Shown piece by piece: positions 1 to 43,054 of a stretch of DNA of 43,054 bases (the stretch's first letter is position 1; each line of letters opens with the position of its first letter). The position numbers and the translations under genes are program-made. The DNA comes from a bacterium (GTDB taxonomy: Bacteria > UBA10199 > JAIBAG01): NCBI GenBank assembly GCA_019695305.1, contig JAIBAG010000020.1, forward strand, positions 1 through 43,054, read 5' to 3'. The notes beneath the pieces are model-generated. The model worked only from the letters and a program-made list of their open reading frames with translations, made no database searches and was not told the DNA's origin.

Positions 1-25
1 TGTTGAAATAAAATAAAAAGCTTCC

Positions 26-59
26 TTGCCTCTTTTTATAAAACAACCTATATTTAGGT
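26..59 (+). promoter_or_regulatory. Promoter and operator of the toxin-antitoxin operon
   Basis: A -35-like TTGCCT (26-31) is separated by 17 bases from a -10-like TATATT (49-54). The -10 is embedded in an inverted repeat ACCTA-tatt-TAGGT (46-59). Phd/YefM antitoxins normally repress their own operon by binding palindromes over the promoter, so this is the obvious candidate operator. The site is seen in sequence; its function is inferred. Confidence 0.5.
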
Positions 60-81
60 CGTTATTTAAAAGGAGTTCTTT

Positions 82-345
82 ATGGAAAAAATACTGTCTT
101 TATCTGAAGCCAAAACAAAACTTAATAGTTTAGTGGATGAAGTGATTTTGCAAGAGAATGAATTCATCATCACCAAAAACGGTAAGCCTGCGGCTATTTT
201 GGTATCCCCCCTTATGTATGAGGGCTGGAAAGAAACGGAAGAAATTTATAAAGACTCTGATTTTTTAAAAGAAATCAAACAAGGTATTAAAAGACTTAAA
301 AAAGGAAAAACCTTGTCTTTTGAGGAAGTTTTTGGGGACGATTGA
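82..345 (+). CDS. Type II antitoxin, Phd/YefM family
   Basis: An 87-residue antitoxin expected to neutralise the RelE/ParE-like protein encoded just downstream and to repress their shared promoter. The N-terminus (KILSLSEAKTKLNSLVDEV, then FIITKNGKPAAILVSP) is the typical Phd/YefM DNA-binding fold. The acidic, helical C-terminus (about residues 50-87) is where family members wrap the toxin. An AAGGAG ribosome site lies 7 bases before the ATG. Its TGA stop shares one base with the toxin ATG, so the two are translationally coupled. Family assignment is confident; cognate activity is inferred. Confidence 0.88.
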   Translation: MEKILSLSEAKTKLNSLVDEVILQENEFIITKNGKPAAILVSPLMYEGWKETEEIYKDSDFLKEIKQGIKRLKKGKTLSFEEVFGDD

Positions 346-635
346 TGTTTTTTAAAATTAAAATCGATTCTGAAGTAGCTAAGCTCTTTTTACATCTCCA
401 TCCCCTGCGTAAAAAAAATATAAAACAAGCTCTTAAGTTATTAGCGAATGAGCCTCATGCCGGCAAGCCTCTCCAGCGGGAACTTCAAGGTTATTATTCG
501 TACCGTATCGCACGTTTTAGACTGATTTATCATATCAACCCTTCTAAAAAAATCATCACCATCATCGCCTTTGGCTCCCGAGCTAGCATTTATGATGATT
601 TACAAGAAACGTTGATGAAACTTAAAAAGAAATAA
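345..635 (+). CDS. Type II toxin, RelE/ParE family
   Basis: A 96-residue basic protein of the RelE/ParE superfamily. Family members are either ribosome-dependent mRNA endonucleases (RelE) or gyrase poisons (ParE), and sequence reading alone does not separate the two. Visible hallmarks are the helical N-terminus rich in Lys and Leu, the central PHAGKPLQREL and YYSYRIARFRLIYHI segment (about residues 40-65), and a C-terminal strand IITIIAFGSRASIYDD. A TTG three bases upstream is in frame, but the ATG at 345 overlaps the antitoxin TGA and is preferred. The pair looks intact. Confidence 0.87.
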   Translation: MFFKIKIDSEVAKLFLHLHPLRKKNIKQALKLLANEPHAGKPLQRELQGYYSYRIARFRLIYHINPSKKIITIIAFGSRASIYDDLQETLMKLKKK

Positions 636-644
636 AAAGGGGGA

Positions 645-683
645 AGCCTTGAAGAAGCAATTTTTAGTCGCTCCTTCAAGGCT
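645..683 (-). terminator. Rho-independent-like terminator of the 705-1025 gene
   Basis: A perfect 10-bp inverted repeat AGCCTTGAAG / CTTCAAGGCT (645-654 and 674-683) with a 19-base loop. On the minus strand it is followed by TTCCCCCTTTTTATT. No T-run follows on the plus strand, so it serves the minus-strand gene rather than the toxin. Confidence 0.5.
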
Positions 684-704
684 GGAGGGTAAACAAACTT
701 GTTA

Positions 705-1025
705 TTAGTGAACGGTGTAGCTGGTGTTAAACAGCGCATCTTTTTGAGCGCGTAATTCTTCTTCAATTTGAAGTAACTTTTCGGGGTTAATTTGGCGCAA
801 ACTTTCACGGGCCCAAAAGTATACTTTCTTGTGGTTTTCTATTTGGTTAATCAATTCTTCTTTATGCATTATCGAGGGCGTGTTTTCTAAATTAATAAGC
901 GCATGCTCATGGCCAAAAGCCGACTCGGTTAACGCCAGCTCTAAACCCAAAGCCATGTCTTCGCCTTTAAACCCAGCCTTCATTTCGGCTGCCATCTTTA
1001 AAACATTGTTTTCTAGGTTTGCCAT
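705..1025 (-). CDS. Hypothetical protein, 106 residues
   Basis: No family is recognised. The product is a small soluble protein predicted to be almost entirely helical. It is Glu/Lys-rich, with an amphipathic N-terminal half (NVLKMAAEMKAGFKGEDM) and a charged C-terminal helix (EKLLQIEEELRAQKDALF). It has no signal peptide, cysteines or membrane segment. A GAGGG ribosome site precedes the ATG and a hairpin terminator follows the stop, so it is probably a genuine monocistronic gene. It lies between the toxin-antitoxin pair and the ORF6N gene, a typical accessory-island position. Confidence 0.6.
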   Translation of the reverse strand: MANLENNVLKMAAEMKAGFKGEDMALGLELALTESAFGHEHALINLENTPSIMHKEELINQIENHKKVYFWARESLRQINPEKLLQIEEELRAQKDALFNTSYTVH

Positions 1026-1341
1026 AATTACGTCCCTCTTGCCTTAGTAAATGCAAGCATAAGGCCAAACCTTTTAATTTTATTAAACAATTGAAATTAT
1101 TGTGTTTTTTACAATTTAGGGTGCTAAAACACTCTTAAAATTTGGGGTGTACAACCCTCGGAGACAAGCTAAAGCCCTAATAATTGAGGCCTTAACCCCC
1201 GTCTTAAAATGGGACTGAAAGAGTCCGATTTTGAGACTGTCGTGAGACTGTGGGTTTGGGGGCTTTTTTACAAATATTCGATAAATAAGGGCTTTTTAAA
1301 AAATTTTTGATGGCATGGATTGTGAGTAAGGAAGAAGTAGG
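1026..1341. other. Gene-free stretch with small repeats
   Basis: About 315 bases with no credible gene. It contains a hairpin GGACT-gaaag-AGTCC near 1211-1226, a direct repeat GAGACTGT (twice around 1230-1250), and a G-run followed by six T at about 1257-1267 that resembles a decayed terminator. No convincing promoter for the ORF6N gene was found. The region looks like degenerate accessory DNA. Confidence 0.4.
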
Positions 1342-1360
1342 TGGTCGCAATTTGCGACCA
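1342..1360. repeat. Palindrome upstream of the ORF6N gene, site A
   Basis: Nine-base arms TGGTCGCAA / TTGCGACCA around a single central T. It shares the core layout RGTxxCAATTTGxxACY with site B (1365-1397) and with a longer palindrome inside the ORF6N coding region (1602-1628). It lies about 50 bases before the ORF6N start codon and may be an operator for that DNA-binding protein. Confidence 0.55.
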
Positions 1361-1364
1361 GTTC

Positions 1365-1397
1365 AAACTTGAGGTGCCAATTTGGCACCTCAAGTTT
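1365..1397. repeat. Palindrome upstream of the ORF6N gene, site B
   Basis: A perfect palindrome with 16-base arms (AAACTTGAGGTGCCAA and its complement) around a central T. It ends 12 bases before the ORF6N ATG. In RNA it would form a strong hairpin just before the start codon; as DNA it is a good dimer-binding site. Its core GGTGCCAATTTGGCACC matches the layout of site A and of the intragenic site. Confidence 0.65.
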
Positions 1398-1409
1398 AAA
1401 AAACAAAAT

Positions 1410-2000
1410 ATGGAAACTTTTATCCCTACAGAAAAAATTGAAGGCCTGATTTTATTAATTCGCAATAAAAAAGTGATGATCGATCATGATCTAGCTCAAC
1501 TTTACGGCATCACAACAAAAGCTCTAAACCAAGCCGTAAAACGTAATTCCGAGCGTTTTCCTTCTTCTTTTATGTTTACTCTTACAGCCAATGAAAAAAA
1601 AGAGGTGGTCACAATTTGTGACCACCTCAAAACACTAAAATATTCTCCAAACCTTCCAAACGTTTTTACTGAACATGGCGCTATCATGCTGGCCAATGTC
1701 ATAAAAAGTAAAAGAGCTATAAAGGTAAGTATTACAGTAGTGCAAGCCTTCATTCATTTAAGAGAAGTGTTAGCTACTCATAAAGATTTGGCACATAAAT
1801 TAGCTAGCCTAGAAAAGAAATATGATTCCCAATTTACTAAGCAGATCATTAATTTTTACACTCTAAATAGATCTGCTAGCACTGAGCAGCCTTGTGGCTT
1901 GCTTACAATCAAATTTCATCTGCTCAGTGAAGTTGTTTTTGATGCCATCCGGCAGTTGATGACCCCACCCAAAAAACCAAACCGTAAAATCGGTTTTTAA
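1410..2000 (+). CDS. ORF6N domain protein with a short in-frame insertion
   Basis: A KilA-N/ORF6N-type DNA-binding protein of about 196 residues, a family widespread in phages, prophages and bacterial accessory islands. The N-terminal ORF6N domain is clear: IEGLILLIRNKKVMIDHDLAQLYGITTKALNQAVKRNSERFPSSFMF in consecutive motifs, then VFTEHGAIMLANVIKS. A C-terminal helical region follows. The family tail normally continues directly from YDxQF into VVFDAIRQLMTPP. Here 31 residues encoded by 1836-1928 interrupt that junction without breaking the frame, and the terminal KPNRKIGF remains. The ATG at 1410 starts the conserved METFIPTEKIE. Upstream in-frame codons run through a palindrome and are not counted. 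No good ribosome site is visible. Confidence 0.8.
   Translation: METFIPTEKIEGLILLIRNKKVMIDHDLAQLYGITTKALNQAVKRNSERFPSSFMFTLTANEKKEVVTICDHLKTLKYSPNLPNVFTEHGAIMLANVIKSKRAIKVSITVVQAFIHLREVLATHKDLAHKLASLEKKYDSQFTKQIINFYTLNRSASTEQPCGLLTIKFHLLSEVVFDAIRQLMTPPKKPNRKIGF
1602..1628. repeat. Intragenic palindrome in the ORF6N gene
   Basis: Perfect 13-base arms (GAGGTGGTCACAA and its complement) around a central T, encoding the EVVTICDHL segment. It has the same layout as the two palindromes upstream of the gene. Such a long perfect palindrome inside a conserved coding segment is unlikely by chance and suggests a DNA-level role or a past insertion. Confidence 0.6.
1836..1928. mobile_element. 93-bp in-frame insertion with terminal inverted repeats
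   Basis: The left end ACTAAGCAGAT and right end ATCTGCTCAGT are inverted repeats matching at 10 of 11 positions. Internal copies (GATCTGCT at 1870-1877 and ACTGAGCAG at 1881-1889) suggest two joined hairpin units. The segment adds 31 codons exactly where ORF6N homologues read straight from YDxQF to VVFDAIRQLMTPP. No target duplication is evident. It is interpreted as a miniature inverted-repeat element. Confidence 0.55.
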
Positions 2001-2015
2001 CCCCCTAACGGGATA

Positions 2016-2055
2016 AGAGTCTGTAACATCTGCCAGGGGCAGATTAACAGACTCT
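2016..2055 (+). promoter_or_regulatory. Leader hairpin abutting a ribosome site
   Basis: Outer arms AGAGTCTGT / ACAGACTCT (2016-2024 and 2047-2055) and inner arms ATCTGCC / GGCAGAT (2028-2034 and 2038-2044) form a two-tier stem. The AAGGAG ribosome site of the next gene starts at the very next base (2056). There is no T-run, so it is not a simple terminator. It could modulate translation or stabilise the mRNA. Confidence 0.5.
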
Positions 2056-2066
2056 AAGGAGAAACT

Positions 2067-2720
2067 ATGACACTTATTAACGATAAAAAACTTTCCGCAC
2101 TCTACGGAGACACTCAAACCAACCCCACCTGCCATTTGCTGGATGAAAAAGAATTTAACAATTCTATCGTAGGGTTTTTAGAAAAAGGACTTAAAGAAGG
2201 TTACAGCAAAACCTATGTGGCCGGTGAAATCTTGAACCTCATTAATAATTATCCCGAATATGCCGAGGCAGCCTCTCTGCCCACCACTTATGAGGGTGTG
2301 ATGCAACAATTAATACAACCTCTCTATCCCAAATACCAAAACCCGGTTTATCAATGTATCCGCCCCCTCGCCATCCCCTGGCTTGACCAACAGGGTAAAA
2401 AAACAGGTAGCGAATTGGAAGAAAACCCTCTTTATCATCAATACAGCTGCATTAATCCCAAAGAAAAATACAGCCAACTTATTTGTTTGGGCCTTACCAC
2501 CAACTCTAAAAATCACGTTGCAGGCAACGGTGTAGGGCAACTTGAAACCTATAGTGTGGATGAATGTACTTTTGTTGCCGATGATCGATGTATTTCCGAT
2601 TGCATTGAAGAAGAATGGCTAAAAGAAAAACCAGATTACACACTCGTTGGCTTAGGAACTAATTGCCAAGAATACGACAACAACATTCACGAGGTGTGTC
2701 ATGACAGATGCAAAGAATAA
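2067..2720 (+). CDS. Hypothetical cysteine-rich protein, 217 residues
   Basis: No family is recognised. The protein has about ten cysteines, concentrated in the second half (QCIRP, SCIN, ICLG, ECTF, RCIS, DCIE, NCQE, VCHDRC). The C-terminal motif VGLGTNCQEYDNNIHEVCHDRC loosely resembles the NCQ/H pattern of papain-like folds, but catalytic residues cannot be assigned. There is no clear signal peptide, so the cysteines might bind metal rather than form disulfides. An AAGGAG site 5 bases before the ATG and a preceding hairpin support the start. Its 3' end overlaps the next gene by 20 bases, which implies coupling to a membrane protein. Confidence 0.6.
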   Translation: MTLINDKKLSALYGDTQTNPTCHLLDEKEFNNSIVGFLEKGLKEGYSKTYVAGEILNLINNYPEYAEAASLPTTYEGVMQQLIQPLYPKYQNPVYQCIRPLAIPWLDQQGKKTGSELEENPLYHQYSCINPKEKYSQLICLGLTTNSKNHVAGNGVGQLETYSVDECTFVADDRCISDCIEEEWLKEKPDYTLVGLGTNCQEYDNNIHEVCHDRCKE

Positions 2721-3312
2721 TTTTTATTATCTTATCCCTTTTTGCCTAATCCCGTTTAAAGCCCATGCCGATGCCGGCATCCCAACACTGGCCCTTGCCT
2801 GGCCTGCTTTTTGGCTACTGCTCATTCCTATTGTGCTTGTAGAAGCTTATGTTGGCGTTATCAAATTTAAACTATTGTGGAAACAAGCTCTCAAAATAAT
2901 GATTTTGGCTAATTTATTCTCTACTCTAATAGGCATTCCTTTAGCGTATCTCATGACGGTCTTAACTCAACTTTCTCTTTTATCACCAGCTCTCTTGATT
3001 TCTCTTTTGAAACCAGGATCTACCATTCAAATAATGAATTTTTTCCCCGGTAATCTCGTTAATTCTACGGGCTTTTTAACAATGATAGGTGGAGACATGC
3101 CCTTATGGGCCGCTTATGCAGGAGCCCTTCTCATGTGCATACCTTATGGATTTATCTCTTACTATTTAGAAAAAAGAATCATTCAAAAAAAACTGTCTAC
3201 TCCTCATAAACTCATAGCTCACTCCTGGGCCCTTTATGCCAACATCACAAGCTATACGGTTATTATTATCATTCTAACTTTTATGTGGATATTAAGTTCT
3301 ATAAACCATTGA
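2701..3312 (+). CDS. Hypothetical multi-pass membrane protein, 203 residues
   Basis: No named family is recognised. The N-terminus (FYYLIPFCLIPFKAHADAGIP) resembles a signal peptide or first membrane helix ending near residue 23. Hydrophobic helices follow at about 27-50, 65-95, 130-150 and 180-199, with the AGIPTLALAWPAFWLLLIPIVLVEA block as the most characteristic segment. A GAGGTG ribosome site sits inside the end of the previous gene. The 20-base overlap suggests co-translation with the cysteine-rich protein, perhaps as a membrane anchor or partner; that is inference only. Confidence 0.65.
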   Translation: MTDAKNNFYYLIPFCLIPFKAHADAGIPTLALAWPAFWLLLIPIVLVEAYVGVIKFKLLWKQALKIMILANLFSTLIGIPLAYLMTVLTQLSLLSPALLISLLKPGSTIQIMNFFPGNLVNSTGFLTMIGGDMPLWAAYAGALLMCIPYGFISYYLEKRIIQKKLSTPHKLIAHSWALYANITSYTVIIIILTFMWILSSINH

Positions 3313-3365
3313 CTCGTCCCTTTTTTTCCATACACTAAGGCCCTCACACTTATTAAGGACCTTTT

Positions 3366-5030
3366 ATGATGGAAAATAAAAAAGCATCTCTTCTTTCTCT
3401 CCTCTCCCGCAGTGCCAAAGTGGCGGCCCCCGTGGGTGCCATTGGTGGGTTTATTGGTGATGTATTAGCCCCTATAGCCCCCTTTGCCGGCATATTATTT
3501 TGGATTGTATTTTGTGGCTGGATTGTTTCGGGAGCCATCTGGTTTTTGAAAGTGCGTAAAACCATTGAAGCCGCCCGTGCCGATGGCAAAATTACCGACG
3601 AAGAATACAAAACAATTTTTCAAACCAATAAATGGTCGGTGCTTTTTGCCTTTACTACTGTTGCCACTCCCATTCTTCTTATCATCATGCTTTTGGGTAA
3701 AGCTCATCCCGATACAGGTTTTGTGGCCGGAACCATTCCTGGCATGGACAAATTACAGCAATCTATTTTAGGAATCGAAAAAGATGTAGGCGAAATTAAA
3801 GAAACTACTAAAAACATTGATGCCAAAACAAACCAAATTATCAATAAGCTGGATAACATTGCTGAAAGTTTTGAAAATCTAAAATCTAATAGTGGGCTTA
3901 TCCCTAATCCGCAAACACCCCAGGAATATTATCATAATGCTCGTATGTACGAGCGCGATGCCAATTACCCCTTAGCCCGCCAGGCCTACCAGGCCTATCT
4001 TAAATTTGGTTTAGATTTTATTGACCCACATTTAACCTATCAAATGATGCTTAAAATGCAGGATGGTATAGAAGCCACGCGCGAAATCTATCAAAATCTC
4101 TCAAGTCAAAATCCGGATGACAAAGTTCTAAAATTGGTAACCATCCTGTTATGGGATAAAGAACTCCGTCTTCAAAAGCTAGAAGCACTCTACCAAGAAA
4201 GCCCCGATTTTGCTCCCGTTTGCTACATGCTTTCTAAGGAATATTCGGAAGAAAAGCTTGGAACCCAAGGCATTGCCGACAAACAAAAAGAAAAACAATA
4301 TTTAGAATGTTTTACCAAGCTTGATAGTGAAGGGAAATTTTTAAAATACTTTTTAGATAAAGGCGAAGCGGAAAAATGGAAAAATGACGCCGAAACCCGT
4401 TTGAATAAATTGGCACAAGCCCCCCAAAACATACTTAATAACCCAGTTAGCATCATGAAGTTTTCCAGCGAAGATGGGCTTGCCATTACACTTGTCATGG
4501 CCGATCCAAACGTTAAGGAAATTTTTTATCGATTGGAAGAAAATCCCGATTTTAAAAGCACAGGCTTTTTAGACATGGTATCGCCCGTAACCGGCCTGCC
4601 CATTCCAAAAACCCAGCTTTCGATGAATTTAAAAGAAGCCGTTAACACCACTCTCTATATTAAATACCGCGATACACGCGATCAGGAACTGGGGCCCTAC
4701 TCTTTTCCAATTGAGTCGAAACGGGGTGATATTGAGCAAATGCAATTGATTATGAAAAATGTTCCCGACTGGATTGAGTTTGAAACCGATGATGGACAAT
4801 TTAAAATTATGTTTCAAAAACTGCTGGCTGTATACACGGCAGTAAAGGAAGTTAAATATTCCATTAATAGTAGTGCTCTTGATAAAAAACTACCTTTAAC
4901 ACCAGGGGCCACAGAAATAACAAAAATAGAAGAATTTACGGTAATTCCAACAGTACCTGTTCAATCGGTAACGGTGCAGGTTGTTTTTGCAGATGGGTCA
5001 ACAAGTGAAACTAGAACTTTTACCCCCTGA
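3366..5030 (+). CDS. Hypothetical membrane-anchored coiled-coil/TPR-like protein
   Basis: A 554-residue protein with no recognised name. Two strong membrane helices lie at about residues 35-61 and 89-111. A heptad-like segment at about 125-175 (LGIEKDVGEIKETTKNIDAKT) follows. The central region (185-345) is helical and TPR-like (EYYHNARMYERDANYPLARQAYQAYLKFG). The C-terminal part (355-554) is strand-rich, ending in VTVQVVFADGSTSETRTFTP, and resembles carbohydrate-binding or Ig-like beta domains. The shape suggests a membrane-tethered scaffold or envelope sensor. AAGGA lies 6 bases before the first ATG; a second ATG follows directly. The glutathione S-transferase starts 6 bases after its stop, so they are probably co-transcribed. 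Confidence 0.7.
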   Translation: MMENKKASLLSLLSRSAKVAAPVGAIGGFIGDVLAPIAPFAGILFWIVFCGWIVSGAIWFLKVRKTIEAARADGKITDEEYKTIFQTNKWSVLFAFTTVATPILLIIMLLGKAHPDTGFVAGTIPGMDKLQQSILGIEKDVGEIKETTKNIDAKTNQIINKLDNIAESFENLKSNSGLIPNPQTPQEYYHNARMYERDANYPLARQAYQAYLKFGLDFIDPHLTYQMMLKMQDGIEATREIYQNLSSQNPDDKVLKLVTILLWDKELRLQKLEALYQESPDFAPVCYMLSKEYSEEKLGTQGIADKQKEKQYLECFTKLDSEGKFLKYFLDKGEAEKWKNDAETRLNKLAQAPQNILNNPVSIMKFSSEDGLAITLVMADPNVKEIFYRLEENPDFKSTGFLDMVSPVTGLPIPKTQLSMNLKEAVNTTLYIKYRDTRDQELGPYSFPIESKRGDIEQMQLIMKNVPDWIEFETDDGQFKIMFQKLLAVYTAVKEVKYSINSSALDKKLPLTPGATEITKIEEFTVIPTVPVQSVTVQVVFADGSTSETRTFTP

Positions 5031-5036
5031 TATTTT

Positions 5037-5621
5037 ATGAGCTATAAATTATATTCTACTCTTCGCTCTCCGTATGCACGCAAGGTACGTATTGCTCTTT
5101 TAGAAAAAAAGATAGCATACGAAGAAATTAACGTTGATTTAAACAACAAGCCTGCCGATTTTTTAAAACATAATCCTTTGGGATCGGTTCCTAGCCTTGT
5201 TACAGGCGACGGACTCATGCTGCCGGATTCCACACTTATTTTACGTTACCTGGAAGAAAAACACCCTACGCCCTCACTTGTGTCTTCACACTTAAAAAAC
5301 GAAACCTGGGCTTGGGAAGAATGGGGAGACCGTTTGTGCGATGAATATGTCCGTCTTTTTCATGCGGGTCAAACAGGGGCCGATGAAAGGGCCATGCGTA
5401 TTACTCAAGCTATTATCACCATGCTGGGCGAGGCACTCCAAAACAAAGAATATATTTTGGGCCAATATTCATTGGCCGATATTGCCATGGCGGCCAGTAT
5501 GAAATGGATGGATTTTAGATTAAAACACGATTGGTCTAAACTGCCCGCTCCGGTTTTAAACTGGTATAAAAGGCTAGACGAAAGAGAATCGTTTATTAAA
5601 ACATATCCGCAGTTAGCATAA
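5037..5621 (+). CDS. Glutathione S-transferase family protein
   Basis: A 194-residue cytosolic GST. The thioredoxin-fold N-terminal domain (1-78) shows YSTLRSPYARKVRIALLEKK with the Ser/Cys-type active-site region. It also has the cis-proline motif GSVPSLV (about 49-55) and the glutathione gamma-glutamyl contact DSTLILRYLEEKHP. The helical C-terminal domain includes YSLADIAMAASMKWMDFR, the N-capping-box region. It probably conjugates or reduces electrophiles. It is flanked by a membrane protein gene and a MarR regulator (2-base gap), an arrangement consistent with a response to reactive organic compounds. No obvious ribosome site is visible. Confidence 0.88.
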   Translation: MSYKLYSTLRSPYARKVRIALLEKKIAYEEINVDLNNKPADFLKHNPLGSVPSLVTGDGLMLPDSTLILRYLEEKHPTPSLVSSHLKNETWAWEEWGDRLCDEYVRLFHAGQTGADERAMRITQAIITMLGEALQNKEYILGQYSLADIAMAASMKWMDFRLKHDWSKLPAPVLNWYKRLDERESFIKTYPQLA

Positions 5622-5623
5622 CC

Positions 5624-6076
5624 ATGACTGTTCCTCCAAAAAAACTAGGTGCTCTTCTTATTGAAGCCGGCGAAAAAATTGCCAAGGTGCGTGATACCAC
5701 TTTAAAAAAGGCTAATCTCAATCACCTTTCTCATGGCCGAGTCTTAGTGCTCACAGTTTTGGCTGATGGCCCCGCTACACAGGCCGATATTTGTCGCTAT
5801 GTAGGGCAAAAACCGCCCAGCATGATGGAAATGCTGCAACGCTTGGAAAAAAGTCATTTGGTAAAAAAAGAAAAACATCCAGAAAGTAACCGTAAAGTGT
5901 TGTGGTCGTTAACTACCAAAGGCAAAAAAGATTGGGAAAAAGCCCAAGGCCTTCTCTTTAAAATGACTCAAGTGGTAGACGCAACTCTTACCAAAGGTGG
6001 TTATCCCCCAAAAAAAGTAGAAGAAATGAAGGCATTTCTGAGCTTTATTATCGCTCAACTCGACGCTCGCTCGTAA
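5624..6076 (+). CDS. MarR-family transcriptional regulator
   Basis: A 150-residue winged-helix dimer-type regulator. The winged helix spans about residues 35-105: LSHGRVLVLTVLADGPATQADIC, then the recognition helix KPPSMMEMLQRLEKSHLV, then the wing PESNRKVLWSLTTKGK. Helices at both ends would form the dimer interface. It starts 2 bases after the GST stop. A strong candidate operator (TTAGGTACC...GGAACCTAA, 6224-6249) lies downstream, before the small ORF and the flavin monooxygenase, so its likely target is that unit. MarR proteins usually repress and release DNA on binding phenolic or lipophilic ligands. Confidence 0.88.
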   Translation: MTVPPKKLGALLIEAGEKIAKVRDTTLKKANLNHLSHGRVLVLTVLADGPATQADICRYVGQKPPSMMEMLQRLEKSHLVKKEKHPESNRKVLWSLTTKGKKDWEKAQGLLFKMTQVVDATLTKGGYPPKKVEEMKAFLSFIIAQLDARS

Positions 6077-6109
6077 TAAACAATCTATTTTTATATCTCC
6101 CTCTTTATT

Positions 6110-6195
6110 CCCCCTCCCTTGATGGGAGGGGGCTAGGGGGCGGGTGAAGCTTGTTACACCCCCTCTCCCCAACCCTCTCCCACAAGGGGAGAGGG
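6110..6195. repeat. Strand-skewed C/G hairpin repeat
   Basis: Two perfect hairpins lie in tandem. CCCCCTCCC-ttgat-GGGAGGGGG spans 6110-6132 and CCCTCTCCC-acaag-GGGAGAGGG spans 6173-6195, separated by GC-rich sequence in an otherwise AT-rich context. This looks like a dispersed intergenic repeat of the REP/RUP sort rather than a terminator, since T-runs are missing. Confidence 0.55.
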
Positions 6196-6214
6196 AAACA
6201 AAAGAAAATTCCCC

Positions 6215-6249
6215 TTGACAATATTAGGTACCTTATATTAGGAACCTAA
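6215..6249 (+). promoter_or_regulatory. Promoter with a MarR-type operator
   Basis: A consensus -35 TTGACA (6215-6220) is followed by an inverted repeat TTAGGTACC (6224-6232) / GGAACCTAA (6241-6249), matching at 8 of 9 positions. TTAGG also repeats directly at 6224 and 6238. The -10 is unclear. The palindrome occupies the spacer and -10 region, the classic place for MarR repression, and a MarR gene ends 140 bases upstream. Confidence 0.6.
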
Positions 6250-6289
6250 CTATAGAGAGAAATAACTCTCCAACAAGAAAGGAAAACAT

Positions 6290-6388
6290 ATGTTACTCGC
6301 AATATCTATTTGGTTGGGCTTAGGACTCACCTCATTAGGAGCCACACTGGTAGCCGGCAGTCTCAGCTCAAAGTGCCCACAGGTATGA
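6290..6388 (+). CDS. Small membrane ORF ending at an internal UGA
   Basis: A 32-codon ORF with a good ribosome site (AGAAAGGA 6 bases before the ATG), encoding a hydrophobic helix (SIWLGLGLTSLGATLVAG) and ending KCPQV-UGA. Reading on in the same frame past the UGA gives SWGWLVLLVASLQLLK and then another UGA at 6437-6439. That extension looks like a second membrane helix. The natural product may therefore be a 49-residue two-helix membrane protein interrupted by a nonsense mutation, a recoded UGA or a sequencing error. It sits between the MarR-type operator and the flavin monooxygenase. It could also serve as a leader ORF. Confidence 0.6.
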   Translation: MLLAISIWLGLGLTSLGATLVAGSLSSKCPQV

Positions 6389-6461
6389 AGCTGGGGTTGG
6401 CTGGTACTTCTTGTAGCTTCTCTCCAACTTTTAAAATGAAATCTTAAAAGAGATCTGTTAA

Positions 6462-6481
6462 AACCATAACTCCTTATGGTT
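6462..6481 (+). promoter_or_regulatory. Start-codon-sequestering hairpin
   Basis: A perfect 8-bp stem AACCATAA / TTATGGTT with a 4-base loop CTCC. The ATG of the flavin monooxygenase (6476-6478) lies inside the 3' arm, and there is no obvious ribosome site upstream. This predicts translational control or coupling to the upstream small ORF. Confidence 0.5.
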
Positions 6482-7687
6482 CCACCTTTAAAGATAGCCA
6501 TCATAGGCTGTGGCACAGCAGGCCCTGCAGCAGCACTCTTTTTACACAAGCTAGGCCACAGAATTGATCTCTTTGAAAAAACACCTCACCCCTCTCCTGT
6601 AGGCGCCGGAATTTTGCTACAACCTACCGGCCAAGCCGTACTTAAGCAATTAAACCTGCTCGAACCCATCCAAAAAATGGGAGCTCCAGTTACTCAGCTA
6701 TTTGGACGTACCGTTACCAACCGCACCATCATGGATTTAGATTACCGCCATCTCAATCCAAGCTGGCAAGGCTTGGGTCTTCACCGTGGGTGTTTGTTTC
6801 AGGTTTTGTTTGATGAAGTGAAAAAGAAAGATATTACCGTACATTGCGGGAGCGAGATTCAATTGCTGCGCGAAGAAGCCTCGCATCAAAAAAGCATTAC
6901 AGACACACAGGGAAATTCTTACGGCCCTTACGATTTAGTGATTATTTGCGACGGCGCCCGGTCGGTTTTGCGGCACAATTCTCCCTTAGTTAAGAAAGCC
7001 AAGCCCTATCCTTGGGGAGCGTTGTGGGTTATTTTGGAAGATCCCGATAAACTCTTTCATCAAACTTTGTATCAAGTATATGAAAGCACCACAACAATGC
7101 TGGGGTTTTTACCCACTGGGCACTTACCGGATGATGCACGTCAACTGCTGAGTTTATTTTGGAGTATTAAAGTAGATACCGTCGACAATTTTAAAAAGAA
7201 AGATTTAAACCAATGGAAAGAACACGTGACTTTTATTGAACCACGTATTACCCCCTTACTAAATCAAATTAAATCGCATGACGATCTTTTATTTGCCTCC
7301 TACATGGATGTGGTGATGAAAGATTGGACGAATGGCATCAACACCCTTTACTTGGGAGATGCGGCCCATGCAATGAGCCCTCAATTAGGACAAGGCGCCA
7401 ATATTGCGTTGATGGATGCCTGTGTTTTTGAAAAATGCCTTGAACAATCCGGTACCTTAACCGAGGCCTTAAAGCAGTGGTCTACTTACCGCAAAAAACA
7501 TATTCGTTACTATCAATGGGCTTCACGTTGGCTCACACCGTTTTTTCAATCGTCACTTCCCTTACTTGCTCCCTTACGCAATACTTTTATGGGCCCACTC
7601 TGTAATGTTAAACCGCTCCGTCATATCATGCTTGCCAGCATGGCTGGCATTAAAACAGGTATTTTTACTGAACAAAAACCCTTTTAA
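6476..7687 (+). CDS. FAD-dependent monooxygenase (PHBH/UbiH fold)
   Basis: A 403-residue class A flavoprotein monooxygenase, probably hydroxylating an aromatic or quinone-like substrate using NAD(P)H and oxygen. The Rossmann motif is IIGCGTAGPAAALFLHKLG (residues 9-27), with acidic FEK at 33-35. CDGARS at about 158-163 fits the DG motif that contacts FAD and NAD(P)H. GDAAHAMSPQLGQGANIALMDA (294-315) is the family's second FAD signature. The substrate is not predictable. The MarR regulator and operator upstream suggest induction by its substrate. The start codon lies in a hairpin (6462-6481); no better start exists before the Rossmann strand. Confidence 0.88.
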   Translation: MVPPLKIAIIGCGTAGPAAALFLHKLGHRIDLFEKTPHPSPVGAGILLQPTGQAVLKQLNLLEPIQKMGAPVTQLFGRTVTNRTIMDLDYRHLNPSWQGLGLHRGCLFQVLFDEVKKKDITVHCGSEIQLLREEASHQKSITDTQGNSYGPYDLVIICDGARSVLRHNSPLVKKAKPYPWGALWVILEDPDKLFHQTLYQVYESTTTMLGFLPTGHLPDDARQLLSLFWSIKVDTVDNFKKKDLNQWKEHVTFIEPRITPLLNQIKSHDDLLFASYMDVVMKDWTNGINTLYLGDAAHAMSPQLGQGANIALMDACVFEKCLEQSGTLTEALKQWSTYRKKHIRYYQWASRWLTPFFQSSLPLLAPLRNTFMGPLCNVKPLRHIMLASMAGIKTGIFTEQKPF

Positions 7688-7729
7688 ATTGGGAATGACA
7701 TATTTTTTTAATCGCGTTAAGCTTATCCG

Positions 7730-8206
7730 ATGAATAAGCTTAAAATAGTTGTTTTGGTTCTTTTTTTTATTTTACCCAGCGTTGCTTTTAGCCAAGAAGA
7801 TGCTCAAGTAGAAAAAAAGGTACTTATTTTAGGTAGTTTTGCCGATTACAATGAAGCTTTAAAGGCAGCAAAAAATATTAGTAAAAAAAGTGACGTTCTT
7901 TATGCCACACGCGGTTTGGTTTACGATGCCAAAAAGGGACTTTATTGGCCGGCAAGTGATACCATGGTAAGCGGTGAGTATTTAGCACGGCGTTATAATG
8001 AAGACTGTGATAATCAATCGACCATTTGTCTCACTATTGAAAAATCGGAATACTATAATGGTTTTAAACCTAAATTTTATATTATTGTAGGTGGTATTTA
8101 CGACAAAACAGATCCCGAAGCCAAGATTCAGCTCAATTTTTTTAAAAAATATATTCCCGATGCCTATTTAAAGGAAACCTCCATTTACATGGGATGCATG
8201 CATTAA
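7730..8206 (+). CDS. Secreted SPOR-like hypothetical protein
   Basis: A 158-residue exported protein with a clear signal peptide (KLKIVVLVLFFILPSVAFSQ, cleavage near residue 22). The mature part has two alpha/beta-like repeats: KKVLILGSFADYNEALKAAKNI and KFYIIVGGIYDKTDPEAKIQLNFFKKYIPDAY. These resemble the strand-helix pattern of peptidoglycan-binding SPOR domains, but the match is not decisive. Three cysteines remain after cleavage. Its stop overlaps the next gene's ATG by one base (TAATG), so the pair is an operon. No clear ribosome site is visible. Confidence 0.6.
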   Translation: MNKLKIVVLVLFFILPSVAFSQEDAQVEKKVLILGSFADYNEALKAAKNISKKSDVLYATRGLVYDAKKGLYWPASDTMVSGEYLARRYNEDCDNQSTICLTIEKSEYYNGFKPKFYIIVGGIYDKTDPEAKIQLNFFKKYIPDAYLKETSIYMGCMH

Positions 8207-8916
8207 TGAGAACAAAAGTTATTTTTATCACTATTCTGTATCTCTTATTTTTTAGCCTGCCGCTTGTCCCTATTCAACGAACCCCTGTTATTCCTGATCC
8301 TTTTTATGAGTTAAAAATAGCTCCAGTTTTTTCTATTTTTAACCCCTTTATTTGGGGAGTACACTATAAATTTGAATTTTATACCTGGATAGCGATTGGT
8401 CTTTTACTAGTTTTACCATTTTTAATCGTTAAAATAATTTCCTCCCTCAAAAACAAAACCTCCCCTTATTTCCTTTCAAAAAATTATATTTACGACACCA
8501 AAAATAAAAGTTGCCGCTCCATCAATCTTGTATGGTTACCGCTACCTGATAGCGGCGGTTTAACGTACGAAAAGCTTGATTTTGGAAAACCGGAAAAAAC
8601 TAAAGAGGCTCCTTTAGCCCAAGCTTTTTATGAAACCAAAGTCACTCCCCATCAGGAAGAACTCACTTATCGATTTTATATTTTAGACAATTGGTTATGG
8701 GCAAAAATAACCAACAAAACAGAAAGCTCTCCCAGTTTTTGTTTTTATCAACTCACACCTCAAGATACTTTTTCATTTAATAATAATGAGGCCCGGTTAG
8801 AAGCTATAGAAAAAATTTTAGAGTTGATTAAAACCCATTCAGAATGGAAAGAGCAAGAAAACGAGCTGAAAGAATATCAGATAAAAGCTATAGAATGGGC
8901 TAAGGATCCAGATTAA
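8206..8916 (+). CDS. Hypothetical membrane protein, 236 residues
   Basis: The family is not recognised. Two membrane helices lie at about residues 4-22 and 60-80. A soluble domain of roughly 150 residues follows, with strand-rich sequence (INLVWLPLPDSGGLTYEKLDFG, ELTYRFYILDNWLWAKITNK) and a charged helical tail. The ATG at 8206 overlaps the previous TAA and is preferred to the in-frame ATG 12 bases earlier. It is probably coupled to the secreted SPOR-like protein, perhaps as its membrane partner. A strong bidirectional terminator follows. Confidence 0.6.
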   Translation: MRTKVIFITILYLLFFSLPLVPIQRTPVIPDPFYELKIAPVFSIFNPFIWGVHYKFEFYTWIAIGLLLVLPFLIVKIISSLKNKTSPYFLSKNYIYDTKNKSCRSINLVWLPLPDSGGLTYEKLDFGKPEKTKEAPLAQAFYETKVTPHQEELTYRFYILDNWLWAKITNKTESSPSFCFYQLTPQDTFSFNNNEARLEAIEKILELIKTHSEWKEQENELKEYQIKAIEWAKDPD

Positions 8917-8942
8917 CTCAAATTGTGTTCAATAAGCACAAT

Positions 8943-8980
8943 AAAAAACCCCATACCTTTTTGAGATATGGGGTTTTTTT
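8943..8980. terminator. Bidirectional rho-independent terminator
   Basis: Inverted repeat CCCCATA / TATGGGG (8949-8955 and 8967-8973), flanked by six A on the left and seven T on the right. It therefore works on both strands. It ends the plus-strand 7730-8916 pair and the minus-strand rRNA operon, whose 5S 3' end lies 11 bases away. Confidence 0.85.
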
Positions 8981-8990
8981 ATAAAAGAAT

Positions 8991-9105
8991 CTGGCAACGA
9001 CCTACTCTACCAGCTATGACGATAACTAGTACCATCGGCCCAAGGGAGCTTAACTGCCGAGTTCGGAATGGGATCGGGTGTGACCTCCCTGGTAAAGTCA
9101 CCAGA
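8991..9105 (-). rRNA. rrf: 5S ribosomal RNA
   Basis: About 115 bases. On the minus strand it contains the universal 5S core CCGAUCCCAUUCCGAACUCG and complementary ends. It is the last gene of the rRNA operon, just before the terminator. End positions are accurate to a few bases. Confidence 0.95.
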
Positions 9106-9164
9106 AAATTGTGAGACTCATTGTAATTTTCATCACAACGGTCAAAATTTTAAAGAGCCATCTA

Positions 9165-9186
9165 CGCTCTCAGACAATTGCATATT
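9165..9186 (-). other. 23S processing stem, 3' arm
   Basis: The sequence CGCTCTCAGACAATTGCATATT pairs in pre-rRNA with 12378-12399 (20 of 22 positions). It flanks the 23S gene and forms the expected RNase III processing stalk. Confidence 0.7.
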
Positions 9187-9274
9187 ATAACCATTAAAAA
9201 TCTTTTACGAAAAAGCACAACTTCGTTGAGACGCCCCTCGGGTTTACCCCGGAGGCATCTCAATATAAAAAAAA

Positions 9275-12283
<3,009 letters not shown>

Positions 12284-12570
12284 CAAAGCTCTTGAGTTTT
12301 TCCTTATCAATTAAATGATACAGAAAAGTCTCAACGAAATTGTTTTTTCGTTAAATGAATAAATAATGATCGTAAAAAATATGCAATTGTCAAAGAGCGG
12401 TACTACTTAAACGACTTCCGAAGAAGTCGTCATTTAAAGCTACGATAATTCGTAGCTTTAAATGAAGAAAAGTGAGAGCGTTTTGTGGCACTTTTTACTT
12501 CGTAAAAAGTACTCACATTTTCTAAATTTTTAGAGCTGCCTTACAGGTAGCTCTAAAAACCAAGAAAATG
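12284..12570 (-). other. Spacer between tRNA-Ala and 23S
   Basis: About 290 bases with no gene. Several perfect hairpins are visible: GACTTC-cga-GAAGTC, AAAGCTACGA-taa-TTCGTAGCTTT, and TAGAGCT...AGCTCTA inside a larger stem next to the tRNA. On the minus strand the RNA also contains GCUCUUUGACAAUUG (12384-12398), a boxA-type antitermination element that doubles as the 23S processing arm. Confidence 0.6.
12378..12399 (-). other. 23S processing stem, 5' arm, with boxA-like element
   Basis: Complementary to 9165-9186 at 20 of 22 positions, bracketing the 23S gene. The RNA GCUCUUUGAC matches the boxA-type signal seen in rRNA spacers and bound by NusB/NusE. Confidence 0.65.
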
Positions 12571-12643
12571 TGGAGCCAGGCGGGATCGAACCGCCGACCC
12601 TCTGCTTGCAAAGCAGACGCTCTCCCAGCTGAGCTATGGCCCC
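12571..12643 (-). tRNA. tRNA-Ala (TGC)
   Basis: A 73-base cloverleaf read on the minus strand. The acceptor stem is GGGGCCA/TGGCTCC with the diagnostic G3-U70 pair of alanine tRNAs. The anticodon loop is TTTGCAA, giving TGC. The T-loop is GGTTCGATCC. No CCA is encoded. It sits in the 16S-23S spacer. Confidence 0.97.
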
Positions 12644-12770
12644 AATTGTTCTGTTGCCGCATCCAGCTTTTAGCTAGAGGCCAACAAATTTTTTGTGCAC
12701 TTTAAAAAGTACAACAAAAATCTGGTCGCCTATGCCGGCACTTCGTGCCGCCCTATGCTCCCGATTTTTG

Positions 12771-12844
<74 letters not shown>

Positions 12845-13161
12845 TTGTTGAGCACCGACGAACTAGGTTCGACGGGGCGATTACAAGGGCTAGTCCCAAA
12901 AACTAGGTTTTTGGGGCAAGCCCATGATACCAAGCAAACCTCGATCAGTTTAAAACCGGAAGAGACAAGCCCATAAGACTTATAGCCCTTGATACTTCAA
13001 CTTATAAAAGAACGATTTCTCGGTCTCCCAAAACTAAATAGCAAGTTAAGAAAATGTTTGCAGATGATTGATCTTTATAAGGATAAGTAGATAACCTCTG
13101 AAATTTGGCGTGACCGAAGTCACGTTACTTTTTCTGTTAAATACTCCATCCTTTTCCTTAG
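12845..13161 (-). other. Spacer between 16S and tRNA-Ile
   Basis: About 317 bases with no gene. It contains the 3' arm of the 16S processing stem (13030-13067) next to 16S. Nothing else in it resembles a gene. Confidence 0.6.
13030..13067 (-). other. 16S processing stem, 3' arm
   Basis: AAAACTAAATAGCAAG (13030-13045) and TTGCAGATGA (13058-13067) are exact complements of two blocks in the leader upstream of 16S (14838-14853 and 14816-14825). Together they form a two-part stalk around pre-16S RNA for RNase III. Confidence 0.75.
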
Positions 13162-14687
<1,526 letters not shown>

Positions 14688-14815
14688 TTGATTAGCTCTC
14701 TTTTAAATCCGTAAGGACTTAAAAGTGAATTTAACTTGTTTTAAAGCTTCTTGCGATGCTTTCGGCCCCTCGTGAAAAGGAGCCGTTTTTCTCCAATTAC
14801 CGAAGTAACTGGAGT

Positions 14816-14853
14816 TCATCTGCAAGACTAATTTCTGCTTGCTATTTAGTTTT
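14816..14853 (-). other. 16S processing stem, 5' arm
   Basis: TCATCTGCAA (14816-14825) and CTTGCTATTTAGTTTT (14838-14853) are complementary to 13058-13067 and 13030-13045 on the other side of 16S. Confidence 0.75.
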
Positions 14854-14895
14854 CAAAGACCGAAAAAACTTACCCAAAAAAATTTGGGTTCGCGC

Positions 14896-14923
14896 ATATT
14901 ATGCAAAAACATCCGCGAGTCAA
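14896..14923 (-). promoter_or_regulatory. rRNA promoter, proximal
   Basis: On the minus strand: TTGACT, 16-base spacer, TAATAT, then a GC-rich discriminator GCGCG. This matches the type of rRNA promoter expected to respond to the stringent response. Confidence 0.7.
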
Positions 14924-15041
14924 GAAACATTTAATTTTATTTAAATATTTTTAGCGATTTCTACTTCAAGAGGAAAAAGGCGTTAATCCTGTTTCATTGA
15001 GACATGTACTACCGAACCGCATCCTTAAAAAAGGTTTGCAT

Positions 15042-15069
15042 ATATTATGTATCGGCGCTTCAAAGTCAA
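15042..15069 (-). promoter_or_regulatory. rRNA promoter, distal
   Basis: On the minus strand: TTGACT, 16-base spacer, TAATAT. The hexamers and spacing are identical to the proximal promoter 146 bases downstream, giving a tandem pair. Confidence 0.7.
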
Positions 15070-15122
15070 GATTAAACACCAAATAAGTGAAAATACTTAT
15101 CCACAGGTTTAAATAATTGAAA

Positions 15123-16175
15123 TTATTTAGTAATTTTTAAAAACAAATTAAGTCCGGTAGCCTCACTTTCCACACATACGGGTGTAGCAGCAGGAAGATG
15201 AGATGCTATCTTTAAAAGATCGTCCCTATTGCGATAAATAAGAGGCCAATCACCTAAATACCATTTAAGTGTTTTAGAATAATCATCTGGACTTACATTA
15301 CCAATAATGAGTGTCCCCTGCTCCGCTAAACGATGGTATAAAACATCCACCGCCATCTCAAAAAGAGTGTCATCTAAATAATCAAACAAGCCACAGCTAT
15401 AGATAAAATCAAATTGCGGGAGATCCTGAATACCACCCGCTAAAAATTCCTGAATGGGCTTGTTGTAAAATGAAAAATTAACTTTTGATTTTTTCTTTCT
15501 CTTTGCTGCTATCAATTCGTTTTTTGAAAATTTAATAGCCTCTGGATCTTGGTCCACTAAATGAAATCGAGATTTACCTGCATCAGTATTTGTAAGAATA
15601 AACTCTTTAATTTCCCGAGATGGGCCACACGCCAAATCTAATATGGTAAAATCTTTTTTGCGACCCAAAACATTTTTCCCTATCTCCTTAAATTTTTCTA
15701 AAAAATACGGGATGCGAGCAACAGTTAATTGCCCCGAAATACACCGACAACCAAAAGCATTGATCATTTTAAAATAAGCACTTGGCCCTTTAAAAGGATT
15801 AGAATCGTACAGCATATTCATCATTTCGTAGTCACCCGCATAACCCAAAGGCTTTAGAAAAATGCGTTCGTAAAAAGGCGCGTACCATAAAAGTGGCCCC
15901 ATCTGATCACGAAAAAAATCTTTGTGATAAAGATGCTCCTCGGGAGAGAAATTTTCGGCCAAAATATCACTTTCTTTTAAGAGATGGGTTTGCAGTTCTT
16001 CTAATGGTTTATAGAAACGTTTTACCAAGCTGGTAAAAGAAACACGTTTTTTATCAGCCGCATCAATCTTTTGTTTTAAATCCAAGAGTCCCGCTCTTGA
16101 ATCACGAATGAGCTTTTTAAAGGAGGGATGGATTTTTTTACGATTTTCAATTTTATAGGCAATTAAGTTTTTCAT
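15123..16175 (-). CDS. PhcB-like SAM-dependent methyltransferase
   Basis: A 350-residue class I methyltransferase with a long helical N-terminal domain. Motif I is ILDLACGPSRE (178-188) and the acidic ribose-binding loop is HLVDQDPEAI (205-214). The block LKPLGYAGDYEMMNMLY (107-123) is characteristic of proteins annotated as extracellular factor 3-hydroxypalmitate methyl ester synthases (PhcB type), which methylate a fatty acid signal. The substrate is not proven here. Its start overlaps the transporter stop by 4 bases, and it is the last gene of an operon with a desaturase and a lipid transporter, which supports a fatty-acyl substrate. Confidence 0.65.
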   Translation of the reverse strand: MKNLIAYKIENRKKIHPSFKKLIRDSRAGLLDLKQKIDAADKKRVSFTSLVKRFYKPLEELQTHLLKESDILAENFSPEEHLYHKDFFRDQMGPLLWYAPFYERIFLKPLGYAGDYEMMNMLYDSNPFKGPSAYFKMINAFGCRCISGQLTVARIPYFLEKFKEIGKNVLGRKKDFTILDLACGPSREIKEFILTNTDAGKSRFHLVDQDPEAIKFSKNELIAAKRKKKSKVNFSFYNKPIQEFLAGGIQDLPQFDFIYSCGLFDYLDDTLFEMAVDVLYHRLAEQGTLIIGNVSPDDYSKTLKWYLGDWPLIYRNRDDLLKIASHLPAATPVCVESEATGLNLFLKITK

Positions 16176-18511
16176 ATTGTTCTCTCTAAAATAACTTCAT
16201 CTTTAACTTCTAGTTTAAACTCCTTATTTTTTACCAAATAAGGAGCCAATAAACGTAATAATGCAGGCAAAAGAACCAGCTCGCCCACTAAAGCAAAAAG
16301 AAAGGTTATACCGCCTAAAAATCCAAACTGACGTGTAGGGGCAAAGCTTGTTAAGCACAGCGTAAAAAAACCGAGCGATAAAACCAGTGATGTAGAAATA
16401 ACGGCAGGCCCCGTTTCTTTAAAAGCAACTTCTATAGCCTCCTCCATAGTTTTTCCATGCTGCGTATCATGCCTAATATGCATCATCAAATGTACGGTAT
16501 CATCCACCGCTAAGCCAATGGCAATACTAGCAATCATGGTGGTCAGCATATTGAGAGGAATTCCTACCCAACCCATCACACCAAAGGTACCAATAATAGG
16601 AAAAATATTGGGCAACATGCTCAGCACACCCCATTTTATCGAACGGAGAAGAATAATAAGCAGCAACGTAATGGCAAAATCACAGGCAAACCCCATAATT
16701 TGAGACTGAACAATATAACGTTCCATATTCATCCACACAATGTTAGCCCCCGTAAAATGACCCTCGAGAGGTGCCTTAATATACTTTTCCTTAATTGCAT
16801 TGGCACGATCAATAACGTTTTTTCCTAAACGGGTTCCCACCGCTTTAATTTGTTGATGTATCCGTACAGAGGAATAATCAAGATTGATCAAATCCCTAAA
16901 ATTGTGATTGCCCTCCAGCAAAAAATAAATTTGGCTAATCTCTTCTTTGGTATCGGGTATTTTATAATAGTGAGGATCATCATCGTGTATTTTACGATTA
17001 ACTTCCTTGATATAGGGAATAACAGAAAGGGGTTTACTTGCCTCAGTCACACTCTCGGTACCAATCAAAAACTTTTCTAAATTGGCCAGCGTAGCCGGAT
17101 CGGTAAATATTTGGGATGGGCCTTTGATAACCATATCCGAACTGGTAGATCCGTTAAACTTTTCATCAACAAAATCAAAATCGCGCGGTATTTCAGAGTT
17201 TTTAGGATAAAAATCTGGCGGTCTCGTTTCGATAAATATTTTAAAAAAACCGGCAAATGCAAACAAAACCAAAACCAAACTAAATACTAAATTTTTCTTC
17301 CAGTGATGACGCGACAAATCCATAAAAAAGGTAACTGCTTTTTCTAAGAAAACAAGCTTTACTTCTTTTTGAGAATCCGAAACTTTTGGCAAAAACATCA
17401 ATAAAATAGGCAACGGCCCAAGTGCAATAAAAAGCGCACTGGCAATGCCAAAAGCCGCAAACAAACCAAAATGACGAATCACGCTCATATCACTGGTAAC
17501 AAGTGCCCCAAACCCCATACACGTAGTGAGCCCTGTAACCAAACAAGGAATAAGTACATGGCTTAAAATACGCTTAATTTTTTCACCAATAGGCAAATCC
17601 TCATCCTGCGCCCGGAATGTAGCATAAATATGAATGCAATCTAAAACAGCCACCATGAGCACCAGGGGTGGCAACAGTGATGTTACAAAATTAAGAGGTA
17701 ATTTTAGAAAACCAATCAGGCCTGTAGTCCATATTGAAGACAAGGCGATACAAAAAAGAGTTAGTAACACAGCACTTACACGGCGAAACAAATAATAAAG
17801 AACAAAACTAATCATAGCCAACATAAAGGCCGTCATTACAACCTGATTTTCGCGCGCGCTTTTATCTAACTGATATTCAATAGTCACACTTCCTGCCAAA
17901 TGGCTGGTAAAAGGCGTAAGCGCCTGATGCTTTTTGATAATTTCCTTAACAACAGGCACAACGGCATCGCGGGCATCTTGTTTGGCCTTTACATCGGCAC
18001 TTTGCTTAAGACGCACATAAAGAGCTGTAATAGGCTGGAAAGGGTGCACAATATAAGGGGTATAAAGCGGGTTTTTTCTAATATCGTTCTTAAGTCTCTC
18101 TAAATCTTCTGGTTTACTAGGGATATGATCGGCAAGAGGTTCAAATTTAAGTTCACTATCATCGCTTTTAATTTCCAATGTATTGGTGAGCGAGGTCACC
18201 TCCTCTACTTGTGGTATTTTTTGTAAATCATTTGTTAATAAATTAATACGCTGGAGCATATCTGAGGTAAATATCTCGGGGGCCTCCAGGGCAATCATCA
18301 TGATAAAATCACCGCCGTACTCCTTGTTAAATTCGAGATAACGAACAAGATCAGCATCATGCTCGGGCACCATGTTCTCTAAAGCATTAATGGTAAGCAC
18401 TTTGTTTGCATGCGCACCAAAAAAAATCGTGATGACAAGGGTAATGGCAAGAACCCACCATTTTCTTTTAAACAAAAATGCGGCATACTTATCGGAAAAA
18501 ACAGGATTCAT
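16172..18511 (-). CDS. MMPL/RND-superfamily transporter
   Basis: A 779-residue inner-membrane exporter of the MMPL/HpnN-like group, which moves lipids or hydrophobic molecules using proton flux. The two-fold RND layout is clear. TM1 is at 15-34 with a large periplasmic loop to about 222. A TM bundle spans 225-375 with VAVLDCIHIYA (287-297). The second half has TM at 405-426, a loop to about 600, and a bundle at 605-760 with GLAVDDTVHLMMHIRH (666-681). The D669/D670 pair is the probable proton relay. A strong GGAGGGG ribosome site lies before the ATG. It overlaps both neighbours by 4 bases. Confidence 0.85.
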   Translation of the reverse strand: MNPVFSDKYAAFLFKRKWWVLAITLVITIFFGAHANKVLTINALENMVPEHDADLVRYLEFNKEYGGDFIMMIALEAPEIFTSDMLQRINLLTNDLQKIPQVEEVTSLTNTLEIKSDDSELKFEPLADHIPSKPEDLERLKNDIRKNPLYTPYIVHPFQPITALYVRLKQSADVKAKQDARDAVVPVVKEIIKKHQALTPFTSHLAGSVTIEYQLDKSARENQVVMTAFMLAMISFVLYYLFRRVSAVLLTLFCIALSSIWTTGLIGFLKLPLNFVTSLLPPLVLMVAVLDCIHIYATFRAQDEDLPIGEKIKRILSHVLIPCLVTGLTTCMGFGALVTSDMSVIRHFGLFAAFGIASALFIALGPLPILLMFLPKVSDSQKEVKLVFLEKAVTFFMDLSRHHWKKNLVFSLVLVLFAFAGFFKIFIETRPPDFYPKNSEIPRDFDFVDEKFNGSTSSDMVIKGPSQIFTDPATLANLEKFLIGTESVTEASKPLSVIPYIKEVNRKIHDDDPHYYKIPDTKEEISQIYFLLEGNHNFRDLINLDYSSVRIHQQIKAVGTRLGKNVIDRANAIKEKYIKAPLEGHFTGANIVWMNMERYIVQSQIMGFACDFAITLLLIILLRSIKWGVLSMLPNIFPIIGTFGVMGWVGIPLNMLTTMIASIAIGLAVDDTVHLMMHIRHDTQHGKTMEEAIEVAFKETGPAVISTSLVLSLGFFTLCLTSFAPTRQFGFLGGITFLFALVGELVLLPALLRLLAPYLVKNKEFKLEVKDEVILERTI

Positions 18512-19572
18512 CTTACCCCTCCTCTCATAATTTCACCAAACACACCCTGAGGTCCAAAATTAAAATAACCGTGTGAGATATGCGCTTTATCCCTATAAAC
18601 AGGATCGGTTAATAAAAGCGCGTGTAATTGAGGAACATTGTACCAGGGAACAGAAGGCCAGAGATGATGATCGAGATGATAGGCAATGTTGTAGGGCTGA
18701 AAAAACCAGCCAAAATCGTACCATTTTAAATAAACATTACGCGATATATTGTAATCGTGTTCACCTTTAAGCCCGTAGTGATCGGCCACAAAACGCATTT
18801 TTTGAAAAAAATTAAAAGTGCTAAAAAGAGGTAAAACCCAAAGTAGCAAAAAGGGTTGCCACAAGTGAAAGTAGCCAATTACTGACAACCACAGGGCCCA
18901 AAACAACCAAAACTCTATCTTTTTATAATAACGCTTCCAGCCTTTTTTAGGATAAGTCACTTCCCAATCTAAAAAAGTTTTAGTGTGCATAAACACAATA
19001 GCCACCCATATAGTACTACCCATCCCCAAGAGATCACGCAAAAAAACACTAATGAGTTTTGCCTTACTACAAGGGCTGGGTAGTTTGGGAATATTATTTC
19101 GAGCTAAAACCAGCGTGTCCTTTTCGCTCCCCACATGCCGATGATGCAAAACGTGATCGTGACGAAAACGCTCGATGGGATAAAAAAGAGCAAAGTTACA
19201 AAACCAGTTAGACATAAAATCATTTATTTTACGATTGGGGAATAAACGGTAGTGCGATGCTTCATGCGCCAAAAGCGAAATAGCGTGCTGGCGAGAGGCA
19301 ATAAAAAGAATACTGACGACATATAAAAAAGGATTTTTAAATTTCATATTGAGCGCTATGCATCCAATAACAAGTGCCCACTCTTTGAAAATATGAAAAT
19401 AATTAATCCAGGGATTAAGTTTGGAAAGCGCTGCAATTTGAGAATTGAGGTCCTTATTTTTAAGTTTGGCCGAAACCGCATCGGCCCAACCATGTGCTGT
19501 ATCCTGGTCGGGATTATTAAAGCAGGGAGCCGCAAGCGCTTCATTGATGTCTTGTTGGATTTTTTTAATCAT
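18508..19572 (-). CDS. Membrane fatty acid desaturase
   Basis: A 354-residue di-iron membrane desaturase/hydroxylase. All three histidine boxes are present: HEASH (103-107), HDHVLHH (138-144) and HLDHH (299-303), with an extra metal-region H265 in ADHYG. Four hydrophobic segments lie at about 65-95, 120-132, 183-200 and 222-252. It would desaturate or hydroxylate a fatty acyl or sphingolipid-like chain. It overlaps the transporter by 4 bases and follows the unknown 249-residue gene by 8 bases, so the four genes form one operon. The substrate and regiochemistry are unknown. Confidence 0.87.
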   Translation of the reverse strand: MIKKIQQDINEALAAPCFNNPDQDTAHGWADAVSAKLKNKDLNSQIAALSKLNPWINYFHIFKEWALVIGCIALNMKFKNPFLYVVSILFIASRQHAISLLAHEASHYRLFPNRKINDFMSNWFCNFALFYPIERFRHDHVLHHRHVGSEKDTLVLARNNIPKLPSPCSKAKLISVFLRDLLGMGSTIWVAIVFMHTKTFLDWEVTYPKKGWKRYYKKIEFWLFWALWLSVIGYFHLWQPFLLLWVLPLFSTFNFFQKMRFVADHYGLKGEHDYNISRNVYLKWYDFGWFFQPYNIAYHLDHHLWPSVPWYNVPQLHALLLTDPVYRDKAHISHGYFNFGPQGVFGEIMRGGVR

Positions 19573-19580
19573 ATATTTTC

Positions 19581-20330
19581 CTATTCTAAGCTCACGGCAT
19601 AACCGGTAATTGGATCGATAAATTCTTCTTCACAAACAGATAAATCGGGGTGGTTATTTTCTACTGGTATTTCTTCTTGAGCAGAAGCGGAAGAAGATGG
19701 AGTTAAACCTACAGCAACAGCAACACCCGCAGCCAATTTAACACTTTCTTCAACAGCCCTAGCCGCTGCAGTTGCAGCTGCAGGAACTGTAGCAGCTAGC
19801 GCCCCGTCATCTGCAGTGCCTACACCGGCAGCATCATCAGCAAGTAAAATAAGACTAGCTGCAGAAGCAACTACAGCCACACCCAGCAAACCCAAGACTT
19901 GCAGAGTAGCTGCCGAATTCTCGTATTCGTCAGGTTTTGGATCAACTGTCAGATCTTCATTAGCAGGAGTAGCTACATCTGAAGGACTTGCTTGCTCAAT
20001 TGCACTATATACCGTTTTATTTGAAGAATTACTTGGGGGAGGACAGTTATTATATTCGCTTAACCAAATACGAAAAAGACCATCTAACTCAGCAGCAATT
20101 TCTGAACTAAATCCTTGAACAGGATTGGGGCCTTCAACAAATAAAACAGGATTCGTCTCCCAGGCCTTTGCAATTAATCGTGTATTAACTTGAGCTGCTT
20201 CATAAAAATTCTGCATTGCCGGCTCACTCAAAAAACTTTCTGCAGTTTTTTCAAAGTCAGACCCATCACTTTTAGGACATACTTCTTCGTAAATTTTCTT
20301 AAAATTTACATTTACATTAATTCCACCCAT
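19581..20330 (-). CDS. Hypothetical Ala-rich membrane protein, first gene of the lipid operon
   Basis: A 249-residue protein of no recognised family. The soluble helical N-terminal domain (1-95) contains KKIYEEVCPKSDG and ends in WLSEYNNCPPPSNSS. A disordered acidic linker (105-140) follows. A membrane helix TLQVLGLLGVAVVASAASLI lies at 142-161, then a low-complexity Ala-rich stretch (164-212), and then an acidic tail with IDPITGYAVSLE. GAGGT precedes the ATG by 7 bases. It lies 33 bases downstream of a 14-base palindrome shared with the ImmA-XRE operon. Its role is unknown; it could be a scaffold or sensor for the lipid pathway. Confidence 0.6.
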   Translation of the reverse strand: MGGINVNVNFKKIYEEVCPKSDGSDFEKTAESFLSEPAMQNFYEAAQVNTRLIAKAWETNPVLFVEGPNPVQGFSSEIAAELDGLFRIWLSEYNNCPPPSNSSNKTVYSAIEQASPSDVATPANEDLTVDPKPDEYENSAATLQVLGLLGVAVVASAASLILLADDAAGVGTADDGALAATVPAAATAAARAVEESVKLAAGVAVAVGLTPSSSASAQEEIPVENNHPDLSVCEEEFIDPITGYAVSLE

Positions 20331-20362
20331 AAATTTAACCTCATTTTTAGTTTTAAAAATAA

Positions 20363-20376
20363 AACTAATTAGTTAT
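20363..20376 (-). promoter_or_regulatory. Candidate XRE operator before the lipid operon
   Basis: AACTAATTAGTTAT, containing the perfect 12-base palindrome AACTAATTAGTT, lies 33 bases upstream of the first gene of the lipid operon. It differs at one base from the site at 21584-21597 before the ImmA-XRE pair. Regulatory function is inferred. Confidence 0.6.
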
Positions 20377-20384
20377 TTTAAACG

Positions 20385-20425
20385 AAAAAAAAATCCATAA
20401 GATGGATCCCCGCCTCCACGGGGAT
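20385..20425 (-). terminator. Terminator of the XRE gene, double hairpin
   Basis: On the minus strand a first hairpin (arms ATCCCCG / CGGGGAT, 20406-20425) is followed by a second (ATCCAT-ctt-ATGGAT, 20393-20407) and a run of nine T. It separates the ImmA-XRE operon from the lipid operon. The first hairpin, with its GATGACGG flank, resembles a dispersed intergenic repeat. Confidence 0.7.
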
Positions 20426-20438
20426 GACGGGTGTCGAC

Positions 20439-20876
20439 TTAACGCAACACCTGACGAATGCTTAAAAGCAAAAAAAGATAATCTTCCTTACGCTTTACAT
20501 CGCCACGCAAGCGCATAGAGGCCAATTGCTTAATATCTTCGTCGGTAATGCGATTACGCTCTCTCAAATCGCTGTCCCTCATCAAAGCTTCCAATGCGGG
20601 AGGCATTTTTTGAGCTACTCGCCCCTCTTCTTCATCAAAATCCACAATCTCGCTTACATCGGGATTGGCTAAAAAATAAAGTTTGTCGGTAGAAACAGAT
20701 AAAATCTTTGAGATTTTTTTAATCATCTCGTTAGTAGGCTTGCGTTGACCTTTTTCGAGATAGGTTACAAAATTTTGAGATACATCCAGCTTTTGAGCTA
20801 ACTGCATTTGTGTTAAATCAGCTCTAAGCCTTTGATCGCGCAAAAAATCACCAAATTTTATGAGTGCGTTATTCAT
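20439..20876 (-). CDS. XRE-family HTH repressor
   Basis: A 145-residue regulator. The Cro/CI-type HTH spans about residues 8-65: FGDFLRDQRLRADLTQMQLA, then the recognition helix VSQNFVTYLEKGQRKPTNEMIKKI. The C-terminal half is acidic then basic and helical (IVDFDEEEGRVAQKM, RLRGDVKRKEDYLFLL), and may carry dimerisation and a protease-sensitive site. Its ATG shares a base with the stop of the ImmA-like gene (TAATG). Such pairs typically work as a repressor cleaved or inactivated by its metalloprotease. Palindromic candidate operators flank the locus (20363 and 21584). Confidence 0.88.
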   Translation of the reverse strand: MNNALIKFGDFLRDQRLRADLTQMQLAQKLDVSQNFVTYLEKGQRKPTNEMIKKISKILSVSTDKLYFLANPDVSEIVDFDEEEGRVAQKMPPALEALMRDSDLRERNRITDEDIKQLASMRLRGDVKRKEDYLFLLLSIRQVLR

Positions 20877-21568
20877 TAAACAGCTAGCTCCTTATAAAGA
20901 AAAATTCTTAATCTTAAAAAATGAACGATAAGCGCCATATTTAAAAAGACGGCACGCGAAAAAAAGAAGTTTTGAGCAACATCCGGATAATGTTTTTTTA
21001 GATGACGGATCGCTTTAATAAGAGCCGCCAAACTAAACACAGGCTTTTTTGAAAAAATAGCCTCAAAATCTTTTACAGGGTAAGTACCCACTGCAATAAG
21101 AGCATCGGCAAACATTTCTTCTTTATCTTGTAAGGATTCCTTAAAAACAGGCACACGGTTTTTAACGGTTAAGCTAGATTCATGAGGTGCATATTGCTGA
21201 TAATACTCGCACACCCCAACATGGGAGAGCTCGTGTGCTAAAGTAGATAATTTAAAAACGGGATGAAGCTGATTATTAATAAGGATAGTACCATTCCCCT
21301 GTGGCAGATATGCGCCCATTACATTATCTGTCATGGGAATTTCTTTAACCGCAACCCCCACATTTTCTTCGGTTTGTTTTTTTAGGCCATCGTAATTTTG
21401 AAAATAGCCGGTGTTAAAAAATGGAAAGTACTTTTTGGCAACCTTGTTAAGAGTACCGAACCATTCGGCACGAACACGCGGGCGATCAAACACATTGTGC
21501 AATGTTGCCCAGTAATTGCTACTGCACATCCAGGTTAAAAGTTTTATTTCGTCAATCAATTGCAGCAT
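20876..21568 (-). CDS. ImmA/IrrE-family zinc metallopeptidase
   Basis: A 230-residue protein with a HExxH zinc motif in LSTLAHELSHVGVCEYY (H112, E113, H116). A downstream glutamate in DKEEMFADALIAVGTYP (about E150-151) fits the third metal ligand of ImmA/IrrE (DUF955) peptidases, which inactivate a partner XRE repressor. An unusual hydrophobic C-terminus (AVFLNMALIVHFLRLRIFLY) could associate with membranes. No good ribosome site is visible at this ATG, so the start is tentative. It is transcribed first, then the XRE gene. Confidence 0.82.
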   Translation of the reverse strand: MLQLIDEIKLLTWMCSSNYWATLHNVFDRPRVRAEWFGTLNKVAKKYFPFFNTGYFQNYDGLKKQTEENVGVAVKEIPMTDNVMGAYLPQGNGTILINNQLHPVFKLSTLAHELSHVGVCEYYQQYAPHESSLTVKNRVPVFKESLQDKEEMFADALIAVGTYPVKDFEAIFSKKPVFSLAALIKAIRHLKKHYPDVAQNFFFSRAVFLNMALIVHFLRLRIFLYKELAV

Positions 21569-21583
21569 AAGTTTTATTTCAAT

Positions 21584-21597
21584 AACTAATCAGTTAT
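21584..21597 (-). promoter_or_regulatory. Candidate XRE operator before the ImmA-XRE pair
   Basis: AACTAATCAGTTAT lies within the inverted repeat ATAACT-aatc-AGTTAT (21582-21597), 16 bases upstream of the ImmA start. It matches the site before the lipid operon at 13 of 14 positions. Self-repression of the pair is the natural expectation. Confidence 0.6.
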
Positions 21598-21713
21598 CGG
21601 AAACTCATGCTAAATGTTGAGTGGAAAAATGACCAAAAATGCAGAAAGTGAGAACAAGTTGTTATCAGTGCTTTTCTAAAAAAATGACAAAATGAAGAGA
21701 AATTATAATGATA

Positions 21714-22106
21714 CTAAAGACCGCATTCAGGTACCTGCTCCCATGCCAAACAAACTCCATAACTTCCAATTTTAGAACACTGTGTTTTTACAAAACACCC
21801 GCTACCTTTGTCGTATTCACAGCTGTTTTGCGCCATACACGTCCCGTACTTACTAAATGAAGCACAATCGGCCACGCATGCTAAACCATACACCGAATAC
21901 GTGGTATTATAGGCCATGCAGGTATTATATTTACTCCATTTAGCACATTGTCTGGTTTCTAAGGGCTTATAGATAGGGCGATACACATAAGGCGTATGCA
22001 AGGGGCTGTGTTTAAAACCTATCAAGCGCTTAGGCGATATACTCCACCCCGCAACCGACAGGCCGCACAGCAAACAAACCAAAAATACGATACTAATTTT
22101 TTTCAT
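21714..22106 (-). CDS. Secreted ten-cysteine protein, paralogue 3
   Basis: A 130-residue exported protein of unknown family and the third copy in a tandem array. The signal peptide is KKISIVFLVCLLCGLSVAGWS, with possible cleavage near residue 20. The mature region has ten cysteines spaced 8-13-3-8-5-7-5-8-8, identical to the two upstream paralogues, although most other residues differ (QCAKWSKYNTCMAYNTTYSVYG). The ATG at 22106 is chosen because the signal peptide starts there. It lies inside the 3' end of the previous gene (14-base overlap), suggesting coupled translation. Five disulfides are likely in the periplasm or outside the cell. Confidence 0.7.
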   Translation of the reverse strand: MKKISIVFLVCLLCGLSVAGWSISPKRLIGFKHSPLHTPYVYRPIYKPLETRQCAKWSKYNTCMAYNTTYSVYGLACVADCASFSKYGTCMAQNSCEYDKGSGCFVKTQCSKIGSYGVCLAWEQVPECGL

Positions 22107-22425
22107 TTTTTTGACCACACAGGGCATGCTCTTCCCAATCATCACAGTTGTGAAAAGAATCAATTTTGTTGCATTTCTTTTTTATAAAGCAACCGCTCTC
22201 TTCATCGTACTTACACTCATTGCGCAATTGACATTTATCCCAGCTATCAAATTCAATACAATTGGCTCGGCATTCTATACCCCGCACAGAATAAATGTAA
22301 TTGTACTCCAAACATCGTCCAAAAGAATTTTTACGAATACATTTTTTGGTAGTAACAGGGGCAGGCTTAGCTAGCACCACTGGTGACAAAACAAACAAAA
22401 CAAGAAACAAAGAAAATATTTTCAT
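22093..22425 (-). CDS. Secreted ten-cysteine protein, paralogue 2
   Basis: A 110-residue exported protein. The signal peptide is MKIFSLFLVLFVLSPVVLA, with cleavage after LA near residue 19. The mature domain of about 90 residues has ten cysteines with the same 8-13-3-8-5-7-5-8-8 spacing as its neighbours. Conserved non-cysteine positions include EYNYIYSVRG, KYDEESGCF and DDWEEHALCG. It is the shortest copy and nearly defines the minimal domain. AAAGGG precedes the ATG. The family is not recognised. Confidence 0.72.
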   Translation of the reverse strand: MKIFSLFLVLFVLSPVVLAKPAPVTTKKCIRKNSFGRCLEYNYIYSVRGIECRANCIEFDSWDKCQLRNECKYDEESGCFIKKKCNKIDSFHNCDDWEEHALCGQKNEKN

Positions 22426-22463
22426 AAATGCCCTTTATAAAAAAATTAGTTTATTCTAAAAAA

Positions 22464-22856
22464 CTATGTCCCGCAAACAGCTTCATCCTCCCACTTATCG
22501 CAGTCGTCAAAGTTGTTAATATCAATGCAGGTTCTTTTTAAAAAACAGCCGCTATTTTCATCATATTTGCATTGGTTACGCAATTTACATTTATCAAAAG
22601 AATTAAACACTAAACACTGGGCCTCACACTGAGCTCCCGCTACCGAATACGTATAATCGTATTCTTTACATCTATCAAAAGAACCCTCTCGCACACATTC
22701 GCCCGTAACCAACGGTTTTGGTTTTTCGGGTTTATAATAAACCGTTACCTCCTCCTTTGGGATATAGGCAACAGGGTACGGATAATAATAGACAGATTTA
22801 GCCCACAAAGAAGTTGAACTTAAAAAGAATAGTAAAAAAGAAAAAAATATCTTCAT
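22464..22856 (-). CDS. Secreted ten-cysteine protein, paralogue 1
   Basis: A 130-residue exported protein and the first copy in the array. The signal peptide is MKIFFSFLLFFLSSTSLWA. A Tyr/Pro-rich linker (SVYYYPYPVAYIPKEE, then VYYKPEKPKP) precedes the ten-cysteine domain, which has spacing 8-13-3-8-5-7-5-8-8. The motif C-x4-SF-D-x-C recurs within the domain (CVREGSFDRC, CLVFNSFDKC, CIDINNFDDC), hinting at a three-fold internal repeat. An in-frame TTG start 21 bases earlier, near AAGGGGG, is an alternative. The family is not recognised. Confidence 0.7.
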   Translation of the reverse strand: MKIFFSFLLFFLSSTSLWAKSVYYYPYPVAYIPKEEVTVYYKPEKPKPLVTGECVREGSFDRCKEYDYTYSVAGAQCEAQCLVFNSFDKCKLRNQCKYDENSGCFLKRTCIDINNFDDCDKWEDEAVCGT

Positions 22857-22984
22857 CAATTGGCATCTATCAACCAACCCCCTTAAAAATCTCGTTATTT
22901 TTTATTTATAAACCAATTGCCTTAAAGCGCATCCTTAACTTATCTTAAGGAGCAACTTTTTTATCGCCATCCCGATAATACCTT

Positions 22985-23701
22985 ATGGGCAATTCATTTA
23001 CACTGGGGACTGTGTACGTTTACCCTAATGGAGTAATTTACGAAATTCATTCAGGACTCCATATTAATCGCGTTTATGACGCGCATGGCGACGGGACAAT
23101 AGACAAAATAGTTCCTTTTTACTCGCTACCCGAAAACGCCACTGCCGAAGCCTGCAGCCACTATCTCACTTTTCTTAGCGACCTATATCGCTACACCCGC
23201 ACCATCATCGATCATTATCACCCCGAGCAACAATGGCATGTTTATTGGCAACGCATAAGCACTGCTTTTAAAGAAATGGTCGTTTCAAGATCCTCTCCTT
23301 TAAGCCACAACATATGGATATATACTGACGACAATCAATGGAAATATTCTAATACAGCCGATACCATCAGCACGTTTAGAACCCCAAACGGCACCTATGG
23401 TGATCGTGGCCTTTACATCAATAGAGTAAACAATACCTCGCTTTTAAGTGCGTGGACTTTAGCCAATGGCTATATATTAGGGGATTTAAATTACGACCTT
23501 GTTATTGCCATCAGCCCAGCCGAACAGGAATATTTGGGAACTGACCTTATAGCTAACTATGTTAGCGAAGGCGATATGAATCGCCTCCAGCAAAATATGG
23601 ACCAGGCCGCGTATTTAAGAGGAACAAATTGGTTTACATCTGTAGACACATTATTGAAAACTTATCATCCATCCGAATTTTTTGAGGACACTGGACACTA
23701 A
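22985..23701 (+). CDS. Hypothetical protein with internal repeat, 238 residues
   Basis: No family is recognised and there is no signal peptide. Two segments repeat the pattern PNG...GL[HY]INRV: YPNGVIYEIHSGLHINRVYD at about 13-32, and TPNGTYGDRGLYINRVNN near the middle. Right after the first copy, DAHGDGTID resembles a calcium-binding loop, but the usual twelfth acidic residue is missing. An AAGGAG lies 33 bases before the ATG, too far to serve it; an in-frame stop at 22976 rules out a longer form. It lies divergent from the cysteine-rich trio. The function is unknown. Confidence 0.6.
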   Translation: MGNSFTLGTVYVYPNGVIYEIHSGLHINRVYDAHGDGTIDKIVPFYSLPENATAEACSHYLTFLSDLYRYTRTIIDHYHPEQQWHVYWQRISTAFKEMVVSRSSPLSHNIWIYTDDNQWKYSNTADTISTFRTPNGTYGDRGLYINRVNNTSLLSAWTLANGYILGDLNYDLVIAISPAEQEYLGTDLIANYVSEGDMNRLQQNMDQAAYLRGTNWFTSVDTLLKTYHPSEFFEDTGH

Positions 23702-23705
23702 TAGC

Positions 23706-24788
23706 TTAAATAGTTTTTAGCTGCTTAACCTTAGCTATCATCTCTTCAATTTTTCTAAACTCTTTGGCATACAAATTGACATGCCCAACCTTGCGGCCGG
23801 GGCGTATTTCTTTGCCGTACAAATGCAGGTAAGCACCTGGAATTTTAATAATGTCATCACGCTTGGGAAGCCACCCCACACAATTAACCATAGCGGCATA
23901 GTCTTTAAGATGCACATCTTTAAGAGGCATGGTGCTAATAGCCCTAATATGATTTTCAAATTGGCTGGTGTAAGAACCGTCTATCGTCCAATGACCGCTA
24001 TTGTGTACACGTGGCGCATATTCGTTGGCCACCAATTTTCCGTTCACATCAAATAACTCCAACGTAAGAACACCTACATATTTAAAATGCTCCAGTAATT
24101 TTGAAATAAGTTCTTTAGCATCTTCAAATAATGGATCGTTTTTTCTTACGCGCGTCACATCCAAAATACCATTTACATGAACATTTTCGTTTAAAGGATA
24201 AAACTGAAGAGACCCGTTACGAGCCCTGGCTGCAATAATAGAAACCTCGCGGGTAAACGAAACAAATTGCTCTAAAATACAGGGCACAAGACCTACCCTT
24301 GCCAAAGCCCCTTCCGCATCGGTTTGGGAGCGAATCACACACTGCCCTTTTCCATCGTACCCCATACGGCGTGCCTTGAGCACAGCAGGATATCCCACCT
24401 TTTGCAAAGCCCGTTTTAAATCATCATCCGAATCTACCGCCTCAAAATGTGCCGTGGGAATAGACAAAGATTTAAAGAGGCTTTTTTCTAAAAAACGGTC
24501 TTGTGTTTGTTCTAATGCAAATACATCGGGATGAACCGGTAATTTTGTTTTTAAAAACTTAACAGTGCTAATAGGTACATTTTCAAATTCGTAGGTTACC
24601 ACATCGCAAAGGGAGGCAAATTTTTCGAGTAAATTTTTATCGGTAAAAGAGCCTTGTATATACGTACCCAAACCTGCCGCAGAGGGTTTTGGAATTTGAT
24701 CGTAAAAAACAAAAGTGTGTCCTAAAGAGGAACCCGCTAACGCCAACATACGGGCTAATTGTCCGGCTCCCAAAATGCCAATTCTCAT
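23706..24788 (-). CDS. purK: N5-carboxyaminoimidazole ribonucleotide synthase
   Basis: A 360-residue ATP-grasp enzyme of purine synthesis. It converts AIR, ATP and bicarbonate to N5-CAIR. The N-terminal signature [19 protein letters not shown] is followed by the ATP-grasp core ([36 protein letters not shown]) and the C-terminal [23 protein letters not shown], all typical of PurK. It overlaps the purE stop by 4 bases, the classic purE-purK arrangement. The length is normal and nothing seems missing. Confidence 0.97.
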
Positions 24789-25294
24789 TTTTTTCCTCGT
24801 TTAGGGTTGGAACCCTTTAATACTTTGGCCGTTTGCTTACTGCGAAAAGCCGCATAAGCTTTGCGATACTGAGGATATTTATTACCCAAAATACTCACCG
24901 CTAAAAGAGCCGCATTGGTGGCCCCTGCCGTGCCAATAGCCAAGGTTCCCACAGGAATACCGGCCGGCATTTGAGCAATAGACAAAAGTGAATCGATGCC
25001 ATCTAAAGATTTTGATTTAACGGGAACACCCAATACAGGAAGAGCCGTTTTACTGGCAGCCATACCAGGTAAATGGGCAGCGCCACCGGCACCCGCGATG
25101 ATAATTTCGAGCCCACGCGCTTCGGCACTACCAGCATACTTAAAAAGTTTATCGGGAGTACGATGAGCCGAGACAACTTCACATTCGTGAGGCACTTTCA
25201 TTTGCGTTAACATATCGGATGCAAACTTCATGGTTTCCCAATCAGATTGCGACCCCATAATAATACCCACCAGTACTTTTTTGGCTTTTTTCAT
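24785..25294 (-). CDS. purE: N5-carboxyaminoimidazole ribonucleotide mutase
   Basis: A 169-residue PurE that isomerises N5-CAIR to CAIR, the step after PurK. Class I features are [14 protein letters not shown] (9-22), VSAHRTP (41-47, with H44) and the glycine-rich [20 protein letters not shown], plus PVLGVPVKS. The ATG at 25294 follows a GAGGGG ribosome site; an upstream in-frame start would add only seven unconserved residues. It is the first gene of the purEK operon, divergent from gluQ. Confidence 0.97.
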
Positions 25295-25402
25295 AGAGGC
25301 CCCTCGTATACCCAACCCTTGATTTTTTTTCCATCCCTAATTTTTCTATTCACCATCCACTATTCACTATTCACTTTTTTGAGTTTACTGTACAAATTTA
25401 TT

Positions 25403-26233
25403 ATGAGCATCCGCTTTGCCCCATCCCCTACTGGAATTTTTCACATCGGCAATCTCCGTACAGCCTTTATTGCCCAGCTCTTAGCCAAACAATTACAACA
25501 GCCACTGGTTATGAGGTTTGAAGATATCGATACACCGCGCGTTATACCTGGGGCCATGGATAAACAATTGGCTGACATGAAAGTGTTGGGCATTGTTCCC
25601 GATGAAATTATCGTGCAAAGCAAGAATCGAGAAAGACATCTTTCTGTTTTCGAACATTTTAAAAAGGAAAAACTCATTTATCCCTGTACCTGCTCGCGTA
25701 AAACCGTTCAACAGGGCTTAGAGCAAATTGCCTCGGCCCCACATGAAACGCCTGCCATTTACAATGGCCATTGCAGAAACTTAAATCAAGACACGCAAGA
25801 AAGAGAAAATCTTAATTGGCGTTTTAAAATGCCGAATGAAACGGGACAGGATGATTTTATTATCGCACGGGATAATCCTTTTGTTCCGGCTTATCACTTA
25901 GCCTGTGCCGTGGATGATTATGATGGAAATTATTCTCTTTTAGTCCGTGCTTGGGATTTGGAAAAGGTGACGCCACTTCAACAAGCTATTCAGATGAGCT
26001 TGGCTAAACTTGAAAACAAACAATTTTCTCCTGCTACCATTTATCACACGAGTCTTATTACCCAAAACGATAGACATCGTTTAGAAAAACGAACACAAGG
26101 CGTCACTTTAGATGAATTATTAAAACAGGGATATACGGCAAAAAAAATTATAGAAATCTTCGAAAAAAGTATTAAAGCAAAACTAGAAGAGAAAAAAACT
26201 TTAACCTTAAATGAATTAGGATTTTATCTCTAA
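25403..26233 (+). CDS. gluQ: Glutamyl-Q tRNA(Asp) synthetase
   Basis: A 276-residue truncated glutamyl-tRNA synthetase paralogue that attaches glutamate to queuosine in tRNA-Asp. The start IRFAPSPTGIFHIGNLRTAF has HIGN (14-17) in place of HIGH. The paralogue-specific zinc site is visible as CTC (95-97) and YNGHC (120-124). The KMSKS loop is degenerate (RLEKRTQG, 226-233), as in many GluQRS. The anticodon-binding domain is absent, which separates it from GltX. No ribosome site is evident. It is divergent from purE and convergent with the next gene (1-base gap). Confidence 0.88.
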   Translation: MSIRFAPSPTGIFHIGNLRTAFIAQLLAKQLQQPLVMRFEDIDTPRVIPGAMDKQLADMKVLGIVPDEIIVQSKNRERHLSVFEHFKKEKLIYPCTCSRKTVQQGLEQIASAPHETPAIYNGHCRNLNQDTQERENLNWRFKMPNETGQDDFIIARDNPFVPAYHLACAVDDYDGNYSLLVRAWDLEKVTPLQQAIQMSLAKLENKQFSPATIYHTSLITQNDRHRLEKRTQGVTLDELLKQGYTAKKIIEIFEKSIKAKLEEKKTLTLNELGFYL

Positions 26234-26234
26234 C

Positions 26235-26807
26235 TCACATTTTTAAAAAAAAATCTTTTATGCGGGTCCACCACGATATCTGCGGCACATCTTTTGCCAT
26301 TAGAAGAGCGCGGATAGACACATCGTTTTGTTCGCACACATTGACTAATTGCTGTTTTACTTTACTTTGGTCGTAATCGTTACAATAAAACGAGGTGAGA
26401 TAAGTATCGTGATAAGGGTCTGGACCGCCTACCATGGTATAAAAAAGTGTTACTCCAAAAAGAACTATACTATCATTTTTAAAAACCCTCATCTCATAAA
26501 ACGGCTCACGATTCTCTTGACGACTATTTTGATAATAATTAAACAGTTGTTCATACCCCACTATCATTTTCTGACCATTGAAATCACCAATAAACTCAAC
26601 ACGATCGTGTGACACACTCGCTAAAACAGATTGAAGTAGAGATAAAAAGAGATCTACATCAAAAAAAACACCCTCCTCTTGGGGAGAGTAAGTATCCAAA
26701 GCAAAGGCAAAACGTTTATTTAAATGCAACTTTTTGGCAAAAGGATTCAACCGGTCTATTTGTGGAATATAGCCAAAAACAAGTGCTAGCGACCTATTAT
26801 TCATCAT
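26235..26807 (-). CDS. Hypothetical protein, 190 residues
   Basis: No family is recognised. The product is a soluble mixed alpha/beta protein without a signal peptide or membrane helix. Notable segments are VFFDVDLFLSLLQSVLASVS, VEFIGDFNGQKMIVGYEQLF, the strand-rich MRVFKNDSIVLFGVTLFYTM, and a C-terminal RALLMAKDVPQISWWTRIKDFF. Two adjacent ATG codons are possible starts. It ends one base from the gluQ stop on the other strand, with no room for separate terminators. It is probably a lineage-specific gene. Confidence 0.55.
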   Translation of the reverse strand: MMNNRSLALVFGYIPQIDRLNPFAKKLHLNKRFAFALDTYSPQEEGVFFDVDLFLSLLQSVLASVSHDRVEFIGDFNGQKMIVGYEQLFNYYQNSRQENREPFYEMRVFKNDSIVLFGVTLFYTMVGGPDPYHDTYLTSFYCNDYDQSKVKQQLVNVCEQNDVSIRALLMAKDVPQISWWTRIKDFFLKM

Positions 26808-26868
26808 CCATCCGTCTTAACTCAGACTTGAACTAAAAAAATACAATTTTATTTTCAGCCAGTATTTT

Positions 26869-27777
26869 TTAATATTCATTCATATTTATAAATAACGTGA
26901 GTTCATGTTTATTGTGATAAAGATGAATCACTTTTGTTTTTTTTAATGCTCTAAACTTATTCAGCATTGCCCAATCCGTTTTCCCCTGCAACTTAATAGT
27001 ACACACAAAATTTTTACAAGTGCCGGCCTCCAACCATTTTTGTACCATTTCATAAAGACGTTCGGGATAACAAGCCACATCACAACAGAGCCAATCGATT
27101 TTTCCAAAGCGTTTGGGATCAATTCCAAAAGCGCTTTCTTGAAAAAACTGAATATTGGGCAACTTGGCTATTTTAGAATCGAGAGGCGCTTTATCAACCG
27201 AAATAACTTGTGCACCCAAAGTTTGCAGCACCCAGGTCCAGCCACCGGGGCTACTTCCTAAATCGAGACAAATCTCTCCCTGTTGAGGACGTTTAGCAAG
27301 CAAAGTAAGAGCCTCCCATAATTTTAAATATGCTCTATTAGGTGGGGTTTCTTTATCTTCTACAAAGGGAATAAGACCATCCGGGTATAAATGAGAACGA
27401 TGAGGGCTCGCTAACAGCGTATCTTTATCCCACAACATCCAGCCGCCAGCGGCTTTTATGGTGGGAATATCCGGAAAAATAACAAGGGGATTTTTAAGTT
27501 TGGGGAGTTCCGCTTGAATTAAAGCCGCCCGCCGATGATGATCGATAGAATGCAAATGCCAGTGCAAGCCCAAGGCACGCAGCTTTTTAACAGCATCCGA
27601 GATAGAGGCGATGGGAATAAGTTGCGGATCAAGCCAAATATCCTGCGCCCAAACAGAATTAATGGGCGGCTTATCAGAGAAATACCAACGTTCCTTTTTA
27701 ACAAAACCTTTTCCAAGCTCGTCTTCAAGTTCATTTTCAAAATCGGGATGAGCTAAATAGGCGGATTGAATGTTCAT
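26869..27777 (-). CDS. RlmM-like rRNA 2'-O-methyltransferase
   Basis: A 302-residue FtsJ/RrmJ-fold methyltransferase resembling RlmM, which 2'-O-methylates C2498 of 23S rRNA. The SAM motif is CLDLGSSPGGWTW (170-182). The K-D-K-E catalytic tetrad can be assigned as K152 (AYLKLWEA), D233 (CCDVACYPE), K262 (CTIKLQG) and E292 (NKHELTLF). An N-terminal THUMP-like region (1-100) precedes it. It starts within the murJ stop (4-base overlap) and is the last gene of the chain. RlmM identity is likely but other FtsJ-like rRNA methyltransferases remain possible. Confidence 0.82.
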   Translation of the reverse strand: MNIQSAYLAHPDFENELEDELGKGFVKKERWYFSDKPPINSVWAQDIWLDPQLIPIASISDAVKKLRALGLHWHLHSIDHHRRAALIQAELPKLKNPLVIFPDIPTIKAAGGWMLWDKDTLLASPHRSHLYPDGLIPFVEDKETPPNRAYLKLWEALTLLAKRPQQGEICLDLGSSPGGWTWVLQTLGAQVISVDKAPLDSKIAKLPNIQFFQESAFGIDPKRFGKIDWLCCDVACYPERLYEMVQKWLEAGTCKNFVCTIKLQGKTDWAMLNKFRALKKTKVIHLYHNKHELTLFINMNEY

Positions 27778-29393
27778 CTTTTTAAAATTTTGCGTTTAAT
27801 CACCAAAGCTTCGGGTATGTTAAAAAAAATTCCAAAACCTAAATAAAGCAAACTAAAAGGAACTAAAACAGCCAATGCCGTTATAACCGGGCTTAAAAAA
27901 GGCATGGCCAAAAATTTGCCTCCCCATTGGCTAGTAAGCACAAATCCATAATGGAGAGCCAGCGCATATTTAATAACAAGGCCAATAGCGCCAGTGCCCA
28001 AGGCACTTCCCCATAACTTAATTAATGAGGAACGAGGAACTCCTGTTTTACCAATACGACGCGATAAGGTAGAACGGAGGAGCAAGAACTCAATCCAAGC
28101 TGAAAATCCTGTGGTGGCGGTAATACCCACCCCACCCATCTCTTGAGGAAGACCCAGCACACCAGGTAGTTTAACGGCACACCAATAGGCACTAATGGCC
28201 GTTAAAGCAACACGCACCATAGCAAAATAAAGTGGCGTTTTGGTATCTTTTAACGCATAAAAAGTAGAAGAATATAAGCGCCCCATTGTGGTAGCAAGTA
28301 AGCCTACCGTGGCACCCATAAGCAAATACCACAAATAACGTGTATCTTCCGGGGTAAAACGTCCGGTTTGAAAAAGCGCGCCACTCACAACATCGCCCAA
28401 CACCAAAAAGGCAACCACCGACGGGATTACAAAAAAGGCAATATTTCGTAAACCATCATTAATACGCGCGCGTAAAATCTGCGCCACTTCCTCGGGCGTG
28501 CCACTAGCTTGCGACATAGCAGGAAGCTCGGCCGCCGAAATAGCCATACCAAAAAGGCTTACAGGTATAAGATAAAGTGTTTGAGCATAAGCCAAGGCCG
28601 AAAGCGCACGTTCTGAAATAAGCGAACCGTAAGCAGTATCGATATAAGCACTCACCTGCACTACTCCACGACCAACAAGAAGAGGGCCAAAACTTCGTAT
28701 GATTTGTCTAACTGATTGATGCGCCACTGAAAGAGAAGGCTTAAACGAATGGATTAATTTAAGCACAGAGGGCATTTGTACTAAAAATTGTAGCAAGCAT
28801 CCTACTACTAATCCATAAGCCGTATAAATAGCCAGTTGATCCTGAGAAGTACCGCCAAAAATAAGAAGAGCCCCAATGATAGCGGCATTCCAAAATACCG
28901 GGGCAGCATACGACAGCAAAAAACGGCGATGACTATTTAAAATCCCCAAACACCAGGCCGACAACACCAGTAAGCCTGTTCCCGGAAAAATAATACGCAC
29001 TAGAGTGATAGCCAGATTGCGGGTTTCATCATGAAAACCGGGTGCAATCATATCAATAAAAACCGGTGTAAAAACTATGCTTAGCCCCACTACCAAGGCT
29101 ACCATGAGTAAAAGCAGACCAAACACTGCATTGGCTACCGTCTCGGCATCCTTATCTTTTTTTTGACCAATAAGAGAGGCATACACAGGAATAAAAGAAG
29201 CCGAAAGCACACCCTCTCCAAAAAGATTTTGTAAAAAATTGGGAATACGCAGCGCTGCTTTAAACGCGGCAGCAGCAATGGAATTGCCAAAATAATGCGC
29301 AAACACACGCTCGCGAATAAGCCCTGCAAAACGGGAAAGAAAAATGCCCATTCCTACCAACAGGGCTCCTTTGGATGTTTTAGAAGAACTCAT
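27774..29393 (-). CDS. murJ: Lipid II flippase MurJ
   Basis: A 539-residue MATE/MOP-superfamily flippase that moves lipid II across the inner membrane for peptidoglycan synthesis. Signature segments are GMGIFLSRFAGLIRERVFAHYFG, AFKAALRIPNFLQNLFGEGVLSASFIPVY (basic and acidic residues of the transport cavity) and the YALKDTKTPLYFAM loop. About fourteen hydrophobic helices are present. It starts one base after the hydrolase stop and overlaps the rRNA methyltransferase gene. Essential in most Gram-negatives. Confidence 0.95.
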   Translation of the reverse strand: MSSSKTSKGALLVGMGIFLSRFAGLIRERVFAHYFGNSIAAAAFKAALRIPNFLQNLFGEGVLSASFIPVYASLIGQKKDKDAETVANAVFGLLLLMVALVVGLSIVFTPVFIDMIAPGFHDETRNLAITLVRIIFPGTGLLVLSAWCLGILNSHRRFLLSYAAPVFWNAAIIGALLIFGGTSQDQLAIYTAYGLVVGCLLQFLVQMPSVLKLIHSFKPSLSVAHQSVRQIIRSFGPLLVGRGVVQVSAYIDTAYGSLISERALSALAYAQTLYLIPVSLFGMAISAAELPAMSQASGTPEEVAQILRARINDGLRNIAFFVIPSVVAFLVLGDVVSGALFQTGRFTPEDTRYLWYLLMGATVGLLATTMGRLYSSTFYALKDTKTPLYFAMVRVALTAISAYWCAVKLPGVLGLPQEMGGVGITATTGFSAWIEFLLLRSTLSRRIGKTGVPRSSLIKLWGSALGTGAIGLVIKYALALHYGFVLTSQWGGKFLAMPFLSPVITALAVLVPFSLLYLGFGIFFNIPEALVIKRKILKR

Positions 29394-29394
29394 A

Positions 29395-30243
29395 TTATTT
29401 TAAAAATTTAAGAATTTCCCGATTCACAATCTCGGGTTGATCCCGCTGCACCCAATGACCGGCATTTTCTATAATAATCAATTGGTGATGATCACACATA
29501 TCCGCACTGGGTTTAGCCATCTCCACACCCAAATATGGATCATCTTTTCCCCAAATCACCAGCGACGGCATGGTAATACGCGGGCTAGGTAATTTTTTAG
29601 GCGGGCATTGCACCGCCGCCCTATACCAACGTAAAATACTTTCAATAGCACCCGGCTCACTCCAAGTGGCAATGTACTCATCCAAATTAAGGTTTTTAAA
29701 AGCCGCATCCGACATCCCTACCTTAAGCCCTTTTCTTAAAGTTAAGAAATTTTTCGATTTAAGATAAAGCTCCGGCAAAAAAGGAAGCTGAAAAAAGAAA
29801 ATATACCAGCTGCGACGTAATTGCTTGAGATTGGTCTGTAAAAACTTTTTCATCACACTGTGATGTGACATATTCAGCACAATAAATTTTGAAATTTTCT
29901 CGGGATATTTATTGGCTAAAAACCATCCTACCGCCCCACCCCAATCGTGACAAATAACAGCAGCCTTACCACCATAATGATCAATTAAAGCGGCCATATC
30001 ATCGGCTAAAACATCCAAACAATAATCTTTAATTCTTTTAGGCTTATCACTTAAATTATAGCCACGCTGATCTGGCATAATGAGACGATAACCAGCGTCA
30101 ATAAGAGGTTTTATTTGCAAATCCCAACATTTCCAATATTCGGGGAAACCATGAAGCAATAAAACAAGAGGTCCATCTTTTGGCCCCGCTTCTACCACAT
30201 GAAGTTTTATCCCGCTTACGTTTATAAAATTATTTTTAATCAT
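29395..30243 (-). CDS. Alpha/beta hydrolase, epoxide hydrolase-like
   Basis: A 282-residue alpha/beta-fold hydrolase. The oxyanion motif is HGFPEYW (31-37), the nucleophile elbow is CHDWGG with D100, and the C-terminal catalytic histidine lies in NAGHWVQRDQPE (about H263). An Asp nucleophile with HGxP points to epoxide hydrolase or haloalkane dehalogenase types, and HGFPEYW favours epoxide hydrolase. Two tyrosines of the lid could not be assigned. It overlaps the DUF167 gene by 4 bases. The substrate is unknown. Confidence 0.85.
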   Translation of the reverse strand: MIKNNFINVSGIKLHVVEAGPKDGPLVLLLHGFPEYWKCWDLQIKPLIDAGYRLIMPDQRGYNLSDKPKRIKDYCLDVLADDMAALIDHYGGKAAVICHDWGGAVGWFLANKYPEKISKFIVLNMSHHSVMKKFLQTNLKQLRRSWYIFFFQLPFLPELYLKSKNFLTLRKGLKVGMSDAAFKNLNLDEYIATWSEPGAIESILRWYRAAVQCPPKKLPSPRITMPSLVIWGKDDPYLGVEMAKPSADMCDHHQLIIIENAGHWVQRDQPEIVNREILKFLK

Positions 30244-30464
30244 GCTGCCAACACCTCAAAAATTTTATTTTTAGACGCCTGGCCTTTTAAAAGAACAATC
30301 TTGGATGGCGCGATATTAAAATACCGAGATAATATTTTAATGATAGCCTCATTGGCTCGTCCCTCAACAGGAGGAGCATTTACCGAAACCTTGTACTGGG
30401 TATCCGATAGCTTTTCCACTTTTTCATGACGAGCATTGGTCTTTACGGCGACAGCTATTTTCAT
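30240..30464 (-). CDS. DUF167 (YggU-type) protein
   Basis: A 74-residue member of the DUF167/YggU family. The hallmark APPVEGRANEAIIKILSRYF (residues 31-50) and the IVLLKGQASKNKIFEV strand-helix are present. The family is conserved but its function is not established. It starts directly at the copA stop with no gap and overlaps the hydrolase gene. The length is slightly shorter than typical (about 90-100), mainly at the N-terminus. Confidence 0.9.
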   Translation of the reverse strand: MKIAVAVKTNARHEKVEKLSDTQYKVSVNAPPVEGRANEAIIKILSRYFNIAPSKIVLLKGQASKNKIFEVLAA

Positions 30465-32786
30465 TTAAACCTTAATTTTTTTTAGCCTTAAAGCATTACC
30501 GATAACCGATACCGAACTTAAACTCATAGCTAATGCCGCCGTCATTGGCCATAACACCATGCCTGAGATCGGATAAAAAATACCAGCCGCAACAGGAATA
30601 CCAATGGCATTGTAGATAAAGGCAAAAAAGAGATTTTGCTTTATGTTCTTAACTACAGTTCGTGATAACAAAATAGCCTTGGTAATATGTTCTAAATCGC
30701 CTTTTACAAGCGTTACACCGGCAGCCTCAATAGCCAAATCACTTCCGTTACCCATCGCAATACCAATATTGGCCTGTGTTAAACCCGGCGCATCGTTAAT
30801 ACCGTCTCCCGCCATAGCAACGATTGTTCCAGCTTCCTGCAATTTTTTGATGAATGCCAGTTTATCCTGAGGCATAAGGCCCGCTTCAAAAGGGATATTC
30901 AAACTATCCGCCACACGTTTTGCGGCCATGGGTTGATCACCCGTTAACATTGTTACCGGGATCTTTAAATCGGACAATAGTTTTAACGCACGAGGAGTTG
31001 ATTCTTTAACCGGATCCACCGCTCCAAAAATTGCCACTAGCTTTTGACAAAAAGCTAACAAAAGAAGTGTTTTCCCTTCTTTTTTAAGCCTCTCAATATG
31101 CTGCGCAAACTCTTTTTTTGGAATATTGTTTTCATCAATTAGTTTTTCATTTCCAAATAAAACTTCCTGATGGTTGAGCATGGCTTTTAAACCACGCCCC
31201 GGAATATTGGCTACATCGGTAAGCAACAGCACTTCACTGAGGGGGTCGGCTAATTGTTTAAATGCATGAGCTAAGGGATGCCGACTATTTTGCTCTAAGG
31301 CCAAGGCAAGACTAACAGCCCTTTTGCGCCCAAAATCGGGTGATACCAAAATATCATCAATAACAGGTTTTCCCTCCGTTAATGTTCCTGTTTTATCGAC
31401 AACAATATGTTGGGTATCACCCAAACGCTCCAGTGTTTCGGCATTTTTAAATAAAATACCTAAACCTGCAGCCCTTCCCATTCCAACTACTATGGAGACG
31501 GGCGTAGCCAAACCAAAAGCGCAGGGACAAGCAATTAAAAGAACCGACACGGCATTAATAAGTCCATAAACATAACCGGGAGCTGGTCCCCATAGTGCCC
31601 ATACTAAAATGGTTATAAACGAAACTAAAAAAACAATGGGCACAAAATATTTCGCCAACATATCTGCTCTATTTTGGAGCGGCGCTCGGCTCATGCTTGC
31701 TTTTTGAACAGCCTGTACAATTTGTGAAAGCATACTGTCAGTGCCCACTTTGGTTGCGCGAATTTCCAGAATTTTAGAAAGATTAATAGTACCACCTAAG
31801 ACGGCATCGCCAGGCACTTTATCAATAGGAAAACTTTCGCCCGTCATCATTGATTCATCTACCGTACTTTCACCGCTTAATACATCTCCATCCACAGGGA
31901 TACGGGCACCCTCTAATACTTTAAGCCTATCACCCTCTTTAACTTGTTCGAGTGCAATCTCTTTTGCTTCGCCATTAACAATAAGCAAGGCTGTTTTAGG
32001 AGCCAGACTCAGCAAACCAGAAATGGCCTTGGATGTTTTTTCGCGCGCACGCAGCTCCAAAACCTGCCCCAACAATACCAGTGTTATAATTGTTGCTGCA
32101 GCCTCAAAATAAGTACCAACGGTGCCATGATGCGTTCGATAAATAACGGGAAAGAACTCAGGGTAGAAAACAGCAGCTAAACTGTACAAAAGAGAGGCCA
32201 ACACCCCCATACCAATAAGCGTAAACATATTTGCCGATTGATGCTTAATAGATAAAATCGCCCTTTCATAAAAAGGCCATGCTCCCCAAGTTAAAATAGG
32301 CAAAGCTAAAATAAGTTCGGCTATATGAGATTGAAAAACAGTTAACGGTATAATCTTACGCAGCCCCATCATAGGAAGCATCGCCAGTAAAAAAAGAGGA
32401 ATATTAAAAGCAAGACTCACCCAAAAGCGTTTTTGCATGCTTTTAAGTTCAATATTTTCCGCATCAATGCCTCCCACTAATTCCAACGCCATGCCACATT
32501 TGGGACAAATACCGGGTTTATCTTGCTTAATCTCCAAATGCATGGGGCAAGTATAATAAGTTTTTTCTCCTGGCTTAATAGAAGGCAAAGCGGAAGTGGG
32601 ACAACAATCAAAATTTAATTTAGGCTTATTTAAATGATGTTCGGGGTCTTGTTCAAAGGTGTTTTTACAACCATCGCAACAAAAATAATAGGTCTGATTA
32701 TTGTAAAAAATTTTATCAGGGACTTGCGTAGTAACAGTCATCCCACAAACGGGGTCGGTTACATGTTGGGAAGCTGCCACATCCAT
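30465..32786 (-). CDS. copA: Copper-type P1B ATPase with YHS and metal-binding N-terminus
   Basis: A heavy-metal P-type ATPase of about 773 residues, probably exporting Cu(I). The N-terminus has a YHS domain (DPVCGM, FCCDGCKNTF) and a heavy-metal-binding domain (YTCPMHLEIKQDKPGICPKCGMAL) instead of a typical GMxCxxC HMA. The core shows the CPC metal site (ACPCAFGLATP, near residue 420), the phosphorylation site DKTGTLTEG (near 465), HPLAHA and GDGINDAP. Eight membrane helices are expected. The ATG at 32786 is used; a GTG two codons earlier is an alternative. It is separated from the Spy-like gene by a terminator, so it probably has its own promoter in the short gap. Confidence 0.9.
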   Translation of the reverse strand: MDVAASQHVTDPVCGMTVTTQVPDKIFYNNQTYYFCCDGCKNTFEQDPEHHLNKPKLNFDCCPTSALPSIKPGEKTYYTCPMHLEIKQDKPGICPKCGMALELVGGIDAENIELKSMQKRFWVSLAFNIPLFLLAMLPMMGLRKIIPLTVFQSHIAELILALPILTWGAWPFYERAILSIKHQSANMFTLIGMGVLASLLYSLAAVFYPEFFPVIYRTHHGTVGTYFEAAATIITLVLLGQVLELRAREKTSKAISGLLSLAPKTALLIVNGEAKEIALEQVKEGDRLKVLEGARIPVDGDVLSGESTVDESMMTGESFPIDKVPGDAVLGGTINLSKILEIRATKVGTDSMLSQIVQAVQKASMSRAPLQNRADMLAKYFVPIVFLVSFITILVWALWGPAPGYVYGLINAVSVLLIACPCAFGLATPVSIVVGMGRAAGLGILFKNAETLERLGDTQHIVVDKTGTLTEGKPVIDDILVSPDFGRKRAVSLALALEQNSRHPLAHAFKQLADPLSEVLLLTDVANIPGRGLKAMLNHQEVLFGNEKLIDENNIPKKEFAQHIERLKKEGKTLLLLAFCQKLVAIFGAVDPVKESTPRALKLLSDLKIPVTMLTGDQPMAAKRVADSLNIPFEAGLMPQDKLAFIKKLQEAGTIVAMAGDGINDAPGLTQANIGIAMGNGSDLAIEAAGVTLVKGDLEHITKAILLSRTVVKNIKQNLFFAFIYNAIGIPVAAGIFYPISGMVLWPMTAALAMSLSSVSVIGNALRLKKIKV

Positions 32787-32827
32787 GGCCACTTCTTATT
32801 TTTGTTTGAAGTAAATATCAAGAAAAA

Positions 32828-32854
32828 CCCCCTCTTTTTTGAAAAAAGAGGGGG
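32828..32854 (-). terminator. Terminator between the spy-like gene and copA
   Basis: A perfect 13-base inverted repeat (CCCCCTCTTTTTT and its complement) around a single G. On the minus strand it ends in GGGGG followed by five T. It lies directly after the Spy-like gene stop and upstream of copA. Confidence 0.85.
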
Positions 32855-32866
32855 TGTTAAAACGAA

Positions 32867-33256
32867 TTACTTGGCCTTTTTATGATGGGCACCACCCTTT
32901 TTAGTGAACCCTGTATGCTCTTGCTTAATTTCTTCATATTTTTTTTCTTGTTCGGCATTAAGCAATTCTTTCAGATCTTTATCTAAATCGGCTTTTAAGG
33001 CCTGCTTCTTTTTATTTGTTTCTTCTCTCAAAGCTCTAAATTGATCTCCATGCTCTTTGAGAATTTTTTCAAATTTTATTTTTTGTTCGTTGGTTAACCC
33101 CAGCTCCTTAGCCATTTTATCGGTTCGCTCTTTAACTCGCTCATCATGTTTTTCTTGCCATTCTGCATCACTATTGTACCGCGAATGACGAGCCCAAACA
33201 GGCGATACAGAACCAACCATCAAAAACAAAAGAGTTAATGTTACAATTTTTTTCAT
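32867..33256 (-). CDS. Spy/CpxP-like periplasmic protein
   Basis: A 129-residue exported protein. The signal peptide is KKIVTLTLLFLMVGSVSPVWA (cleavage near 21). The mature chain is highly helical and charged with two LTxxQ-like motifs, LGLTNEQKIKFEKILKEHG and LNAEQEKKYEEIKQEH, the hallmark of Spy/CpxP/CnrX-type periplasmic chaperones or metal sensors. The C-terminus is Lys/His-rich (GGAHHKKAK) and may bind metal. AGAAAGGA precedes the ATG at 33256. Placement directly upstream of the copper ATPase suggests a role in copper or envelope stress. Confidence 0.8.
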   Translation of the reverse strand: MKKIVTLTLLFLMVGSVSPVWARHSRYNSDAEWQEKHDERVKERTDKMAKELGLTNEQKIKFEKILKEHGDQFRALREETNKKKQALKADLDKDLKELLNAEQEKKYEEIKQEHTGFTKKGGAHHKKAK

Positions 33257-33319
33257 ATCAATTCCTTTCTTATAAATCATACGTATCAAAACCATAAAAG
33301 ATTTTTGATTATTAAAAAA

Positions 33320-33841
33320 TTATTTTTGAAATAAAAAAAGATAATCGCCATAACCCTCTTTAGCCATTTCTTCTTTGGGAATAAAGCGAAGGGAAGCACT
33401 ATTAATGCAATAACGCATCCCCGTAGGCCCCGGGCCATCATCAAACACATGACCTAAGTGTGATTTAGAATCGCTACTTACCACCTCGGTACGTACCATA
33501 CCATGGCTCATATCTTTATTTTCTGCCACACTGGCCTGATCCACGGGCTTTGTAAAGCTGGGCCAACCACTGCCCGAATCAAATTTATCGGTAGAACTAA
33601 AAAGCACTTTACCACTCACCACATCTACATAAATGCCATCGCGATGATTATCCCAATACTCATTTTGAAAGGGGCGTTCAGTACCGGCCTCTTGGGTAAC
33701 ATGATATTGCATGGGGGTGAGTTTCTTTTTAAGATCATCCTTATTCATTTTATCTCCTCCCGTGGCCGTAGCTGCAGAGCAGGCCATAAATAAAAGTGTT
33801 ATAAATAAAAAAGGGAATCGCATATCACTTTTGTAACACAT
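33320..33841 (-). CDS. msrB: Peptide methionine-R-sulfoxide reductase, exported
   Basis: A 173-residue MsrB that reduces methionine-R-sulfoxide in proteins. The core motifs are [60 protein letters not shown] with the catalytic Cys in RYC. The CxxC zinc pairs of some MsrB types are absent. A signal sequence with lipobox-like LLFMAC suggests a periplasmic lipoprotein. The ATG at 33841 follows AAGGGG by 4 bases and is preferred; an ATG 18 bases later is possible. It would repair oxidised envelope proteins alongside the peroxiredoxin and Spy-like neighbours. Confidence 0.92.
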
Positions 33842-33884
33842 GATCCCCTTCTTCTCCATTATTTTAAACTAAGCAGCACACTAC

Positions 33885-34523
33885 TTATTTATTAGGCTGC
33901 GGCGTAGTACGCAAATAAGGCTTAATCACCTTATGCCCTTTAGGAAATTTTTCGGCGATTATTTTTGGATCGGTAATTGACGGCACAATAATGACATCAT
34001 CCCCATCTTTCCAGTTAACCGGTGTAGCCACGCTGTAACCAGCGGTTAATTGAAGAGCGTCGAGAACACGCAGAATTTCGTTAAAATTGCGTCCTGTAGG
34101 AGCAGGATACGTGATGGTTAAGCGTACTTTTTTAGCCGGGTCTATGATAAACACCGAACGCACGGTTAAGGTTTCAAGCTCTTTAGGATGAATCATGCCG
34201 TATAGAGTAGCCACTTTTTTATCTTCATCCGCCAAGATAGGATAATTAACTGCGGTATTTTGCGTTTCGTTGATATCACCAATCCATTTTTTGTGAGAAT
34301 CAACACTATCCACCGATAAAGCCAGCACCTTGGTTTTACGCTTGGCAAATTCATCTTTAAGTTTAGCCACAGCACCAAGTTCTGTGGTACACACAGGAGT
34401 AAAATCTTTGGGATGAGAAAAAAGAATCACCCAGTTTTCTCCAGCCCATTGGTAAAAATTGATAGAACCTTCAGTTGAATCTTGTGTAAAATCAGGGGCG
34501 GTATCGCCAAGTAAAAGTGCCAT
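33885..34523 (-). CDS. 1-Cys peroxiredoxin (Prx6 type)
   Basis: A 212-residue peroxidase that reduces hydrogen peroxide and organic hydroperoxides. The peroxidatic cysteine is C45 in SHPKDFTPVCTTELG, with T42 part of the active site. Length, SVDSVDSHKKWIGDI and the C-terminal dimerisation domain fit the Prx6/1-Cys group; no resolving cysteine is seen. An AAAGGAG ribosome site precedes the ATG, and a promoter-like element lies at 34553-34581. It is probably monocistronic. Confidence 0.93.
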   Translation of the reverse strand: MALLLGDTAPDFTQDSTEGSINFYQWAGENWVILFSHPKDFTPVCTTELGAVAKLKDEFAKRKTKVLALSVDSVDSHKKWIGDINETQNTAVNYPILADEDKKVATLYGMIHPKELETLTVRSVFIIDPAKKVRLTITYPAPTGRNFNEILRVLDALQLTAGYSVATPVNWKDGDDVIIVPSITDPKIIAEKFPKGHKVIKPYLRTTPQPNK

Positions 34524-34552
34524 AGTTTCTCCTTTTTAATGTATGATGATTC

Positions 34553-34581
34553 TGACTAAACAGATTCTCCAGATAGGTCAA
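34553..34581 (-). promoter_or_regulatory. Putative peroxiredoxin promoter
   Basis: On the minus strand: TTGACC, 17-base spacer, TAGTCA, about 30 bases before the peroxiredoxin ATG. The -35 is good and the -10 is weak. Confidence 0.35.
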
Positions 34582-34590
34582 TGAAGAATT

Positions 34591-35424
34591 TTATTTTGAA
34601 ACATGATCTTTATAATGACGCAAACCGTAGGTAAGATGCGCCCCTGCCAGAGCTAAAAAACTAAGCAGGAAAATCCACATCATAAGCGCTACAAAAGCCC
34701 CTAAAGACCCATAAATAAGTGTATACCGCGATAAACCACTGGTGAAATATTTTCCAAAACCATAGGTAGTAAAGGCTGATAACAAGGTAATAATAACGCT
34801 CCCCTTTAAGGCATCGGCCCATCTCACAAAATGGCGTGGTACTATTTTGTAGAGCAGTGTGTAGGCTAGCATTATAAATATATAAATCACAACTCCCGAC
34901 AACCAATTAATAATATCGGCCGTTATTTTGGGAATAAAACTCCAATGGATACTGGCCAAAAAAGCAAGCAGGGTTTTGGCCATAAAAAAGAATGGAACTA
35001 AAAGATTGAGAGAAATAAACAAACCAAACGACACCAACCTCTTTTTTATAAAGCTTCGCGGTAAAACCTGAGGCCAGGCTTTTTGAACATTGCGCGTTAA
35101 CGCATTAAACACATTTGTAGACGTAAAAACAAGAAGCACGGCACTCACCACACTAAACGAGGCTCTTACTTTAAGAATTTTTTTTAAGTTTTCGGTAACA
35201 ACCGGCAATTGATGAATAGGCAACACATCCACAAGCATATTCATAATTTGCACATCGGATAGTTGGTCGCGGTATATAACAGATAAAATACTCACCAAAA
35301 TGATGATGAGCGGGAACAGTGAAAACAAGGCGAAAAAGGCAACAGAAGCCGCCCCCTCTACAATAGCGGCTTCATGAGCACGCTTAGCCACATACTTGAC
35401 AAAATTTTTAAACTGAAACTTCAT
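34591..35424 (-). CDS. YihY/BrkB family membrane protein
   Basis: A 277-residue inner-membrane protein of the YihY/virulence factor BrkB family, function unsettled. The family block AHEAAIVEGAASVAFFALFSLFPLIIILVSI (16-46) is clear, and about six membrane helices are visible, including a C-terminal YTLIYGSLGAFVALMMWIFLLSFLALAGAHLTY. It was once called ribonuclease BN; that name is not supported. It overlaps the tag stop by 4 bases, so the two form an operon. Confidence 0.9.
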   Translation of the reverse strand: MKFQFKNFVKYVAKRAHEAAIVEGAASVAFFALFSLFPLIIILVSILSVIYRDQLSDVQIMNMLVDVLPIHQLPVVTENLKKILKVRASFSVVSAVLLVFTSTNVFNALTRNVQKAWPQVLPRSFIKKRLVSFGLFISLNLLVPFFFMAKTLLAFLASIHWSFIPKITADIINWLSGVVIYIFIMLAYTLLYKIVPRHFVRWADALKGSVIITLLSAFTTYGFGKYFTSGLSRYTLIYGSLGAFVALMMWIFLLSFLALAGAHLTYGLRHYKDHVSK

Positions 35425-35993
35425 ACCTGCTTATACCTAAAACAACTTGTAAGGTGATCATTCACCATCCCTACCGCTTGCATATGGGCGTACATAATAG
35501 TGGAACCCACAAAATTAAAACCACGCTTTTTTAAATCTTTACTCAAAGCATCCGATATTTCAGTTTTTGGCTGTATCTCTTTTAAGCTTTTGAGCTTATT
35601 CACTATCGGCTTATTCCCTACAAAGTTCCATTGATACTTGGAAAAACTGCCGAACTCGTCCTGAATCCTTAAAAAACCCCGAGCGTTCTTCACCGCAGAT
35701 TCTATCTTGAGACGATTCCGAATAATTCCTGGATTTTTTAAAAGAGATTCAATTTTACGTTTATTGTAACGTGCAATTTTTTCTACATCAAAAACATCAA
35801 AGGCCTCACGATAGTTTTCACGTTTTTTAAGAACGGTAAGCCAGCTTAAACCAGCTTGTGCTCCCTCTAAAATAATAAATTCAAATAATTTTTTATCATC
35901 ATAAACCGGCACACCCCATTCTGTATCGTGATAATGAATGTAGAGAGGATCCGTGCCCGACCAAGGGCATCGAGTAATATTATTCTTTAACAT
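35421..35993 (-). CDS. tag: DNA-3-methyladenine glycosylase I
   Basis: A 190-residue Tag enzyme that removes 3-methyladenine from alkylated DNA. The zinc ligands are C9 and H22 (RCPWSGTDPLYIHYHDTEWG) and a C-terminal HLTSC pair, with the same 13- and 4-residue spacing as in E. coli Tag. The catalytic region is FEFIILEGAQAGLSW with E43. The ATG at 35993 follows an AAGG; the upstream extension is unconserved. It is co-transcribed with the BrkB gene. Confidence 0.95.
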   Translation of the reverse strand: MLKNNITRCPWSGTDPLYIHYHDTEWGVPVYDDKKLFEFIILEGAQAGLSWLTVLKKRENYREAFDVFDVEKIARYNKRKIESLLKNPGIIRNRLKIESAVKNARGFLRIQDEFGSFSKYQWNFVGNKPIVNKLKSLKEIQPKTEISDALSKDLKKRGFNFVGSTIMYAHMQAVGMVNDHLTSCFRYKQV

Positions 35994-36101
35994 AAGCCTT
36001 ATTAACAAAACCAAACAAGATAATTAAACCTGATTTATATCACATCCAACCGTGATTCATTTATTGCATAAACTGACAAAATTGTAGAATAATTAATTAT
36101 A

Positions 36102-37049
36102 ATGGATAAAAAAGTAACCAGACATTTTCATTATAAGACTACATTTTTAGGCATCTTGCTAAGCCTAGGGAGTCCACTTGGATACATTCTTTTAACCTAT
36201 CTCTTTTATAGTGAAGGTATTTCTTTTTTCCCTTGGATCAAACATCTTTATACCGATCATCTGTTTACATTGTTTTATGTAACAGTACCCACATCTATAG
36301 TTTTTGCCTTGTTTGGCCTTACTCTTGGACTAACAGCAAAAAAATTATGGATACAAAAACAAAGCATGGATCAATTATTGCATGTTGTGGCACACGACAT
36401 TCGCTCACCTCTTACCACCATTCAAATGTCCCTTGCCGCCCTTAAAGACCCCAACATTAACAAAAATGAAGATGCCCACATACACGACATTATTGAACGG
36501 CAAGTTGGCATCATAAAAAATCTGTCGGAAGAAATTTTAGAACTGGAACGTCTTGAAAGCGGTATTTTTACACTTGATATTAAACCAAGTATAATTGGTG
36601 ATTTGCTTCAAAAAACTCTCGAAGAGATGGAACTACTCCTCAAGCAAAAAAAACTTAAGGTGATTCTTGATCCTTCTATCGACTCTTCTTTTAAACTAAA
36701 AGTAGACGCTTTTAAAATAAGACAAGTGTTACGAAATTTATTAAGTAATGCCGTAAAAAATACACTGGAAAAAGGCATTATATTTTTTAGCGTTATTGAA
36801 AGCACCGCCGGACTAACTATAGAGTGCCACAATAAAGGCCAGCAAATTCCACCTAACAAATTAACCATCATTTTTGACAAATTTACTCAGGCAAACAAAA
36901 GCGATCAAAAAAAGGGGTACGGACTAGGACTAGCTATTTGTAAGGAAATTATGGGGGCTCACCACGGCACAATTTATGCTCAAAACAAAACTGATGGTGT
37001 TAGTTTTTATTTATTTTTTCCAAAAACAGCTTTAGAACTATACAAATAA
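36102..37049 (+). CDS. Orphan sensor histidine kinase
   Basis: A 315-residue membrane histidine kinase. Two membrane helices (about 14-35 and 55-79) enclose a loop of only some 20 residues, and no PAS, HAMP or GAF domain is seen. The H-box is HVVAHDIRSPLTT with H98. The ATP domain shows the N-box RQVLRNLLSNAVKNT, FDKFTQ and GYGLGLAICKEIMGAHHG. There is no response regulator next door. Sensing is probably within the membrane. Its last 12 bases overlap the convergent gene on the other strand. No clear ribosome site. Confidence 0.9.
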   Translation: MDKKVTRHFHYKTTFLGILLSLGSPLGYILLTYLFYSEGISFFPWIKHLYTDHLFTLFYVTVPTSIVFALFGLTLGLTAKKLWIQKQSMDQLLHVVAHDIRSPLTTIQMSLAALKDPNINKNEDAHIHDIIERQVGIIKNLSEEILELERLESGIFTLDIKPSIIGDLLQKTLEEMELLLKQKKLKVILDPSIDSSFKLKVDAFKIRQVLRNLLSNAVKNTLEKGIIFFSVIESTAGLTIECHNKGQQIPPNKLTIIFDKFTQANKSDQKKGYGLGLAICKEIMGAHHGTIYAQNKTDGVSFYLFFPKTALELYK

Positions 37050-38066
37050 TCCATCGGAAAAGTTTTCACCAAAAGCCATTGAGGGTGTAAGAGCCCCTTT
37101 AAAGCTTCCCATTCTTATCCGCTCCACCGCTTCCATAGCCGAAATTACCGTAAATTTATAACCCTCCGGAACTACCGCGCGACCTTCATAACCTTTTCCA
37201 TCACCATTACTCACCTTACCATATAAATAAACTTTATGCCGTTCACGCGATGCTACGTTAGGTCCTTTTACAAAAAGAGGGATAAGTTTTTTAATCCCCC
37301 CTTGTACCGGCTTAAAACGTAACGCGGGACGTATAAAATCCAAAAAGCGCATCACACGAATAATTCCACGGGGCATAGCAAAATAAACTTCAATATTAGG
37401 AATATCGGTAGAATAATAAGCTGTAGCAACATCGCCCCACGCACTACTTACCGCCCACATCGATCTCTCGGCAATTGGTATTTGTTTCACTTTATAAGTG
37501 TTATTTACAATTGTGAGCTTACCATCTTTACGAACACGCCCACCTCGCCCTAAACCTTCTACCATAGTTTTAAGAGTACCTGGACTGACACCACCATTTG
37601 TCATAACAGCCAGCTCTAAATGCGTGGCTTCTGGCATTTTCTTTTTTAACTGAGCAGCTAAACAATCGGTAGGCACAACATCAAAACCCACTCCTGGCAT
37701 GGCCGCAATGCCAGCTTGCTTAAACTCATCTGTCCTTTGAAAGATAGATTCAAAAACATCAATCTCACCGGTAATATCTAAATAATTTACCTTGGCTTTT
37801 ATACAAGCATCCACCATCACACGGCTAGTAGCCGAAAAAGGTCCGGCGCATAAAAGTACCGTATCAATGCCCTCAAGATTTTTTACTACTTCGTCCACAC
37901 TTCTCAGGCCAAACACGCGCGGTTCAAAACCTAAATCATTTGCCATTGCCATAATTTCGTTTTTATTCCGTCCTGCAATTACCGGACTTAAACCTATTTC
38001 TTTCGCGCGCTCGGAAATAAGTTTTCCAGTATAACCGTTAGCACCATAAATCATCCAGTTTGTCAT
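37038..38066 (-). CDS. Saccharopine dehydrogenase-like / trans-acting enoyl reductase-like oxidoreductase
   Basis: A 342-residue NAD(P)-binding protein. The Rossmann start WMIYGANGYTGKLISERAKE (4-23), the AGRN cofactor loop and LLCAGPFSATSRVMVDACIKAKVNYLDITGE are typical of the saccharopine dehydrogenase-like group, which includes mycobacterial trans-acting enoyl reductases acting on lipids. The substrate is unknown. The C-terminal half is less conserved, with SVVPEG-like closing segments. The ArsC-like gene stops 9 bases upstream of this start codon, so the two are probably co-transcribed, with arsC first. It overlaps the kinase antiparallel by 12 bases. Confidence 0.82.
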   Translation of the reverse strand: MTNWMIYGANGYTGKLISERAKEIGLSPVIAGRNKNEIMAMANDLGFEPRVFGLRSVDEVVKNLEGIDTVLLCAGPFSATSRVMVDACIKAKVNYLDITGEIDVFESIFQRTDEFKQAGIAAMPGVGFDVVPTDCLAAQLKKKMPEATHLELAVMTNGGVSPGTLKTMVEGLGRGGRVRKDGKLTIVNNTYKVKQIPIAERSMWAVSSAWGDVATAYYSTDIPNIEVYFAMPRGIIRVMRFLDFIRPALRFKPVQGGIKKLIPLFVKGPNVASRERHKVYLYGKVSNGDGKGYEGRAVVPEGYKFTVISAMEAVERIRMGSFKGALTPSMAFGENFSDGLFV

Positions 38067-38074
38067 AAAGCTCC

Positions 38075-38422
38075 TTATAAGAGAGGAAGAATATTTTCGG
38101 GAGGGCGGCCAATAACCGCTTTGTTACCAATTACCACAATGGGTCGCTCAATAAGAACAGGATTATCGATTAAAATGTTAATCCATTCATCACGCGAAAG
38201 TTTTTTATCTTTTAATTTTAATTCCTGATACCGATCTTCTTTTATTCGAATAATATCTTGAGGATTTAACTTTAAAGCTTTGAGGATTTTATCCAGCTCC
38301 AAGGCCGTAGGTGGTGTTTTTAGATATTCAACCACGATGGGCTTAATTCCCTTTTTTTCCAAAAGCTCCAAGGTTTGACGTGATTTGGTACAACGGGGAT
38401 TATGATAAATAGTAAAGGACAT
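38075..38422 (-). CDS. ArsC/Spx-family thioredoxin-fold protein
   Basis: A 115-residue ArsC/YfgD-type protein. The active-site motif is YHNPRCTKSRQTLELLEKKG with a single N-terminal cysteine (C10), and the C-terminal LIERPIVVIGNKAVIGRPPENI matches the family. Members use glutathione/glutaredoxin to reduce arsenate, but many are not true arsenate reductases, and no arsB or arsR lies nearby. The ATG at 38422 fits the usual start; the ribosome site is weak. Confidence 0.87.
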   Translation of the reverse strand: MSFTIYHNPRCTKSRQTLELLEKKGIKPIVVEYLKTPPTALELDKILKALKLNPQDIIRIKEDRYQELKLKDKKLSRDEWINILIDNPVLIERPIVVIGNKAVIGRPPENILPLL

Positions 38423-38476
38423 GTGGGTTTCAACCACAAGTTTTAACGAAATCCAAGAGATAAATAGAGGCAGATT

Positions 38477-39088
38477 TTAAAGCATTTTATATCTTAAAAA
38501 AACCTCACTCCCTACTTTTTCACAAGAAACCAGGTCTAAATTTTTAAAATCGCCAAAACCGTCGCCATCACACAAAGTAGGAGAACCCTTTTTGCCTACC
38601 AAACGTGGTGTAAGAGTAACATAAAGCTCATGAACAAGCCCCGCTTTTATAAATTGATAAATCAAATCCCCACCGCCTTCAATTAACAATGTTTCCACAC
38701 CACGCTTTTCAAGCTCTTCTACTATCCAGGAAGGAGTAATGTTATTTTTATACAAAATCTCGCGATCAACGGGTTTATTTACAGGCTGGGCCGAAGTTAT
38801 AAACAGACGTTGCACTAAATGCGCATCAGGGAGAGGCAAAGATAAAGGATCAGAGCGCGTTACAATCACATTGCAAAATCCCGTTTTCCAAATTTGCTCT
38901 GGCAACGGCAGCAAAGGGAAGGGATTATTGCGAAAACTTTGACCACCAATTAATACAGCATCAGCCTCGCCCCTAAGTGCCTGCATTCGCTTTTGATCTT
39001 CTGACGAACCCAGCCACACATGTTTTTGAGGCTCAATACTAATGCGCCCATCTAATGAAATAGCGGTATTCGTGATAATACGTTTCAT
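38477..39088 (-). CDS. RibD C-terminal-type (DHFR-like) pyrimidine/pterin reductase
   Basis: A 203-residue stand-alone reductase of the RibD_C/DHFR-like fold without a deaminase domain. Hallmarks are TNTAISLDGRIS (5-16), GEADAVLIGGQSFRNNP and VETLLIEGGGDLIYQFIKAGLVHELYVTLTPRLVG. Family members reduce riboflavin-pathway pyrimidines or dihydropterins with NADPH. The 4-base overlap with folB suggests a pterin substrate, possibly standing in for a canonical dihydrofolate reductase. No other riboflavin gene is nearby. Confidence 0.83.
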   Translation of the reverse strand: MKRIITNTAISLDGRISIEPQKHVWLGSSEDQKRMQALRGEADAVLIGGQSFRNNPFPLLPLPEQIWKTGFCNVIVTRSDPLSLPLPDAHLVQRLFITSAQPVNKPVDREILYKNNITPSWIVEELEKRGVETLLIEGGGDLIYQFIKAGLVHELYVTLTPRLVGKKGSPTLCDGDGFGDFKNLDLVSCEKVGSEVFLRYKML

Positions 39089-39444
39089 TTTTTGCGGAAA
39101 CACACATAAGATACGGCCGGAACATTGGGCATCTCAAGCGGGTATTTCGTTACTTTAACCAGAACAGATACAATGGAAAAATTATGAAGCAACAGCTCGG
39201 CCACATCTTCAGCCACTGTTTCTAACAAATTATAGCGACGCGACTCAAACAACTTGCCAAGCATTTGATTAGCTTCAAAATAATCCATTTTGATAGCATC
39301 AATATCGTCCTTTTTTGACGTATCAATAGCGTATACTCCCACTTCCAAATCGAGAGTAATTTTTTGGCGAATTTTCTTTTCGTAGGGATGAAAACCGAGC
39401 TCACATTCAAAGCTCATACCGTTGCATATAATTTTATCTTCCAT
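39085..39444 (-). CDS. folB: Dihydroneopterin aldolase
   Basis: A 119-residue FolB that cleaves dihydroneopterin to 6-hydroxymethyl-dihydropterin in folate synthesis. The N-terminal CNGMSFECELGFHPYEKKIRQKITLDLEV, central YNLLETVAEDVAELLL and C-terminal VLVKVTKYPLEMPNVPAVSY (with the conserved Lys) match the family. It is the first gene of a pair with the RibD_C-type reductase. No Shine-Dalgarno is obvious at this ATG; one nine codons later is possible but would lose family residues. Confidence 0.9.
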   Translation of the reverse strand: MEDKIICNGMSFECELGFHPYEKKIRQKITLDLEVGVYAIDTSKKDDIDAIKMDYFEANQMLGKLFESRRYNLLETVAEDVAELLLHNFSIVSVLVKVTKYPLEMPNVPAVSYVCFRKK

Positions 39445-39496
39445 TCAAAAAAACTAACCACAACAACGGCAAAAAACCAAGGATATATTTTGAGAG

Positions 39497-40363
39497 TTAT
39501 AGATAGCCTGGGGATTGCTCTATTTTATGAACCGACATTTGTGTTTCTAATACCGACTCGCAACGATCAACAAAACCTATTACGGGCCCTGCCTCCTCTG
39601 GGAAGGGCGTCATAGCAAGCGGGATATGACCGGGGCCCGTAAGCAAACCCGAGGTAGCATCAATTCCTACCCAACCAGCACCAGGTAAAAAAGCCTCGGC
39701 CCAAGCATGAAAATCAACCTCATGAGAATCTTGTTTAAGTTGCACCAAATAGCCCGATACAAAACGAGCCGCTATTCCTAATTGCCTAAAAATTTGAACA
39801 GCCAGCCATGCAAAATCGCGACATGAGCCCTTGCGTTTAGTAAGGGTTTCAACCGCCGTTTGAACACCTGGCTCAAAACGCTTTTCGTAAGTAACATCTT
39901 CCTTAATGCTGATAGCTACCCTCTCCACCCAATCAAAAGTATAAGCAGTACCTTTTGCATGAAGCGCGTCTAAATAATCTTCCAACACCGGATAAACCAG
40001 CTCTGTTTTTTGATAAGGAATTAATTTATCACGCAGAGGCGAACGATAAATAAACGGATATCGAACGGATTCATCTTCTAAACTGTTCATCGTTAAATCG
40101 GCCCGGCCCAGATGAGCCAAAAGTTCAACCTCAATATCTAACACCGTTACGTGCCCTAAAACAGATACACGCGCATATTCGTTACCATAAGCGTCGTGAG
40201 CCCAATCAATATTAACAGGTGCCGGGCGTACCTTAAGACTGTATTTTTCTACAGGCACACGTGACTGAGACTGTACTTTTAAAAATACTTTTTGCTCCGA
40301 TAAAGAAACCGGCCTGTCGTAGCGGTAACGCGTATGATGACGAATAAAAACGGATGAGCTCAT
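39497..40363 (-). CDS. Transglutaminase-like cysteine protease-fold protein
   Basis: A 288-residue protein with a bacterial transglutaminase-like N-terminal beta domain (VFIRHHTRYRYDRPVSLSEQKVFL) and a core domain. Cys lies in KRKGSCRDFAWLAVQIFRQLGI, His in VDFHAWAEAFLPGAGWVGID, and Asp follows in IDATSG, giving a complete catalytic triad. The ATG at 40363 is chosen because family homology starts there; longer in-frame starts run through a hairpin and the end of the previous gene. It forms the conserved trio with alpha-E and ATP-grasp proteins; the product of the trio is not established. Confidence 0.88.
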   Translation of the reverse strand: MSSSVFIRHHTRYRYDRPVSLSEQKVFLKVQSQSRVPVEKYSLKVRPAPVNIDWAHDAYGNEYARVSVLGHVTVLDIEVELLAHLGRADLTMNSLEDESVRYPFIYRSPLRDKLIPYQKTELVYPVLEDYLDALHAKGTAYTFDWVERVAISIKEDVTYEKRFEPGVQTAVETLTKRKGSCRDFAWLAVQIFRQLGIAARFVSGYLVQLKQDSHEVDFHAWAEAFLPGAGWVGIDATSGLLTGPGHIPLAMTPFPEEAGPVIGFVDRCESVLETQMSVHKIEQSPGYL

Positions 40364-40419
40364 ATTACTGGCTGCGCTACGCGGAACATAAAATATTTCA
40401 TTATGATCCGCTCTGCATA

Positions 40420-40472
40420 ACGGGGAGTAAACAGAATAACTTAATTCAATTAAGCTATTCTGTACTCCCCGT
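40420..40472 (-). promoter_or_regulatory. Long intercistronic hairpin
   Basis: Three paired blocks form one long stem: ACGGGGAGT/ACTCCCCGT (40420-40428 with 40464-40472), ACAGAATA/TATTCTGT (40431-40438 with 40456-40463) and CTTAATT/AATTAAG (40440-40446 with 40448-40454). It has only one mismatch and a 2-base bulge. It covers the alpha-E stop codon and precedes the transglutaminase start by about 60 bases. No T-run follows, so it is more likely an mRNA stability or attenuation element than a terminator. Confidence 0.65.
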
Positions 40473-41432
40473 AATATCTTCCAAGCCTCCAAAGTAAGTT
40501 TGTGAAAAATGCCCGTGCACCAAAAGTAGCTGCTCAATAATGCTTTGTAAGTAGGTATGGTACCCTACTTCAAAAATAACAGGAATGGAAGTAGACTCAA
40601 TTTCAGACAACAAACCGATAATTTTTTGATTTAAAAGCCAATAGGCCATCGACTGATCTTGGTGCGGCATTTCTGTCATTAATTTTTTAATACGCGTCAG
40701 ATTAAAAAGAACCGATTTAGGAAAACGCCGGTTTAAAATGAGAAGTTCGGCAATATTGGCCGGATCAATGCGATTGGAATATGTATTTAAATATGGTTCC
40801 AACCCATCCACCGATCGTAATAATATTTGCCATTGATGAATATCTACAGGCTTTCCTACTTCATCAACACTTTCTAACAAAACGTGATATTTAAGATCTA
40901 AAAGCGATGCCGTTTCCAGAGCTCTTTCTAATGCTCTGCCCAAGTGAATAAATTGCCAGGCTTCATCCCGCATGAGCGTGTTATCAAGCGCTCCAAAAAA
41001 GGCAAAACCAAAATCTTTTACACGTCTATAAAACATAGACGGATCAAACGAAAGTATTTCGTGAATATTGCGGTTTTTAAGCCATAAATAAAATTCATTC
41101 ACAATCATCCACAGTGGACTAGAAATTTGGTTGCGCACAGCCCTCATGTTATCGCGAACAGTAGAAATACAACTAAAAATGGAACTCAGATTTTCCCTTG
41201 AAAAAATTAAAAACGAATGAACTGTTTGTTCGTTGGCCTCGGCATAAAATTTATGGAAAAAATCTAACCCCTGATTCACCACAATAAGCGATTCCCACAT
41301 ATTAGAAACCGAGGCATTGCCCTCCTGCTCCATAAATGCCAAGTGGGTAACCTCAAGTAAATTCATGGTATCGTTAGCGCGTTCCATGTAGCGGCCAATC
41401 CAGTAAAAATTTTCGGCAATTCTGCTTAACAT
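40455..41432 (-). CDS. Alpha-E domain protein (DUF403)
   Basis: A 325-residue, nearly all-helical protein of the alpha-E family. It starts with the hallmark MLSRIAENFYWIGRYMERAND and has later conserved segments REDNMRAVRNQIS-like (VRDNMRAVRNQISSPLW) and FIHLGRALERALETASLLDLKY. Members are found with circularly permuted ATP-grasp and transglutaminase-like partners, as here, in a putative peptide-forming or modifying system. It begins 3 bases after the ATP-grasp stop. Its final codons and stop lie inside a long hairpin. Confidence 0.92.
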   Translation of the reverse strand: MLSRIAENFYWIGRYMERANDTMNLLEVTHLAFMEQEGNASVSNMWESLIVVNQGLDFFHKFYAEANEQTVHSFLIFSRENLSSIFSCISTVRDNMRAVRNQISSPLWMIVNEFYLWLKNRNIHEILSFDPSMFYRRVKDFGFAFFGALDNTLMRDEAWQFIHLGRALERALETASLLDLKYHVLLESVDEVGKPVDIHQWQILLRSVDGLEPYLNTYSNRIDPANIAELLILNRRFPKSVLFNLTRIKKLMTEMPHQDQSMAYWLLNQKIIGLLSEIESTSIPVIFEVGYHTYLQSIIEQLLLVHGHFSQTYFGGLEDITGSTE

Positions 41433-41435
41433 ATA

Positions 41436-42857
41436 TTATTTTCTTAAAACCCAGGTATCTTTACCGCCACCACCCTGAGAAGAATTAACGACAAGTGATC
41501 CACGCGTTAATGCCACACGCGACAAACCGCCAGGCAAAAACCTGATATCGCCTCCTGCTTCAGTTAAAACAAAGGGACGTAAATCGATATGACGTGGTTC
41601 AAAAGTGGACGTTTCACCAATAAAGGTAGGATGACAAGACAGCTGAATAATTTTTTGGGCAATATACGCCTCTGGGTTCTGCAATACTTTACAAGCAAAA
41701 GCTTCACGTTCATTTTTACTGGCAGCAGATCCAATAAGCATACCATAACCACCAGAACCTCCTGTGGGCTTAACCACAAATTCTTCTAAATGATTAAGCA
41801 CATACTCACGAGATTCTATGTCGCGCATTAAAAAAGTTTCTACATTAGCAATAAGTGGTTTTTCATTTAGATAATATTTTATCATTTGGGGTACAAAGGA
41901 ATATACAGCCTTATCATCGGCAATCCCGGTTCCAATGCTATTAGCAAGCGCCACATTACCCTCTTTAAAACATTCAAAAAGACCGGGAACTCCCAATTGA
42001 GAATCACTTCTAAAAACGTCTGGATCAAGAAAATCTTCGTCAATACGACGGTATATAACGTCTATTCTTTCCAAACCGCAGGTGGTTTTCATGTAAACTT
42101 TTTTACGTTTTACAACCAGATCTTGCCCCTCTACCAACTGGATACCCATATTAGCCGCTAAAAAGGCATGCTCGTAATAGGCACTATTAAAAATGCCCGG
42201 TGTTAAAAGAACAATATTAGGTCTCACTTCGGTTGGCATGAGAGAAGAAAGAGTGGTTAATAAATCACGGGTATAGGAAGAAACCGGTTCAACAGAATAC
42301 AAATTAAAAAGTTCCGGAAAAATTTTTTGCATCACTTCGCGATTTTCTAAAACATAAGATACCCCAGACGGACAACGCGCATTATCTTCAAGTACATAAT
42401 AACCACCTTCGTGATCACGAATAATATCAATGCCTGCAATAGAAATATAAACATCACCCGGAACCCGCACCCCTTTCATTTCGGGACGATACAGAGGATT
42501 ATTAAAAATAAGATCGGAAGGAATAATGCCATCACGGATGATATGCTGCTCATGATAAATATCGGCTAAAAAAAGATTAAGTGCACGGATGCGTTGTGCT
42601 AATCCTTTTTCCAATAAATCCCACTCTTGTGCGTCTAAAATGCGCGGCATGATGTCGAAGGGAATAATTTTTTCAAGCCCGCTCGAATCGCCATACACCG
42701 TATAGGTAACCCCTTTGGTTAAAAAGGCCATGTTGGCGTGTTGAGCTCGCTTTAACAATTCTTTTGCAGGTAAATTTTTAAGAAAAGCATGAAGCTTTTG
42801 ATAGACTGTTCGCGGCAAACCTTCGGCGCCATACATCTCATTAAAGTTAGATTGCAT
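41436..42857 (-). CDS. Circularly permuted ATP-grasp type 2 protein
   Basis: A 473-residue ATP-dependent ligase-like protein (DUF404/DUF407). Family blocks are TKGVTYTVYGD, PFDIMPRILDAQEWDLLEKGLAQRIRALNLFLADIY, IAGIDIIRDHEGGYYVLEDNARCPSGVSYVLENR and the nucleotide-binding FVVKPTGGSGGYGMLIG. It likely forms an amide bond using ATP; the substrate is unknown. It is the first gene of the trio with alpha-E and transglutaminase-like proteins, all on the minus strand. No Shine-Dalgarno is seen at the ATG. Confidence 0.93.
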   Translation of the reverse strand: MQSNFNEMYGAEGLPRTVYQKLHAFLKNLPAKELLKRAQHANMAFLTKGVTYTVYGDSSGLEKIIPFDIMPRILDAQEWDLLEKGLAQRIRALNLFLADIYHEQHIIRDGIIPSDLIFNNPLYRPEMKGVRVPGDVYISIAGIDIIRDHEGGYYVLEDNARCPSGVSYVLENREVMQKIFPELFNLYSVEPVSSYTRDLLTTLSSLMPTEVRPNIVLLTPGIFNSAYYEHAFLAANMGIQLVEGQDLVVKRKKVYMKTTCGLERIDVIYRRIDEDFLDPDVFRSDSQLGVPGLFECFKEGNVALANSIGTGIADDKAVYSFVPQMIKYYLNEKPLIANVETFLMRDIESREYVLNHLEEFVVKPTGGSGGYGMLIGSAASKNEREAFACKVLQNPEAYIAQKIIQLSCHPTFIGETSTFEPRHIDLRPFVLTEAGGDIRFLPGGLSRVALTRGSLVVNSSQGGGGKDTWVLRK

Positions 42858-42935
42858 ACACTTGTGGTATGCAGCCCGTATGCCAAGGCTAACCTGCCTT
42901 AAAATAAGGCTTTTATGAATAAAATCATGGTACGT

Positions 42936-43054
42936 TCAAGGTGGAAGTGCACCACTACGTAATTTTTTGAGTATTTCCGCAGGAGTATAAAAGTCTAAAC
43001 ATTTTCTCGGTCTATGGTTGAGACGATGTTCGACGAGAAGAATATCCTTTTCTG
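42936..43054 (-). CDS. IS30-family transposase, C-terminal part (cut by the window end)
   Basis: A minus-strand frame entering from the right edge encodes EKDILLVEHRLNHRPRKCLD, then FYTPAEILKKLRSGALPP and a TGA at 42936-42938. The LNxRPRKCLxxxTPxE pattern is the C-terminus of IS30-type DDE transposases. The TTCAAGGTGGAAGTGCACC run at the stop may overlap the terminal inverted repeat. Whether the element is intact cannot be judged from this window. Confidence 0.8.
   Translation of the reverse strand, partial: EKDILLVEHRLNHRPRKCLDFYTPAEILKKLRSGALPP

Follow-up and report, generated by a model that had tools for sequence, protein, structure and literature searches.

A tandem trio of genes for predicted exported proteins with a ten-cysteine domain, and its homologues in purple sulfur bacteria

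Gene layout and surroundings

The window, that is the whole stretch of 43,054 nucleotides that was analysed, contains three consecutive minus-strand open reading frames, P1, P2 and P3, which together fill positions 21714-22856 (Table 1). The mature form of each product has ten cysteines, and in all three the intervals between them are exactly 8-13-3-8-5-7-5-8-8, so that the tandem arrangement and the spacing given in an earlier note made from the DNA letters are borne out. P1 and P2 are 54% identical over the whole protein and 56% over the ten-cysteine domain, while P3 is the most diverged of the three (35% identity to P1, 35-40% to the other copies). Because of these identities the common spacing is to be read as homology and not as coincidence. 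The low identity elsewhere that the note had described therefore holds for P3 but not for P1 against P2.

A hydrophobic N-terminal signal sequence followed by a plausible signal peptidase I site was read by eye in each of the three proteins, and no lipobox was seen in any of them. P1, P2 and P3 are best taken as paralogues which are probably exported, in agreement with their first description as secreted proteins. The start of P3 overlaps P2 by 14 bp and only 38 bp separate P1 from P2, which suggests that the three genes are transcribed together, and the region showed no terminator-like site.

Table 1. Features of the window with their coordinates
Feature	Position	Strand	Description
P1	22464..22856	-	130 aa; signal peptide ending near residue 19, linker rich in Tyr and Pro, ten-cysteine domain at about residues 53-130; profile match 223.8 bits
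P1 ten-cysteine domain as aligned	22467..22703	-	
P2	22093..22425	-	110 aa; signal peptide and ten-cysteine domain, linker nearly absent; supported by ORF, cysteine spacing and profile match
P2 ten-cysteine domain as aligned	22114..22347	-	
P3	21714..22106	-	130 aa; signal peptide with two extra cysteines, linker, ten-cysteine domain; profile match 200.4 bits
P3 ten-cysteine domain as aligned	21717..21956	-	
Gene upstream of the trio, divergent	22985-23701	+	238-aa protein, no Pfam match
Genes directly downstream of the trio	20439-21568	-	HTH_3 regulator, and protein with a sub-threshold IrrE/M78 peptidase-like domain
Gene	19581-20330	-	249-aa protein, no Pfam match
rRNA operon, complete	8989-14686	-	16S-tRNA-Ile-tRNA-Ala-23S-5S
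Gene	2067-2720	+	217-aa protein, no Pfam match

The HTH regulator and the gene with the sub-threshold IrrE-like domain look like a regulator-peptidase or toxin-antitoxin-like pair, and a desaturase and an MMPL transporter are encoded farther out. The Chromatiales copies described below have unrelated genes next to them, which, judged by eye, we take to be those for an ABC transporter/sulfotransferase, for thioesterases and a transporter, for a multihaem protein and PEP carboxykinase, and for an anaerobic ribonucleotide reductase. Among the loci read in the genome of the window and in Chromatiales, no neighbour gene is conserved between distant members.

Homologues, conserved residues and selection

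A profile made from the three sequences recovered only P1, P2 and P3 from their own genome, with no further copies, and gave no match in the other 45 genomes examined of the host phylum (46 genomes in all, from a single class). Genome contigs were also scanned at the DNA level for the pattern C-x8-C-x5-C-x2-D-x3-G-C-x5-C and the hits were then screened with the profile. This pattern gave at least 120 matches; among those listed, at least three are true members, belonging to Thiorhodococcus mannitoliphagus, Thiocystis minor and the Chromatiaceae MAG PL23b_bin.34. Of 210 Chromatiales genomes searched, six (these three and three more) were positive with a single copy each. They are purple sulfur bacteria, of a phylum different from that of the host, and an even draw of 398 genomes from their phylum gave no additional members.

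Four of the Chromatiales homologues score 75-82 bits against the three-copy profile, whereas the best of 2000 cysteine-preserving shuffles reaches 27.8 bits, so more than the cysteines accounts for the similarity. Outside the cysteines the identity between the window and the Chromatiales copies is 27-37%. The Chromatiales members have the same spacing from the second cysteine onward, their first interval being 7 as against 8 in the window trio, and an N-terminal signal sequence is present in those that were read. In the alignment of nine members the ten cysteines are invariant together with Y, G, N, D, S-G, F, K and W-E, and the non-cysteine signature of the nine domains can be written N-x-C-x-[YW]-D-x2-S-G-C-F-x-K plus W-E. 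These conserved residues, with ten mature cysteines at 7/8-13-3-8-5-7-5-8-8, are found in the trio and the Chromatiales members alike. They define a small and hitherto undescribed family of proteins whose signature is precise and occurs both in purple sulfur bacteria and in a phylum distant from them. The tree of the nine domains is poorly resolved and does not separate transfer from loss.

An automatic homologue search started from the three copies returned nothing from genome or viral contigs, and neither did a search of the viral contigs with the nine-member alignment; plasmid and phage records gave no match. DNA patterns based on the cysteine spacing only produced more than 120 rows in viral contigs, the translations shown being mostly low-complexity TGY repeats or interrupted by stops, and a profile screen of the first set of these rows found no member. 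A weak match in an AT-rich genome of 1.1 Mb (E 5e-5) was rejected, as it contains stop codons.

Each protein contains three copies of an internal repeat unit, C-x8-C, for which a looser motif is C-x5-[FWYL]-x2-C. The likeness was compared with a null in which positions are permuted within the units, with a single permutation for all proteins so that their relatedness is kept. The three units of the window trio are alike beyond this null (p ~5e-5), and so are units 2 and 3 of the Chromatiales homologues (p ~5e-5). The internal three-unit repeat is therefore real. The three-fold repetition proposed before is right in this respect, but the literal unit C-x4-[SN]F-D-x-C occurs three times only in P1, P2 and P3 having C-x5-[aromatic]-x2-C.

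The family is under purifying selection in close orthologues. For two pairs from Chromatiales dN and dS are 0.028 and 0.72 (L222/L324) and 0.033 and 0.28 (L249/L325), which corresponds to dN/dS of about 0.04-0.12. Between P1 and P2 dN is 0.34 and the synonymous sites are saturated. The low ratios of the orthologue pairs leave the suggestion that these proteins are under diversification unsupported, although the three copies of the one genome could have passed through episodic diversification after duplication.

Comparison with known families and folds

No accepted match came from any of the family libraries or structure sets that were searched, in line with the note, in which no family was recognised. 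With Pfam, NCBIfam and PHROGs there were zero matches above cut-off for the trio and for the Chromatiales members scanned, and PDB sequences gave nothing significant. A match of P2 to PepSY_2 (PF13670) lies below the cut-off (21.8 against 24.3 bits), overlaps the signal peptide and is absent from five other whole proteins, and matches to KASH and zf-CCCH, likewise below cut-off, were not reproduced. The ten-cysteine family is a rare and uncharacterised one, matched by no database searched.

An AF2 model based on three sequences is all beta, with a pLDDT of about 87 for the domain of P1, and one based on six sequences is also all beta and less confident (mean pLDDT 74). Foldseek searches of the models against PDB and viral structures found nothing at E < 0.2, so that the all-beta model has no counterpart in these fold libraries. 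Structure prediction, which had been proposed earlier, thus gave a class of fold, and the disulfide pairing was unreadable from its output. Both the fold and the pairing are unproved, since the models are shallow, the deeper one is the less confident and no known fold was matched.

Proposed role and alternatives

With middling confidence we propose that the ten-cysteine domain is an exported, disulfide-stapled repeat of beta hairpins which serves outside the cytoplasm in binding or as a structural part, with no catalytic activity of its own. The signal peptides would direct P1, P2 and P3 out of the cytoplasm by Sec export, after which an extracytoplasmic oxidase of the DsbA or VKOR type could close up to five disulfides. 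The C-x8-C units would then form short beta hairpins that follow one another in a meander, held together by these bonds, and the folded domain would act in the periplasm or at the cell surface. Triplication of the gene in this genome may have given related modules for different partners, the copies differing in the N-terminal linker and in surface residues. A single copy suffices in Chromatiales, which counts against this proposal. Catalytic or inhibitory roles for the domain are also conceivable.

Inhibitors and bacteriocin-like proteins are typically small, carry an export signal, are rich in cysteine and come in tandem copies. As the trio has all four of these traits and the family is patchily distributed, the proteins might be secreted competition factors, either small antibacterials or inhibitors of a secreted hydrolase. 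Nevertheless no immunity-like gene and no secretion or export locus was seen beside the loci read in their own genome and in Chromatiales, let alone a conserved one, selection is purifying and not diversifying, and the match to an antimicrobial-peptide family is not significant (E 0.84), so we consider this role unlikely.

TraN is the adhesin that stabilises mating pairs in F-type conjugation. It has been described as a protein of the outer membrane that has 22 conserved cysteines and is predicted to form intramolecular disulfides (PMC9246713). Like the ten-cysteine proteins it is exported and rich in cysteine, and the hairpin C-x8-C-x2-[YW]-x5-C is present in TraN, for example in F TraN and in a Chromatiales TraN, so the family could be a stand-alone relative of the TraN cysteine-rich region acting as a surface adhesin module. 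NCBIfam TraN models match two whole proteins of the family weakly (E 0.0011 and 0.019), and in local profile-profile comparison with TraN the score is 20.6, the maximum of 150 cysteine-preserving shuffles being 20.3. In global mode, however, 30 of the 150 shuffles score as high, and hhalign aligns a single hairpin of 26 columns with a probability of 12.6%. Moreover the best TraN match reaches 17.9 bits against the 416 required by NF009015, which places the family outside TraN, and PF06986 gave no match among the members scanned. TraN proteins differ further in their length of about 600-1000 aa, in their conjugation neighbours and in their spacing outside the hairpin (PF06986, NF009012/NF009015). 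No tra genes were recognised beside the family members read, whose neighbourhoods are not conjugative and do not form an F-type cluster, and the genome of the window has no TraN match. TraN occurs in five of the six family-positive Chromatiales genomes as against 34 of 204 overall, a co-occurrence confounded by kinship. The resemblance, confined as it is to one hairpin, may serve as a lead only, and the reading as a stand-alone relative of TraN with an adhesin role seems very unlikely. In the five genomes that carry both, the ten-cysteine and TraN-like genes lie on different contigs.

If the hairpin link were true, it would show the assembly of cysteine-rich conjugation adhesins from a small secreted unit; if not, the family would be another uncharacterised disulfide-rich envelope protein. 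A wider conjecture, which we think distinctly unlikely, is that the domain represents a novel fold of disulfide repeats outside the cytoplasm, in which C-x8-C beta hairpins form a chain that arose by internal duplication, has its hairpin in common with TraN, was passed between distant phyla and works as a general surface-recognition module.

That the proteins are enzymes or carriers of a cofactor (metal, haem or Fe-S) with the cysteines as ligands, as their number and the invariant D, W-E, Y and K might suggest, is highly improbable, given the export signal, the thiol oxidases in the genome, the lack of any enzyme-family match above cut-off in the Pfam and NCBIfam scans, and the nine domains, none of which has the CxxC or CxxCH motif, so that they do not group with cytochrome c, zinc-ribbon or Fe-S proteins. 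With no CxxC in the domains and DsbA-like oxidases encoded, the cysteines more probably form disulfides than bind metal or haem. The genome encodes DsbA-fold proteins, three of which have CxxC, and two of these three, from separate contigs, apparently have a membrane domain, presumably VKOR-like as judged by eye, fused to the DsbA-fold domain. The presence of these genes means that a route for oxidative folding exists in the genome.
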